Positions 1 to 64,000 of a DNA stretch of 64,000 nt are shown here, one piece after another. Origin of the DNA: Gammaproteobacteria bacterium. Its GTDB lineage: Bacteria > Pseudomonadota > Gammaproteobacteria > Pseudomonadales > Azotimanducaceae. The notes under the pieces are model-generated. The model made no database searches. It saw only the letters and a list, made by a program, of their open reading frames with translations, and was not told the origin of the DNA. The stretch spans positions 21,790-85,789 of the forward strand of contig JAPPGA010000068.1 of assembly GCA_028821515.1 (NCBI GenBank). Reading direction: 5' to 3'. A program made the translations under genes and the position numbers. How positions within the stretch are numbered: the stretch's first letter is position 1; every line of letters begins with the position of its first letter.

Positions 1-1
1 G

Positions 2-400
2 CTACGGGAGTGCGTGGACGACCTGTGGCTCGTGGCTAACGGAACGGTGACGCGATTCGAGAACGACATCGACGCTTACGCCGAGATGCGCAAACGTCCC
101 GAACCCAAACGGCAGGAGGATCGGAAACGGGCGCTACGACGCAAGCGGGCCGAAAGGCGCGAAGCGTCGCGGCCCCTGCGGCAGCGACGGGACGCACTCG
201 AGCGCGACATGGAGCGGTGCGGAGAGGAACTCGACGAACTCAACACTGTGCTGGGCGCCAGTGCCACCTACGAACTTGCCTCGCCGGAGCGCATCAGCGA
301 GATGCTGGCCCGGCGAGGCAGAGTGAGAAAGGAACTGGCCGAGGCGGAGACCGCCTGGCTCGAAGTCCAGGAGCGGATCGAGGAGGCGGAAGCCGAGTAG
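2..400 (+). CDS. ABC-F family ATPase, C-terminal fragment (truncated by window edge)
   Basis: Reading frame open to the 5' edge: LRECVDDLWLVANGTVTRFENDIDAYAEM..., followed by a charged coiled-coil C-terminus typical of ABC-F (YheS/Uup-like) proteins. Confidence 0.75.
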   Translation, partial: LRECVDDLWLVANGTVTRFENDIDAYAEMRKRPEPKRQEDRKRALRRKRAERREASRPLRQRRDALERDMERCGEELDELNTVLGASATYELASPERISEMLARRGRVRKELAEAETAWLEVQERIEEAEAE

Positions 401-418
401 ACCTCCGCCTGATTCGGG

Positions 419-1282
419 CTACCCTCCGGCTTTACCGGTGAATTCGATCGACTTGCGCACTTTCACGCCCTTGATCGGTTCGATGGTCAGCGTCTTGCGC
501 TTGGCATTCCTTCGTACGACCACCTTGACCGGCTCCTCGGCTTCCGCAACGGCCATGTAGGCGGCTTCGGCGTCGGCTACGTCGTCTTCTCCTACCCGTT
601 GCACGATATCGCCTGGCAGCAAACTGCTACCGTCCTCAGCCGTCAGCACGAGCACCCCACTATCCACACCGAAGTAAGCCCCCAGCGTTTCGCCGATATC
701 GACGAGCCTGAAACCGAATGCCTGCTCGTGGCGACGTTCGTTCCACCCCGACCAGATGTTCGAGGGAGACGCAAAGGACGTAAAGGGAATGGGTTGCGTA
801 TTCAGGACATGAGCCCTGATCATGCCCATCTGCGGCGCCACGTCCACCGTCATCGTCTCGCCATCACGCAACAGTTCCACTTCGACCGTTTCGTCTTTCC
901 CGACACGGTCCAGCGCCTCATGCAGCAGCACGATTGGCGTCTGCGAACCGGTGAGGCGGGCGCTGTTGACGCGGATCACAAGATCCTCTGGTCTGATCCC
1001 GGCATCTTCGGCACCACCGCCCGGCGTGACGCTGGCTACCCGAACACCCTCTTCGTCCTGGGTCGCGATCACGATGCCGAGGAACGGCCGGTCGGACCAC
1101 GCCTTCACATCGAACTCGCCCACATACTCATTGACGTGCTCGGCGAACTTCCCAGCCGCCTGATCGAGCATCTCCCGAGCCTTTTCCAACCTGTCCTCAA
1201 CCGACTCGTCTGCCTGGGGCGTCTTGGCAGACACCGTGACTGCGGCGAAAACGCATACCAGGGGTATCGTCCATCTCTTCAT
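419..1282 (-). CDS. Secreted PDZ-domain protein
   Basis: Signal peptide MKRWTIPLVCVFAAVTVSA; PDZ-like FLGIVIATQDEEGVRVASVTPGGGAEDAGIRPEDLVIRVN; GAGAGG ribosome-binding site before ATG at 1282 (ORF extends to 1306). Confidence 0.7.
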   Translation of the reverse strand: MKRWTIPLVCVFAAVTVSAKTPQADESVEDRLEKAREMLDQAAGKFAEHVNEYVGEFDVKAWSDRPFLGIVIATQDEEGVRVASVTPGGGAEDAGIRPEDLVIRVNSARLTGSQTPIVLLHEALDRVGKDETVEVELLRDGETMTVDVAPQMGMIRAHVLNTQPIPFTSFASPSNIWSGWNERRHEQAFGFRLVDIGETLGAYFGVDSGVLVLTAEDGSSLLPGDIVQRVGEDDVADAEAAYMAVAEAEEPVKVVVRRNAKRKTLTIEPIKGVKVRKSIEFTGKAGG

Positions 1283-1305
1283 TGTGTACCTCTCAAACTT
1301 CAACA

Positions 1306-1815
1306 TTAAAACGCTGCCCTTAAGATTGCGGCGCCCCGATCCTGTGATTCGACCTCCACCAGGCTCTGCAGGAGCACGACCCGCTGATGTAACAGGCGTG
1401 CCCGCTCATCACTGTCGTCCACGTCCTGCAAGTACATGGCGTTGAGCGCGCCATCGACATCCGCGATGCGGTAGGCGAGGACGCGGCCCGTATCGCCGTA
1501 CGCGCCGTGGAATGGCATCGATCGCAGACGTTCCTCAAGCATCTGCGACTCGGCGATCAGGTCCGTTATCGATGCCTGCGCCGCAAGCACTTCGTAGTCG
1601 ACGTCGCCTGCGTGCTCTGAGCGCTCGCCCATGAGAACCGAAAACGCCACGGCGGCAACCAAACACGCAGCCAGTGCCAGCGGCCCTTTCGACGCCGTCC
1701 TCGGCTGTCGCTGCGCCGAGATCGCCACGACGCGATCCCCGAGGCCCGGCGGCGGATCAAGGTCCGGCAGCGCTCTGATTTCATCCCGCAGTGCTTGATC
1801 TTCCTTTTCGTTCAT
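1306..1815 (-). CDS. Putative anti-sigma factor (single transmembrane segment)
   Basis: Lies between the sigma factor and the PDZ gene with overlapping start/stop codons; N-terminal cytoplasmic segment, one TM (PLALAACLVAAVAFSVLMG). Confidence 0.55.
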   Translation of the reverse strand: MNEKEDQALRDEIRALPDLDPPPGLGDRVVAISAQRQPRTASKGPLALAACLVAAVAFSVLMGERSEHAGDVDYEVLAAQASITDLIAESQMLEERLRSMPFHGAYGDTGRVLAYRIADVDGALNAMYLQDVDDSDERARLLHQRVVLLQSLVEVESQDRGAAILRAAF

Positions 1816-2357
1816 CAGTTGGTCCGCGATTCCCTCAGCCGCTGATAGCCGCGCGCGAGTTGTGACTTGGAATAACTCGCCGTACGTCCGAACAGACGGC
1901 CGATCTCCTTGTGTGTATAGCCTTCGACATCATGCAGCCAGATCACGGCCCTCGCCTTCGGCGGCAACCTGTCAAGCGCACGCTCGAGATCCGTGGCGCG
2001 TTCGACCGTTGCCTCGTCCGAGCGCACCGGATCGGCATCCGAGCGCGGGACCACCCGCCACCGGGTCCAGGGGGATCGCAACCGCATCAGGCAGTGATTG
2101 ATGGCGATCCGGCGCACCCAGGCGCCGAGCGCACCTTCCTGATCGAGGGTCCCTGCCTTGGTCAGGACGTCTACGAAGGTGTCCTGCGTCGCATCTTCAG
2201 CGAGGCCCGGATCGCCCAGCATCCGCCGCGCCGTCGTATAGACCATCCGCGAATACGACCGGTAGACCCACTCCTGGGCTGACCGATCACCGCGCTTCAG
2301 GCGCTCGAAGATATCGGCGGATGTGGCGCCGTTGGCCTGTTGCTCGAATCGAAGCAT
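1815..2357 (-). CDS. RNA polymerase sigma-70 family (ECF) factor
   Basis: Region 2 RSYSRMVYTTARRMLGDPGLAEDATQDTFVDV and region 4 LPPKARAVIWLHDVEGYTHKEIGRLFGRTASYSKSQLARGYQRLR. Confidence 0.88.
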   Translation of the reverse strand: MLRFEQQANGATSADIFERLKRGDRSAQEWVYRSYSRMVYTTARRMLGDPGLAEDATQDTFVDVLTKAGTLDQEGALGAWVRRIAINHCLMRLRSPWTRWRVVPRSDADPVRSDEATVERATDLERALDRLPPKARAVIWLHDVEGYTHKEIGRLFGRTASYSKSQLARGYQRLRESRTN

Positions 2358-2520
2358 ATGTCTTTAGATGCACGAGGCCGCCAAAAGGTCGCAGCCCGAC
2401 GACACGCGGCGACAGTGGCCGCAGGATCGTGTAGCGTTGATCCTCAAGCCTGCGCTGGCCTGGCCGCGGTACGCTCCGCACCGCAGGCACCAGCCGCTTC
2501 CCGACTCAACACCAGTCGCA

Positions 2521-3515
2521 TGTTGTCTTCCGCTCGCAGTCTCCTCCCGCCGATTCGAACCTCTGCCGCTACGTCAATCTTCGGCGCCGCCCTGCTGCTG
2601 ATCCCGCTACGTTCGGCGTTTACGGCGGACGCGGACACCGCGGCGGGCGCCATTCAGCGTCCAGCCGTCCCCGCCGAAAACAGCAATCTGATCCAGCGGC
2701 TGGAGCGGACCAGTCTGCTTAACGGCGACGAGGTGGTCGATCGGCTGGCTCTCCTGGGAGACGGGGACGAGGCTTTCCGGGAAACGGGCGGGTTCCTGAC
2801 GCCCAACCCCTACGAGCCGCAATACCGCGAGTCCGGCGCCAGCCTGGCAACGCTTCGATATCCCTTGCCGCGGCACCCGCAGAACCACGAACTGGACGAG
2901 CGCCGCAGCACGTTCGTTTTCTACGGCCAGGAGCCCGTCCTCCGCTGGTATTCGTCCCTGGGATCGAACACCGAGGTCTGCGGCGTCCAGTTTGTTGACG
3001 CCGATCGGGTGGACTACCGGCTCCGCACGTTTCATGACCGGGAGGCAGCCATGCACGCCGGTTACGTCGTGACGCACAGCCATCACTGCGGCACGTGTTC
3101 CTCCCTGCGCGACCTCGCGGTCTACCTGGCGAAACCGGATCTGACTTCGCCGGCGCGAACGTGCGCGCGGCGATGGACGGCGGCGGGCGTCAAAGCGTGC
3201 CTTATGGAGGAGGTCGGTTTCGAGGAGCGCTGCGCCGAGACCTGGGCCTACAACGTGATCCACACCCGCCGCCGATGTTCGGGGACCTGCGTCCGGCACT
3301 ACGGTCTTTGGGACGTACTGACGAACAACATGGGCGACACCCACAACGACGAGCGGGGGAATCTGAACCCGTGTCTTGCCTGCGACGAGTTTGCCTCGGG
3401 TCCAGGCTTCCAGTACGCGGCGGGACGGACACGCCGGACGTCCGGCCTCAGGTCAGCAATCCGCAGGCCTATTGAGGAGATCTACAACGTCGATCACCGC
3501 CTGTACCTCGAGTAG
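2521..3515 (+). CDS. Uncharacterised cysteine-rich protein with N-terminal signal/anchor
   Basis: ORF 2340..3515; likely ATG at 2521 (MLSSARSLLPP...); hydrophobic N-terminus; motifs THSHHCGTCSSLRDLAVYLAKPDLT, RRCSGTCVRHYGLW, NPCLACDEFASGP, AGRTRRTSGL. Confidence 0.65.
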
Positions 3516-3594
3516 AACACGCTACCGAAGGGCCAGCGTGCCCATCGTTCGCTTTGCTGATAGGGTTGTTCCGTTCCGTCGACTTCACAAGACC

Positions 3595-3897
3595 ATGACC
3601 ATTAACGAAATTGCAGACGACATGAGCCAGAAGGCAGGCTCGCTCGACCCGCTCGGCAAGACCTTGCTGTTTTGCCTGGACGACGAGGAGATGCTGATCG
3701 ACGGAACCGGCGATGCGAACGTCGTTTCGATTGTCTCAGGGCAGGAGGTCGAAGCTGACTGTACCGTGCGCATGTCGCTAGACACCTGGGGCAAGCTCCA
3801 GCGCGCCGAGATCAAGCCGTTCATGGCCGTGGCGTCGGGGAAGATCAAGGCGAAAGGCGACATGTCGATCGCCGCCAAGCTCAAGAAGCTGACCTGA
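3595..3897 (+). CDS. SCP2 sterol-binding domain protein
   Basis: Compact SCP2 fold motifs: DCTVRMSLDTWGKLQRAEIKPFMAVASGKIKAKGDMSIAAKL. Confidence 0.85.
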   Translation: MTINEIADDMSQKAGSLDPLGKTLLFCLDDEEMLIDGTGDANVVSIVSGQEVEADCTVRMSLDTWGKLQRAEIKPFMAVASGKIKAKGDMSIAAKLKKLT

Positions 3898-5145
3898 GTG
3901 ACCGAAGCGTCGATCCGGCTCGGCCGTCCGGCCGCGTTCCGGGCGGCCAACGCGACCGGTTCTCTGCTGCAGCAGTGCGGCCTGTCCCTGGTTTCCCTGG
4001 ATCCCGGCGCGATTCTGGACCGGGCCAGGCGGGTGAGCGAGTTTGCATTCAACGATCCTTTGGCGGAGGAAGGACTCAACCGGCTCGTCCGTTCGTTCGA
4101 GTCCGAGGCGCACCTGAGCCTGTTCGGAAGATTCGCGATACGCCGCATGCTGCAGCGGGCTGCCGAGTCCCGCTTTCGCGTCGAGCGCGCGTTCGCGGAC
4201 CACCCGGAGATCGCGGGCGAGGAGATCCGCGACCCGGTGTTCATACTTGGCGCGCCACGGAGCGGAACGACGATCCTGCATGCCCTGCTTCATCTCGACC
4301 GAGACCACCGGGCGCCCCTGTCCTGGGAGTGTCTGCTCCCCTATCCCGCGCCCCGGCCGGCGGACTACGAAGACAACACTCGGATCGATACGGTGCGCCG
4401 GGAGTTCGAGCGGATCTTTCGGCTGGTGCCCGACTTCAGGAAGAAGCACTACATGACAGCGGACTCGCCCCAGGAGTGCCTCGCCATCACCGCCCTCAAC
4501 TTCACCAGCTTCCAGTTCCTGGCCCAGGCGTACCTGCCCGCCTACCACGAGTGGTTCGCGCATGCCGACCAGGTGCGAAACCTGCAGTGGCACCGGCGCC
4601 TTCTGCAGTTCCTTCAGTCTGGTGGCGTGCGCAGACCGCGTTGGCTGCTCAAATCGCCGGTGCACATCATGCGCCTGGGCGCGCTGTTCGAGGTGTATCC
4701 GGATGCGAAGGTGATCGTTACGCACCGCGACCCGGAATACATCGTTCCGTCGACGGCGAGCATCATCTCGTCCATGCGCTCGCTGTATTCGGACCACGAG
4801 GACACCACCCGGACCGGCCACGAGCAACTGCGGATCTGGGCCGACTACTTCAATCAGTTCCTGCGTGACCGCCAGCGACTCGCCCGGGAGTCGCAGATCG
4901 TCGATGTCCTGTTCGACGACTTCGTTCGCAACCAGATGGGTGTAGTCGAGTCCGTCTACGACCGGTTCGGCTGGGAGTTGCACGCGGATGACCGTGGCAG
5001 CATGGAGCGTTTTCTTCGCAACGAGCCCCGGGGAAAGCACGGTGTCCACGAGTACTCCCTGGCACAGATCGGCCTCACGGAGGCCGATCTCGACCGCGAG
5101 TACGCCGACTACCGGGACTTCCTCAAGTCCCTCGAACGAAACTAG
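3898..5145 (+). CDS. Sulfotransferase family protein
   Basis: PAPS 5'-phosphosulfate-loop-like DPVFILGAPRSGTTILHALLHLD; LLKSPVHIMRLGALFEVYPDAKVIVTHRDP. Confidence 0.88.
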   Translation: MTEASIRLGRPAAFRAANATGSLLQQCGLSLVSLDPGAILDRARRVSEFAFNDPLAEEGLNRLVRSFESEAHLSLFGRFAIRRMLQRAAESRFRVERAFADHPEIAGEEIRDPVFILGAPRSGTTILHALLHLDRDHRAPLSWECLLPYPAPRPADYEDNTRIDTVRREFERIFRLVPDFRKKHYMTADSPQECLAITALNFTSFQFLAQAYLPAYHEWFAHADQVRNLQWHRRLLQFLQSGGVRRPRWLLKSPVHIMRLGALFEVYPDAKVIVTHRDPEYIVPSTASIISSMRSLYSDHEDTTRTGHEQLRIWADYFNQFLRDRQRLARESQIVDVLFDDFVRNQMGVVESVYDRFGWELHADDRGSMERFLRNEPRGKHGVHEYSLAQIGLTEADLDREYADYRDFLKSLERN

Positions 5146-5150
5146 ACCGC

Positions 5151-6215
5151 ATGGACGGAGGGAAGATGGAAAGCAGACAGGCGCTGGACGAGTTCCTGGA
5201 CGTGATCCGCAACGCGGACCAGACCTTCCTGGACCCGGAGAAGGAACTCGACGGGCAGGGCAAGGTGGACGGCTATCACCATTTCTTCCACCTGCTGCAG
5301 GTCGCAGTGGACTTCTACCTGCACAACGATCCGCTGCGGCCCCAGCTCATGCCGCTGGCGGACCGCAACCGCAAGCTCTACGGCGACAACGTCGACGCCG
5401 TCTATTACTTCAGCCAGGTGCGCGGCGACCAGAAGTACGTCATCAGCGGACAGCGGTTCGACAGTTGCTACCTCAGCTTCTCCCTGTACGGCGGCGATCC
5501 GAACGGCGAACTGGCGGACCGCGTCTCCCTCAACGTCAACCACCGCGACATGGAATTCGCGGAGGACGGGACCTTCGAGATCCGGCTGACGCCTGAGCCG
5601 AAGGGTGTCAACGAGTTTCGAATCGACCGGGACTCCGTGAGCCTGTTCACCCGCGAGTACTTCTTCGACCGCCCGGCTTCGCGGGAAAGCACGCTCCACA
5701 TCCGCAACGCCTCACCGCAGCCCGCCCGGTTGCCGCTAGACGATGCCGAGCTCGCACGGCGAATCCGCAGCATGGCGATGTTCTTCCAGTGCACGACATG
5801 GATCGCCCCGTTGCCGGTCGAGTTCCCGATCAACGAGTTCTGTACCCCGTTCGAGTTCGATGCGAACCAGGGCGGATGGGGAACGGTGGACAACATCTAC
5901 TGCTTCTCCCGGTTCCGGCTTCGCGAGGACCAGTACCTGAAGATCAGCTTTCGCTCGCCGGAGGCCTGCTACTGGGGGGTGCAGACATGGAACTACCTGA
6001 TGCAATCCACCAACTATGAAGACTTCCCCGTCTGCATCAACAAGGCGAACGCAGTCCCGGAACCCGACGGCCGGTACGAGATCTACCTGAGCCACCGCCC
6101 GGCGCCGCGCAACTGGATCAGCACTGCCGGATACAACGAGGGCGTTCTATTCGCGCGCTGGCTCCTGGCCGAGGCGTTGCCGGAGACGCCGGAGACGGAA
6201 GTCGGTAGCTGGTAG
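5151..6215 (+). CDS. DUF1214-type protein
   Basis: DQKYVISGQRFDSCYLSFSLYG...; C-terminal YWGVQTWNYLMQSTNYED resembles DUF1214 proteins; 6 nt downstream of the sulfotransferase. Confidence 0.6.
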   Translation: MDGGKMESRQALDEFLDVIRNADQTFLDPEKELDGQGKVDGYHHFFHLLQVAVDFYLHNDPLRPQLMPLADRNRKLYGDNVDAVYYFSQVRGDQKYVISGQRFDSCYLSFSLYGGDPNGELADRVSLNVNHRDMEFAEDGTFEIRLTPEPKGVNEFRIDRDSVSLFTREYFFDRPASRESTLHIRNASPQPARLPLDDAELARRIRSMAMFFQCTTWIAPLPVEFPINEFCTPFEFDANQGGWGTVDNIYCFSRFRLREDQYLKISFRSPEACYWGVQTWNYLMQSTNYEDFPVCINKANAVPEPDGRYEIYLSHRPAPRNWISTAGYNEGVLFARWLLAEALPETPETEVGSW

Positions 6216-6230
6216 CGGTCTCGCTTTGCG

Positions 6231-7496
6231 CTAACGCGGGTTGTCGTAGATCGAGGCTTCTGATTTCGATTCTTCGCTGATCTTCCGACCTAGTGACGGG
6301 TAGATCGGAATGTCCTCGTCCGCGAGCGACGCCATGACCTTCTTCCGTGCCATCGCCGCTTCGATGTAGGGAGCGAGTTCCTCCATCTTGCTGCGCTCGC
6401 GTTCATCCTCGCGCTCCTTGAACTCCGGCATGACTTCCGTCCCGAACACCTCCAGCGACTCGCAGATATGGTCGTGGCGGTTCCGGCCGGCCTGCTGGAT
6501 GAACGTGACCTGGTCCACGCCGCAGGCCTCGAACTTGCGCAGATGCGCGCGCAGATCGTCCGGCGTCCCGATTCCGCCCTGGCTTCCCGATAGCGCCCGG
6601 GTGATGTCGATCTGCTCCGGCTCCGCGTCCTGCAATGCCTCGAACTGTTTCCACAGGTCGGTGCGGCCGGGCTGGTGCTCACCGAAGGCGTAGAGGCTGC
6701 CGAGTGCGAAACCGAAAAACTTGAACCCGTCGAGGCCCCGGTCGATCGCCGTCTGGCGGTCGTGGTGGCACGAAAAGCTCGACACCATGCAAATGTTGGG
6801 GTTGACGGCATGGCCGATGGGCACGCACTCCTCGCTCTTGATGATCCGGTAGTACTCCTCGACCCACTCCGTCGCTTCTTCCGGGTCCACGAACGCGAAC
6901 GTCAGGGCGCCCATGCCGAGCCGCGCCGCGAGACGAATGGTGTCCCGCTGGGAACACGCCACCCACAGCGGCGGGTGCGGCCGCTGCACCGGCTTCGGCA
7001 CGATGTTCCGGCACGGCATCTCGAAGTACTTCCCCTTGTAGCCGGGGTAGGGGTCCATCGCGAGCATGTTGCAGATCTGCTCCACCGCTTCGAGATAGAT
7101 CTCACGCTTCTTCTCTACCGGGATGCGAAATCCGCCCAGTTCGAGTTCCGCCGACGATTCGCCGGTGCCGAAATCCACCCGTCCATTTGAAACGAGGTCG
7201 AGCGTCGCGATCACTTCAGCCGTGCGCGCCGGATGGTTGTACTGCGGGATGACCTGGCGAATTCCCTGGCCCAGCCGGATGTTGCTGGTGCGCTGCGAAC
7301 AGGCGGCGAGAAACACCTCCGGCGCCGACGAGTGGGAGTACTCCTCCAGGAAGTGATGCTCCACCTCCCACGCGAAGTCGATGCCGAGGCGATCCGCGAG
7401 TTCCACCTGGTCCAGCGCCTCGTTGAAGAGCTCCTGTTCGGACCCGTCGCTCCAGGGCCGCGGCAGTTGATGTTCGTAGAAGATCCCGAATTTCAT
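6231..7496 (-). CDS. LLM class flavin-dependent oxidoreductase (bacterial luciferase-like)
   Basis: MKFGIFYEHQLPRPW...; SQRTSNIRLGQGIRQVIPQYNHPARTAEVIATLDLVSNGRVDFGTGESS. Confidence 0.9.
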   Translation of the reverse strand: MKFGIFYEHQLPRPWSDGSEQELFNEALDQVELADRLGIDFAWEVEHHFLEEYSHSSAPEVFLAACSQRTSNIRLGQGIRQVIPQYNHPARTAEVIATLDLVSNGRVDFGTGESSAELELGGFRIPVEKKREIYLEAVEQICNMLAMDPYPGYKGKYFEMPCRNIVPKPVQRPHPPLWVACSQRDTIRLAARLGMGALTFAFVDPEEATEWVEEYYRIIKSEECVPIGHAVNPNICMVSSFSCHHDRQTAIDRGLDGFKFFGFALGSLYAFGEHQPGRTDLWKQFEALQDAEPEQIDITRALSGSQGGIGTPDDLRAHLRKFEACGVDQVTFIQQAGRNRHDHICESLEVFGTEVMPEFKEREDERERSKMEELAPYIEAAMARKKVMASLADEDIPIYPSLGRKISEESKSEASIYDNPR

Positions 7497-7578
7497 CTCA
7501 TTACCGTTCGAACCTCGTTGGCCATGCCGGTGCCGGCACAGCGCGCCAAGTCAAAAACAGAAGCCCGCCCAAAAGCAA

Positions 7579-7611
7579 GAGCGGCACCGCGGCTTTCGCC
7601 GCGGGCCGCTC
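7579..7611 (-). terminator. Rho-independent terminator
   Basis: Minus strand GAGCGGCCCGCGGCGAAAGCCGCGGTGCCGCTC followed by TTGCTTTT (7578..7571). Confidence 0.7.
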
Positions 7612-7627
7612 CCTCCAGACTGAGGAG

Positions 7628-7762
7628 GGGACGGACGCCGAGCAGCGTGGGGGAGGCCAATCACTCCGGGCGGCGGACCTGTTCGGAACCCTTACGAGAT
7701 CCGTCAGGGACCGTTGGAGAAGCCCGCCCGGCCGATCTGTCGCGAACATCCGCGTCCGTCCC
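7628..7762 (-). ncRNA. Candidate structured small RNA, rod-like (6S-like architecture; identity not proven)
   Basis: Perfect 11-bp closing stem GGGACGGACGC/GCGTCCGTCCC (7628-7638 with 7752-7762), inner stem CCGGGCG/CGCCCGG (7666-7672 with 7725-7731), large internal loops, TATA-like box just upstream on minus, strong terminator downstream. Confidence 0.5.
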
Positions 7763-7842
7763 AAGGCTATAGACCACGAAAATGCGAGATCGTGCGGGGC
7801 CGGCATCCACTTCGGTAAACTCGACGTATCGAACCGCCTTGA

Positions 7843-8847
<1,005 letters not shown>

Positions 8848-8880
8848 TAGACTTCCCGCAACGTCAAGGGAGAGCCGTAA

Positions 8881-9195
8881 ATGAACCACGTCACCGACGA
8901 ATCATTCGAAGCCGAAGTGCTCCAGGCGGATCGGCCAGTGCTCGTCGACTACTGGGCCGAATGGTGCGGGCCATGCAAGATGATCGCCCCGATCCTGGAG
9001 GAGATCGCTGACGAATACGCCGACCGGGTCAAGGTCTGCAAGCTCGATATCGACGCTAACGCCCAGACGCCTCCAAAGTACGGCATCCGTGGCATACCGA
9101 CGCTGATGCTGTTCCGCAACGGCACGGTTGAGGCAACCAAGGTTGGAGCCTTGTCGAAGTCGCAACTCGCCGCATTTCTGGACAGCAACATCTAG
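8881..9195 (+). CDS. trxA: Thioredoxin
   Basis: [39 protein letters not shown]. Confidence 0.97.
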
Positions 9196-9351
9196 AGCCG
9201 GGCGGGGGACCAGCCACCCGTCGGATTCACCTTTCTCTTCCGTCTGACGGGCTGTTCAGGCGACGGTTTCCTGACGTATCGGATGACTTGCCGCGACCCG
9301 GACAGTTTTGCTATTAATGCGTTTCCCGCCGTCGGGAACTTCCCGATTTCA

Positions 9352-9469
9352 CTAGGGGCCTGGGCTGTAGAACGGCACGCCAGTGCCGTTCTAAGCGCGG
9401 GGCAGTAGGTGGGCTTGGGCGGGGGTGAAACACGGCGCACCCGAAGGGCGACGGGTTTCATGGCGCTAA
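9352..9469 (+). repeat. Dispersed GTAG-hairpin (REP-like) repeat, copy A
   Basis: CTAGGGGCCTGGGCTGTAGAACGGCACgccaGTGCCGTTCTAAGCGCGGGGCAGTAGGTGGGCTTGGGCGGGGGTGAAAC...TTTCATGGCGCTAA; matches copies at 26692, 11324 (minus) and 57952 (minus). Confidence 0.88.
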
Positions 9470-9637
9470 ACTAATTTGGAATTGCGCTAGACGCCGCCGG
9501 TAACGGTGGTATATTGCGCGTGTTCGGCGATCCGCCGATCCTTCCCGAAGCTTCGCCGGATTACCTCAACCCCCGCTCGCAGCGCGCGCTTTCCGACCCT
9601 GCGGCGCTTTCCGCCAAACGAATCGATACCATGAACC

Positions 9638-10900
9638 ATGAATCTCACTGACCTCAAAACCAAACCCGTCCCCGAACTGGTCGACATGGCCCGGGAAATC
9701 GGCCTTGAGAACCTCGCGCGGCTGCGCAAACAGGAGGTGATTGCCGCAATCCTGCGAAGGGTCGCCAAGAACGGCGAGGACATCTACGGAGAAGGTGTGC
9801 TCGAAATCCTCCAGGACGGGTTCGGCTTCCTGCGCTCACCGGGCAGTTCGTACCTGGCCGGGCCCGACGACATCTACGTCTCTCCGAGCCAGATCCGGCG
9901 TTTCAACCTCCGCACCGGCGACAGCATCTCCGGAAAGATCCGCCCGCCGAAGGACCGCGAGCACTTCGCCCTGCTCAAGGTGGACAAGATCAACATGGGC
10001 GAGCCGAACAACCGGACGCACAAGATCCTGTTCGAGAACCTCACCGCGCTGTTCCCGGACGAGCGGTTCATGCTCGAACGCGGCAACGGCAGTACGGCCG
10101 ACCTGATCGCCCGCATCATCGACCTGATCGCGCCGCTCGGCAAAGGCCAGCGGGGTCTCATCGTGTCGCCGCCGAAGGCCGGCAAGACGATCATTCTGCA
10201 GAACGTCGCCCAGTCCATCTGCGCCAACAACCCCGAGGCCATCGTTATCGTCCTGCTGATCGACGAACGTCCGGAAGAGGTCACCGACATGGAACGCACG
10301 GTGGTCGACGCCGAGGTGGTGGCGAGCACCTTCGACGAACCGCCGTCGCGTCACGTGCAGGTGGCGGAAATGGTCATCGAGAAGGCCAAGCGCCTGGTCG
10401 AGCACAAGAAGGACGTGGTCATTCTGCTCGACTCCATCACGCGCCTGGCGCGCGCCTACAACACCATCGTCCCGTCCTCGGGCAAGGTGCTGACCGGCGG
10501 CGTCGATGCCCACGCCCTCGAACGCCCAAAGCGCTTTTTCGGCGCTGCGCGCAACGTCGAGGAAGGCGGCAGCCTGTCCATCATCGCGACTGCGCTGATC
10601 GACACCGGCTCCAAGATGGACGAGGTGATCTACGAGGAATTCAAGGGCACAGGCAACATGGAACTGCATCTTGAGCGCAAGATCGCCGAGAAGCGCATCT
10701 ACCCCGCCATCAACATCCGGCGGTCTTCCACCCGCCAGGAAGAACGGCTGCTGCCGCCCGACGAACTGCAACGCGTCTGGATCCTCCGCAAGCTGCTGCA
10801 CGACATGGACGACGTCGCCGCCATCGAGTTCCTGGTCGACAAGCTGAAGGACACGAAGACCAACGCCGAGTTCTTCATGCAGATGCGAGGCGGTCGCTAG
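9638..10900 (+). CDS. rho: Transcription termination factor Rho
   Basis: [57 protein letters not shown]; full-length. Confidence 0.98.
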
Positions 10901-10984
10901 CAACGACGGCGAAACAGCCGGCGGCGCCGATCGGATTCAGGCGGGGGCAGGACAGGACGGACACCCGCCAGCGCCGAGGACTAC

Positions 10985-11325
10985 CTTCCACTAGAACGTG
11001 TCCGGCCAGTAGCTGCGGCGGCGTGCCGAAATCGCCTGTCGAGGCCAGCGAATTGAAATTGGTTTGCGTCGGTAACACCAACCTGCCGCCTTTCGGCGCG
11101 TCCGGATTGACATAGTCGAAATGCTGGAAGTCAGCGGGATACTTGAGATCGTGGTAGAAAGCGATACCGTGCCGGAATTCCAGCGAGTCGAGGAATTCAT
11201 TGGCGAACACGCCATTGTGCGCGAACAAGACTGCCGCGACTACGGCAAGCTCGCTCTTCAGCGTGTCGGGAAACCAGTTCCGGGAACCAAGCAATAGCCC
11301 ATCACTCTGTCGATTCCGCGCCACT
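10985..11325 (-). pseudogene. 5' remnant of a family-5 extracellular solute-binding protein gene
   Basis: EFLDSLEFRHGIAFYHDLKYPADFQHFDYVNPDAPKGGRLVLPTQTNFNSLAS aligns with the N-terminus of the intact gene at 28720 (FQHGVSYFGEFKYPPDFEHFDYVNPDSPKGGMLVLESNSNWRAF); the ORF then loses similarity and most of the gene is absent. Confidence 0.75.
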
Positions 11326-11460
11326 AGCGCCATGAAACCCGTGGCCCTGACGGGCGCCGTGCTTCACCCCGCCCAAGCCCTCTGTCTCACCCTTCCCACC
11401 CGTCCCGGGTCCTGCGCCTTGATCGGCACTTCGTGCCGTTCTAACGGCGCAAGCCCCTAG
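11324..11460 (-). repeat. Dispersed GTAG-hairpin (REP-like) repeat, copy C
   Basis: Minus strand CTAGGGGCTTGCGCCGTTAGAACGGCACgaaGTGCCGATCAAGGCGCAGGACCC...GGGCTTGGGCGGGGTGAAGCACGGCG...GGGTTTCATGGCGCTAG; CTAG at both ends; internal extra segment. Confidence 0.82.
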
Positions 11461-12551
11461 TCGGGGGGTCTCGCCGTTGCGCTTAACTCGACGTAACGTT
11501 TCGCCTTGGCCCACTCCTCGTTGAGGAGGCTTAGCCGTACCAGCGTCTGGAGCAATACCGGGTCGCGCGGTGTGTGTTCCAGCCATTTTTCCGCGGTGGC
11601 AAGCTGTTCGCCGGGGTGTCCCGACCAGATTTCGCCGTACAGTTGGATCAGCCGATCATCCGGATTCCTTTCGATGGCTCGCCTGAGTATGCGTACTGCC
11701 ACGTCCGCCTCTCCGACCGCGTCCAGGCACTGGGCATAACGCACGGCTACGGCACCGGTCCGTTTCAGTCGTCGCGGGATCTCACGCCACGTTTCCCGCA
11801 CATTCTGCGCTGCATCGGCGCTTGTGGAACTCGCTTCGAGCCGCCCGCACCAGGCACGCTGAAGCGACTGTTCGAGGTCCGACGGATCCACCGCCTTGGC
11901 CTTGCCGATCACCGGTGCAAGTTCCACAACCGCATCCCAGTCTCCAAGTTCCTCGTGGCATGCCAACAGCATGGACAGCACCCTGGGATGACGGGGCGAC
12001 GCTTCGTTGAGTCCTTCCAGCGTTTCAAGACATTCCTGCATCTGGCCGTGTTCGGCAAGGAATCGCGCGCGGGTCAGTCCGGCCGCGAGTGACGCGCCGG
12101 ACGCCGCACCGCCAGCGAGGTCGAGGAGCCGGTCCCGTTCGTCGGCATCCTTGAGTTCGTGCGCCGCGCGTGCCGCCCCGAGATAGTTGACGATAGGCGT
12201 CGGCGCGCTCGACGCAACCTCCGTCAACGCTTTCCGGGCATCTGCCCAACGACCTTCGAGAATGTGCAGGACGCCCTGTTCAGTGCGTTGATTCGCGGTC
12301 GTCTCGCGACGCTTCTGCCTCCAGTTTGCGAAGTCCGCGCCACCGCGCAAAAGGCGCCGCGCGAGCGCGAAAAGCAGGCGCGCCAGAACCCAGAGCAGCA
12401 CCAGGGCAATGAGCGCGAACCAGACGCTCGTCTCGAACGCGGCCTTGTCGTACGCGATCAGCACATAGCCCGCGTCCTTCAACATCAGGGAACCGAGCAG
12501 GCCCCCGATGATCACGGCAGCGACCGCGTAGACGAGGGTGCGGACTTTCAT
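11457..12551 (-). CDS. hemY: Heme biosynthesis protein HemY
   Basis: MKVRTLVYAVAAVIIGGLLGSLMLKDAGYVLIAYDKAAFETSVWFALIALV; TPR-like C-terminus; position downstream of hemCDX. Confidence 0.85.
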   Translation of the reverse strand: MKVRTLVYAVAAVIIGGLLGSLMLKDAGYVLIAYDKAAFETSVWFALIALVLLWVLARLLFALARRLLRGGADFANWRQKRRETTANQRTEQGVLHILEGRWADARKALTEVASSAPTPIVNYLGAARAAHELKDADERDRLLDLAGGAASGASLAAGLTRARFLAEHGQMQECLETLEGLNEASPRHPRVLSMLLACHEELGDWDAVVELAPVIGKAKAVDPSDLEQSLQRAWCGRLEASSTSADAAQNVRETWREIPRRLKRTGAVAVRYAQCLDAVGEADVAVRILRRAIERNPDDRLIQLYGEIWSGHPGEQLATAEKWLEHTPRDPVLLQTLVRLSLLNEEWAKAKRYVELSATARPPD

Positions 12552-13726
12552 TCGGTCTGCCCTTCGCCGGGCGGCTGCGAGTCCGCCGGGCGCCTCTGAA
12601 GTTCGAGCAGGCGGCTGAGCGATCTAGAAATGTCGGGCAGGCTTTGCTCGATGTCGAGGTCTGCGAGCCTGTCCAGGTCCTGCGCGATCCGCTGCATCGC
12701 TGCGTTTTCGGGGTCGACATATTCGTCGAGCCACTGGCGGGCAGAACTCAGACTGGTCGCGAACAGCGTCTGATCGCCTCTCAGCATGGCGAGTTGCGCG
12801 CGCTCCAGGGCGAGTCTCAGGTTGAGTTCAAGATAGATCGCTTCCTCGGGACGTATCAGCGGGCGCGGCGCAATACTGTCCCGAGTCCGAAACTCGAAGA
12901 GGCCATAGAACCGGTCCTGCAGCGCCTTGCCAAAGGACTCGGATTCCTCGCCCGGCGCTTCTGGCTCCTGGTCGGCGGCCGGCTCCGGCGTTGACCCGAT
13001 CTCGCGGAATATCCTTCCCGGGGCATCGGTGCTTCCACTCCCCGACGCGCCCGTTGCATCCGTTGCGCTGAAGTACTCCGGCTGCTTCAAAGGCAGACCC
13101 CCCAACGCGTCCTTCATGGCTTCCAGGGTAAGGAAGATGCTCTCAGCATTGGCGGTCTTGGTGTTGGCGAGCGCCATGCGTTCCTCCGCGAGGATCGCGC
13201 GGATCTCGTGCAGCGCGTAGTCGTCCAGTTCTTCGAGGATCGCATCGGCCGCGGCCAGCATCTGGTCTGCTGCGCGGGTGTCGCGCTCCATGAGCAAGCG
13301 ATTGTTGGCGATCCGGAGCAGGTACTCGACTTCCGCGAGCCTCCACGCCCCGGGATCGGGAGGCCCGTCGGCACGGCGTTCCGCGGACAACTCGGCTCGC
13401 ACCTGCTCTAGCGACGCGCTGTTTTCGGCCAGCGCCCCGGTGAGATCCGCGATCTTTTCCTGCAACGCGTCCGAACCGCTCTGCGCCATCCCGCGCGCCT
13501 GGGCCACTTCGCGTTCGAGCCGCGCGATGTCGTCCGCCAGCCGGGGTGCGACGCCGCCGCTTCCTGCAATGCCTTCCACGCGCCAATAGAGGTACCCCGC
13601 TGCTGCCAGGCTCACCAGCGATAGCAATGCGACGAGGGCTGTCCCGAAACCTCGGGACTTTCCTGGTTCGGACGCCGGCGGGTCGTCGCCCGGCGGATGG
13701 TCCGTGGTTTCCTCTTGTTCGGACAT
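12548..13726 (-). CDS. hemX: HemX-like uroporphyrinogen-III C-methyltransferase family protein
   Basis: TM near the N-terminus (ALVALLSLVSLAAAGYLYWRV), coiled-coil, WRLAEVEYLLRIANNRLLMERD motif. Confidence 0.85.
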   Translation of the reverse strand: MSEQEETTDHPPGDDPPASEPGKSRGFGTALVALLSLVSLAAAGYLYWRVEGIAGSGGVAPRLADDIARLEREVAQARGMAQSGSDALQEKIADLTGALAENSASLEQVRAELSAERRADGPPDPGAWRLAEVEYLLRIANNRLLMERDTRAADQMLAAADAILEELDDYALHEIRAILAEERMALANTKTANAESIFLTLEAMKDALGGLPLKQPEYFSATDATGASGSGSTDAPGRIFREIGSTPEPAADQEPEAPGEESESFGKALQDRFYGLFEFRTRDSIAPRPLIRPEEAIYLELNLRLALERAQLAMLRGDQTLFATSLSSARQWLDEYVDPENAAMQRIAQDLDRLADLDIEQSLPDISRSLSRLLELQRRPADSQPPGEGQTE

Positions 13727-13751
13727 TGCCAACTCCGAGGCCAAGACGTTC

Positions 13752-14423
13752 CTAATGCGCGATTCGACGAACCGCCGCCACTACGGCTTCGTCTCCAGCG
13801 CCCTCGGTCACGAAGACGCGAGTAAAGCCAAGCGCTCTCGCCGACTCCGCCACGCGCTCGGACGGTACCAGCATCGCAACGTTCGCGCTGCGCGAGGAAC
13901 TAAACCACATGTCCGCGACGACCCGCAACGCGGCCTCGCTGCTACCGACGATAGCGTCGATGACTTCCGACGGATTCAGCGTACCCGGTCTAGTGACCCG
14001 CCGGTACAGACACCACTTCACTGCCGGAATGCCGCGATCCGCCAGCCACTGTTCAAGGAGTCCGCGACCGCCTTCGCCCGCCGCGATCAGAAGGCTCTGC
14101 GGCGGATCGGCCGCGAGCGAAGCGATGATTCCTTCGGAAGACGACCGGTCCGGCGTGCGGGCATCGATGCCGTGACGTTCGAGGGCCCGCCGCGTGGTCT
14201 TCCCGATGGCCATTGCCGGCGTCTCATTCCAGCCATTGCGGACCGCGGATTCCACCGCATGACCCGACAGAAAGACCGTGAGCGCGAACTGGCCCGCCGG
14301 CGGCGGGTCGGAGATGGGTTCGATCTCGAGCACGGGACGCACCCACGCTTCGAAACCCGCGTCGACAAGGCGCGAGCCCAGGCGGCTCGCGCCCGGCTCC
14401 GTCCGTGTCACCCACACACGCAT
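13752..14423 (-). CDS. hemD: Uroporphyrinogen-III synthase
   Basis: MRVWVTRTEPGASRLGSRLVDAGFEAWVRPVLEIEP; between hemC and hemX. Confidence 0.85.
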   Translation of the reverse strand: MRVWVTRTEPGASRLGSRLVDAGFEAWVRPVLEIEPISDPPPAGQFALTVFLSGHAVESAVRNGWNETPAMAIGKTTRRALERHGIDARTPDRSSSEGIIASLAADPPQSLLIAAGEGGRGLLEQWLADRGIPAVKWCLYRRVTRPGTLNPSEVIDAIVGSSEAALRVVADMWFSSSRSANVAMLVPSERVAESARALGFTRVFVTEGAGDEAVVAAVRRIAH

Positions 14424-14424
14424 G

Positions 14425-15312
14425 CTAGCCGAGCAGTGCTTCAGCACCCATTGCGTACAGTGCGGCCGCCGCGCGTTCGCCCAGCGCCACCGGATCATCA
14501 CCGGTTTCCGATACCCGCAGCACGTGCTCGCCACTCTCATCGCCCAACAGCGCCGTCAACGCTAGGGCGGATCCGCAGCTTTCCGCGTAGGCGCCGAGAG
14601 GCGTGGCACAGTCCGCGCCCAGCGCGCGCACCACGGCGCGCTCGGCCAGAACATTCTTCTCGACCAGCGGGTCCACGATGACCGTCAACTGCTCCCGGAC
14701 ATCGCCGCGGTCCGTCGCATACTCCACCGCGAGCGCCCCCTGTCCCGGGGCCGGCAGGCTGAGATCGACGGCGAGGCGCTGGCTGATGCGGTCGCCCAGC
14801 CCAAGACGGTCGAGTCCGGCACACGCCAGGACGAGCGCATCGACCTCCCCATCGTCCAGTTTCCTGAGACGCGTCCCGACGTTGCCGCGCATGTCCATCA
14901 TGGTGAGATCGGGACGCACGAAACGGAGTTGCATTCGTCGCCGCAGGCTCGAAGAGCCGATGCGTGCGCCTTCGGGCAACGCATCGAACGTGAGACCGCC
15001 CGACACCAATGCATCCCGGACATCTGCTCGCGAGCCAACCGTGGTGACAGCCAAACCCTCCGGGAGGGCAACGGGAACGTCCTTCATGCTATGCACGGCG
15101 ATGTCCGCGCGGCCGTCCAGCAGGGCGGTTTCGAGTTCCTTGACGAAGGCACCCTTGCCCGCAAATTTCGCGCCGGTCTGCCGGTCGCCCTGCGTCGTCA
15201 TGGAGAGCAGTTCAAACGGCACGCCCGCCGCGTCCCGGAGCAGCGATCCCACCCGTTCCGCCTGGTATCGGGCTAGCGGGCTGTTGCGGGTCGCGATCCT
15301 GATGATGTTCAT
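14425..15312 (-). CDS. hemC: Hydroxymethylbilane synthase
   Basis: IRIATRNSPLARYQAERVGSLL; FVKELETALLDGRADIAVHSMKDVP. Confidence 0.97.
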   Translation of the reverse strand: MNIIRIATRNSPLARYQAERVGSLLRDAAGVPFELLSMTTQGDRQTGAKFAGKGAFVKELETALLDGRADIAVHSMKDVPVALPEGLAVTTVGSRADVRDALVSGGLTFDALPEGARIGSSSLRRRMQLRFVRPDLTMMDMRGNVGTRLRKLDDGEVDALVLACAGLDRLGLGDRISQRLAVDLSLPAPGQGALAVEYATDRGDVREQLTVIVDPLVEKNVLAERAVVRALGADCATPLGAYAESCGSALALTALLGDESGEHVLRVSETGDDPVALGERAAAALYAMGAEALLG

Positions 15313-15325
15313 GGGCGGCGCCGGT

Positions 15326-15380
15326 TATACCACTACGACCATGGACGGCTCCATCGCACACGCAAACCTGTCGGCGCAGG
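15326..15380 (+). pseudogene. Decayed duplicate of argH N-terminal codons
   Basis: TATACCACTACGAC (15326-15339) and GGCTCCATCGC (15347-15357) repeat argH 16295-16308 and 16315-16325 in the same order at near-identical spacing; conceptual RLYHYD...GSIAHA with a frameshift. Confidence 0.65.
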
Positions 15381-15400
15381 CGATCACGGCTCACCTCAAT

Positions 15401-15428
15401 TTGACAAGTGTTCGCTTTAGTGTAGGTT
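15401..15428 (+). promoter_or_regulatory. Candidate sigma-70 promoter for the toxin-antitoxin pair
   Basis: TTGACA (15401-15406), 16-bp spacer, TAGGTT (15423-15428), 20-30 bp upstream of the antitoxin start. Confidence 0.4.
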
Positions 15429-15450
15429 TAGCCCGACTTAGCTAGGTCGA

Positions 15451-15711
15451 GTGGCTGCGATGAAAGTAAACATGCACCAGGCAAAATCGCAGCTTTCCAG
15501 GCTGGGCAAGCTGGCATGGGAAGGGGAAGACATCGTGATCGCAAGGGCGGGCGATCCGTGGCTTCGCCTGATGCCCTATCGCGAACGCGGAAAAGAGCGA
15601 AAACTCGGCGGGCTGGAGGGAGAGATCTGGATGGCTCCCGACTTTGACGAGGAGGACGAGGAACTCATTGAAGCGATCGAGAACTCGAAGATCTTTCCGG
15701 ACGCCGATTGA
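15451..15711 (+). CDS. Phd/YefM-type antitoxin
   Basis: MKVNMHQAKSQLSRLGKLAWEGEDIVIARAGDPWLRLMPY; directly upstream of PIN toxin. Confidence 0.88.
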   Translation: MAAMKVNMHQAKSQLSRLGKLAWEGEDIVIARAGDPWLRLMPYRERGKERKLGGLEGEIWMAPDFDEEDEELIEAIENSKIFPDAD

Positions 15712-15713
15712 CG

Positions 15714-16094
15714 ATGCAGCGGCTATTGCTCGACACGCATGTGTTCCTCTGGTGCCTGTCGAACGTCTCCGAGCTGGCCGAAGCCACCCGGGCGCAAATC
15801 GCCGACCCGCGCAATGACGTCTTCGTGAGCGCCATCACCGGCTGGGAGATCGCCGTCAAGCGCGCGAAGGGGCGCCTCACTGCCCCGGACAACCTCGGGG
15901 CGCTGGTTGCCGAACGGGGATTCGTCGATCTTCCACTCACCTTTCATCACGCGGAGCAGGCAGGAAATCTCCCCATGCATCACCGGGATCCGTTCGACCG
16001 GTTTCTGATTGCCCAAGCCCAGGCCGAAGGGTTGGTCCTCGTCACGCGGGACGCCCGAATTCCCCTCTACGGTGTACGAACGCTCACGGCCTGA
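15714..16094 (+). CDS. PIN-domain (VapC-type) toxin
   Basis: LLLDTHVFLWCLSN...; HRDPFDRFLIAQAQAEGLVLVTRDARIPLYGV. Confidence 0.9.
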   Translation: MQRLLLDTHVFLWCLSNVSELAEATRAQIADPRNDVFVSAITGWEIAVKRAKGRLTAPDNLGALVAERGFVDLPLTFHHAEQAGNLPMHHRDPFDRFLIAQAQAEGLVLVTRDARIPLYGVRTLTA

Positions 16095-16191
16095 ACGGCA
16101 CTGCGTCCTGTGAAGGCAGTACCGCCAGGTAGCACATCGGTATAATCCGCGCCCCGAACTTCCCGACTGCCATACCGGGATCCGGCCCCCA

Positions 16192-17586
16192 ATGACCGAT
16201 AAAGACGATGACAGCCTGTTGCGCGGACGGTTTTCCGAACCCACGGACGACTTCGTCGCCCGCTTTACCGCCTCCGTTGGATTCGACCGGCGGCTATACC
16301 ACTACGACATAGCAGGCTCCATCGCCCATGCACGGATGCTCGCGAAGATCGGCGTCCTGACCGAGGAAGAACGCGACGCGATCGTTGGTGGCCTCGAAAC
16401 CATCCGCGCCGAGATCGAATCGGACGTATTCGAATGGTCCGATGCGCTGGAGGACATCCACATGCACATCGAGGCCCGGCTGACGGAGCTTGTCGGCGAA
16501 GCCGGCAAGAAGCTGCACACGGCCCGCTCGCGCAACGACCAGGTCGCCACCGACATACGCCTGTACCTGCGCGACGAATCCGACGCTATCGCGGACCTTC
16601 TGACTGGGGTCATGGCACGTATCGTCGACCTGGCAGAGAGGTACAGCGCCGATCCAATGCCAGGTTTCACGCACCTGCAGACCGCGCAACCGGTGACATT
16701 CGGCCACCACATGCTGGCCTGGTTCGAGATGGCCTACCGCGACCGGGAACGATTTCAGGCATGCCGCGCTCGCCTGAATGTCTCGCCGCTCGGCTCAGCC
16801 GCGCTCGCGGGAACGACATTTCGCATCGACCGCGCCGATACCGCGGAAGCACTGGGTTTCGACCGTATCGCCGCGAACTCTCTCGACGCCGTGAGCGACC
16901 GCGACTTCGCGATCGAGTTCTGCTCCTGTGCAGCCATCGCTGCCACGCACCTGTCGCGCTGGTGCGAGGAGATGGTGATCTGGACCTCGCAGCCGTTCGG
17001 CTTCGTGGCACTGCCGGACGGGTTCTGCACCGGATCCAGCATCATGCCGCAGAAGAAGAATCCCGACGTGCCCGAACTCGTACGCGGCAAGACCGGTCGC
17101 ATCGTAGGCAACCTTACGAGCCTCCTGGTGCTGATGAAGGGCCAGCCGCTGGCCTACAACAGGGACAACCAGGAGGACAAGGAACCGCTCTTCGACACGG
17201 TCGATACGCTGAAAGACTGCCTGCGCGCCATCGGCGATATCGTCGCCGCCATGCAGCCGGATACCGCGCGCATGCGCGAGGCCGCGCGACTCGGGTTTGC
17301 CACGGCAACCGACCTGGCAGACTACCTCGTGAAGAAAGGACTGCCGTTCCGGGACGCCCATGAGGCAGTGGGTCGCGCCGTGCAGTACGCGCAGGAAAAA
17401 GGGTCCGCGCTCTCGGACCTGCCGGTGTCGGAATTGCGCGAATTCTCGGCCGAGATTGGCGAAGACGTGACGGATGTCCTGTCGCTCGAAGGCTCGCTGG
17501 CGGCACGGGACCACCCGGGCGGCACGGCCCCGAACCAGGTGGCGGCAGCGGTACGGGAAGCACGGGAGCGCCTCGGGAACGCCTGA
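16192..17586 (+). CDS. argH: Argininosuccinate lyase
   Basis: [23 protein letters not shown] signature; [29 protein letters not shown]. Confidence 0.97.
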
Positions 17587-17656
17587 TCCATCCACGCCGA
17601 GGTCATCGGACTTTTCGGCCGGTTTATACTGCCGCCGCCAACCCAAGAGGACATCC

Positions 17657-17800
17657 ATGCGCTGGGCCTTCGTTGCAGCGATGTGCATGATGGTCGCCAT
17701 GTGCGGCCAGAAAGGTCCGCTGTACCTGCCCGAGGAGCAAGCACAGATCGCATGTTCAGTCGAACCGACAACGCACTGCACGTTGAAGACGTACGCCTGA
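17657..17800 (+). CDS. lptM: LptM-like small lipoprotein
   Basis: MRWAFVAAMCMMVAMCGQKGPLYLPEE: lipobox and the CGQKGPLYLP signature; upstream of lysA. Confidence 0.85.
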   Translation: MRWAFVAAMCMMVAMCGQKGPLYLPEEQAQIACSVEPTTHCTLKTYA

Positions 17801-18987
17801 CCACCATCGCCGATGCGGTGGGAACGCCAGCGTACGTCTATTCCCAATCAGCCATTGAGGAACGGTATCGGCGCCTGGCCCAGGCGCTGGACGGCGCCAG
17901 CATCTGCTACTCGGTAAAGGCGAACAGCAACCTCGCCATCCTCAGGTTGATGGGAGGCCTCGGTGCCGGATTCGACATCGTCTCTGGCGGCGAGCTTGAA
18001 CGCGTGCTGCTGGCCGGGGGCGATCCCGAACGCGTCATCTTTTCCGGCGTCGGCAAGTCCGTCGCCGAGATCGATTTCGCCATCAAGGCCGGCATCGGGT
18101 GTTTCAACGTCGAGAGCGTCCAGGAACTCGGCCGGCTCGAAGCGCGGGCCAGGTTGCTGTCGCGGGTCGCACCGGTTTCCGTGCGCGTGAATCCCGATGT
18201 GGACGCCCAGACGCATCCCTACATCTCCACCGGGCTGAAACAGAACAAGTTCGGCGTGCCCGAGAGCCAGGCGCTCGAGATGTATCGCCGCGCTCACGCG
18301 TCGGACGCGCTCGATGTGCGCGGGATCGACTGCCACATCGGTTCGCAGATCGAAGACTCCGCGCCCTACGTCGACGCGCAGGAGCGCCTGTTCCGCATCG
18401 TCGATACCCTGTCGAGCGAAGGGATCGACCTTGAGCACCTCAACCTCGGCGGCGGCTTCAGCATCCGCTACCGGGACGAAACCGACTTCGACCTTGAAGG
18501 ATTCAGCCGAGACGTGGCGGCGCGGGTCGCAGCGCGCAGCATGACCCTGGTGATCGAACCGGGCCGCTATCTCGTCGCAGATGCGGGCGTATTGCTCACC
18601 CGCGTGGAGTACCTGAAGCCGGCCCCTGACGAGGGCTACCGCAATTTCGCGGTGGTCGACGCGGCCATGAACGACCTGATACGGCCGGCGCTATACCAGG
18701 CCTGGCACCGCGTCGAACCCGTGATCGCCTCCTCGGCGGCGCCTCGACGGTGGGATGTCGTCGGACCGGTGTGCGAGACCGGAGACTTTCTCGCGCTCGA
18801 TCGCGACCTTGCGCTTGAAGAAGACGCGTTGCTCGCCATTTTCGGGGCAGGTGCATACGGAATGGTCCTCGCGTCCAACTACAACAGCCGTTCCCGGCCC
18901 CCCGAGGTGCTTGTCCACGGCGATGCATTCCGCGTCGTGCGGCGGCGCGAGACAGTGAGAGACCAACTGGTGGCAGAAAGCGAATAG
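17752..18987 (+). CDS. lysA: Diaminopimelate decarboxylase
   Basis: SICYSVKANSNLAILRLM; GIDCHIGSQIED; NLGGGFSIRY; start overlaps lptM 3' end by 49 nt. Confidence 0.96.
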   Translation: MFSRTDNALHVEDVRLTTIADAVGTPAYVYSQSAIEERYRRLAQALDGASICYSVKANSNLAILRLMGGLGAGFDIVSGGELERVLLAGGDPERVIFSGVGKSVAEIDFAIKAGIGCFNVESVQELGRLEARARLLSRVAPVSVRVNPDVDAQTHPYISTGLKQNKFGVPESQALEMYRRAHASDALDVRGIDCHIGSQIEDSAPYVDAQERLFRIVDTLSSEGIDLEHLNLGGGFSIRYRDETDFDLEGFSRDVAARVAARSMTLVIEPGRYLVADAGVLLTRVEYLKPAPDEGYRNFAVVDAAMNDLIRPALYQAWHRVEPVIASSAAPRRWDVVGPVCETGDFLALDRDLALEEDALLAIFGAGAYGMVLASNYNSRSRPPEVLVHGDAFRVVRRRETVRDQLVAESE

Positions 18988-18989
18988 CC

Positions 18990-19748
18990 ATGAATACAGG
19001 AAGAACGATGATTGAAACCAGGCCACTCCTGTCAATCTTCCTGCCGGCGCTCCTCGTCGCGACGATGTCCGGCTGCGACACTTTCGATAACCCCTTGCAT
19101 TGGGAAGAGACCCCGATGGCCGATGGCCTCGTCGGCACGTGGAAAGAAATCGAAGGACGGAACGCGGGACTGCACGCCAGGGTGTGGCGCGCCGACGACA
19201 AGACGTTGGGATTCGAGGTCACGTCTCCCGACAAGCCGCGCACGACCTTCCTCGCCAATGTCCTCACGTCAGACTCCGTGCATGTTCTGCAGGTGAGGAT
19301 GGACTCGTACAAGGAGTTCGATGAAGACGGCGGGTCGCCAGAGGACCAGGCGACCGGGTTCTATTTCGTGCGGATCGCCCCCTCGGAACACGGTGTGAAC
19401 ATTCATGATCTCGACGTCGACACGATGGGGAGGGTGGCAGAAAAAGAACTCGCCGCGTCGGACGTGACTATCCCGGAAGAAGCCTATGCGCGGTGCCTTC
19501 GTGACTCCATTCGGGACCGCATCTGGAAGAGAGTCCTGCTCGCCGGGCTGCTGAGCGAGCAGGAGGCGGAGGCGATTCAACGGGAAAGCGCCAGGTTGCC
19601 TGAAGCCAGGGTCGATCCATACCCGGAAATGGCGCGCCTCAGGACCTGCGTGGCCCACCGTCTCCCAAGCGAATCACTGGAGCAACTCTTCCTCGAACAC
19701 ACGGACGAGGTTTTCTCGGGCGAGACCAGCGTGTTCGTCCGCGAATAG
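18990..19748 (+). CDS. Putative lipoprotein of unknown function
   Basis: Signal peptide with lipobox-like LLVATMSGC; between lysA and dapF. Confidence 0.6.
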   Translation: MNTGRTMIETRPLLSIFLPALLVATMSGCDTFDNPLHWEETPMADGLVGTWKEIEGRNAGLHARVWRADDKTLGFEVTSPDKPRTTFLANVLTSDSVHVLQVRMDSYKEFDEDGGSPEDQATGFYFVRIAPSEHGVNIHDLDVDTMGRVAEKELAASDVTIPEEAYARCLRDSIRDRIWKRVLLAGLLSEQEAEAIQRESARLPEARVDPYPEMARLRTCVAHRLPSESLEQLFLEHTDEVFSGETSVFVRE

Positions 19749-19758
19749 GCAGACCGAG

Positions 19759-20517
19759 GTGGGCAGCATTGTCGCCATCGGCGGCGGCGCCATCCGTACG
19801 TTGGCGACCGAGCCGCTCGACCACGAGATCGTCCGCCTCGCGGGCAAGTCCCGGCCGCACGCACTTCTGATCCCCACCGCCAGCAGCGACGACCCCGATT
19901 ACACACCTGTGTTCGAGCGGGTATACGGCAGGCGACTTGGGTGTACGACGGACGTGCTCCACCTGCTCGGACGGAGGGCCGACCGGCAAGCCGTTCGCGA
20001 CAAGATCGGCCGTGCCGACATCATCTACGTGGGCGGCGGCAATACGCTCATGATGATGCGCCGGTGGCGGCACCTCGGTGTCGATGCGCTATTGCGCGCA
20101 GCGTTCGACCGCGGGGTCGTCATGTGCGGCGTCAGCGCCGGCGCGATCTGCTGGTTCGAGCGCGGCCACAGCGACTCGATGGCGTTCTACAACGCGAACG
20201 ACTGGCGCTACATCGCGGTGACCTGCCTCGGCTTCGTCAAGGGAATCGCGTGTCCCCACTACAACAGCCACACCAATGGCGTACCCCGGCGCGAGGACTT
20301 CCACCAGATGCTGAAACGGGTGAGGCAGCCGGGCCTCGCCATCGACAACAACTGCGCCGTCGCGTTCACCGATGGTGGCTTCCGCGTGTTGAGCACCAGG
20401 TGCCGCGCCAACGCGTATGCACTGTCGGTCGAGCGCGGGGAAATCACCCAGCGCAAGCTGCCCAAATCGACGCATTACATGCCCGTCGAGTCACTTCACA
20501 TGAGGCGACACCGCTGA
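19759..20517 (+). CDS. Peptidase S51 / dipeptidase E-like (class I glutamine amidotransferase-like)
   Basis: GSIVAIGGGAI; ADIIYVGGGNTLMMMRRW; GVVMCGVSAGAICWF (nucleophile elbow). Confidence 0.85.
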   Translation: MGSIVAIGGGAIRTLATEPLDHEIVRLAGKSRPHALLIPTASSDDPDYTPVFERVYGRRLGCTTDVLHLLGRRADRQAVRDKIGRADIIYVGGGNTLMMMRRWRHLGVDALLRAAFDRGVVMCGVSAGAICWFERGHSDSMAFYNANDWRYIAVTCLGFVKGIACPHYNSHTNGVPRREDFHQMLKRVRQPGLAIDNNCAVAFTDGGFRVLSTRCRANAYALSVERGEITQRKLPKSTHYMPVESLHMRRHR

Positions 20518-20568
20518 CACCGCCCAGAGCTTCCGGGTTCAGGCGCGACAAGCGACTATAATTGGCGG

Positions 20569-21408
20569 ATGAACCTCCGGTTCACGAAGATGCACGGCCT
20601 CGGCAATGACTTCATGGTCGTCGACCTGGTCACGCAGAACGTCAACCTCGATCTCAAGCTGGTCAGGAACTGGAGCGATCGCAGGACGGGCATCGGTTTC
20701 GATCAACTGCTGACGGTGCTGCCGCCGACAGTTCCCGACGCCGACTTCAAACTTCGCATATTCAACAGCGACGGCTCAGAAGCCGAACAGTGCGGCAATG
20801 GCGGGCGCTGCGTGGCGCAGTTTGTCAGGGACACCGCCCTCACCAAGAAAAGGGGACTCGCGCTGGATACGGCCGGCGGACGCATGCACACGCGCCTGCT
20901 CAGGAACGGCAACGTGCGGGTCGAGATGAATGTCCCCAGTCTCAAGGCGACCAAGGTACCGTTTCGGCCGGAACTCGCCACGAAGGAGGGTCCGGCCTTC
21001 CGGCTGGCGCTGGACGGTGCATCGGTGCAGTTCACGCCGGTCTCAATGGGCAATCCCCATGCGGTCATTATGGTGGACGATGTCGACAGGGCGCCGGTGG
21101 AATCCGTGGGCGCTGCCCTGCAGGCGTCAGACGCGTTCCCCGAAGGCGTCAACGTGGGATTCCTGCAGGCGATGAATCCGGAGAACGCGCGGCTGCGGGT
21201 GTTTGAACGCGGCGCCGGCGAGACCCGCGCTTGCGGCAGCGGAGCATGCGCGGCGATGGTCGCTGGCAACCTGCATGGATTGCTCGATCAGCGCGCCACC
21301 GTGTCGCTCCCAGGAGGCGATATCGAACTGGCCTGGCAGGGCGAGGGCAACCCGGTCGCGATGATCGGTCCAACGGCTACCGTTTACCGAGGACGTGTCC
21401 AGCTATGA
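20569..21408 (+). CDS. dapF: Diaminopimelate epimerase
   Basis: MNLRFTKMHGLGNDFMVVD; FNSDGSEAEQCGNGGRCVAQF; ETRACGSGACAAMVAG. Confidence 0.97.
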   Translation: MNLRFTKMHGLGNDFMVVDLVTQNVNLDLKLVRNWSDRRTGIGFDQLLTVLPPTVPDADFKLRIFNSDGSEAEQCGNGGRCVAQFVRDTALTKKRGLALDTAGGRMHTRLLRNGNVRVEMNVPSLKATKVPFRPELATKEGPAFRLALDGASVQFTPVSMGNPHAVIMVDDVDRAPVESVGAALQASDAFPEGVNVGFLQAMNPENARLRVFERGAGETRACGSGACAAMVAGNLHGLLDQRATVSLPGGDIELAWQGEGNPVAMIGPTATVYRGRVQL

Positions 21409-21433
21409 TGGTGGCGCCCGACAGGAAACACCC

Positions 21434-22338
<905 letters not shown>

Positions 22339-22342
<4 letters not shown>

Positions 22343-23031
22343 TCAGGCTCGTCACCTTCGATCTCGACAACACGCTTTGGGAAACGGACAACACGATCCG
22401 CCGGGCGGAATCCGAAATGCGCGCCGTGTTCAGCCGGCGGGTGCCGGACTTTTCGGATCGGTTTGACTTTCATGCGACCCAGGCGCTGCGCGAGCAGGTG
22501 ATCGCGGACACGCCGGAGATCGCGCACGATGTTTCAAGATTGAGAACAGAGGTTCTGTTCCGCGCCGCGCGGGAGTGCGGCTGCAGCGAAGACGACGCCC
22601 GCGCCTACGCGGAAGAGGCCTTCGACGTATTCCTGGATGCCCGTCATCGCATCTCGTACCTGGATGGAGCGCTCGACCTGCTGAAGACCCTCAAGCCCCG
22701 CTACATCCTGGTCTCGCTCACCAATGGCAATGCCGATTTCCTGCGGCTTGGCCTCGACCGGTTCTTCTCGTTCGGCTTTACCGCCGCGGACGTGGGGGCC
22801 ATGAAGCCGCATCGCGCGATGTTCGATGCCGCGCTTGAGCAAGCCGGAATCGCTGCGAGTAACGCTGTCCACGTAGGCGACCAGCCGATCGACGACGTGC
22901 AGGGCGCAAAAGACGTCGGCATGCACACGATCTGGTTCAACCCCCAAGGCGCGAAGGACCCCGTGGGCGCCAGTGCGCAGGTCAGCCGGCTACGGGAGAT
23001 CCCGCGGGCCATCGCGCGGCTGGAAGACTGA
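22339..23031 (+). CDS. HAD-IA family hydrolase (YigB-like)
   Basis: VTFDLDNTLWETDNTI; YILVSLTNGNADF; HVGDQPIDDVQGAKDVGM; overlaps xerC stop (GTGA). Confidence 0.88.
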
Positions 23032-23148
23032 CAAACGGGCCCCAGCTCCGCGTCCGTGAGCACCCGGGCACGCCGCAAGATCGAAAGGTCCCAACCCGGC
23101 ATCGACTCTCCCAGTCACATCGCCGGCACCCGCCGGCCGCGCCCCGTC

Positions 23149-24576
23149 TCAGGCCTGCATGTCCTCGAGTTCCACGCCCCTGGTCTCGTGCACGAGGAAG
23201 TACACGAACGCGATCGAGACGAAGGCCGCCGCCGCGTAGAGGCCGTAGGTCCCGCCGAGACCGATCGTCGCCAGGAGGACGGGGAACGTGAGGGTCACCC
23301 CGAAGTTCGCCAGCCATTGCGCCAGTCCGCTCACCGCGAGTCCGGATCCCCGCAGTTGATTGGGGAACATCTCCGACAGCATCACCCACATCACCGGGCC
23401 CCACGAAAAGTTGAAGATCACGACATAGGCGTTGGCGGCTATCAGCGCGGCGAGCCCCATCTGGTCCGATAGTTCGAGCGTGCCCCCGGCCGAAACCATT
23501 GCGCTACCGAAAACGACCACCAGCGTCGACAGGGTGACGGCCATGCCAATGCTGCCGAAGAGAAGGATCGGCTTGCGGCCGATGCGATCGATGAGAACCA
23601 CCGTCGCGATGCAGGCCGCTATGCTGACCCCGCCCGAGAAGACGTTGATCAGGAGCGCATCGCTCTCGGCAAAACCGGCCGACTGCCACAGGACGGCACC
23701 GTAGTAGAAGACCACGTTGATGCCCACCAGTTGCTGGAACGTCGCGAGGGCGACCCCCACCCATACCAAGCGCTTGAGCCCGATCCGCCTGTCGACCACG
23801 TCCCGCAGGCTCGGCGCATGGTGGTCGCTGGCCAGCGAGTCGTAGATCTCCCGTTCCTTGGCCTCGGCCGCCGGTCCGAGCAGCCTGGTGAGCACCCGTA
23901 GGGCGCGGTCCCGCTGCCCGCTGGCGACGAGAAATCGGGGGCTTTCCGGGATGAAGAGCAACGTCACCAGGAAGATGGATGCGGGAACCATTTCCACCCA
24001 GAACATCCAGCGCCACGCTTCGAATCCCCAGGCGAGGTCGTTTATCGCACTGCCGGCGAATTGGGCGATCAGGTAGTTGCTGACGAAAGCGATGAAAAGG
24101 CCGGTGATGATCGCTATCTGCTGCAGGGTCGCGAGCGAACCCCGGTAGTGAGCTGGCGCGACTTCGCTGATGTAGGCAGGCGAGAGGATGCTCGAGGCGC
24201 CGACGGCGAGGCCGCCGAGGATCCGCCAGAAGACGAATTCAGCGGACGTCTCGGCGACGCCAGAGCCCCAGGCGCTGGCGACGAAAAACACGGCGGCCAC
24301 GACGAGTATGTTGCGGCGTCCGAAACGGTCAGCCAGGTTGCCGGCGATGAAGGCGCCCGCTGCGCAGCCGAGCAGCATCGACGCGACGTTGAACCCGGTA
24401 CCCACGCTGTCGGAGTCGAACGCGATGCGCAGGCCGTCCACAGTGCCATTGATCACGCCGCTGTCGAAGCCGAACAGGAACCCGCCAAGGGTGGCCACGA
24501 CGGAGATCAGGACGATGAACGGGAGATTGCTGGTGTCGTTGCTCAAGGGCGGTTTCTCGGCGGGTTGCACGGTCAC
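23149..24576 (-). CDS. Sugar-porter family MFS transporter
   Basis: GGFLFGFDSGVINGTVDGL; NLADRFGRRNILV; WWRWM-like region; FIPESPRFLVASGQRDRALRVLTRL. Confidence 0.92.
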   Translation of the reverse strand: MTVQPAEKPPLSNDTSNLPFIVLISVVATLGGFLFGFDSGVINGTVDGLRIAFDSDSVGTGFNVASMLLGCAAGAFIAGNLADRFGRRNILVVAAVFFVASAWGSGVAETSAEFVFWRILGGLAVGASSILSPAYISEVAPAHYRGSLATLQQIAIITGLFIAFVSNYLIAQFAGSAINDLAWGFEAWRWMFWVEMVPASIFLVTLLFIPESPRFLVASGQRDRALRVLTRLLGPAAEAKEREIYDSLASDHHAPSLRDVVDRRIGLKRLVWVGVALATFQQLVGINVVFYYGAVLWQSAGFAESDALLINVFSGGVSIAACIATVVLIDRIGRKPILLFGSIGMAVTLSTLVVVFGSAMVSAGGTLELSDQMGLAALIAANAYVVIFNFSWGPVMWVMLSEMFPNQLRGSGLAVSGLAQWLANFGVTLTFPVLLATIGLGGTYGLYAAAAFVSIAFVYFLVHETRGVELEDMQA

Positions 24577-24688
24577 AGTATCGATTCCAAGGCCAGGGCG
24601 ATGCCCAGAAAGGAAAAGAACCCGGCCACATGCTATTGCCTTGGCTTTGAAGTCATCAAGGGAGGGAAACCCCGATCTTCGCCTCAGC

Positions 24689-24796
24689 TCAAATGCCTTC
24701 CAGAAGGTGACGCAGAAAGTCGGTGTCGGCAGCCGTGAAGTGATCGCCTCGGTAAGGGTCTATAGCCAAGGGCTCGCGAACGGTACGCGCAATTGC
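24689..24796 (-). pseudogene. Possible C-terminal gene remnant
   Basis: Between in-frame stops: AIARTVREPLAIDPYRGDHFTAADTDFLRHLLEGI*; protein-like composition but no start or upstream partner. Confidence 0.25.
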
Positions 24797-24952
24797 CTAC
24801 CAGGATTGCGGCTTCGCGCCATCGAACGCCGGTCAACGACTTCTTACACTGAACGCAACACCGCGCCATCCGACTGACCTGGCGACGTCGGCGGTGCATT
24901 CCCGCACGGCACCTCGCGGGCGGGATGTCTTTTCGACCGCTTGCAGGAAGTC

Positions 24953-26509
24953 ATGGACAACGTCGTCAAGCTGCACGATACCTACGGGGACGCGTCGAAG
25001 TCCGCCAGGTACACCCGTATCCACACGCGCGCCCAAGACGGCATCGAAACTCCCGCCGTGACGATCGAGGCCCATCGGCCGGGAGGTGCGCCCGCATTCT
25101 CCCTCGTCGGCATGCCCCAGACGGCGGTTCGCGAAGCCCGGGACCGCGTCAAGAGCGCGCTCAAGACGACGCGGCTCGAGTTCCCGAGGGGACAGCTCGT
25201 GGTCAACCTTGCGCCTGCGGATCTCGCCAAACTGGGTGGCCGCTACGACCTCGCCATCGCCATGAGCATCCTGGCGGAAACAAACCAGGTGCCCGGCCGC
25301 CACCTCGAACACCTCGAATTCATCGGTGAACTGTCGCTCTACGGCGAGGTGCGGCGCGTCCGGGGTTGTTTCGGAGCGGCGCTCGCGGCTCAGAACGCCG
25401 GGCGCGGGCTCGTGTTTCCCTCGGCCAATGCAGCCGAGTTGGCCGGTCTCGTGGATACGCCGCTGTACCCGGTCGAATCCCTGGCCCACGCGGTGGCGAT
25501 CACGCGAGCCGAAGACCCGGTTCCGTGGTCTCCACCTGAGCGAATCGCACCATCGCGCAGCGAGCGGATGTCGCTTGACGACGTCAAGGGTCAACTGGCC
25601 GCGAAACGCGCACTCGTGATCGCCGCGGCGGGCGGCCATCACCTCCTCATGCGCGGGCCGCCGGGCTGCGGAAAGACCATGCTAGCGAAACGCTTGGTCA
25701 ACCTCATGCCCGCCCTGACGCGGGCGGAAGCGATCGAAGTCGCCAACGTCTACTCCGTGGCGGGCAGGGACCGTCCCTCCGGCGATTTACGACCGTTTCG
25801 CGACCCCCACCACACGGCCTCCACCGCTGCCCTCGTCGGCGGTGGCGCAACAGTGGCCCCTGGCGAGTTGACGCTGGCGCATCACGGTGTGCTGTTTCTC
25901 GACGAGTTGCCCGAGTTCCGGCGCGATGCCCTCGAAGCGCTGCGCGAGCCGCTGGAGTCGGCACAGGTCGTGATCGCACGCGTGCACCAGAAATGCCGGC
26001 TGCCAGCGAGCTTTCAGTTCGTCGCCGCCATGAATCCTTGCCCCTCTGGGTTTGTCTGCGACGAGAAAGACTGCCGCTGCACGCCGCAGCAGATTCACCG
26101 GTACCGCAGCCGTCTCTCGGGTCCCCTGCTGGACCGGATCGACCTCACGGTAGAGCTGGCGCCGGTCACGGAAGACGAACTGTGGAACGGCGGATCGCTC
26201 GGTCCCGATGAGGCCACCTCTCGCCGCGAGATCGAGGTCGCTCGCGACATCCAGCTTCGCCGAAACCGAAAGTACAACCGGGAACTCGACGCCCCCGACG
26301 TCGAGCGATACTGTGCCCTCGACCCGGCGGGGCAAGACCTCCTGCGTCGCGCGGTCGAGAGCTACAAGCTGTCAGCCCGCGCAATCCACCGCGTGCAAAA
26401 AGTGGCCCGCACCATCGCGGACCTGGCCGAAGAAAGGGACATCGGGGCCTCCCATGTGGCGCAGGCACTGAAATATCGGGCCGATTCGTCAGACGCGCCA
26501 GACGAATAG
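24953..26509 (+). CDS. comM: YifB/ComM family Mg-chelatase-like AAA ATPase
   Basis: PAFSLVGMPQTAVREARDRVKSAL; HHLLMRGPPGCGKTMLAKRL; MNPCPSGF...CRCTPQQIHRYRSRLSGPLLDRIDL. Confidence 0.93.
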   Translation: MDNVVKLHDTYGDASKSARYTRIHTRAQDGIETPAVTIEAHRPGGAPAFSLVGMPQTAVREARDRVKSALKTTRLEFPRGQLVVNLAPADLAKLGGRYDLAIAMSILAETNQVPGRHLEHLEFIGELSLYGEVRRVRGCFGAALAAQNAGRGLVFPSANAAELAGLVDTPLYPVESLAHAVAITRAEDPVPWSPPERIAPSRSERMSLDDVKGQLAAKRALVIAAAGGHHLLMRGPPGCGKTMLAKRLVNLMPALTRAEAIEVANVYSVAGRDRPSGDLRPFRDPHHTASTAALVGGGATVAPGELTLAHHGVLFLDELPEFRRDALEALREPLESAQVVIARVHQKCRLPASFQFVAAMNPCPSGFVCDEKDCRCTPQQIHRYRSRLSGPLLDRIDLTVELAPVTEDELWNGGSLGPDEATSRREIEVARDIQLRRNRKYNRELDAPDVERYCALDPAGQDLLRRAVESYKLSARAIHRVQKVARTIADLAEERDIGASHVAQALKYRADSSDAPDE

Positions 26510-26527
26510 GACCAGGAAGGAAGTGGC

Positions 26528-26695
26528 GTGAACCAAGAAGAGGAGCGAGCGGCCAAGGAGTTGAGGAACCTTGATGCTGCCTCCGTTAAACTGGAAGCAG
26601 AAGCGAATAAATTCGCCGCCGAAGCGAAGAAGCTGGACGCGGAAGGGCGCAAGATCGAGCGGACTGCGTACACGGACGCAGTCAAGTTAGGCTAG
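26528..26695 (+). CDS. Small Ala/Glu/Lys-rich coiled-coil protein (55 aa), possibly truncated
   Basis: AGGAAGG ribosome-binding site then GTG; MNQEEERAAKELRNLDAASVKLEAEANKFAAEAKKLDAEGRKIERTAYTDAVKLG*; the TAG stop is the first bases of repeat copy B. Confidence 0.5.
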   Translation: MNQEEERAAKELRNLDAASVKLEAEANKFAAEAKKLDAEGRKIERTAYTDAVKLG

Positions 26696-26808
26696 GGGCC
26701 CGCGCCGTAGAACGGCACGCGAGTGCCGATCAAGGCGCGGGACCGTAGGTGGGCTTGGGCGGGGGTGAAACACGGCGTGCCCGAAGGGCCGGCGGATTTC
26801 ATGGCTCG
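26692..26808 (+). repeat. Dispersed GTAG-hairpin (REP-like) repeat, copy B
   Basis: CTAGGGGCCCGCGCCGTAGAACGGCACgcgaGTGCCGATCAAGGCGCGGGACCGTAGGTGGGCTTGGGCGGGGGTGAAACACGGCGTGCCCGAAGGGCCGGCGGATTTCATGGC. Confidence 0.88.
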
Positions 26809-26877
26809 CGGCATTCGCCACGATTCTTGCCGCGCTGCAGGTCGCTAATGCGTTGGGTTGGCTATAAGGAGGAGAGC

Positions 26878-27009
26878 ATGTCATTCGACAGGCACGAGAT
26901 TCTGCCGAGCGGGCTCAAGGTCGATCGTCACCGGTGGTATTTCGCCAAGCTGGTGATCGCTGTAGTCATAGGCGCAGTCGCGGCGATCGTGGTCCACTCG
27001 CTCCTGTAA
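26878..27009 (+). CDS. Small single-transmembrane protein (43 aa)
   Basis: AAGGAGGAGAGC ribosome-binding site then ATG; MSFDRHEILPSGLKVDRHRWYFAKLVIAVVIGAVAAIVVHSLL. Confidence 0.5.
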   Translation: MSFDRHEILPSGLKVDRHRWYFAKLVIAVVIGAVAAIVVHSLL

Positions 27010-27141
27010 CGCGAAGTTCTCCCCCTAAAGCAAACTCTCCGAGGACCAGTCCACCGCCTCATCCGCCGCTGCGCCCTTGCGCTGGCTGGCTGTCACTCCC
27101 AAACTTAGCCGTTTGCGAATTCAACAAACGTAGGGGAAGGC

Positions 27142-28689
27142 ATGGCCATCGTCGAGACGCGCTACGGCAAAGTAGAGGGGTACAGCAGCAACGGTATCCA
27201 GGGTTTCAGGGGCATTCCCTTTGCGGCCCCTCCCGTGGGAGAGCGGCGCTGGATGCCACCAGAGCCGCCCGAACCCTGGGCCGGCGTGCGTGACGCGAAA
27301 GACTGGGGCAAGCAGGCGTGGCAGGCGGCTTCGCCGGGCGAGGGCCCGCTGAAGTTCGTGTTCAACGCTGCCAACGCCGAGAAGCGCGACGAGGACTGCC
27401 TACAGCTCAACGTCTGGACGCCGGGCCTCGACGACGCCAAGCGCCCCGTCCTGATGTGGATCCACGGCGGTGGTTTCTCCGGTGGCACCGGAGGCACGCC
27501 CGTCTACGACGGCGAGATCATGTCCAGGCGCGGCGACGTGGTGGTGGTCACGATCAACTACCGGATAGGCCCGCTGGGATTCCTCAACCTGAACGGGGTG
27601 ACGGGCGGGCGCATTCCGTCGACCGGGAACGAGGGGTTGCTGGACCAGGTCGAAGCACTGAAATGGATCCGCGACAACATCGCGACGTTCGGCGGAGATC
27701 CCGGCAACGTCACCATCATGGGCGAGTCGGCCGGCGCCATGAGCGTCGGTGCGCTGCTGGCGTTTGCGCCGGCGAAGGGACTCATTCACCGGGCCATGCC
27801 GATCAGTGGTGCGGCGAGCACCGCGAACACGCTCGAACGGGCGGAAGCGATCGGAGAGGGCATCGTGCAGCAACTCGGCCTGTCCGGTAACGATGTCGAC
27901 AAGCTGATCGCGCTGGAGCCGGACGCGCTGTTGCAAGGCGCCATGGGGTTCAGGCTGCCGGAAGGCGGCATGAGCTTCGCGCCGGTCATCGACGGCAACC
28001 AACTTGCCGAATTGCCGCTGGACGCGATCCGGGGCGGCGTCGCGGACGGCATTCCGGTCCTGGTGGGCACGCAGCGAGACGAGTGGCGGCTGTTCGTCTG
28101 CCGAGGCGCGCTGGCGGCGGATCTCGACGAGACCAGGTTGGTAACCGAAGTTTCGAAAGTCGTCGAAGACGCGCAGGGCGTGATTGAAGGCTACCGACAG
28201 ATCCTTGGCGGTCGAGGCCACCCGACCGACGTGGTTTCAATCCTGGCGGCGATCGAGACCGGCCGAAAGATGCGCATACCGTCGATCGAACTGGCCGAGG
28301 CCATGGCGGCGCGAGGACAGCCGGCGTGGCAGTACGTGTTCACCCATGAGTCGCCCTGGGATGGCGGATACCTGATGGCGTCGCACGCGATCTTCATCGG
28401 CTTCCTTTTCGGCACGCATGACTACAGCGGCGAGAGCGCCGAGTTCTTCGGCCGGGGCGAGGCCGCCGACGCGCTCTCGGGGCACCTGCAGGACGCGGTG
28501 ATCAATCTTGCCAGGAACGGCAATCCCCGCACCGATGCGCTTGCGGACTGGGTCCCCTACGACACGCAAACACGCTCAACCGCCGTCTTCGGCCATCCGG
28601 TGGAGGTCGCGAGCGCTCCGTTCGATGAAGAGCGCCTGCTCTGGGCGAACCACCCCGTCGGACTGCCGTTCGGACCCGACAGGCAGTAG
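27142..28689 (+). CDS. Type-B carboxylesterase/lipase
   Basis: GIPFAAPPVGERRW; VLMWIHGGGFSGG; VTIMGESAGAMSVGALLA. Confidence 0.93.
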   Translation: MAIVETRYGKVEGYSSNGIQGFRGIPFAAPPVGERRWMPPEPPEPWAGVRDAKDWGKQAWQAASPGEGPLKFVFNAANAEKRDEDCLQLNVWTPGLDDAKRPVLMWIHGGGFSGGTGGTPVYDGEIMSRRGDVVVVTINYRIGPLGFLNLNGVTGGRIPSTGNEGLLDQVEALKWIRDNIATFGGDPGNVTIMGESAGAMSVGALLAFAPAKGLIHRAMPISGAASTANTLERAEAIGEGIVQQLGLSGNDVDKLIALEPDALLQGAMGFRLPEGGMSFAPVIDGNQLAELPLDAIRGGVADGIPVLVGTQRDEWRLFVCRGALAADLDETRLVTEVSKVVEDAQGVIEGYRQILGGRGHPTDVVSILAAIETGRKMRIPSIELAEAMAARGQPAWQYVFTHESPWDGGYLMASHAIFIGFLFGTHDYSGESAEFFGRGEAADALSGHLQDAVINLARNGNPRTDALADWVPYDTQTRSTAVFGHPVEVASAPFDEERLLWANHPVGLPFGPDRQ

Positions 28690-28719
28690 TTCCGAATCGG
28701 CCCTGTTTGCGCTCGCCGC

Positions 28720-30600
28720 GTGATGTGCCGCCAGACGCGCACATCACCGGCGCGCCTTGGCCGGTCGTTTGCCGCGGCCGTAGCACTCGGCGCGGCGTTT
28801 GCGGTGGCCGAGCCGACATTCCAGCACGGCGTTTCGTATTTCGGCGAGTTCAAGTATCCGCCCGACTTCGAGCATTTCGACTATGTGAATCCTGACTCGC
28901 CCAAGGGCGGGATGCTGGTGCTCGAAAGCAACAGCAACTGGCGCGCGTTCAATCCTGAGGGTGTCGCCACCCCAGGCGCCGGGATCATCATGGGGTCTGC
29001 GCCGGTCCTCTACGACACGCTCTTCATCCCGGCGGACGACGAACTCGGCACGTTCTACGGCAATCTCGCAGAAGCGGTGATGGTGGCCGACGACTTTACG
29101 TGGGTGCGCATCCGCCTTCGACCCGAGGCCCGCTGGCACGACGGCACTCCTGTAACGGCCCGCGATGTCGTGTTCACATTCGACTATCTTCGCGACAAGC
29201 TCGAAAAGCCGCGCAAGATCCGGGACAACCTGCAGTCGGCCTACTCGGTGATCAGGTCAATGGAGGTGCACGGCGATCACGAACTCACCTTTCACCTGCA
29301 AAAACTAAGCGGAGTAAACGCCGGCGTCGTTATCAGCCTCGGCAAGATTGCCATCCTCCCGGAGCACTACTGGCGCAAGCACGACATCACGGAACCAACG
29401 CTGGCGCCGCCGATCGGCAGCGGCCCCTACCGCATCGCGGACTTCAAGGTATCGGGGTTCCTGCTGTACGAGCGGGTTCCGGACTATTGGGGCCAGCACC
29501 TCGGTGTGCACCGCGGCCGCTACAACTTCGACCGGATCCGCTACGACTACTATCGCGACGGGACGGTGGCGCGGGAAGCGTTCCGCAAGGGCCTGATCGA
29601 CTACCGGCAGGAGACCGACCCGCGTTACTGGCACGAGGGCTACAACATTCCGGCGCGGGACAAGGGCTGGATCGTCATGCGCAGGCACAACTTCGGCACG
29701 TACGTCGGATTGATTCGCGCCTTCGTCCTCAACACCCGGCGGGAGAAGCTGGACGACGTGCGGGTGAGGGAAGCCCTGACCCTCGCTTTCGACTATGACT
29801 GGTACGACCGGGTGATCACCCAGGGCTTCTACATGCGTCCCGAAAGCTACTTCTCGCAGACGAGCTCTTCCGCCGTCGGCTCGCCCGACGCAGCCGAGAT
29901 CGCCCTGCTGGCACCCTTTCGCGATCAGCTACCCCAGCGCCTGTTCACGCAACCGTTCGGGTTCACGCGCTCGGGCGGCGTAGGGCGCAACCGTGGTGTC
30001 CTGCTAAGGGCGCGGGAACTGCTTCGGGAGTCGGGGTGGACAATACGCGAAGGCGTTTTGAGGAACGCTACCGGCGAGCCGTTCGAGCTTTCCTTCGTCA
30101 TCCGGTCCGTCGCCGAGAAACGCCTCGTCACCCCGTACGTCGATCAGCTGCATCGGCTTGGTTTCCGAACGCAAGTGCGCATGCTGGAGCCCGCCCAATA
30201 CATCAATACGATGAGGGAGTTCCATTTCGACATCTCCCTGCACGGTGTAGGGATTGGTCAACCGCCCACGCTCGAGCTGGTTTCCTATTTTCATTCGAGG
30301 AACGCACAGATGCCGCTGGGCTCCAACCACGCGGGGATTCAACACGATGCCGTGGATGCGATGGTGATGCAGGTGCTGAATGCACGTACGAAAGAAGAGT
30401 TGACCGCCGCGCAGAGGGCTCTCGATCGTATCCTGCTATGGAACTTCTACCTGATCCCGCTCATCTCGATCGAGGGGCCGCGCGTGCTCTACTGGGACAA
30501 GTTCGGCCGCCCCCCGTTCGACGCCGAGTTCCGCACCGGCTTTCCGGACACGTGGTGGTACGACGAAGCCAAGGCCGCCCGCATCAAGCTGTCGAACTGA
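28720..30600 (+). CDS. ABC transporter substrate-binding protein, family 5 (peptide type)
   Basis: Signal peptide; FEHFDYVNPDSPKGGMLVLE; RLRPEARWHDGTPVTARDVVFTFDYLRD; no permease/ATPase genes adjacent. Confidence 0.9.
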   Translation: MMCRQTRTSPARLGRSFAAAVALGAAFAVAEPTFQHGVSYFGEFKYPPDFEHFDYVNPDSPKGGMLVLESNSNWRAFNPEGVATPGAGIIMGSAPVLYDTLFIPADDELGTFYGNLAEAVMVADDFTWVRIRLRPEARWHDGTPVTARDVVFTFDYLRDKLEKPRKIRDNLQSAYSVIRSMEVHGDHELTFHLQKLSGVNAGVVISLGKIAILPEHYWRKHDITEPTLAPPIGSGPYRIADFKVSGFLLYERVPDYWGQHLGVHRGRYNFDRIRYDYYRDGTVAREAFRKGLIDYRQETDPRYWHEGYNIPARDKGWIVMRRHNFGTYVGLIRAFVLNTRREKLDDVRVREALTLAFDYDWYDRVITQGFYMRPESYFSQTSSSAVGSPDAAEIALLAPFRDQLPQRLFTQPFGFTRSGGVGRNRGVLLRARELLRESGWTIREGVLRNATGEPFELSFVIRSVAEKRLVTPYVDQLHRLGFRTQVRMLEPAQYINTMREFHFDISLHGVGIGQPPTLELVSYFHSRNAQMPLGSNHAGIQHDAVDAMVMQVLNARTKEELTAAQRALDRILLWNFYLIPLISIEGPRVLYWDKFGRPPFDAEFRTGFPDTWWYDEAKAARIKLSN

Positions 30601-30687
30601 TCAACCCCCGAATGTCCTCCCTGAAGCAAAGGGCCGCCAAAGTGCGCTAAGGTGCATGAGGTTCAGAACGCCAAAAGGGGATCAACA

Positions 30688-31230
30688 ATGTCCAAGTATC
30701 GACGCGTCGTCACGGGGCATGACGACGAGGGCAAGTCCATCATCGCCATGGACGGCGGGCCCGGCATCCGGCGCGGCAACTTGTACGAGATGTGGTGCAC
30801 ACAGAGCATGCCCACCCACAATCGCGAACTGGTGGATGCCGTCGAGACGCGCCCCGGTTTTCTCGAACCCGATCCCGACGGCACGATATTCCGTTTTTTC
30901 GAAGTGCGGCCGGAACGCGAGCATGGGAGCCGCGAGGATCGCGAACGCGAAAACCAGAAACGCCTCGCGGCCATGAGCGAAGAAGAGAGGGCCGCAGCGA
31001 TCGAGCGGAGACCGGACACCTCCCGCCACCCGGGGATGCACAAGACCAAGACGGTGGACTACATCATCCTGCTCAGAGGCGAGGTGACGATGCTGGTCGA
31101 CAAGGGCGAAGTGGACCTGAAGCCGTTCGACGTCGTCATCCAGCGCGGCACCAACCACGCATGGGTGAACAAGGGCGACGAGACGGCAGTCCTGGTAGCG
31201 ATGATGGTGGTGGCCGAACCGCTACCCTGA
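30688..31230 (+). CDS. Cupin-domain protein
   Basis: HKTKTVDYIILLRGEVTMLVDKGEVDLKPFDVVIQRGTNHAWVNKGDETAVLVAMMV. Confidence 0.85.
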   Translation: MSKYRRVVTGHDDEGKSIIAMDGGPGIRRGNLYEMWCTQSMPTHNRELVDAVETRPGFLEPDPDGTIFRFFEVRPEREHGSREDRERENQKRLAAMSEEERAAAIERRPDTSRHPGMHKTKTVDYIILLRGEVTMLVDKGEVDLKPFDVVIQRGTNHAWVNKGDETAVLVAMMVVAEPLP

Positions 31231-31238
31231 GCGGGGTT

Positions 31239-32600
31239 TCACGCAAAAGCGTGCGACGCGATGAACTCCTTGACCGCGTCGACATCCGGCGGCAACACCG
31301 TCTTCCGCTCGGGAAGGTCTGCCAGTCCGTCCAGGACCGGGTGATGCGCGACATCCTCGCCTGCCGAGGCATTGACGGATTCGGGGAACTTCGCGGGATG
31401 CGCGGTTGCGAGGCACACGACCGGCCCCGATGGTTGATGCCGCCGCGCGGCGGCCACGCCGACGGCGGTATGTGGATCCAGCACGTATCCGTGACGCGCG
31501 TATACGTCACCGATCGTGGCCATGGTCTCCTCTTCGCTCACGGCGGCGGGCACGATGCCCTCATCCATCGGCCGGCCGTCTTCGATTCGGGCGGAGCCGT
31601 TTGCCGCGAAATCTGCCATGAACGTCTCAAGCGCTTCGGAACCGCCTAGCCGATAGTAGAGAAAGCGCTCGAAATTGCTCGCGACCTGGATGTCCATGGA
31701 CGGGCTGATGGTGCGATGCACGGGACCCAGCGCATAGACCCCCGTGGCGAAGAACCGGGCGAGGATATCGTTGCTGTTGGTCGCGAGAATGAGCCTGTCT
31801 ATCGGCGCGCCCATCGCACGCGCGAGGTAGCCCGCCAGGATGTCTCCGAAATTCCCGGTGGGGACGCTGAACGTCACCGGCCGATCGAACTTCAGGGCCG
31901 TGTGGAAGTAGTACACGGTCTGCGCCATGAGCCGTGCCCAGTTGACGGAATTGACGGCGCCGAGATCGAATCGTCCCTTGAACGTCAGGTCGCCGAAGAT
32001 CGATTTCACGACCCGCTGGCAGTCATCGAAAGTGCCCTGGATGGCGAGACAATGCACGTTCGGATCCGGCGTCGTGGTCATCTGGCGGGCCTGGAGTTCG
32101 CTTGTCCCCCCGTCCGGATAGAGCACGAAAATGCCGATGTTCGGGCGATTCCGGGCACCGGCGATTGCGGCGCTTCCCGTATCCCCGCTCGTCGCGCAAA
32201 GGATGTTGAGACGCCCGCCCCTCGCGTTAAGGATGTGTTCGAACATCCCGCCCAGCACCTGCATGGCGATGTCCTTGAAGGCGAGCGTCGGGCCGTGGAA
32301 CAGCTCCAGCACCCGCAGGTCGCCAACCTGCTCGAGTGGCGCGACATCAGGGTGCCGAAACGATGCGAAAGCCTTCACGACAATGCGTTCCAGCTCTTCG
32401 CGAGAGAGATCGCCAACGAACAGCTCGAACAACTCTACCGCGAGCTCTGCGAAACCAAGGCCGCGCCAATCGTCCAGCCGGGAGCCGAGATCGGGAATCG
32501 ACTCGGGCAAAAGCAGTCCGCCGTCCGGGGCCAGACCTGTCATGACCGCGTCCTGAAACGGCATGGGCGATGTGCGCCCTCTTGTGCTTACGTACCGCAT
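31239..32600 (-). CDS. thrC: Threonine synthase
   Basis: MRYVSTRGRTSPMPFQDAVMTGLAPDGGLLLPE; FHGPTLAFKDIAMQVLGG; NILCATSGDTGSAAIAG. Confidence 0.95.
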   Translation of the reverse strand: MRYVSTRGRTSPMPFQDAVMTGLAPDGGLLLPESIPDLGSRLDDWRGLGFAELAVELFELFVGDLSREELERIVVKAFASFRHPDVAPLEQVGDLRVLELFHGPTLAFKDIAMQVLGGMFEHILNARGGRLNILCATSGDTGSAAIAGARNRPNIGIFVLYPDGGTSELQARQMTTTPDPNVHCLAIQGTFDDCQRVVKSIFGDLTFKGRFDLGAVNSVNWARLMAQTVYYFHTALKFDRPVTFSVPTGNFGDILAGYLARAMGAPIDRLILATNSNDILARFFATGVYALGPVHRTISPSMDIQVASNFERFLYYRLGGSEALETFMADFAANGSARIEDGRPMDEGIVPAAVSEEETMATIGDVYARHGYVLDPHTAVGVAAARRHQPSGPVVCLATAHPAKFPESVNASAGEDVAHHPVLDGLADLPERKTVLPPDVDAVKEFIASHAFA

Positions 32601-32654
32601 AAGGCGACGCATCTTAGCCGAAACAGGGTCACTGACTCACGCTAGCAGCGATGC

Positions 32655-32682
32655 AAAAGAAAAGGGGCGCGATTCGCGCCCC
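32655..32682 (-). terminator. Rho-independent terminator of amtB
   Basis: Minus strand GGGGCGCGAATCGCGCCCC followed by TTTTCTTTT. Confidence 0.85.
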
Positions 32683-32710
32683 TTCGCAGTTTTGCGAGTG
32701 GAATCGGATG

Positions 32711-33955
32711 TCAGCTCTGGGCGAACTCCGGGTAGGCCTCGATGCCCGTCTCGGAAATGTCCGCACCGACCTCTTCGTCTTCTTCGGCGAGGCGGATGCC
32801 CATCGTGAACTTCAGGATTGCCCACACCGCCAGGCTCGCGAGGAAAACCCAGCCGAAGATGCCGACGATACCGGTCAACTGGCCAGCGATGGTCGCATCG
32901 GGATTGTTGAAGACCACGGCCAGGATGCCCCATATGCCCGCCACGCCATGCACGCTGATGGCGCCCACCGGATCGTCGATCCTGAGTTTGTCGAGGAGGA
33001 CGATGGAGGGGACCACGATCAGGCCCCCGACCGCGCCGATGATCATCGACCAGAACGCCGTTCCGTTCAGCGGGTCCGCGGTGATAGAGACGAGGCCCGC
33101 GAGGGCGCCGTTCAATGCCATTGTGAGGTCGGCCTTGCCGAACCAGATATGGGCCAGGATCAGGGCCGCGACGAGGCCGCCGCAGGCGGCGATATTCGTG
33201 TTCACGAACACCTGTGCGACCGCGTTCGCCTCGTCGATGTTGGAGAGCTTCAGCTCGGAACCACCATTGAAACCAAACCAGCCAAACCACAGTACGAACA
33301 TGCCGAGCGTGGCCAGAGGCATGTTGCAGCCGGGGATCGCGTTGACGCGTCCGCCGGGGCCGTACTTGCCGGCGCGGGGTCCGAGCAGGAGCACGCCGGC
33401 CAGCGCCGCCGCCGCACCGCACATGTGCACGATGCCGGATCCCGCGAAGTCGGAGTAACCCGCTTCCGAGAGCCAACCGCCGCCCCAGGTCCACATCCCC
33501 TGCACGGGATAGATGAGCCCGGTCAGCACGACAGCAAAAATCAGGAACGCCCAGAGCTTCATGCGCTCCGCTACCGCCCCCGACACGATCGACATGGCCG
33601 TCGCGACGAACACAACCTGGAAGAAATAGTCGGACCGCTTCGAGTAGTAGGTGTCCCCGCCGCTCGCGAGCGTGTCCGCAACCGTATTCTCCGCGCCGAT
33701 GAGCGTGCCGAAGCTCGGCAGAATCGCGCCCGCGTCCACGTTCTCGTACATGATGTAGTACCCGAACAGCAGGTACATGATGCACGCGATGGAGTAGAGC
33801 GAGACGTTCTTCGTCAGGATCTCCGCCGTGTTCTTGGCGCGGACCATGCCCGCTTCCAGCATGGAAAAGCCGCACGCCATGAACATGACGAGCACGCCCA
33901 TCACCAGAAAGTAAAAGGTGTCTAGTGCGTAGTTGGTTTGGATCAAGTCTTCCAC
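32711..33955 (-). CDS. amtB: Ammonium transporter
   Basis: MACGFSMLEAGMVRAKN; DFAGSGIVHMCGAAAAL; VHGVAGIWGILAV. Confidence 0.96.
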   Translation of the reverse strand: MEDLIQTNYALDTFYFLVMGVLVMFMACGFSMLEAGMVRAKNTAEILTKNVSLYSIACIMYLLFGYYIMYENVDAGAILPSFGTLIGAENTVADTLASGGDTYYSKRSDYFFQVVFVATAMSIVSGAVAERMKLWAFLIFAVVLTGLIYPVQGMWTWGGGWLSEAGYSDFAGSGIVHMCGAAAALAGVLLLGPRAGKYGPGGRVNAIPGCNMPLATLGMFVLWFGWFGFNGGSELKLSNIDEANAVAQVFVNTNIAACGGLVAALILAHIWFGKADLTMALNGALAGLVSITADPLNGTAFWSMIIGAVGGLIVVPSIVLLDKLRIDDPVGAISVHGVAGIWGILAVVFNNPDATIAGQLTGIVGIFGWVFLASLAVWAILKFTMGIRLAEEDEEVGADISETGIEAYPEFAQS

Positions 33956-33990
33956 GTAAATCTCCCGATATTCACCGGGCGTTTCGGCGC

Positions 33991-34338
<348 letters not shown>

Positions 34339-34352
34339 TCACTCATAGTTGG

Positions 34353-35039
34353 CTACATGCTTTTTGAAATCGAAAAAACCAGGCGGAGCTCGCAATCGGC
34401 ACCGCAGACTTCTTCCTCCAAATTCGTCCCAACGACGGCGAGACCGAGGTCTGCACCTCCGATGGGAATCGTCAGCGTGACACTATAGTCCATGTAGCTG
34501 TCCTCGTCCGGTCCACCAACCTCTTCCGCCATGCTCATCCCAACCTGGAAATCGAGACTCGCGGCATCGGTCGGTGCCCAGCTATAGCCGATGTAGGGGT
34601 ACAGGAACGATGGCCCGCCCGCACCGAGGTATTCAGGGGAATAGTTGACGCCCAGGGTGATGGCGCCGATTCCGATGGAACCAGCGATTTCCATGTAGTC
34701 CAGGCTGTCCCCCTCGCTCGGATACTCGAAGCGAATGACGCTGACATCGAAGGTGGTGCCATTACCGAGTTCACCCCCGTAGCCTGCGTAGAGATCGATC
34801 TCCGTGCTCGCATCGTCACCGTATTTCAGGTTGGACGCCCAGGTGCCGATGTAGAAGCCGGATTCAAACCCGTAGTCGAATCCACCCTGGATCGCCGGGT
34901 CGCGGGTCGTCTGGGACCAACCCCGGAAGGAGTAGTCCGTGGCGACCGTGACGTTGCCTGAGATCTCTCCCGCGGCAGCTCCCGTCCCGGTCCAAATGGT
35001 CATGAACGCTGCTGAGAACGCTATCGCTATCTTTTTCAT
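34353..35039 (-). CDS. TorF-family putative porin
   Basis: GEISGNVTVATDYSFRGWSQTTRDPAIQGGFDYGFESGFYIGTWASNL; upstream of glnK-amtB. Confidence 0.85.
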   Translation of the reverse strand: MKKIAIAFSAAFMTIWTGTGAAAGEISGNVTVATDYSFRGWSQTTRDPAIQGGFDYGFESGFYIGTWASNLKYGDDASTEIDLYAGYGGELGNGTTFDVSVIRFEYPSEGDSLDYMEIAGSIGIGAITLGVNYSPEYLGAGGPSFLYPYIGYSWAPTDAASLDFQVGMSMAEEVGGPDEDSYMDYSVTLTIPIGGADLGLAVVGTNLEEEVCGADCELRLVFSISKSM

Positions 35040-35467
35040 AGGGACAATTACCTCTTTTCCCTTGTTGCCGAAATCGGCCAGCGGGGCCGGTGCCTTTGTT
35101 GTAGTTGTTCACCGACAGCGGTCACGCCCGCAACCCCGCCTGTCTATATCCAAGCACTAATCGTGCCACCTGCGTCGCCAACGGACGAATCCCGGACATT
35201 ATCGTGCCCAGGAGCCTTCAAGCCGGGGAAGACTCCCCGACCGCTGACGCGTAAGGAAGTGCCCGCGTTCCCCCGTCGGAGGAGGCGTACTTCCATGGAG
35301 CCCAATTTTCGGCCTTTCTCGCCCCATATGCACTATCGTTGTGCGGATTTCGCACCACGGAAGTGCGCCTGGATACCCGCGGTAGTACTCAATTCTCCGC
35401 CGATTGCGCAGTTTTCGAACTGCAACCGCAGTAGCATTGGGCCTGTCGGAACCTTCGCGCCGAGACG

Positions 35468-36595
35468 ATGCGTCGAGACGATTTGTCGCTTTTCTGCGAA
35501 ACGATCTCCCAAGGCCTGGGCAAGGTGGCGGCGCGTTTCGTTCGGGACATGGTCAGCGGGATCCATAGCTCGCGCTCCGTGCGATTGATGGATATCGCCC
35601 GGATTCTCGACGAGAACATCCCCCTGCACGCAACCCACAAGCGCCTCAGCCGTAACCTGGCCAACACCGAGACGGGGCGCAGGGTGGCCGAGAACCTGAT
35701 GCAAGTGGCGTGTGCCCGGGTCAACGACAACACGCGATTGCTCCTGCAGTTCTTCGACCTCGAGAAACGCTACGCGGAAAAGATGGAGTTTCTCTCGCCG
35801 CTTGGCGACGACGGCGAGGGGCCACCCAAGCGTGGCTACAGGCTGTGCGAAGTCATCGCCAGTGACGCCGGCAGCACCGCATTCCATCCCATCGCGCTTC
35901 GGCCCTGGTCGGCCCGGGCGCCGAACTCGGGGGCAGGCGAAGTTCCGGCGCTCATTCGAGAAGTGAGGCGCGCAACGGGTGGAAAGGGCCTCATCGTCAA
36001 TCGCTCCCCGGTACCGGACCCGGCGCTTCTGCTGGAACTCGCGCAGGATCCCGACTGCCGGTTCGTGTTGAACCAGCACGACGACGTCGAACTCATCTAC
36101 CGTCGCCACCAGTACACGGGTTCCGAACTGGCCGAGCGGTGTTCCACACCCTACGCCACAACGATGTACAAGCTCTGGGACGACACCGACTACGCGGTGT
36201 TCTGCCACTTCGGATACCTCCCCGTGCGACTGCCCGATTACCCCGACCGGCCATTGTTTCTCGTGGTGGTGCGTTTCGACCTGCAGCACGGCACGTATCA
36301 GACTCCACGCTTTCTGCTGCTGACGTCCGAACCCATGCGCCGCAACCGGCTCGTGCTGTCGCAACTCGTCGAAGCCTTCCTGTCGCTCGAACAGATCGAG
36401 AGGACGAACTCCGCGCTCAAGTCACAGTACCGGCTGTCCACCGTACAGGTGCAAAAATTCGACCGGCTGAAGACCTTGCTCGCGCTGTTCGAGTGCGCGT
36501 GCCACTGGGCCGCACTGGACTCAACCGCGCTGCGGACCGGTCCCGACTTCGCGTTCACGCCACATCCCGACAGGGAACTGCAGCCCTACTTCTAG
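35468..36595 (+). CDS. DDE (IS4-like) transposase-related protein, apparently catalytically degenerate
   Basis: LSRNLANTETGRRVAENLM, YAEKMEFL...GYRLCEVI, RFVLNQHDDVELIYR, LVEAFLSLEQIERTNSALKSQYRLSTVQVQKFDRLKTLLAL follow the order of IS4-like DDE transposases; VNRSP is found where DRGxD is expected. Confidence 0.55.
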   Translation: MRRDDLSLFCETISQGLGKVAARFVRDMVSGIHSSRSVRLMDIARILDENIPLHATHKRLSRNLANTETGRRVAENLMQVACARVNDNTRLLLQFFDLEKRYAEKMEFLSPLGDDGEGPPKRGYRLCEVIASDAGSTAFHPIALRPWSARAPNSGAGEVPALIREVRRATGGKGLIVNRSPVPDPALLLELAQDPDCRFVLNQHDDVELIYRRHQYTGSELAERCSTPYATTMYKLWDDTDYAVFCHFGYLPVRLPDYPDRPLFLVVVRFDLQHGTYQTPRFLLLTSEPMRRNRLVLSQLVEAFLSLEQIERTNSALKSQYRLSTVQVQKFDRLKTLLALFECACHWAALDSTALRTGPDFAFTPHPDRELQPYF

Positions 36596-36718
36596 GGGAA
36601 CCCCGTTCCTTGCAACGTGGCGCCAGCGCGGCCGGCGTCGAGAGTGATTGTCCGGGCCAGGATTGGGCCCTTCAGATGTGGCGAGGTTCCCCGCTCACGA
36701 CCCGTCAGGCGCGTTCCG

Positions 36719-37150
36719 CTATTCGGCGGCGCTCATGTAACGAATGGCGCTGACCATCTCCACATCGGAGCAGTCCATGCACGTTCCCTTGGGGGGCATG
36801 GCGCCCAGCCCGGCGTTGCTGGTGCGCAGAAGCTCGTCCATGCCTTTCTCGAGACGGGGCGCCCATTGTTCGGCATCCTGGAACAGTGGCGCCTGGGCCA
36901 CAGCCGTGGCATGGCAGGCGAAACAGAACCGGTCATAGACATCCTGCCCCGACCTCGGTTCCTGGGACACCGCCGCCTCGACCACGGGACTCGCGGCCGA
37001 AACTGAACCGCACGCCTCGTCTCCTTCAAGACAGGAACTCCCGAACGGCGCAAGACGGTCGCGGATTTCCTCGAGCGTATCTTCCGGGATCGAGCCGGCC
37101 CAAACCGGCACCGCGAGAAGTGTCGCGAGGGCGAGAAGTCGTTTCACCAT
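36719..37150 (-). CDS. Cytochrome c5-like c-type cytochrome
   Basis: Signal peptide; CFACH heme motif; MPPKGTCMDCSDVEMVSAIRYM. Confidence 0.9.
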   Translation of the reverse strand: MVKRLLALATLLAVPVWAGSIPEDTLEEIRDRLAPFGSSCLEGDEACGSVSAASPVVEAAVSQEPRSGQDVYDRFCFACHATAVAQAPLFQDAEQWAPRLEKGMDELLRTSNAGLGAMPPKGTCMDCSDVEMVSAIRYMSAAE

Positions 37151-37252
37151 GTTCCTCCAGTTTCGCGGCGGCGATTGTACTCGATCCGAACCGCAGCAAT
37201 CGAACGCCGGAGGTTATTCTTGGCCCCGATCGTTCGAATCGAAGGTTTCCCC

Positions 37253-38278
37253 ATGCCGTATCCCGAAAACGCACCCCTTGAGCAGTGGCTGGCGCAGGCG
37301 CCGCCGGAAGACGTGCTCGAGCCGGAACTACCCATCATCGACCCCCATCACCACCTGTGGGATTGCCGGAACGCCGATCGGGACCCGCATGTCCGCTGGG
37401 AACAGAAGGTATATCTCTGCGAGGAGATATCCCGGGACATCCGGGACTCCGGCCACAACGTGGTGCAGACGGTCTTTGCCCAATGCGGCGCCTTCTACCG
37501 TGCCGACGGGCCGGAGGAGATGCGGTGCGTCGGCGAGACGGAGTTCGTTCACGGCATGGCTGCGATGAGTCGGTCCGGCAAGTACGGCGACATGCGCCTG
37601 TGCACGGGAATCTTCACCAGCGCAGACCTCCAGCTCGGCCAGGCGGTAGAGCGGGTGCTCAAGGCGCACATCGCCGCCTCGCCCAACTTTCGCGGGATAC
37701 GCTACCCGTTGCCGGCCGAAATCGACGCCCGGTTCGAGGAAGGCTACGCGATACTGGGGAAACTCGGTCTCAGCTACGACAACTACTCGCCGGACTACGA
37801 GCGTCTGCCCCGACTTGCCACGCTGGCGAAGGCGCACCCCGACGTCACCATCATCGTCAACCATCTCGGCGGGAAGATTGATCCCGATGCCGGCCCGGCC
37901 GCGATCGCGCGGTGGAAGGAGTGCATCGACGCGATCGCGGGCTGTCCCAACGCCGTCATGAAGTGTGGCGGCGCGCAGCAGCGGGTCGGGCCGTGGGAGC
38001 CGCCGTTTCACATGCATCAGCGACCGCAGGGACCGCTCGGCTCCGAGGAACTGTGCGAACTGCTGTTTCCGTATTACCAGTACGTCATCGAGGCGTTCGG
38101 CGTGGAGCGCTGCATGTTCGAGAGCAACTTCCCCGTCGACAAGGAGTCCATCTCGTACCGCACGCTATGGAACCTGCTCAAGCGCATCGCCGCGCGGCTG
38201 GGACTGAGCGATTCGGAGAAGGCGACGATGTTCAGTGGAACAGCGGCTCGCGTGTATCGGCTCCCGCCAGTGGCCTAG
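37253..38278 (+). CDS. Amidohydrolase-2 family protein
   Basis: PIIDPHHHLWDCRNADRDPHVRW; TIIVNHLGGKIDPD; CMFESNFPVDKESISYRTLWN. Confidence 0.9.
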   Translation: MPYPENAPLEQWLAQAPPEDVLEPELPIIDPHHHLWDCRNADRDPHVRWEQKVYLCEEISRDIRDSGHNVVQTVFAQCGAFYRADGPEEMRCVGETEFVHGMAAMSRSGKYGDMRLCTGIFTSADLQLGQAVERVLKAHIAASPNFRGIRYPLPAEIDARFEEGYAILGKLGLSYDNYSPDYERLPRLATLAKAHPDVTIIVNHLGGKIDPDAGPAAIARWKECIDAIAGCPNAVMKCGGAQQRVGPWEPPFHMHQRPQGPLGSEELCELLFPYYQYVIEAFGVERCMFESNFPVDKESISYRTLWNLLKRIAARLGLSDSEKATMFSGTAARVYRLPPVA

Positions 38279-38285
38279 GGTCTAC

Positions 38286-39671
38286 TCAAGTGCCCTGCGC
38301 GTCACGCCCGTTTCTCACGCGGTAGAAGGTCCAGACGGCAAGCCCGATCGCCGCCCAGCCGATGACCATCGCCCACTCGTAGGGCCACGCCAGCGACGAA
38401 GGGCTGAACGGCATGTACAGCGACAGGAACGCGACGCCCAGAACTATCGCGATGCCGCCGACGGTTCGCGGATAACGAACGCGAAACGGCCGCGGCAGGT
38501 CCGGGTCTTTCCAGCGCAGCACGAGGAACGCGATCGGTACAAAGAGATAGGCCACGACCACGGCCATGGAGCCGGCGTTGATGAGCCACACCAGGATGAC
38601 CCGCCCAAAGAGCGGTGAAATGCAGGACAGGACTCCAAGCACGATGACGGCGATCCAAGGCGTGCGGTATTTCGGGTGCAACCGCGAGAACGCCTTGGGC
38701 AGGACACCGGACTCCGACAACGCGAACATCACGCGGCTGCCGCAGATGATGAACGCGTTCCAGCTCGTCAGGATGCCGCCGACTCCGCCGGCGATCAGCG
38801 CGGCGCCCGCCCACGATCCGCCCCAGAGCGCCGTTGCCGCATCGGCGGTCGCAACGGTCGCGTCGGCGCGCGCCTTGGCATCCAGCCCCAGGGCCACGCC
38901 GAAGGATATGGCTCCGTACCAGAGGACGGCCATGACAAGCGAGGCGATCAGCAACCAGCCGATCCGGTTCGCCGGCAGGTCGATCTCTTCCGCCGACTGC
39001 GGCAGGACATCGAAGCCCACCATCAGCGCGGGCACCATGATGAGCACGGTGAGGATCCCCGTCGCGGGAATACCGATGAGCGGTTGTGCGTTGGACCATT
39101 CGCCGTTCCCCGCTGCGCCCGTGAAGAGAATGACGCCGGCCAGCAGGATGGCGCCAGTGATAGCGGTCTGCACGAAGGCCGCGGTGCGGATGCCGATAAC
39201 ATTGATCCAGGTCATGACCACCGTCGCGCCCACGCCTATCGCCACGAAGCCGAGGTGCACAGGAGCGTCCAGCACATGCCATAGCGTGGCGATGCGTATC
39301 TCCGGAAACAGGTATTCCACCGCCGTCGGCAGCGCGACCGATTCGAACAGGCACACGACCGCATACGCCATCAGGAGCGCCCAGGTGCAGACGAACGACC
39401 ATCCGGGACCCAGCGCGGCGCGGGTATAGACGTGTTCGCCGCCGGCCTTGGGCATGGCGGCCACGAGTTCGGAATAGGTGAGTCCGATGAAGGCGATGGC
39501 GACCCCGCCCGCCGCGAACGCGATCAGCGTCCCGAGGGACCCGGCGTTCTCGACCCAGTGACCGGTGAGCAGCACCCAGCTCCAACCGATCATCGCCCCG
39601 AAGGAGAGCGTCAGCACCTCCCGGGCGCGAAGTACGCGCTTGAAACGGCCTTCAGGTGGGCTAGAAGACAA
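38286..39671 (-). CDS. APC-family amino acid permease
   Basis: EVLTLSFGAMIGWSWVLLTGHWVENAGSLGTLIAFAAGG; 12-TM hydrophobic pattern. Confidence 0.88.
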   Translation of the reverse strand: MSSSPPEGRFKRVLRAREVLTLSFGAMIGWSWVLLTGHWVENAGSLGTLIAFAAGGVAIAFIGLTYSELVAAMPKAGGEHVYTRAALGPGWSFVCTWALLMAYAVVCLFESVALPTAVEYLFPEIRIATLWHVLDAPVHLGFVAIGVGATVVMTWINVIGIRTAAFVQTAITGAILLAGVILFTGAAGNGEWSNAQPLIGIPATGILTVLIMVPALMVGFDVLPQSAEEIDLPANRIGWLLIASLVMAVLWYGAISFGVALGLDAKARADATVATADAATALWGGSWAGAALIAGGVGGILTSWNAFIICGSRVMFALSESGVLPKAFSRLHPKYRTPWIAVIVLGVLSCISPLFGRVILVWLINAGSMAVVVAYLFVPIAFLVLRWKDPDLPRPFRVRYPRTVGGIAIVLGVAFLSLYMPFSPSSLAWPYEWAMVIGWAAIGLAVWTFYRVRNGRDAQGT

Positions 39672-40854
39672 CGCCGGCTTTCCTCAGTCCAGCGATCTCG
39701 TCCGGTGAGAAACCGGCTTCTCCCAGCAGTTCGTCCGTATGTTCACCGAGTGCCGGCGTATGGCGAGAGATGCCGGCCGGCGTCCCGCTGAAACGTCCGG
39801 GGGGTCGAGGTTGCCGCAGCGTGCCACCCACCGGATGCTCGAACTCGACCAGTGCCCCCATTGCTCGAACCTGGGGATCGTTGGCCACCTCTTCACGCTG
39901 GTTGATCCTTGCGAAAGGCACCTGGTGCCGTTCCAGCCGCTCGCACAGGTCATCCGTGGTGAATCGCGCATAGGCATCGTCGATCGCGCGCATCACCTCC
40001 GGGCTCGGCCCCACCCCGGTGCGCACGTCGCGATCCTTCTCCGACAGCTCTTCCGTCAGTTCCAGGGCCTGGAACACACCTTTCCACTCGCGTGTCTGCA
40101 CCGGCATCGTGGCGATGTATCCGTCCGCAGTCTTCTTCACCTTGCTCGGGCGCGGCCTCTGCCTCAGCCTCTGCGTCATGACATCGACGCTCTCCCCCAC
40201 GAAGTGCTGGTTGACCATGGCGTCCGGCCAGAGAAAGAAGAGCGCGGAGTCGAGCATCGAGACGTCGATCCGCTGCCCCACGCCTGTCCGTTCCCTGGCG
40301 TACAGGGCCGAACACACCGCCTGCGCCGCCGTCATGGCAGTGACCTTGTCGCAAATGAGTGTATTGACCAATGCCGGCTCCCCCGTTTCGGGGTCCGCCT
40401 GCAACGATGCAATGCCGGAAATGGCCTGGATTACCGCGTCGTAGACACGTCGGCCAGCGTACGGCCCCGTGGCGCCAACACCGTTGATGGACGCGAATAT
40501 CAGCCGTGGGTTCAGCTCAGAGAGTGACGCGTAGCCGACACCCAGACGCTCCATCACGCCTGGCCTGAAGTTCTCCATCAAGACGTCCGCGTTAGCGACG
40601 AAACGATGCAGCACGGACTTGCCCGCATCCCCGGAAAGGTCGATGCCAATGGAGCGCTTGTTCCGGTTCAGCGCGGCGAACTGCGCGTCCAGCCCGTTTC
40701 GCGAGACCCGCATGGGACCGCGCTGCATGTCGCCGCCTGGGGGCTCCACCTTGACCACATCCGCGCCCTGGTCGCCGAGAATCGATGCCGCCATGGGTCC
40801 CGAGTAGACCGTCGTCATGTCGATGACCCGGACTCCCGACAGCGACCCGGTCAT
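39661..40854 (-). CDS. CaiB/BaiF family CoA-transferase
   Basis: MTGSLSGVRVIDMTTVYSGPMAASILGDQGADVVKVEPPGGD; NKRSIGIDLSGDAGKSVLHRFVANADVLMENFRPG. Confidence 0.93.
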   Translation of the reverse strand: MTGSLSGVRVIDMTTVYSGPMAASILGDQGADVVKVEPPGGDMQRGPMRVSRNGLDAQFAALNRNKRSIGIDLSGDAGKSVLHRFVANADVLMENFRPGVMERLGVGYASLSELNPRLIFASINGVGATGPYAGRRVYDAVIQAISGIASLQADPETGEPALVNTLICDKVTAMTAAQAVCSALYARERTGVGQRIDVSMLDSALFFLWPDAMVNQHFVGESVDVMTQRLRQRPRPSKVKKTADGYIATMPVQTREWKGVFQALELTEELSEKDRDVRTGVGPSPEVMRAIDDAYARFTTDDLCERLERHQVPFARINQREEVANDPQVRAMGALVEFEHPVGGTLRQPRPPGRFSGTPAGISRHTPALGEHTDELLGEAGFSPDEIAGLRKAGVVF

Positions 40855-40891
40855 GCTCTGTTCGCGCGGTTGAATCACATAAGCCCTTCGT

Positions 40892-40967
40892 TGGTGGCCA
40901 GGGGTGGAATCGAACCACCGACACGCGGATTTTCAGTCCACTGCTCTACCGACTGAGCTACCTGGCC
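40892..40967 (-). tRNA. tRNA-Phe (anticodon GAA)
   Basis: GGCCAGGTAGCTCAGTCGGTAGAGCAGTGGACTGAAAATCCGCGTGTCGGTGGTTCGATTCCACCCCTGGCCACCA; complete cloverleaf with encoded CCA. Confidence 0.97.
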
Positions 40968-41155
40968 GGATTGGACACGCGGCCGCGGAAGCGGTCGCGC
41001 GGTCGAAGGCGCGGCGTATTAAATCCCTTGGACCGAAAACGGTCAACAACCCCACCGAGCGCTTTGGGTGATCGCGTCAGTCATGTTCCCCAGTTGTTGA
41101 TGAGGTCGAAACTCGCCACCAATGACTGGGGGTATCCCCCCTCGTACGCCGCTCT

Positions 41156-41299
41156 CTATGCGGAGATCCGAAGTTGCATGCCCAGAGCTCGCGTGATTCG
41201 CATCACCGTGGCAAACGTCGGGTTGCCGTTTGCCGATAGCGCCTTGTACAGACTGGCTGGAGCCGCGCCGCCTAGATTGGACAACGCCGATTCTCCCTA
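41156..41299 (-). pseudogene. C-terminal remnant of an HTH addiction-module antidote (HigA-like) gene
   Basis: Frame reads *GESALSNLGGAAPASLYKALSANGNPTFATVMRITRALGMQLRISA*; in-frame TAG upstream; no N-terminal half. Confidence 0.65.
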
Positions 41300-41329
41300 G
41301 TCACACGAACCACGCATCCCTACCAATAT

Positions 41330-41998
41330 TCATCGCAACGCGCTGAATACACCTTCCGGTACCGCCGCCGAAAAAGTACCGTAACCCGGCGCGAACACGC
41401 GGCGGCAGTGCAACGCGAGGCGTGTATGTGCCTGCTCGTTTGACGCCGGCGCCCCGTAGAGATGATCGCCCACGACTGCGTGACCTATCCAGGAGAGATG
41501 GACGCGAATCTGGTGTGAGCGACCCGTAATTGGCTGCACGGCCACGAGCGTGCGCTTCTGCCCCCTCGCGATCACACGGACGCTGGTCGTGCTCGCATGG
41601 CCACCTTCGGCGTCGATCGTCCATCCTTGGCGCGTTGGTCGTATCTCCTCTCGGAGGCCCGCCACGCGGTATCGGCTCTTGCGTCCTTGCCGGAGGGGCA
41701 GGTCGATGGTCAGCGTACGCCCTGACGGCAGGTGGCCGCAGACGGCGGCTACATAGTGCTTGCGCACCGCGCGCGCATTGAAGGCGCGGCTCAGGTTCCG
41801 CTGGGTATGCCGATCGAGCGCGACCAGCAGAATGCCGCTGGTGCCCTTGTCCAGGCGGTGGACGAGGCGCGGACGGGAGTATGTGGCCTTGAGTTCCGGG
41901 AGCAGGCAGGGCGCGCCGGTGCGATCGTCCAGCACCGAGACCCCGCTTGGCTTGTTGATGACCAGCAGGCTGCCGTCTTCGAAGAGGACGTCAAGCAT
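41330..41998 (-). CDS. RluA-family pseudouridine synthase
   Basis: VLFEDGSLLVINKPSGVSVL; RPRLVHRLDKGTSGILLVALD; VQPITGRSHQIRVHLSWIGHAVVGDHLYG. Confidence 0.9.
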   Translation of the reverse strand: MLDVLFEDGSLLVINKPSGVSVLDDRTGAPCLLPELKATYSRPRLVHRLDKGTSGILLVALDRHTQRNLSRAFNARAVRKHYVAAVCGHLPSGRTLTIDLPLRQGRKSRYRVAGLREEIRPTRQGWTIDAEGGHASTTSVRVIARGQKRTLVAVQPITGRSHQIRVHLSWIGHAVVGDHLYGAPASNEQAHTRLALHCRRVFAPGYGTFSAAVPEGVFSALR

Positions 41999-43145
41999 CC
42001 GCAAGGGTGCGCGCGATTTGTATTACCGCGCGGCAAATCGTCTCGGTCTTTTCGAGGTCGATGGTCTCGGGCCAACGGTCGTCCGGGTGGTGGAACCAGG
42101 GGTTCTTGCCCAGAAGCGAGAGGTAGCTCCCGCCAGCGTCGAAGACATTCTGGGCTTCTCCGCCCGGGCGGACGTCGGTCGGCACGATCATCGCGGGCGA
42201 GATGCCGAAGGCCTCCAACGTTTCGAGGCCCATGGCGAAAAGGTCCGGGGAAGCCTGATAGCGAATGCCAGCAGCCAGCCGCGTACCCGCATGGTGACAG
42301 TCAGCGGCCGCAAAGTTGGCGCCGAGATGAATCCAGGCGCGGGCTCCCGTCGCGAGTCTCGGGTGCCGCGCCATGTATCGCTCAAGGCCCACATGACCCA
42401 GTTCGTGACCCGTGTTCGCGGTGAAGAGCACATCGCAACGGCCCGGGTTGTCCGCGAAGTGCCGGATACACGCGAGCCAGACGGCGATTCCACCGCCGCG
42501 CTCGGCGGTGGACGTCCACCAAGAACTGCGCGGGGTCATGATAACGAGCGGCGCCGCGTGGGGATCTCGCCCCGGAACCCGCGTCAGCACATTGCAGGCT
42601 TCGGTGTTCTCGATCGTCGCGTGGGCGACAAGGCGGGCGACCGAGTGGACCTCGGCAGCGGCGTCCAGCCAGTCGACGTCGTGTGTCGCAACCTGCAGTA
42701 CCGGCGGTCCGAACGGTCTCACGTAATCCGGCGCGTTCAGCAGCGTAAGCCCCGGAACGCCTTCCGGCGGCTTCGATCCGGCGATTACCGCGCGAAAGGT
42801 GCCGTTTCGCGCCCTCGACACCTCGGTTGAGGTTCCTCCGGGACTTGACGTCGTAACGACGATTCCTCGACCCGCACCATCGATCCGTGTCAGCGGGCAG
42901 GTGACGCCCGCTTCGTCTGTCAGGCCACCATCAAACAGTGGCACGCCGTCTGCCCGGCGACGGTCGACTTCCACCGCGCATTCGCGCAGCACCCGGCGGC
43001 GAAAGGGAAACATGTCGAGGCGCGGTTCCGCGCCTGCGGCGCGAATGGTGTCCGCGAGCCAGTGGGCCGTCGCCAGATCGCCCGCAGTTCCCGTGCGGTG
43101 CTCAGCAATCGCGTCCCAGCCTTCGATGTCGGCAGCGACGTGCAC
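41991..43145 (-). CDS. M28-like zinc peptidase family protein
   Basis: EHRTGTAGDLATAHWLADTIRAAGAEP; NVLTRVPGRD; CDVLFTANTGHELGHVGLERYM; KNPWFHHPDDRWPETIDLE. Confidence 0.65.
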   Translation of the reverse strand: MHVAADIEGWDAIAEHRTGTAGDLATAHWLADTIRAAGAEPRLDMFPFRRRVLRECAVEVDRRRADGVPLFDGGLTDEAGVTCPLTRIDGAGRGIVVTTSSPGGTSTEVSRARNGTFRAVIAGSKPPEGVPGLTLLNAPDYVRPFGPPVLQVATHDVDWLDAAAEVHSVARLVAHATIENTEACNVLTRVPGRDPHAAPLVIMTPRSSWWTSTAERGGGIAVWLACIRHFADNPGRCDVLFTANTGHELGHVGLERYMARHPRLATGARAWIHLGANFAAADCHHAGTRLAAGIRYQASPDLFAMGLETLEAFGISPAMIVPTDVRPGGEAQNVFDAGGSYLSLLGKNPWFHHPDDRWPETIDLEKTETICRAVIQIARTLADA

Positions 43146-43152
43146 GAAACGA

Positions 43153-43188
43153 GAAGGGTCCTCGAAGTCAGGTTATCGAGGACCCTTC
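43153..43188 (-). terminator. Terminator-like hairpin downstream of katG
   Basis: Perfect 13-bp inverted repeat GAAGGGTCCTCGA (43153-43165) / TCGAGGACCCTTC (43176-43188); weak T-tract. Confidence 0.55.
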
Positions 43189-43195
43189 CCCGACA

Positions 43196-45427
<2,232 letters not shown>

Positions 45428-45485
45428 TTACGACAAAATATCCGACCGTTAGTGCGAGCCTAGGATTTGGCTGCCTTCGCGTACA

Positions 45486-45512
45486 ACGATTATTATTGGA
45501 TGTATTAATCGT
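45486..45512. promoter_or_regulatory. Candidate OxyR-type operator in the divergent katG/oxyR intergenic region
   Basis: ACGATTA-(13 nt)-TAATCGT palindrome in an AT-rich stretch between divergent genes. Confidence 0.45.
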
Positions 45513-45529
45513 ATTTTGCGAATGCCGCG

Positions 45530-46435
45530 ATGAAACGCCTGCCCACGATGAAACAGCTCCAATACCTGGTAGCGCTGACGGACACCCAGCACTTCGGCCG
45601 CGCGGCGCAAAGGTGCTATATCACCCAGTCGACCTTGAGCGCCGGCATCCGCGATCTCGAGTCCGTGCTCGGCATCCCGATCGCCGAGCGATCGAACCGG
45701 CATGTGCTGATCACGCGCGTCGGCCGGCAGATCGCCGAGCGGGCAAGGGCGCTCCTGCGGGACGCGGAAGAGGTCATGGAAGTGGCCAGGGCCGGACGTT
45801 CTCCGATGACAGGAGAGATGCGGCTCGGCGTCATACCGACGATCGGTCCGTTCCTCCTGCCCCAAGTCCTACCGGTACTGCGGGACCGGTTCCCGGAGTT
45901 GACGATCTACTTGAGGGAAGAGCAGACCGCCCCGCTGCTCGCCCGCCTGGAAGAGGGAGAGCTGGACGCCGCGCTGATCGCGCTACCTTACGAAACGGAG
46001 GACTTCAGCATCGATGTCATCCTCAAGGATGAATTCCTGTTCGCCTGCCACCGCACCCACGCCCTCGCGAGTGCCGATGAGGTTTCCCTTGACGCGCTTG
46101 CAGACGAACAGCTCATGCTCCTGGCGGAAGGTCACTGCCTTCGTGGGCACACCCTCGATGCCTGCGGCGTGGGCGACACCAAGGCGCGGGCGCAGTTCGA
46201 GGCGAGCAGCCTCTATACCCTGGTGCAGATGGTCGCGGCGGGCATCGGCGTGACCCTCATACCGCGGCTCGCGGTCGACGCCAACGTCATCCAGGGAACG
46301 GGGATATCGCTCTCGAGGCTCGCAGCCCCCGCTTCGCGCGACATCGGGCTGGCATGGCGCCCCACATCGCTCCGAACGGACGACTTCCGGCTGCTGGCAA
46401 AGACGCTGAGGGAAATGCCGTCACTGGCATCGTGA
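45530..46435 (+). CDS. oxyR: LysR-family hydrogen peroxide regulator
   Basis: LysR HTH QHFGRAAQRCYITQSTLSAGIRDLE; GHCLRGHTLDAC with two redox Cys at OxyR spacing; divergent from katG. Confidence 0.92.
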   Translation: MKRLPTMKQLQYLVALTDTQHFGRAAQRCYITQSTLSAGIRDLESVLGIPIAERSNRHVLITRVGRQIAERARALLRDAEEVMEVARAGRSPMTGEMRLGVIPTIGPFLLPQVLPVLRDRFPELTIYLREEQTAPLLARLEEGELDAALIALPYETEDFSIDVILKDEFLFACHRTHALASADEVSLDALADEQLMLLAEGHCLRGHTLDACGVGDTKARAQFEASSLYTLVQMVAAGIGVTLIPRLAVDANVIQGTGISLSRLAAPASRDIGLAWRPTSLRTDDFRLLAKTLREMPSLAS

Positions 46436-47211
46436 ACGGCCCCGCACTCATGCCGCCGGATCGGGTCACCACGCTGTTCTACGAACTGTTCAGCGGACTG
46501 CCCCGGCAGGGACCGGGGACCGCCGCGAGCACGCGCCGCGCCCTCGGCTTCGTGCCGGACGTCGGCCCGAAGACCCGCGTTCTCGACATCGGCTGCGGGA
46601 CCGGCGCCCAGACTTTGGTCCTTGCGGACAGTTCGCCGTGCCGCATCATCGCCGTCGACAACCACCGACCGTTCGTCGACACGCTGAACCGAAGCGCCCG
46701 TGAACTGGGAATCGAAGACAGGTTGGAAGCTCGCGTGGCGGACATGCGCCGGCTCGACTTCGCCGATGATTCCTTCGAACTGATCTGGTGCGAAGGTGCC
46801 ATCTACAACATGGGTGTCGAAGCAGCCTTGCGCGACTGGCGACACCCGCTGCGGCCCAACGGACACATCGCGTTTACGGAGGTGTGTTGGCACAAGCCCA
46901 AACCGCCCGCTCCATGCGTTGCGTTCTGGACCCGGGAGTACCCGGCCATCCGCGACACCGCGGTACTCCTGAAAGCAATCGGGGAATGCGGATACGAGAC
47001 CGTCGCGCACTTTCCGCTTCCCGCGTCGGCATGGTGGGACGACTACTACCGGCCGCTACAGGACAACGTCACCGCATTTCGGAAGCGCCACCACGATGCG
47101 CCGGACGCGCAGGAACTGGCGGAACAGTGCCAGGAGGAAATAGACACCTGGCACGCCTATTCGCAGTTCTACGGCTACGAGTTCTTCCTGCTCCGCGCCC
47201 CCTGCCCCTGA
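46432..47211 (+). CDS. SAM-dependent class I methyltransferase
   Basis: TRVLDIGCGTGAQTLVLAD; FELIWCEGAIYNMG. Confidence 0.88.
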   Translation: MNGPALMPPDRVTTLFYELFSGLPRQGPGTAASTRRALGFVPDVGPKTRVLDIGCGTGAQTLVLADSSPCRIIAVDNHRPFVDTLNRSARELGIEDRLEARVADMRRLDFADDSFELIWCEGAIYNMGVEAALRDWRHPLRPNGHIAFTEVCWHKPKPPAPCVAFWTREYPAIRDTAVLLKAIGECGYETVAHFPLPASAWWDDYYRPLQDNVTAFRKRHHDAPDAQELAEQCQEEIDTWHAYSQFYGYEFFLLRAPCP

Positions 47212-47224
47212 TCCCAAGGGCAAG

Positions 47225-47758
47225 CTAGAGCTTCGAGCCCTGCAACCGACTGCCCAACCACCGGTCGGCGGACAGTTTGCCGCCACCCGAGAAGGCGAGC
47301 GGAATGAACATGACCAGGAAAATCACGGGCAGCTTGTAGTTGCCGGTACAGACGCCATCCTCGCACTGCCTGGAGATACGGTAACCGTCAAAGATATCCG
47401 AGATCGAACCGAAGCCATCGGTCGGCAGGTGCGCCGCATAGATGGCGACCAGCGTCACGACGATCAGGCACATGGATACGTACCGGGTCGCGAAGCCGAC
47501 GATCAGGAGTACGGCTCCGACGATCTCAAACCACGTCGCGAGGAACCAGTTCGCATCCGCCGACAGCAGCGAGAACGGGAAGGGGAAATCGATCCGCGCA
47601 AACCAGTTGGTGCCGCCTAGTTTCGCCAACCCGCTGTCGAGGTACTCGTAACCGAGCAGAAGCCGAAGGACGAGCAGCGAAACGTACCCGCCGGCAACGT
47701 TGAGCCAGGTTCTCACCCGCCCCTCGATGTTGAGGATCGGCCGTATCAGTGATTCCAT
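47225..47758 (-). CDS. DoxX-family membrane protein
   Basis: LLLGYEYLDSGLAKL; four TM segments; WFEIVGAVLLIVGFATRYVSMCLIVVTLVAIYAAH. Confidence 0.8.
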   Translation of the reverse strand: MESLIRPILNIEGRVRTWLNVAGGYVSLLVLRLLLGYEYLDSGLAKLGGTNWFARIDFPFPFSLLSADANWFLATWFEIVGAVLLIVGFATRYVSMCLIVVTLVAIYAAHLPTDGFGSISDIFDGYRISRQCEDGVCTGNYKLPVIFLVMFIPLAFSGGGKLSADRWLGSRLQGSKL

Positions 47759-47785
47759 CTTGTCCTCCGCTCAAGTCGCCTCAGG

Positions 47786-48673
47786 TTGCCCAATTTGTCT
47801 TTCGTTGTCGATGACGCTGCCCGCGCCTGCTTTGACACCCTCGATCCCGCAATCCCGCAGGACTGGCGGACATTGGCGGCGAACCTTGCCGTTCGCTGGC
47901 ACTCCGATCCGCCCCGGCGTGTCGGCCTCGCCGGCGGCCAGGGCGCGGGGAAATCCACGCTCTCCCGGGCGATCGTCGAGGCCGGCCGGCACTTCGGGCT
48001 TCGCGTCGTCTCACTCTCCATCGACGACTTCTACCTGACCCGGTCCGAACGCGAAGCGCTGGCGGACCGCGTACATCCCCTGCTGGCGACGCGCGGCCCG
48101 CCAGGTACCCACGATGTTCCGCTCTGCGAGTCGGTCATGGATGCGCTTGACGCCGAGGGCGTCGTAACGGTTCCTGTCTTCGACAAGGGTTTGGACAACC
48201 GCGCGCCGGAAACGCTCAACGTGCAGGCACCGGCGGACATCGTCCTGCTGGAGGGCTGGTGCGTCGGCGCGCGGCCGGAGCCGGCAATCAGGCTCGATCA
48301 GCCCATCAATGCCCTCGAAACCGAATCGGATTCCGAGGGCGTTTGGCGAGGTCACATCAACCAGGCACTGTCGACCGACTACGCCCGGCTGTTCGGAAAG
48401 TTGGACTGCCTTGTTTTCCTTCGTGTGCCAAACCTCGACGCGGTGGTGCGATGGCGGCTCCAGCAGGAAAGCGAACGGCCACCTGAACTGCGCCTGGACA
48501 AGGCCGGGGTCGTGCATTTCGTCGCCCACTATGAAAGGCTGACGCGCTGGATGCTGGAAGACCTGCCTGCTCGCGCCGACGTGGTTGTCGAACTCGACGA
48601 GGGACATCAGGTGGTCGGGTGTACGCTTGCAGATCATCAGGATCCAACAACCACCGCACGTGGACGACACTGA
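47786..48673 (+). CDS. D-glycerate 3-kinase-like P-loop kinase
   Basis: RRVGLAGGQGAGKSTLSRAI; LSIDDFYLTRSEREALADRVHPLLATRGPPGTHD. Confidence 0.85.
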   Translation: MPNLSFVVDDAARACFDTLDPAIPQDWRTLAANLAVRWHSDPPRRVGLAGGQGAGKSTLSRAIVEAGRHFGLRVVSLSIDDFYLTRSEREALADRVHPLLATRGPPGTHDVPLCESVMDALDAEGVVTVPVFDKGLDNRAPETLNVQAPADIVLLEGWCVGARPEPAIRLDQPINALETESDSEGVWRGHINQALSTDYARLFGKLDCLVFLRVPNLDAVVRWRLQQESERPPELRLDKAGVVHFVAHYERLTRWMLEDLPARADVVVELDEGHQVVGCTLADHQDPTTTARGRH

Positions 48674-51456
48674 TGCGATCCCATTGGCTCATCCCTGCGA
48701 TATTGGCCGCCGCTGTGGCCGCCGGCGAGACGGTCAGCCCCGTTCAACCCGTCAAGAGTCCCATTGACGACCGCGAGTACCGCCGTGTGGTATTGCCGAA
48801 CAACCTGCGTGCGCTCCTCATGCACGACCCCGGCAGCGACCGAGCCTTCACTGCGGCCAGTGTGGCCCGCGGCAGCAACCAGGACCCCAAAGGGCATGAA
48901 GGCCTCGCCCACCTCGTCGAGCACCTGTTATTCGTTGCCACGGACAAGTATCCGGAGGTCGACGGATTCAGAGACTTCCTGCGCGATCACGACGGCCGCG
49001 CCGCTGGCTTCACCGCGTCCGACCGCACCATTTTCGGCTTCCAGCTCTACGCCGACCACCTGCCGGAGGCCCTCGACCGTTTCGCGCAGTTCTTCATTGC
49101 ACCGCTATTCGAACCCGACCACATCGAACGGGAAAAACAGGCCGTGGACAAGGAGAACCATCGAAGACGGTGGGAAGAGGACTGGCAGGAAATTGCAGTA
49201 AGCAGACAAACTACTAACCCCGAGCATCCGTTGTCGCGGTTTCGGACAGGCAACCTGGAGACGCTGAGCGGCGTCGGCGGTCCGGAGGTGCGTGCCTTCT
49301 TCGAAGCCAACTATTCCGCCGACACGATCACCCTCGCCGTTCTCGGACCACACGATCTCGACATGCTGGAGGCGCTCGTTAGAGAACGGTTCGGCATGAT
49401 CGTCGATCGGGGGCTTGGATCGAGACCTTCCAATCCAACCGTCTTCCGTCCCGGAACGTTACCGGGAAGTTACACATGGCGGAACTTCAGCGAAAGAAAC
49501 CTGGGCCTTACTTTTTCGATCCCGCCACTGAAGCCACACTATCGCACCAAGCCGACCCGGTACCTTGCCGGACTTGTCGGCAACGAAAGTCCGGGGAGCC
49601 TTCACGACATTCTGAACCGCCGGGGCTGGATCAGGGAGTTGGAAGTAAAGGACCGGGCCATAGATGAACAGAACTCGCTCTTCGGGATATCGATGGAGCT
49701 GACCGAGGTCGGCGAACCCCATGTCCAGGAGATCGTCGATCTCACCTACGCCTGGATCGACCTGATCCGCCGCGAAGGCGTCGACGCGTGGCGCTATCAC
49801 GAGGAGGCCCGGCTCGCGGACATTGATTTCCGCTTCCACAACCTGACTACACCTGCCGAGACGGTCATCTACGCGGCAGACGCGCTCGCCAACTACCCGC
49901 CGGAGGATGTCCTGCGCCACTCCCACATGATGGATCGGTTCGACGCGTCGCTGATTCGCAGGTATCTCGATTTCCTGACGCCCAAGAACGCCCTTGTCTC
50001 AATCTCGGGTCCAATCGTCGATGTCGACTACGCCGGATCCCTTGACGAACCCGCGTTGCGGTGGGGACCGGCGCTGCTTCCCCAGGAGATCGATGCGCCG
50101 TTCGAACTTCCCGGACCCAATGCCTTCATCCCGAACGACCTCGACCTCTTGCTCGAACCCGGGCCGCCGGGTAAACCCGTACGCCTCGAGACCGGGACGG
50201 CCGTGGAGACCTGGCATGCGCCGGACACCGAATTTCGCACGCCCACCGTCCGCGTGGAGCTACGACTCCGTCCGGCAGAACCCTTCACGCCGGACGACAT
50301 CGTTCTCGCCACGCTCCATGCCAAACTCGTGGAACATGCCTTGCACGCCCGCACTCATGCCGCCCGGCGGGCCGGACTGACCCATGGTGTCAACTCGACC
50401 TGGACAGGGCTACGCATACATGTCGGGGGCTATCACGACAAACTCACCGTCCTGTTCGACGACATGCTCAAGACCTTTGTTGCCCTTCCGGTCGATGCGG
50501 AGCGATTCACCCTGGAGCAAACTGATCTCATCAAGACGCATGTCCATCGCGAACGCACTGAGCCGTTACGCGACACGGTCCATTACCTGCTCCATCCCGA
50601 GATGTGGCCCACGGACGTCCTTGTCGAGGCCGCGCGACGGGCAACACCCGCAACGCTCGCGACCTGGCGGAAGCAGCGACTCACGGGTATGGGTGCGACG
50701 CTGCTGGTGCACGGCAACTTGCTCGGGGAAGACGCGCAATCGCTCGCAACGCTCGTGCAGCGACGGCTCGGCATAGTCGAACTGGCGCATGTGCGTCCCA
50801 CGGCAAGGCGCCTTGCCGGATCCCTGCGCTACGAACACTCCATCGAGTTCCGCGACGACACGGACTACGCGCTATATGTCCAGGGCGAGAGCGACGCGAT
50901 CGAGGAGCGCGCGTCCATCTCCCTTATCGGGCATATGCTCAACGATCGGTACTATACGGCACTCACTGCGGATGACGAACAAACCTACGTCGCCAGTGCC
51001 TCTACGCTCTCCATCGCGGGAATCGCCGGGATCATGTTCCTGCAGTTCTCGAAGACCGGCGCGGAAGAGCTCGAAAGGCGTACGCGCGCATTCCTCGACG
51101 AGCAGCGGGCGTGGTTCCGGGACCTTTCCGCGGCCGATTTGCAGGAGCACAAGCGCAGGTGCATCGCAACGCTGCCACCGCCCGACCGGAACAACAGCGA
51201 TCGCGTGGCACGTCTCGCCAGGAATCTCACCGCGCGCGTACTCACCTTCGACGAACGGGACCAATTTGTCAGGGCCGTGAAGCGCCTCACGCCCGCCGAG
51301 GTCGCAGACACCTATGACGCCCTCATCGCTCCCTCTCGCGGCAACCGGCTGACCGTGTACAGCCCCGGGCCTGCAGGCACTGTTCCGCAGGATGGAACGA
51401 TGGTGTCATCAAGGAAGGAACTCATCCAACTCACATCGGCGAAAGCCGATCCCTGA
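48673..51456 (+). CDS. M16 (pitrilysin/insulinase-like) metallopeptidase
   Basis: HxxEH: GLAHLVEHLLF with downstream ENHRRRWEED; signal peptide; overlaps upstream stop (TGATG). Confidence 0.93.
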   Translation: MRSHWLIPAILAAAVAAGETVSPVQPVKSPIDDREYRRVVLPNNLRALLMHDPGSDRAFTAASVARGSNQDPKGHEGLAHLVEHLLFVATDKYPEVDGFRDFLRDHDGRAAGFTASDRTIFGFQLYADHLPEALDRFAQFFIAPLFEPDHIEREKQAVDKENHRRRWEEDWQEIAVSRQTTNPEHPLSRFRTGNLETLSGVGGPEVRAFFEANYSADTITLAVLGPHDLDMLEALVRERFGMIVDRGLGSRPSNPTVFRPGTLPGSYTWRNFSERNLGLTFSIPPLKPHYRTKPTRYLAGLVGNESPGSLHDILNRRGWIRELEVKDRAIDEQNSLFGISMELTEVGEPHVQEIVDLTYAWIDLIRREGVDAWRYHEEARLADIDFRFHNLTTPAETVIYAADALANYPPEDVLRHSHMMDRFDASLIRRYLDFLTPKNALVSISGPIVDVDYAGSLDEPALRWGPALLPQEIDAPFELPGPNAFIPNDLDLLLEPGPPGKPVRLETGTAVETWHAPDTEFRTPTVRVELRLRPAEPFTPDDIVLATLHAKLVEHALHARTHAARRAGLTHGVNSTWTGLRIHVGGYHDKLTVLFDDMLKTFVALPVDAERFTLEQTDLIKTHVHRERTEPLRDTVHYLLHPEMWPTDVLVEAARRATPATLATWRKQRLTGMGATLLVHGNLLGEDAQSLATLVQRRLGIVELAHVRPTARRLAGSLRYEHSIEFRDDTDYALYVQGESDAIEERASISLIGHMLNDRYYTALTADDEQTYVASASTLSIAGIAGIMFLQFSKTGAEELERRTRAFLDEQRAWFRDLSAADLQEHKRRCIATLPPPDRNNSDRVARLARNLTARVLTFDERDQFVRAVKRLTPAEVADTYDALIAPSRGNRLTVYSPGPAGTVPQDGTMVSSRKELIQLTSAKADP

Positions 51457-51479
51457 TACTGCTCAAGACCCATCTTGCT

Positions 51480-52082
51480 CTAGTTGCTGCCGCGCACAAG
51501 TTCGACGTATTCCGCCAACGGCATCATCCCGATCTCCTCACGCCGCGAATCCACGTTCTCTTCGTCTTCGATAGGGAACAGTTCCAGCTTGCCTGTCTCG
51601 TCGTCCCAATAGAGTTGAGTGCCATAGACCTGGGGTTTGTCCTCGCCAACCAGGACTCGATCCTGCAACAGCGCGAACCGCCGGCGCTCGAACTCTCCCG
51701 CCTCGACAGCCGCTTTCACTAACGGCAGATACTCCACCTGTGTCTCGTGATCGGCGTGCTGAAGGATCAGGAACGCGGCAGTGGCACCGTCCCGACCCAC
51801 AAGGCTTTGGCCCGGCCATCCATGCTCGGAGATGATCTCCCGGAGCCGCGCGAGGTTCTTGGCATCCGCCTGGCTCTGCTTCTCCCAAAGCGCCATTACT
51901 TCCGGCGAGTCGTGACCGTGCTCACGAAACGCTTCCTGTATCAGCATGCGTCCGGATTGATCGGACTCGCGTAGGGCGACCAGTTCGTCGCGCAACTCGA
52001 CATTGGCCTGTCCCACCACCGGCGTGGTCTGAGCGACCAGAACAACTACAAGCGCTGAAGCAATTGCCTGCTGGGTGATCAT
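51480..52082 (-). CDS. DUF6624-like secreted protein
   Basis: Signal peptide; ISEHGWPGQSLVGRDGATAAFLILQHADHETQVEYLPL; LLQDRVLVGEDKPQVYGTQLYWDDETGKLELFPIED. Confidence 0.65.
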   Translation of the reverse strand: MITQQAIASALVVVLVAQTTPVVGQANVELRDELVALRESDQSGRMLIQEAFREHGHDSPEVMALWEKQSQADAKNLARLREIISEHGWPGQSLVGRDGATAAFLILQHADHETQVEYLPLVKAAVEAGEFERRRFALLQDRVLVGEDKPQVYGTQLYWDDETGKLELFPIEDEENVDSRREEIGMMPLAEYVELVRGSN

Positions 52083-52206
52083 CGCGTATGGGTACCCGTC
52101 AATAGGCCGGATTTCATGGTACAGCGCACCGTCAGCCCGTTCAGGAACGATTCAGGGCCCGTGGTCTAGTCTCTCGTCATCGAATCCAATCGCCGAGGGA
52201 TGAACA

Positions 52207-52731
52207 ATGCAATTTCGCCGTTTGATCCAACCAGCAGTGCTGGCAACCGCAACGATCCTCGCCGCTGGCGTCCAGGCGTCCAGCCACTACGAGACCGCCC
52301 CAGTCACCAGCGTGATTCCCGTGTACGAGAAGGTCCGCTACGCCGTGCCCGTCGATGACTGCCGGGCCGAAACCGTTCGCTTCCCGCAGTATGGAGCGCC
52401 CGGGACGGCCCCGATTGTCGGGGCCATTCTTGGCGGCGCCGTTGGCAACGCGGTCGGACACAAGAAAAGAAACAAGCAGGTGGGCGCCGTGCTCGGGGCC
52501 GTGCTCGGCGCGAGCATCGCAAACGACATCGCCCGAGGTTCGCCCGACCGGTCGCGTGTCCGATACGGTACGCGGCACGTCTGCGACACGTTCACCGAGT
52601 ACCGCGACGAAGACAGGCTGGTTGGATACGACGTGACCTACGAATATGCCGGCCGCGCCTATACCACCCGGATGAAGCGTCATCCCGGAGACGCGATCCG
52701 CATTCGCGTGACACCCATCGAGCGTTATTGA
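52207..52731 (+). CDS. Glycine-zipper 2TM domain protein
   Basis: APGTAPIVGAILGGAVGNAVGHKKRNKQVGAVLGAVLGASIAND. Confidence 0.85.
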   Translation: MQFRRLIQPAVLATATILAAGVQASSHYETAPVTSVIPVYEKVRYAVPVDDCRAETVRFPQYGAPGTAPIVGAILGGAVGNAVGHKKRNKQVGAVLGAVLGASIANDIARGSPDRSRVRYGTRHVCDTFTEYRDEDRLVGYDVTYEYAGRAYTTRMKRHPGDAIRIRVTPIERY

Positions 52732-52736
52732 CGCCC

Positions 52737-52803
52737 TACCGGCACGCGCCAAATTTCAGTGCCAATCCTCCCCATCTGTGCGAAATTTGGCGCGATGTCG
52801 GTA
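52737..52803. repeat. Long near-perfect inverted repeat
   Basis: TACCGGCACGCGCCAAATTTC (52737-52757) and GAAATTTGGCGCGATGTCGGTA (52782-52803), 24-nt spacer; inner 13 bp perfect. Confidence 0.85.
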
Positions 52804-52834
52804 GCGGCGGACTTGCCGCAGGTACGAGAAAGAG

Positions 52835-53503
52835 ATGCGTGTTCTGTTGGTCGAGGACGAAATGCTCCTGCGCGCGCAGGTCGACAAGTACCTGCGGGAC
52901 GCGGGATTTATCGTCGATCTGGCGTCCAATGGCGAGAAAGGGCTCTATTTCGGCCTGGAGTTCGACTACGACGTCGCGGTCATCGACCTGGGCCTGCCCA
53001 AGATGCACGGCATCGACCTGATCGCGGAGCTCCGCAAACAGGATCGCGCGTTTCCCATCCTTATTCTGACCGCCCGCCGCGACTGGCAGGACAAGGTGAC
53101 CGGGCTCGAGGCGGGCGCTGACGACTACCTGACCAAGCCCTTCCACCTGGAAGAACTCAAGGCGCGCCTCGACGCGCTGATCCGTCGGTCCGCCGGTTAT
53201 GCCTCGCCCGTGGTCGAAAAGGGTCCGCTCCGCCTCGACCTAGGCGCGAAAGAGGCACGGCTGAACGGTGATGCGCTGGAGTTGACGGCTTTCGAATACC
53301 GCGTCCTGGAGTACCTGGTCATGAACCCCGCCCGCGTGATCTCGAAGGCCGAACTGACCGAGCACCTCTATGAACAGGACTTCGACCGGGACAGCAACGT
53401 CATCGAAGTCTTCATCGGACGCCTGCGCCGCAAGATCGATCCCGACGGGTCGCTGAAACCGATTCGAACGATTCGGGGTGCGGGCTACCGATTCTCCCTC
53501 TAG
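52835..53503 (+). CDS. OmpR/PhoP-family response regulator
   Basis: MRVLLVEDEMLLRAQVDKYL; DVAVIDLGLPKMHGIDLI; winged-helix C-terminus NVIEVFIGRLRRKIDP. Confidence 0.95.
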   Translation: MRVLLVEDEMLLRAQVDKYLRDAGFIVDLASNGEKGLYFGLEFDYDVAVIDLGLPKMHGIDLIAELRKQDRAFPILILTARRDWQDKVTGLEAGADDYLTKPFHLEELKARLDALIRRSAGYASPVVEKGPLRLDLGAKEARLNGDALELTAFEYRVLEYLVMNPARVISKAELTEHLYEQDFDRDSNVIEVFIGRLRRKIDPDGSLKPIRTIRGAGYRFSL

Positions 53504-53533
53504 TGTTGACTTCCCCGTTCCCGCCCACGCCGC

Positions 53534-55027
53534 ATGCTGCGACACTTCATGCGCGCTAGCCTACAGCGTCGTCTGATGGCGACGACCGCAATCGCCCTCT
53601 GTCTCTTTCTCCTCGCGACCGGCTGGATCTGGGAAAGACTGTTCACGAACAGCGTACGCGCGAGCGCCGAAGAGCAGATGCTCATCGTGGCGTATGGCCT
53701 CGTTGACGCGACCAGGAAAGAGGCGGATCCTGCCTCCCTCGGGGGGCCCTATGAGGGCGAGGGTGGACCTCGGGAGCAGGCCACGGAACCTTCCATACTG
53801 CTCCCCGACGAACTTGGCGAGCCGCGACTGTCACGACCCAATTCGGGGCTCTACGCCTATATCGAGACAGCGGACGGCACGCTGGCGTGGCGGTCGCCAT
53901 CCATGACCATCACGTCGGTGGCCGCACCACCCTACCCCCGCCCACCCCCGGGAGACTCGCGCTTTCGCAAGATAGAGATCGACGGTGTGGAACCCCGATT
54001 CCTCCTTGGTTACACCGTGATTCTCGAGGAATTCGACGACTCTGAGCTTACTTTCTGGGTACTGAACGACCAGTCTCCGTTCAATGCCGAGATTCGCGAG
54101 TTTCGCAGGAGTCTCGTGATTGGGGTGATCGCCGCCACGCTGCTCCTGGTAGTTCTGCAACTCGGCACCCTGCGCTGGGGACTCCGCCCGTTGCGACGGA
54201 TGGCGGAACGGGTCCGGGCGCTACACGCGGGGGAACGCGGTGACATCGGCGAGGACTATCCCGCCGAACTCGCCCAGCTCGCGCACACGCTGAACCGCTT
54301 TGTCGAACACGAAATGGAGAGTAGGGAACGCTATCGGCGCGCGATGGGCGACCTCGCACATAGCCTCAAAACACCGCTTGCCGTTCTGAAGAATGCCCTC
54401 GTCACACCCGACAAGCCCGACCGGACGATATTCGACGACCAGGTCGACCGCATGGAGGAGACGATCAGCCGCCAGCTGTCGCGTGCCGCGGCAATGCCTG
54501 CCGTGCTGCCGCACGAACCCGTCGCGGTCATGCCCGTCGTGGAGCGTCTGTGCCGTGCGCTCGACAAGGCATACGTCGAGAAGCATATCGACGTGGAGAT
54601 CCGTACGGCACAGGTACGCGTACGCGCGGACGAGCGCGACGTGATGGATGTATTGGGCAACCTGATAGAAAACGCCTACAAGTACTCGCACTCGAAAGTG
54701 CGCATCACCGCAAGGTGCGACAAGTGCCCCGCAATCCGGGCCCGCACGAATCCGACCGCGACCGAATCAGGCGCCGCCAGCGAGGATGGACTCGGCACGG
54801 GATTGCGCGATGCGGTCTGCATTGTCGTGGAGGACGACGGCGACGGCATTCCGGAAGCCGCGAAACGTTACGTCTTTGAACGGGGAGCACGCGCCGACAC
54901 TGCCCACTCCGGGCACGGCATCGGACTCGCATCCGCCATAGAGTTGGCGACCGCCTATGGTGGCAACGTCCAACTCGCTGACAGCGACCTGGGTGGGGCC
55001 CGGGTGATCCTCACGCTGCCCGCGTAA
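53534..55027 (+). CDS. PhoQ-like sensor histidine kinase
   Basis: H-box RYRRAMGDLAHSLKTPLAVLKNAL; DVLGNLIENAYKYS; VEDDGDGIPEAAKRYVFERG; GHGIGLASAIE. Confidence 0.95.
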   Translation: MLRHFMRASLQRRLMATTAIALCLFLLATGWIWERLFTNSVRASAEEQMLIVAYGLVDATRKEADPASLGGPYEGEGGPREQATEPSILLPDELGEPRLSRPNSGLYAYIETADGTLAWRSPSMTITSVAAPPYPRPPPGDSRFRKIEIDGVEPRFLLGYTVILEEFDDSELTFWVLNDQSPFNAEIREFRRSLVIGVIAATLLLVVLQLGTLRWGLRPLRRMAERVRALHAGERGDIGEDYPAELAQLAHTLNRFVEHEMESRERYRRAMGDLAHSLKTPLAVLKNALVTPDKPDRTIFDDQVDRMEETISRQLSRAAAMPAVLPHEPVAVMPVVERLCRALDKAYVEKHIDVEIRTAQVRVRADERDVMDVLGNLIENAYKYSHSKVRITARCDKCPAIRARTNPTATESGAASEDGLGTGLRDAVCIVVEDDGDGIPEAAKRYVFERGARADTAHSGHGIGLASAIELATAYGGNVQLADSDLGGARVILTLPA

Positions 55028-55036
55028 GCCTCAAAG

Positions 55037-55097
55037 CCTGGGCGGGCGCATTGCTGCGCGCCAGAAGGACCGGCGGGCTTCAGGGCGCCAGTGCTAG
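55037..55097 (+). repeat. Possible degenerate right-end copy (E) of the dispersed repeat
   Basis: CCTGGGCGGG...GAAGGACCGGCGGGCTTCAGGGCGCCAGTGCTAG compared with copy B GAAGGGCCGGCGGATTTCATGGCT (19/24 identical); ends in CTAG. Confidence 0.4.
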
Positions 55098-57832
55098 TGC
55101 TCGACGATCTCTCGAACCGCCGCAAATAGCCGCGACCTGATCTCTTCCGCGTCGGTCTGCAGCACAGCCGTGGCGCACCAGCGCTCGAGTAACGAATCGA
55201 TGTCCGCCGGGTCGCGGTCGCGCGCCGTCAGCCCCGATTGCAGGCGGCTGACCTGCACCTCCATCCGCAGGCCCTGGTCATCGGGGGGAGAACTGATTCC
55301 CGCCCCGATCTCGGCTTCGACGGCGAGTTTCCTCAACTCGGAGAGATCCATCGACGCCTCGGCCTCGAGGCGCGGCTTGAACAGTTTCGCCAGTTCACCG
55401 GCTTCCTCGAGCCATGTCTCTTTCGATCCAGCGTCCCGTTCGATGCCGGCAAGTCGCGCATCCAGTGAATCGATCCTGTCCACGCGCGCCAACTCCGCCC
55501 GGACGCGTTGTTGCGCCGCACGGAAGCCAATATCCCGTTGGTGGTCCGACAACAGGCGGTGCACGCGACGCTCGACTTCCCTTGGCAACCCCTCCAGGGC
55601 TTCGATCTTTCCCCGACAGGCATTCAGCAGGCGGCGCGCCTCGTCGGTCGATTCTGCTTCTGCAAGCGCGTGCACGAGATCCTCGGTCAGGGCATTCGCC
55701 TGGTCTACCGCCTGGGCCAGCCGCGACCGACGCTCCTCGCGACTGGAGTCGCGGGTCGCGAACACCTCGTCGCAGATGCCGCGAAACTCTTTCCATAGGC
55801 CCTGGTCGATACGGCGGCGTGTCGGGCCGACACGTTTCCACTCCGCCTGCAGGCGTTTCATCGCCTGGGTCTGCTCGTGAATCGGACCATCCGCTTCCGC
55901 TGCAGCCCGAGCCCGCTCAACGATTTCCGCCTTTTTCGCCTCGTTACGCTCCCACTCCTCGCGCAAATGACCCGTGATCCTGTCCGTTACAGCCTTGAAC
56001 CGGGAATCCATCCGTCGCCCCGGCGACCTGTCCACTGGCCGGTAAGTGCGCCATTCCTCGCGTGCCTGACGCAGAATCTGCTCCACGCCCCTGTAGTCCG
56101 CATGCTCCCAGTCGTTCTCTTCGACGAACGCCTCGAGCTGACTGCAAATCGTCCCGCGTTGCTCCAGATTGAACTTTCGTTCCTCGGCAAGTTGCGCGAA
56201 GTGCTGGCGGCATGGCGCGAAGGCGCGCTCTGCCGCCGCATCGAACCGCTCCATCAACGCCCGGTCCCTGGCCGACTGGATACGCCCCAGCGCCTTGACC
56301 CGGCCTCGCAGGGTCTTGATCCGTTCGAGCTGCGTCTTCGGGTCCAACGGGTGATCTGCCAGTTGCTCGATTTCTTCGCAGAGGGATTCCCGCTTGCCCC
56401 GCAGCGCGAACGATTGCCAATCCGCGAGCTCACGCAAGCGGCGCGAACTTGAAGCGAGCTTCGCGCTCGGCCTCTGCTGGGCTGACTTCGGAAGATGCCG
56501 GATGCAACGGTTTGCCTCGCCCTGCAGGCGCAGCCCTTCGTTGACCTCACCCGCTTCGACCGCGTTCTCCAGCGCCTCGATCAACCTGGCGATCTCCTCC
56601 TGCACCGAGGCGAACACGTCGCGGCAGTTCTGGTCCGTCTCCGCAAACGTCTCCTGCGCGGCGGCCAGCCGCTCGATCCACTCCGGAGGAGAAGATTCTC
56701 TCGGCCAGTCGATCTTGGCCCGAAGCGACTCGGCCGCCCGGGCATGCCGGCGCGCAATCGACTGCAAGCGCCATCGTGCTTCGTAGTCTCCTTCCGGCGG
56801 TGCCTCGAATTGCGAATGTGCATTCACGATCTCTTCTATTTCCGCCCTGTGCGAGACAGCCCTGTCCAGCGCGGCCAAGAGATCGACAACTCGTTCCCGG
56901 TGTCGCGCAAACGCCTCCGCCATTTCGCTCGATGGCGACGACTTCTCCGCGAGGGCTCCCCAGCGCGTCGCGATGTTCTGCCAACGCTCGTCCAGTTCGC
57001 CGATGGCATCGATGGTATTCGCCACCTCGGAGATGGCCCGTCGCAAGGCCTCCACCTCGGTCAGAAGGCCATTGAACGAGTCGCCGTCGGCCGGTACCGG
57101 CGATTCCGGTAGCTGAAATCGCCCCTGGATGCCCGAACGGGGTTCGACCGTCTCGCCCAAGGGTTCGAGTTGGCCTTCTTTTTCCTCAAGGCCCGCCTTG
57201 AGCGCGTCCCACTCGACCTGCAACGCTTGCCGTTTCACATCGAACTGGGGGTCTCCCGCCACCAGCCGATTCGCCGAGTCGATCAGTTCTTCAGCCCGCG
57301 CCACCAACTCGTCCCGCTCGTGCCGGAGTTGCTTCAGTGCATTGAGCCGGTCGCGCACCGCGCGGTGTACGGTCTTGTCGCCACTGCGCAACGCATGTTC
57401 CAACGCAGTCAGGCGGCCTTCGCCAGCCACCTCGCCGACCATGGCAAGGCGGGTTTGCACATCCTGCAGGCCGGCGATGGCAGTTCCCAACTGCACATCG
57501 TCGATCATGGCGAGGAGTTCAGGCGAAGGAGCCCGAACAAAACGGGCAATCACAACCAGCGGGTGGGCGGCGAACGCGTGATCGTCGCCGAGTTCCGCCA
57601 AGCGGCCCGCAGCCGCGTCCGCTACTTCACTGTCGTCAAGCAGTGAGCCAAGCGTGGCCACGGATTGCAGGCGCGCGATCGCGACAATGCGCACACCGGC
57701 ATCCGCATCGGCCCTGGCCGCTTCTTCAAGTGACGAATGTTCCGAATCGTCGAGCGCGAGCAGCGCCTCGCGTCTGCGCGCCGGATTGGCGTCCGTCGTT
57801 TGCGGCTTGCGTTTGAAAAGTCTCGACAGCAT
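55094..57832 (-). CDS. DUF349 domain protein
   Basis: Repeated W-x-x-V/I...R-F-K modules: EWRTYRPVDRSPGRRMDSRFKAVTDRI, EWKRVGPTRRRIDQGLWKEFRGICDEVFATRDSSREERR. Confidence 0.85.
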   Translation of the reverse strand: MLSRLFKRKPQTTDANPARRREALLALDDSEHSSLEEAARADADAGVRIVAIARLQSVATLGSLLDDSEVADAAAGRLAELGDDHAFAAHPLVVIARFVRAPSPELLAMIDDVQLGTAIAGLQDVQTRLAMVGEVAGEGRLTALEHALRSGDKTVHRAVRDRLNALKQLRHERDELVARAEELIDSANRLVAGDPQFDVKRQALQVEWDALKAGLEEKEGQLEPLGETVEPRSGIQGRFQLPESPVPADGDSFNGLLTEVEALRRAISEVANTIDAIGELDERWQNIATRWGALAEKSSPSSEMAEAFARHRERVVDLLAALDRAVSHRAEIEEIVNAHSQFEAPPEGDYEARWRLQSIARRHARAAESLRAKIDWPRESSPPEWIERLAAAQETFAETDQNCRDVFASVQEEIARLIEALENAVEAGEVNEGLRLQGEANRCIRHLPKSAQQRPSAKLASSSRRLRELADWQSFALRGKRESLCEEIEQLADHPLDPKTQLERIKTLRGRVKALGRIQSARDRALMERFDAAAERAFAPCRQHFAQLAEERKFNLEQRGTICSQLEAFVEENDWEHADYRGVEQILRQAREEWRTYRPVDRSPGRRMDSRFKAVTDRITGHLREEWERNEAKKAEIVERARAAAEADGPIHEQTQAMKRLQAEWKRVGPTRRRIDQGLWKEFRGICDEVFATRDSSREERRSRLAQAVDQANALTEDLVHALAEAESTDEARRLLNACRGKIEALEGLPREVERRVHRLLSDHQRDIGFRAAQQRVRAELARVDRIDSLDARLAGIERDAGSKETWLEEAGELAKLFKPRLEAEASMDLSELRKLAVEAEIGAGISSPPDDQGLRMEVQVSRLQSGLTARDRDPADIDSLLERWCATAVLQTDAEEIRSRLFAAVREIVEH

Positions 57833-57951
57833 GGCTGAACGTCATCCTGAATCCTTCGAGCATGTTCAGCTATCGCCGACAATCCCCGCGCCAAGTGGCT
57901 CGGCGATCGGCCTCAAGCTCCAGCCTGTTACGCTCCGAGCGGCACCATTCG

Positions 57952-58042
57952 CTAGCGCCATGTTTCACCCCCGCCCAGGCCCACCTAATGTCCTGCGCTT
58001 TGACCGGCACTAACCGTGCCGTTCTACAGCGCAGGCCCCTAG
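57952..58042 (-). repeat. Dispersed GTAG-hairpin (REP-like) repeat, copy D
   Basis: Minus strand CTAGGGGCCTGCGCTGTAGAACGGCACggttaGTGCCGGTCAAAGCGCAGGACATTAGGTGGGCCTGGGCGGGGGTGAAACATGGCGCTAG; CTAG at both ends; about 28 nt shorter than copies A and B. Confidence 0.85.
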
Positions 58043-58278
58043 ACGAATGTGTGCGTCCCATCGCAGTGTGGCTTGTTGTTGCTGTGCTTGCACCCACAGA
58101 AGAACACCTTGCCACTCGTCTCGGCATCGAAACGTATTGGCGTGAATTCGCTGCCTGCGTGCGATCCGTCGCAGAACGGCTGGTTGCCGCTCTTTCCGCA
58201 GGCGCACCAGAAGTACTTCATGCCGGCTTCGACGTCGACCGCGAACGGCCCCCTTTGCGCGATGTTCGGCTCGGCCAC
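58039..58278 (-). CDS. CDGSH iron-sulfur domain protein (double motif)
   Basis: YFWCACGKSGNQPFCDGSHAG and VFFCGCKHSNNKPHCDGTH. Confidence 0.93.
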   Translation of the reverse strand: MAEPNIAQRGPFAVDVEAGMKYFWCACGKSGNQPFCDGSHAGSEFTPIRFDAETSGKVFFCGCKHSNNKPHCDGTHTFV

Positions 58279-58478
58279 GGTGTTCTACTCCCTGAATCTC
58301 ATTTGAAACATTCTAACCGCAGAGGTTCCCCGCAAGCACCGTACTCGACGCGGCTTTTTTCTCAAGCTGCGCCCAGGCGTCGATCCTGCACGGAACGCGC
58401 CTCGGAGCAGAGCGACCAAGGGGTGTGTGCCCCACTCCAGGGAGGCTTGCCTACCCAATAGTTGACGTTGGTCTGTTA

Positions 58479-59411
58479 ATGTCGCAGCCCAAAGCTGTTG
58501 CGGCACATTTTATGGCGAGATGGGACAGGAACCCGGCGAGTTCGATACCTGACTGGTTCTGGCAGGCAGTAGAGACCCCGAGCGAGGAGCGGTTCGTCGA
58601 GGTCGAAGACTGCGATGTGTGCTATCGCGTGTGGGGAGGTGCCGAGGCCGCCGGCAAGCCAGGCATGCTGCTGATCCACGGCATGAACGCCCACAGCCGC
58701 TGGTGGGACTTCATCGCGCCCCAGTTCCTCACCGACTACCGGGTCGCCGCAATGGACCTGACCGGGATGGGCGACTCGGACTATCGCTACGTGTACGAGG
58801 CGGACACCTATGCCAGGGAGATCGTCGCGGTATGCGATGCGGCGGGATTCGACAGCGACGTGGTGGTCGTCGGACACAGTTTCGGCGGGGTCATGGCAGT
58901 CAAGGCGGCCAACCTCCATCCCGACCGGTTCGGCAGGCTGGTGCTCGTTGACTCGGGCATCCGCCATCCTGACGAACCCCCTTCCAACCAGCCGCTGATG
59001 GGCGGCGGCCGACCGAAGGCGTACCCCGACCGGGAGACCGCCGAGAACCGCTTTCGCCTGTACCCGCCGCAGCCCTGCGAGAACCAGTACATCATGGAGT
59101 ACATCGCCAGGCATTCGCTGCTGCGGGTAGACGGCGGCTGGGCCTGGAAGTTTGATGAGGAGTTGCCCCTGACCACCAAGGGCACCGATCGAACACCGGA
59201 GGACTACACAGGCATACCGATACCGGTCGGCATTGTGTACGGCGCCGAGAGCAAGTCCTTCACGGCCGGCACGCTCGAATACACGCTGAAACTGATCGGG
59301 CGCGACGTGCCGGTCGTCGCCGTGGAGGACGCCCAGCATCACGTCTTTCTCGATCAGCCCCTGGCGTTCATCGATGCATTGATGCAGGTACTGGATCGCC
59401 TCCCGTCATGA
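58479..59411 (+). CDS. Alpha/beta hydrolase
   Basis: [43 protein letters not shown] overlap with the next gene. Confidence 0.92.
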
Positions 59412-60610
59412 CGGGCCTTATCGGCATTTGCCTGCTGCCCGTTATCGCCTGGCTCCTGTCCACCAACCGCAGTGCGATCAATTGGAGAACGGTGGGGGGC
59501 GCGTTCGGTTTGCAGGTCGCGGTAGGCGCCGCCGCGCTGTACCTCCCACCCGGGCGAGCCGTCCTCGAGTGGGTCGCCGCCGCCGCGAGCCGGATACTCG
59601 ACTACAGCCTCGCTGGAATAGAGTTCGTATTCGGCAGCCTCGCCTCCGACTCGTTCGGATTCATCTTCGCCTTCCGCGTGCTGCCCGTCATCGTCTTCTT
59701 CTCCGCCCTGATCGCGGTGCTCTACTACCTGCGCGTAATGACCTGGATCGTGCGGATTTTCGGGGGGCTGCTGCAGCGCGCGCTCCGCGCCAGTCGGCCG
59801 GAATCGATGTCCGCAGCGGCCAATGTCGTTGTCGGCCTGGTGGTCGCCCCGCTGGTTGTGCGGCCGTTCATCCCAACGATGACCCGATCCGAGCTGTTCG
59901 CCGTCATGGTCGGCGGCCTCGCCACGGTCGCGGGCTCGGTCATGGCGGGGTACGCGGCTGCCGGCATCGAGTTCAAGTACCTCATCGCGGCCTCCTTCAT
60001 GGCTGCGCCCGGCGGGCTCATGATGGCCAAACTCATGGTCCCAGAAACGGAGGAACCCAGAAACGACATCGCGGACATCGACGAAGGCCGCCCCGTGAAC
60101 ATCTTCGACGCGGCCGCCAACGGCGCAATGCTGGGTCTGCGAATCGCGGCCGCGGTGGGGGCCATGCTGATCGCGATCATCGGACTGATCGCCCTGCTGA
60201 ACGGCATCATCAGCTGGGCGGGCGGATTCTTCGGCGCACCCTTCCTGACCTTCCAGCAACTCATCGGCTGGCTGTTCATGCCGGTCGCATGGATCATCGG
60301 CATTCCCTGGGCGGAGGCAGCCCAGGCCGGCAGTTTCATCGGCCAGAAGATCGTCCTGAACGAGTTCGTCGCCTACCTCGACTTCGCCCCGCACATCTCC
60401 GACCTATCCGGCGGCACCGTCGTCATCGTCACCTTCGCGTTGTGCGGATTCGCAAACTTCGGCTCGGTCGCCATATTGCTCGGCGGCTTGAGCGCCATCG
60501 CGCCGAACCGCCGGGAGGACATCGCCCGGTTCGGCATGCGCGCCCTCGTTGCGGGCACGCTCGCGAACCTCATGAGTGCCTCGCTGGCCGGTGTCTTCGT
60601 GTGGTTATAG
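59408..60610 (+). CDS. Concentrative nucleoside transporter (NupC/CNT family)
   Basis: [73 protein letters not shown]. Confidence 0.93.
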
Positions 60611-60658
60611 GTGTCCGGTTGCCTGCGAACCGATGGAGGTGATCCCCCGGGCTGCGGG

Positions 60659-63583
60659 ATGACATCCACCATGCGCCTTCGCAAACTGCTCGCGGCAGGA
60701 CCGTGCGGCGCCGGGAGCTCCTGCCTGCGCTGGCCCGCAGTCGCCTGGTCCGTCGCTGCGGTTCTGGCACTCGCGCCAAGTGGGGTGCTGGCGCAAGAGA
60801 CCACGACGGACGATCGGCAAGTGATCGAGGAGATCGTGGTGGTGGGATCGCTGATCACGCGCCGCGTGGTGTACGAGGGCAGCGCGCCGGTACAGACGCT
60901 GGATGCCGGGTTGTTCGAGTCGAGCGGCGCGGCGCAGCCAGCGGACATTCTCAAGAGCCTGACCGCAAACACAGGATCCTACATCGCCACCCAGCAGAAC
61001 AGCCTGCAGGGCAGTTCGCAGTTCAACCTGCGGGGACTGGGCCTGTCTTCGACGCTGACCCTGATCAACGGTCGGCGGGCCGGCCTGGCCCCGGTGGCCA
61101 ACGACGTCGGACATGGCTTCTTCGACATCAACACGTTGCCATTGGCGATGATCGAACGGGTCGAAATCCTTCGGGACGGCGCTTCGGCCACCTATGGCTC
61201 GCAGGCGGTGGCGGGGGTGGCGAACATCGTGACGCGCAAGGGCTTCGAAGGCCTGGAGTTCTTCGGCGGCTATCGAAGCGCCACCAACACGGCCTACGAC
61301 GCCGGTTTCGCGTCCGGGTTCGGTCTGCCCCAGGGCCACGTCAACCTGTATGGCGCCTGGCACGCGCAGGATGAGAATTTCCGGACCGATTTCGACTGGA
61401 TGATCCCGCGCGCCGTGGACCCTGACGGCGACGGCGACATCGTCGACGGCTCCTTCGACTCCGGGCGGGGTTCGCCAGGCAGCTTCCGCCGCGTGATGAC
61501 CGCACCGGACGGCCGTTACTTCCCCTTCCAGGTCGACGGCGTCAACGCGCCCCACTCTCCGGACCCGGATTGCCGGGCGGGAGGCGGCTACCCCAGCGAT
61601 TCGCTGTGCCGACTGGACTTCACCGACCAGCGCACGATGATCGCCGCCGAGCAAAGGGCCCAGTTCTTCACCGAAGCCGAGTTCCAGTTGAGCGAACGGC
61701 TGACCGTTCTTTCGGAGGTCGGCCACTCCTTCAACAGGATCGGTGACCGGGTAGGCAACATGCTGCTGGTCAACGGCAACGTGGAAGGCACCAACGAGAT
61801 CTTCGTGCCCGCCAGCCACCCCTTCAATTTCTGGACCGATCCGGACGGGGACGGCACCCTGACCCATGTCGCGCCCGCTGACTGGATTCCCGGCGTGCAC
61901 GAGGCGGTGCCACTCGGATACCTGGGCCGTCCCCTGGGCGCCGAAGCCAGCGGCCACAATTCAGGCCACGAAAAGCGACGTTTCAACAACCTGCGCGCGC
62001 TGCTCGGCGCCGAAGCCGCGCTCCCGGGGGATTGGACGGGAACATTCCACGTCGTGCATTCGCGCTCCCGCCTGCGGGTCAACGCGGATCGGCACTGGGA
62101 GGCGAAAGAGTTTGCCCGCGTGGTCGCCCAGGGACTGTGGAACCCGTTCGGCACCCGCCTGACCGCGCCCGATCTTGTCACCCCCAAGACCGTGGCCGAC
62201 GACGGGCTCGCACCGAGTCTGATCGGCAAGCGGGCGGCCAATGACGCCGAAATCTTGCGCCAGTTCGAGCGCATCCGCGAAGAAAGCGCAAAGAGCACCA
62301 TGGAGGTGGCGGAGTTCGTGGCATCGGGCGATCTGATGGAGTGGCGCGGCCAGCCGGTGTCGGTGGCGGCCGGCGCGCAGTATCGCCACCTGCATTATTC
62401 GCGGCAGCCGGACCCGCTCGACGCCATCGCCGCCGGCCCCCGGGATGTTCAGGAGTTTTCGGTGGCGGCGGATCAGCACGTCTGGGCGGCATTCGCAGAA
62501 GGCCTGACCTATTTCGGCCACCGCACCGAACTGCAGGTCGCCCTGCGCCACGAGAGCTACGACCGGGCAGGCAACACCACCGATCCGAAAATCTCCGCCC
62601 TCTTTGCCGCCACCGACTGGCTTTCCCTGCGCACTTCCTGGGGCACCTCCTTCCAGGCGCCCAGCGTGTTCCAGGCGGCCGGCAATACCGCCTCCCGCAC
62701 CTTGACCGATCCGTTCCGTTTCGATGCGCGGGGCGTGGGGCGATGCACCGTGGATCCCTCGGGCGCGATTCTTGAGCGCGGCGACAACTTCGCCTCCCCA
62801 ACGGTGCTTCGCGGCGCCCTGCTGCAACCGCAAACCGCCGACATGGCCAACTTCGGCGTGCTCTTCCGGCCACTGGACAACACCGCACTCAGCGTCGACT
62901 ACTGGGCGATCGACTACCGCAACGTCATCGCCCAGGGGCGCAGCTTCCAGGCCATACTGGAAGACGATTGCCGGGACGACGGGATGCCGAACGACCCGCG
63001 GGTGATGCGCGACCCCTCCGGCCAGATCGTCAGGGTGACCACGGATTACGAGAACATCGCCGTGGTCCAGGCACAGGGAATGGACCTGAACGCCTACTGG
63101 GACGTGGAAACGCCGGGAGGCCGTCTTCGCATCGGCGCCGACGCCACGCTGCTCACCCGCTACGACGTGGGCAACGCTGGCGGAGACCTATCAGACCAGT
63201 TGGGCACCCGCAACGACACGAACGGATTCGGTCCCACGCCCGAGCTGCGGTTCAACCTCAGCCTCGCCGGGAGTTGGGGGGCGCATGACGCCCGGCTCAC
63301 GCTGCGCTACATCGACTCCTACAAGAACGACGAAGTCGCGACGCTGCCGGAAATCGCTTCCTGGACAACGCTGGACCTGAACTACGGCTATTCCTTTGCC
63401 GGGCCAGCGAATGGGGAAGCGACGATTTCCCTAGGCGCCATCAACCTGACGGCCGAGGACCCTCCGCCGCTGCCGAGCGGGCGCACCGGCGCCCAACGCT
63501 ACAACCTGCGCCCGGGCTACGACGGCTTCGTGCATGACATCAGGGGCCGGGTGATGTATGCGCGTGTGAGCTGGCGGAAGTAG
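60659..63583 (+). CDS. TonB-dependent outer-membrane receptor
   Basis: EEIVVVGSLITRR plug start; IERVEILRDGASATYGSQAVAGVANIVTRKGFEG; C-terminal RGRVMYARVSWRK. Confidence 0.95.
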   Translation: MTSTMRLRKLLAAGPCGAGSSCLRWPAVAWSVAAVLALAPSGVLAQETTTDDRQVIEEIVVVGSLITRRVVYEGSAPVQTLDAGLFESSGAAQPADILKSLTANTGSYIATQQNSLQGSSQFNLRGLGLSSTLTLINGRRAGLAPVANDVGHGFFDINTLPLAMIERVEILRDGASATYGSQAVAGVANIVTRKGFEGLEFFGGYRSATNTAYDAGFASGFGLPQGHVNLYGAWHAQDENFRTDFDWMIPRAVDPDGDGDIVDGSFDSGRGSPGSFRRVMTAPDGRYFPFQVDGVNAPHSPDPDCRAGGGYPSDSLCRLDFTDQRTMIAAEQRAQFFTEAEFQLSERLTVLSEVGHSFNRIGDRVGNMLLVNGNVEGTNEIFVPASHPFNFWTDPDGDGTLTHVAPADWIPGVHEAVPLGYLGRPLGAEASGHNSGHEKRRFNNLRALLGAEAALPGDWTGTFHVVHSRSRLRVNADRHWEAKEFARVVAQGLWNPFGTRLTAPDLVTPKTVADDGLAPSLIGKRAANDAEILRQFERIREESAKSTMEVAEFVASGDLMEWRGQPVSVAAGAQYRHLHYSRQPDPLDAIAAGPRDVQEFSVAADQHVWAAFAEGLTYFGHRTELQVALRHESYDRAGNTTDPKISALFAATDWLSLRTSWGTSFQAPSVFQAAGNTASRTLTDPFRFDARGVGRCTVDPSGAILERGDNFASPTVLRGALLQPQTADMANFGVLFRPLDNTALSVDYWAIDYRNVIAQGRSFQAILEDDCRDDGMPNDPRVMRDPSGQIVRVTTDYENIAVVQAQGMDLNAYWDVETPGGRLRIGADATLLTRYDVGNAGGDLSDQLGTRNDTNGFGPTPELRFNLSLAGSWGAHDARLTLRYIDSYKNDEVATLPEIASWTTLDLNYGYSFAGPANGEATISLGAINLTAEDPPPLPSGRTGAQRYNLRPGYDGFVHDIRGRVMYARVSWRK

Positions 63584-63637
63584 TTCCCGACGACGCCGAA
63601 TGTCCCGGGGCCAGCAACAGTCAGTCGGTTTCTCCGC

Positions 63638-64000
63638 TCAGCCCCAGCTTAGCGTCCCGCCCGTCTGGTACTCCGTGACGCGGGTTTCGAAGAAGTTCTT
63701 CTCCTTCTTGAGGTCCATAACTTCGGACATCCACGGGAACGGGTTCTTGACGCCCGGGAAGTGCTCGTCGAGACCGATCTGGACGAGCCGGCGGTTGGCG
63801 ATGAATCGCAGGTAGTCGGCCATCATGTTGGCGTTCATGCCGAGCACGCCGCGCGGCATGGTGTCGCGGGCGTAGCGGATCTCGAGTTCCGTGCCTTCGA
63901 GGATCATCTGCTTGGCCAGTTCCTGCATGCCCTCGTCCCACAGGTGCGGGTTCTCGAGCTTGATCTGGTTGATCACGTCGATGCCGAAGTTCACGTGCAT
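63638..64000 (-). CDS. nrdB: Ribonucleotide reductase beta subunit, C-terminal part (truncated by window edge)
   Basis: MILEGTELEIRYARDTMPRGVLGMNANMMADYLRFIANRRLVQIGLDEHFPGVKNPFPWMSEVMDLKKEKNFFETRVTEYQTGGTLSWG. Confidence 0.93.
   Translation of the reverse strand: MHVNFGIDVINQIKLENPHLWDEGMQELAKQMILEGTELEIRYARDTMPRGVLGMNANMMADYLRFIANRRLVQIGLDEHFPGVKNPFPWMSEVMDLKKEKNFFETRVTEYQTGGTLSWG

Follow-up and report, generated by a model that had tools for sequence, protein, structure and literature searches.

The repeat found in four copies in the window (the whole stretch of 64,000 nucleotides that was analysed) is a small hairpin-forming DNA of approximately 115-140 bp, which is dispersed approximately 80 times in this gammaproteobacterial genome and is mobile, as empty sites in close relatives prove. 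It is probably a non-autonomous hairpin MITE of approximately 114-138 bp that enters a CT dinucleotide, likely in a single-stranded form and through a Y1 HUH transposase acting in trans. The movement of REP-like repeats is generally attributed to domesticated transposases and, to our knowledge, filled and empty sites that show the insertion of such a repeat are rarely available. The close relatives used in the present study provide many filled and empty pairs, in which the CT rule, new stop codons, and one shortened ORF are directly readable.

Four copies had been located in the initial annotation, and a covariance model search of the own genome returned exactly these four in the window, at the same positions and on the same strands; they lie at 31141, 48481, 33113, and 79741 of the own contig C73. 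The earlier description of the GGTGGGCTTGGGCGGGGGTGAAAC block and of the hairpin with its outer stem also held, and the full element extends beyond the part first described, spanning CTAG to CATGGCGCTA(G). The order from 5' to 3' is CTAG-GGGCC, the first side of the outer stem, GTAG-AA-CGGCAC-loop-GTGCCG, the second side of the outer stem, TAGGTGGGCTTGGGCGGGGG, a second hairpin (GTGAAA..TTTCAT), and GGCGCTA(G). The features in the window are as follows (a caret marks the insertion point; G003 and G005 are genomes of the same genus).

9354..9467, + strand: copy A, short form, the element proper under the model of insertion after CT, AGGGGCC...CATGGCGCT; filled also in G003 and empty in G005
9352..9353, + strand: left CT dinucleotide of copy A, which forms CTAG with the next AG; placed by the rule from empty sites
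9367..9370, + strand: GTAG before the inner hairpin of copy A
9373..9388, + strand: inner hairpin CGGCAC-gcca-GTGCCG (helix 2) of copy A
9408..9425, + strand: near-invariant unpaired G-rich linker GGTGGGCTTGGGCGGGGG of copy A; GGGCTTG within it is the attachment core for integrative islands in G005
9425..9461, + strand: second hairpin GTGAAA...TTTCAT (helix 3) of copy A
26694..26806, + strand: copy B, short form; the upstream ORF ends in frame at its left CTAG
11326..11458, - strand: copy C, long form, at the TAG stop codon of a hemY-like gene (11457-12551, - strand); empty in G003 (GACT^AGCGGCGCGG)
57954..58040, - strand: copy D, internally deleted, with the second hairpin gone; an ORF with the C-terminus KPHCDGTHTFV (CDGSH-like) stops at its left CTAG

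The short form measures approximately 118 bp when its terminal CTA(G)s are counted, and the long form of copy C measures approximately 139 bp with an additional CGGGACGGGTGGGAAGGGTGAGACAG block (CGGGACGGGTGGGATGGGCGAAACAG-like). The element proper, at 114-138 bp, carries two hairpins in subterminal positions, one near each end, and only its inner part has the size of a REP. No terminal inverted repeats are visible, the ends AGGGGCC.. and ..CATGGCGCT not being inverted repeats of each other. In the main form, the exact GTAG precedes the inner palindrome in 47 of approximately 80 copies, and AG is kept in most of the others. GTAG is absent from the LE2 sub-family, which has a different first hairpin (CTGTCGGACTTGCCGC..GCGGCAAGATCGACAGG; L034, L049, L230, L231, L238, L241, L242, and L243) with the ends and the linker unchanged; to judge from these sequences, the swapped first hairpin is a module exchange.

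The claim in the initial annotation that stem changes are compensatory was borne out in an alignment of 31 copies from the own genome. Both sides were changed in 15 of the 28 pairs, doubly changed cells numbered 68 versus 17.5 in shuffles, and none of the 500 shuffles was as high on any measure. Pairing stood at 95.3% and collapsed to 32-43% when the partner was slid by 1-3 columns, a control that is somewhat favourable because the alignment was built by sequence and the structure was derived from the alignment. Covariation was seen in helices 1-3, further compensations were apparent by eye in other copies (GTAAAA/TTTTAT and GTACAAC/GTTGTAT), and the fold of copy B was 4.1 (RNA) and 4.5 (DNA) standard deviations below shuffles. 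The hairpins are under selection and are not due to chance. In the same alignment, many of the invariant columns were within the unpaired linker and TTTCATGGC, and the second hairpin and the G-rich linker were conserved at least as well as the REP-like part. One strand of the linker (positions 9408-9425 in the window and the equivalent stretch of other copies) is rich in G, and a canonical four-run quadruplex motif was present in 45 of the 111 copies.

A genome-wide search for further copies had been set beforehand as a test of the repeat family, and covariance model R1 found 81 at E<=0.001 in the 4.04 Mb of the own genome, which is an assembly of 86 contigs, many of them ending in repeats. 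When 99 related genomes were searched with the model, matches were confined to the own genus, and the repeat is genus-restricted. It is abundant in G003 and G005, the latter a closed chromosome with 66 core matches, while G001, G004, G006, and G007 hold few, weak relatives of it; it was absent, under strict filters that may lose weak matches, from the congeners G002 and G008 and from 90 other genomes of the family and order. Plasmid and phage collections contained no match to the element. The hemY-like protein of the window matched the MAG 'Gammaproteobacteria bacterium isolate COS4_bin_29' at 96% and 'uncultured Pseudomonadales bacterium' OX638346.1 at 73%. A run of N and low-quality-looking sequence stand beside a partial copy at L250 and suggest assembly trouble there.

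Copy C is absent from G003, a 95%-identical relative in which at least eight other copies are likewise absent. Its site reads ..CCCCGACT^AGCGGCGCGGAATCG.. in G003 and ..CCCCGACT[AGGGG....GGCGCT]AGTGGCGCGGAATCG.. in the own genome. Using joined own flanks as the query, continuous matches in G003 and G005 were collected and then read base by base, which gave empty sites for C, B, L058, L063, L064, L066, L067, L068, and L070 in G003 and for A, L051, L054, and L056 in G005. The junction dinucleotide was read at the position that the right flank in the own genome fixes, and it was CT in nine of the 12 readable cases (C, B, L051, L054, L056, L058, L063, L066, and L067), GT in L064 and L070, and CA in A (G005); L068 was unreadable. 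CT stands on both sides of the inserted AGGGG...GGCGCT, and no target duplication longer than CT was found at the readable empty sites. The CT at empty sites thus defines the element as AGGGG...GGCGCT inserted after CT. To the left of CT, one C is missing in L067 and L058 and changes are present in L070 and B, which indicates that some left junctions are imprecise or that the relatives have changed. L054 in G003 reads GGCGCT-CAGGGG-CGCTAT, which resembles what a lost copy would leave behind (a short remnant) more than a site never entered.

Copies also stand in head-to-tail arrays with a period of approximately 114, in which one CTAG is common to each junction, and the number of units has changed between relatives.

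G005:2542536-2543109: array of five units of period 114
G005, near 2733403 and 1806949: further arrays
G000:C21:82026-82256 (own genome): pair that is a single unit in G003

The element probably moves as CT^AGGGG...GGCGCT^flank, and its two hairpins, one near each end, would be recognised in trans by a Y1 HUH transposase of the RAYT or IS200/IS605 kind. This enzyme would cut each end just after CT, for which the AG in the tetranucleotide before the inner hairpin may act as a guide. From the CT ends, the lack of terminal inverted repeats, the subterminal hairpins, the head-to-tail arrays, and the xxAG motif, we infer this enzyme class and, with it, the single-stranded route and the guide role of AG. 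Non-autonomous derivatives of IS200/IS605 elements (Y1, single-strand) similarly have a hairpin near each end and no terminal inverted repeats, and insert 3' of a short fixed sequence that remains at the left end and reappears at the right; the absence of a longer target duplication also fits this type. They differ in that the target here is only CT rather than 4-5 nt, no autonomous partner was found, and no lagging-strand bias was seen. IS608 and ISDra2 are known for a lagging-strand preference, whereas the copies in the closed G005 chromosome were distributed as 24 leading and 27 lagging, with replichores roughly estimated from skew. None of the partial copies read belonged to an autonomous partner in which these ends enclose tnpA: considered as candidate ends of an autonomous element, two of these copies were islands inserted in the repeat, and the others were ordinary partial copies beside host genes. 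The failure to find a transposase gene flanked by the element, the presence of RAYT genes in G002 and G008, which are free of the element, and the lack of GTAG in LE2 also count against a Y1 mechanism, as does the C lost to the left of CT in L067 and L058, which a clean cut leaves unexplained.

The nearest known system is that of REP/BIME elements with their RAYT (TnpAREP; PMC8266576, PMC2817692, and PMC3733652), with which the element shares high copy numbers, intergenic positions, GTAG before a palindrome, CT ends, TAG stops for neighbouring ORFs, and compensatory changes. TnpAREP is reported to cut REPs at CT on both their 5' and 3' sides, and in the proposed model A3 and G4 of GTAG are the guide that selects CT (PMC8266576). 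Regarding the reading of the repeat as REP/RAYT-type in the initial annotation, what stands is a dispersed mobile hairpin with GTAG or xxAG before the inner palindrome, CT ends (insertion at CT being apparent in nine of the 12 readable empty sites), and TAG stops. A RAYT associated with the element and inverted pairs did not emerge, the exact GTAG was confined to part of the copies, and instead of the REP/iREP pairs of a BIME, only head-to-tail arrays were seen. There is no RAYT gene in the window, as noted initially, and none was flanked by the element elsewhere: the three RAYT-like genes of the own genome and the matches in the eight congeners were without a copy, in a search that covered RAYT-like matches in nine genomes, mostly drafts, with loci of approximately 1.5 kb on each side and a few weak matches without a locus. 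The own RAYT-like genes (L037, L038, and L039 on C85, C2, and C13 of G000) encode approximately 305 aa, fall below the NCBIfam cut-off, and lie between repeats of another type (GTGTCC/GGACAC), a REP-like system distinct from the present one.

We regard as unlikely the alternative that the element is a genuine REP/BIME family served by a RAYT of the genus, with a REPtron that either falls in an assembly gap or disappeared once the copies had spread, leaving orphan REPs. The arrangement of GTAG, a two-base spacer, and a perfect inner palindrome is that described for REP_Mb of Marinomonas (PMC8266576), the CT ends and TAG stops also agree with such a family, RAYTs are present in the genus, and the fragmented own assembly has many contigs ending in repeats; however, no RAYT with the repeat was found in nine genomes, including the closed and repeat-rich G005, and the element is far larger than the 20-50 nt palindrome of REPs, with two different hairpins, a conserved G-rich linker, and a sub-family without GTAG. 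We consider that the element works like a REP/Y1 element and do not claim its membership among REPs. It may also, as a proposal of similarly low probability, represent a new class, namely, a CT-targeting single-strand element with two hairpins and a G-rich, possibly quadruplex-forming linker, which would use a transposase other than the known RAYTs, place ready-made stop codons at gene ends, and serve as a dispersed landing pad for integrative islands and an IS.

Less probable still is a MITE derived from a DDE transposon whose target duplication is very short (TA, CTA, or CTAG), as is seen in IS630 or IS5 groups. In favour of such a duplication, most copies are bordered by CTAG to the left and CTA to the right, and the site of copy C contains a single CTAG in its empty state and two once it is occupied, but the right flanks vary after CT (CTC, CTTA, CTTG, and CTGG) and, like the empty sites with CT only, do not fit a duplication of TA or CTA. 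The terminal inverted repeats and the TA or YTAR duplication of IS630/IS5-type MITEs were not found, and the hairpins are subterminal. Correia-type elements, which are bacterial MITEs, also measure approximately 100-170 bp, occur in many intergenic copies, and are sometimes read into neighbouring genes; they differ from the present element, in which terminal inverted repeats and a clear TA duplication are lacking. The same likenesses and differences apply to enterobacterial RU elements (PMC2759123).

Returning to the CT-inserting hairpin element, its left end reads CTAG and, thus, is often the stop codon of the neighbour. Among clearly coding flanks, called by a codon-usage score trained on window genes, TAG or TAA of the element was the in-frame stop in 20 of 39 on the left, and, on the right, its CTA terminated a convergent gene in 31 of 44. 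Using a simple hand-set gene caller, 33 of the 52 copies with both ends recognised were flush with at least one gene end. GTAG REPs also provide TAG stops to flanking ORFs (PMC3733652). With CTAG at the left end and (G)CTA at the right, a copy can provide either neighbouring gene with a stop codon, and copies may survive best at gene ends. The ORF upstream of copy B continues in G003 to ..KLALAAFATILAALQVANALGWL and a stop, which indicates that the insertion of copy B made a new stop and removed a C-terminal tail; in G005, this tail is not in frame. Of the 60 genes called in the window, 29 end in TAG, the most frequent stop codon, and only three in TAA.

A functional RNA or terminator kept by selection at gene ends is very improbable. 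The conserved folded structure, the positions at 3' gene ends, and a linker that could form a G-quadruplex are in its favour, but copies occur in both orientations relative to genes, are polymorphic for presence at orthologous genes, and in the case of copy B truncate an ORF; Rfam 15 had no match at the gathering score at the copies and none even at E<=1 around copy B. Moreover, 14 of the 25 non-coding CTAG sites in the window are at stop codons, in a census to which the copies themselves add. The position at gene ends is thus largely explained by the CTAG site itself and selection against insertion inside genes, which weakens it as a sign of RNA function.

The element is also a multi-copy attachment site for islands and IS, and in this manner tiny repeats shape the landing of large mobile DNA. 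In G005, the islands L251 (383.7-392.9 kb, approximately 9.2 kb) and L253 (approximately 3,686-3,700 kb) each split a copy at the linker GGGCTTG, with the junctions ..TAGGTGGGCTTG^TCCGATA.. and ..GACGCGGA^GGGCTTGGGCGGGG..; L253, of approximately 14 kb, ends at 3,700.1 kb and apparently consists of two islands in tandem. The islands carry paired P4-type integrases; two proteins contain Arm-DNA-bind_3, Phage_int_M, and Phage_integrase domains, and two others resemble tyrosine recombinases. Since one of the split copies has the LE1 first hairpin and the other has that of LE2, the linker rather than the first hairpin is probably what the islands require. Movement of the element itself by a tyrosine recombinase, such as that of these islands, is the least probable reading, because the P4-type integrases that adjoin the two G005 copies recombine in the middle of the element and not at its ends, and only two such places were found.

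An IS-like sequence (GATATGTTTTGACCTGTCAAG..) stands exactly after CATGGCGCT at ten own contig ends (L040-L049), at which the assembly breaks. It interrupts at least 10 own copies, and the contigs stop 27-46 nt inside it. Its end sequence was absent from the eight congeners, and an IS110-type transposase was rejected as the source of a repeat-targeting IS, there being no PF01548 match in the own assembly. In one own contig, ..GGCAGGTCAAAACATTATGT is located directly before the CTAG of a copy, and looks like the other end of the IS-like sequence.
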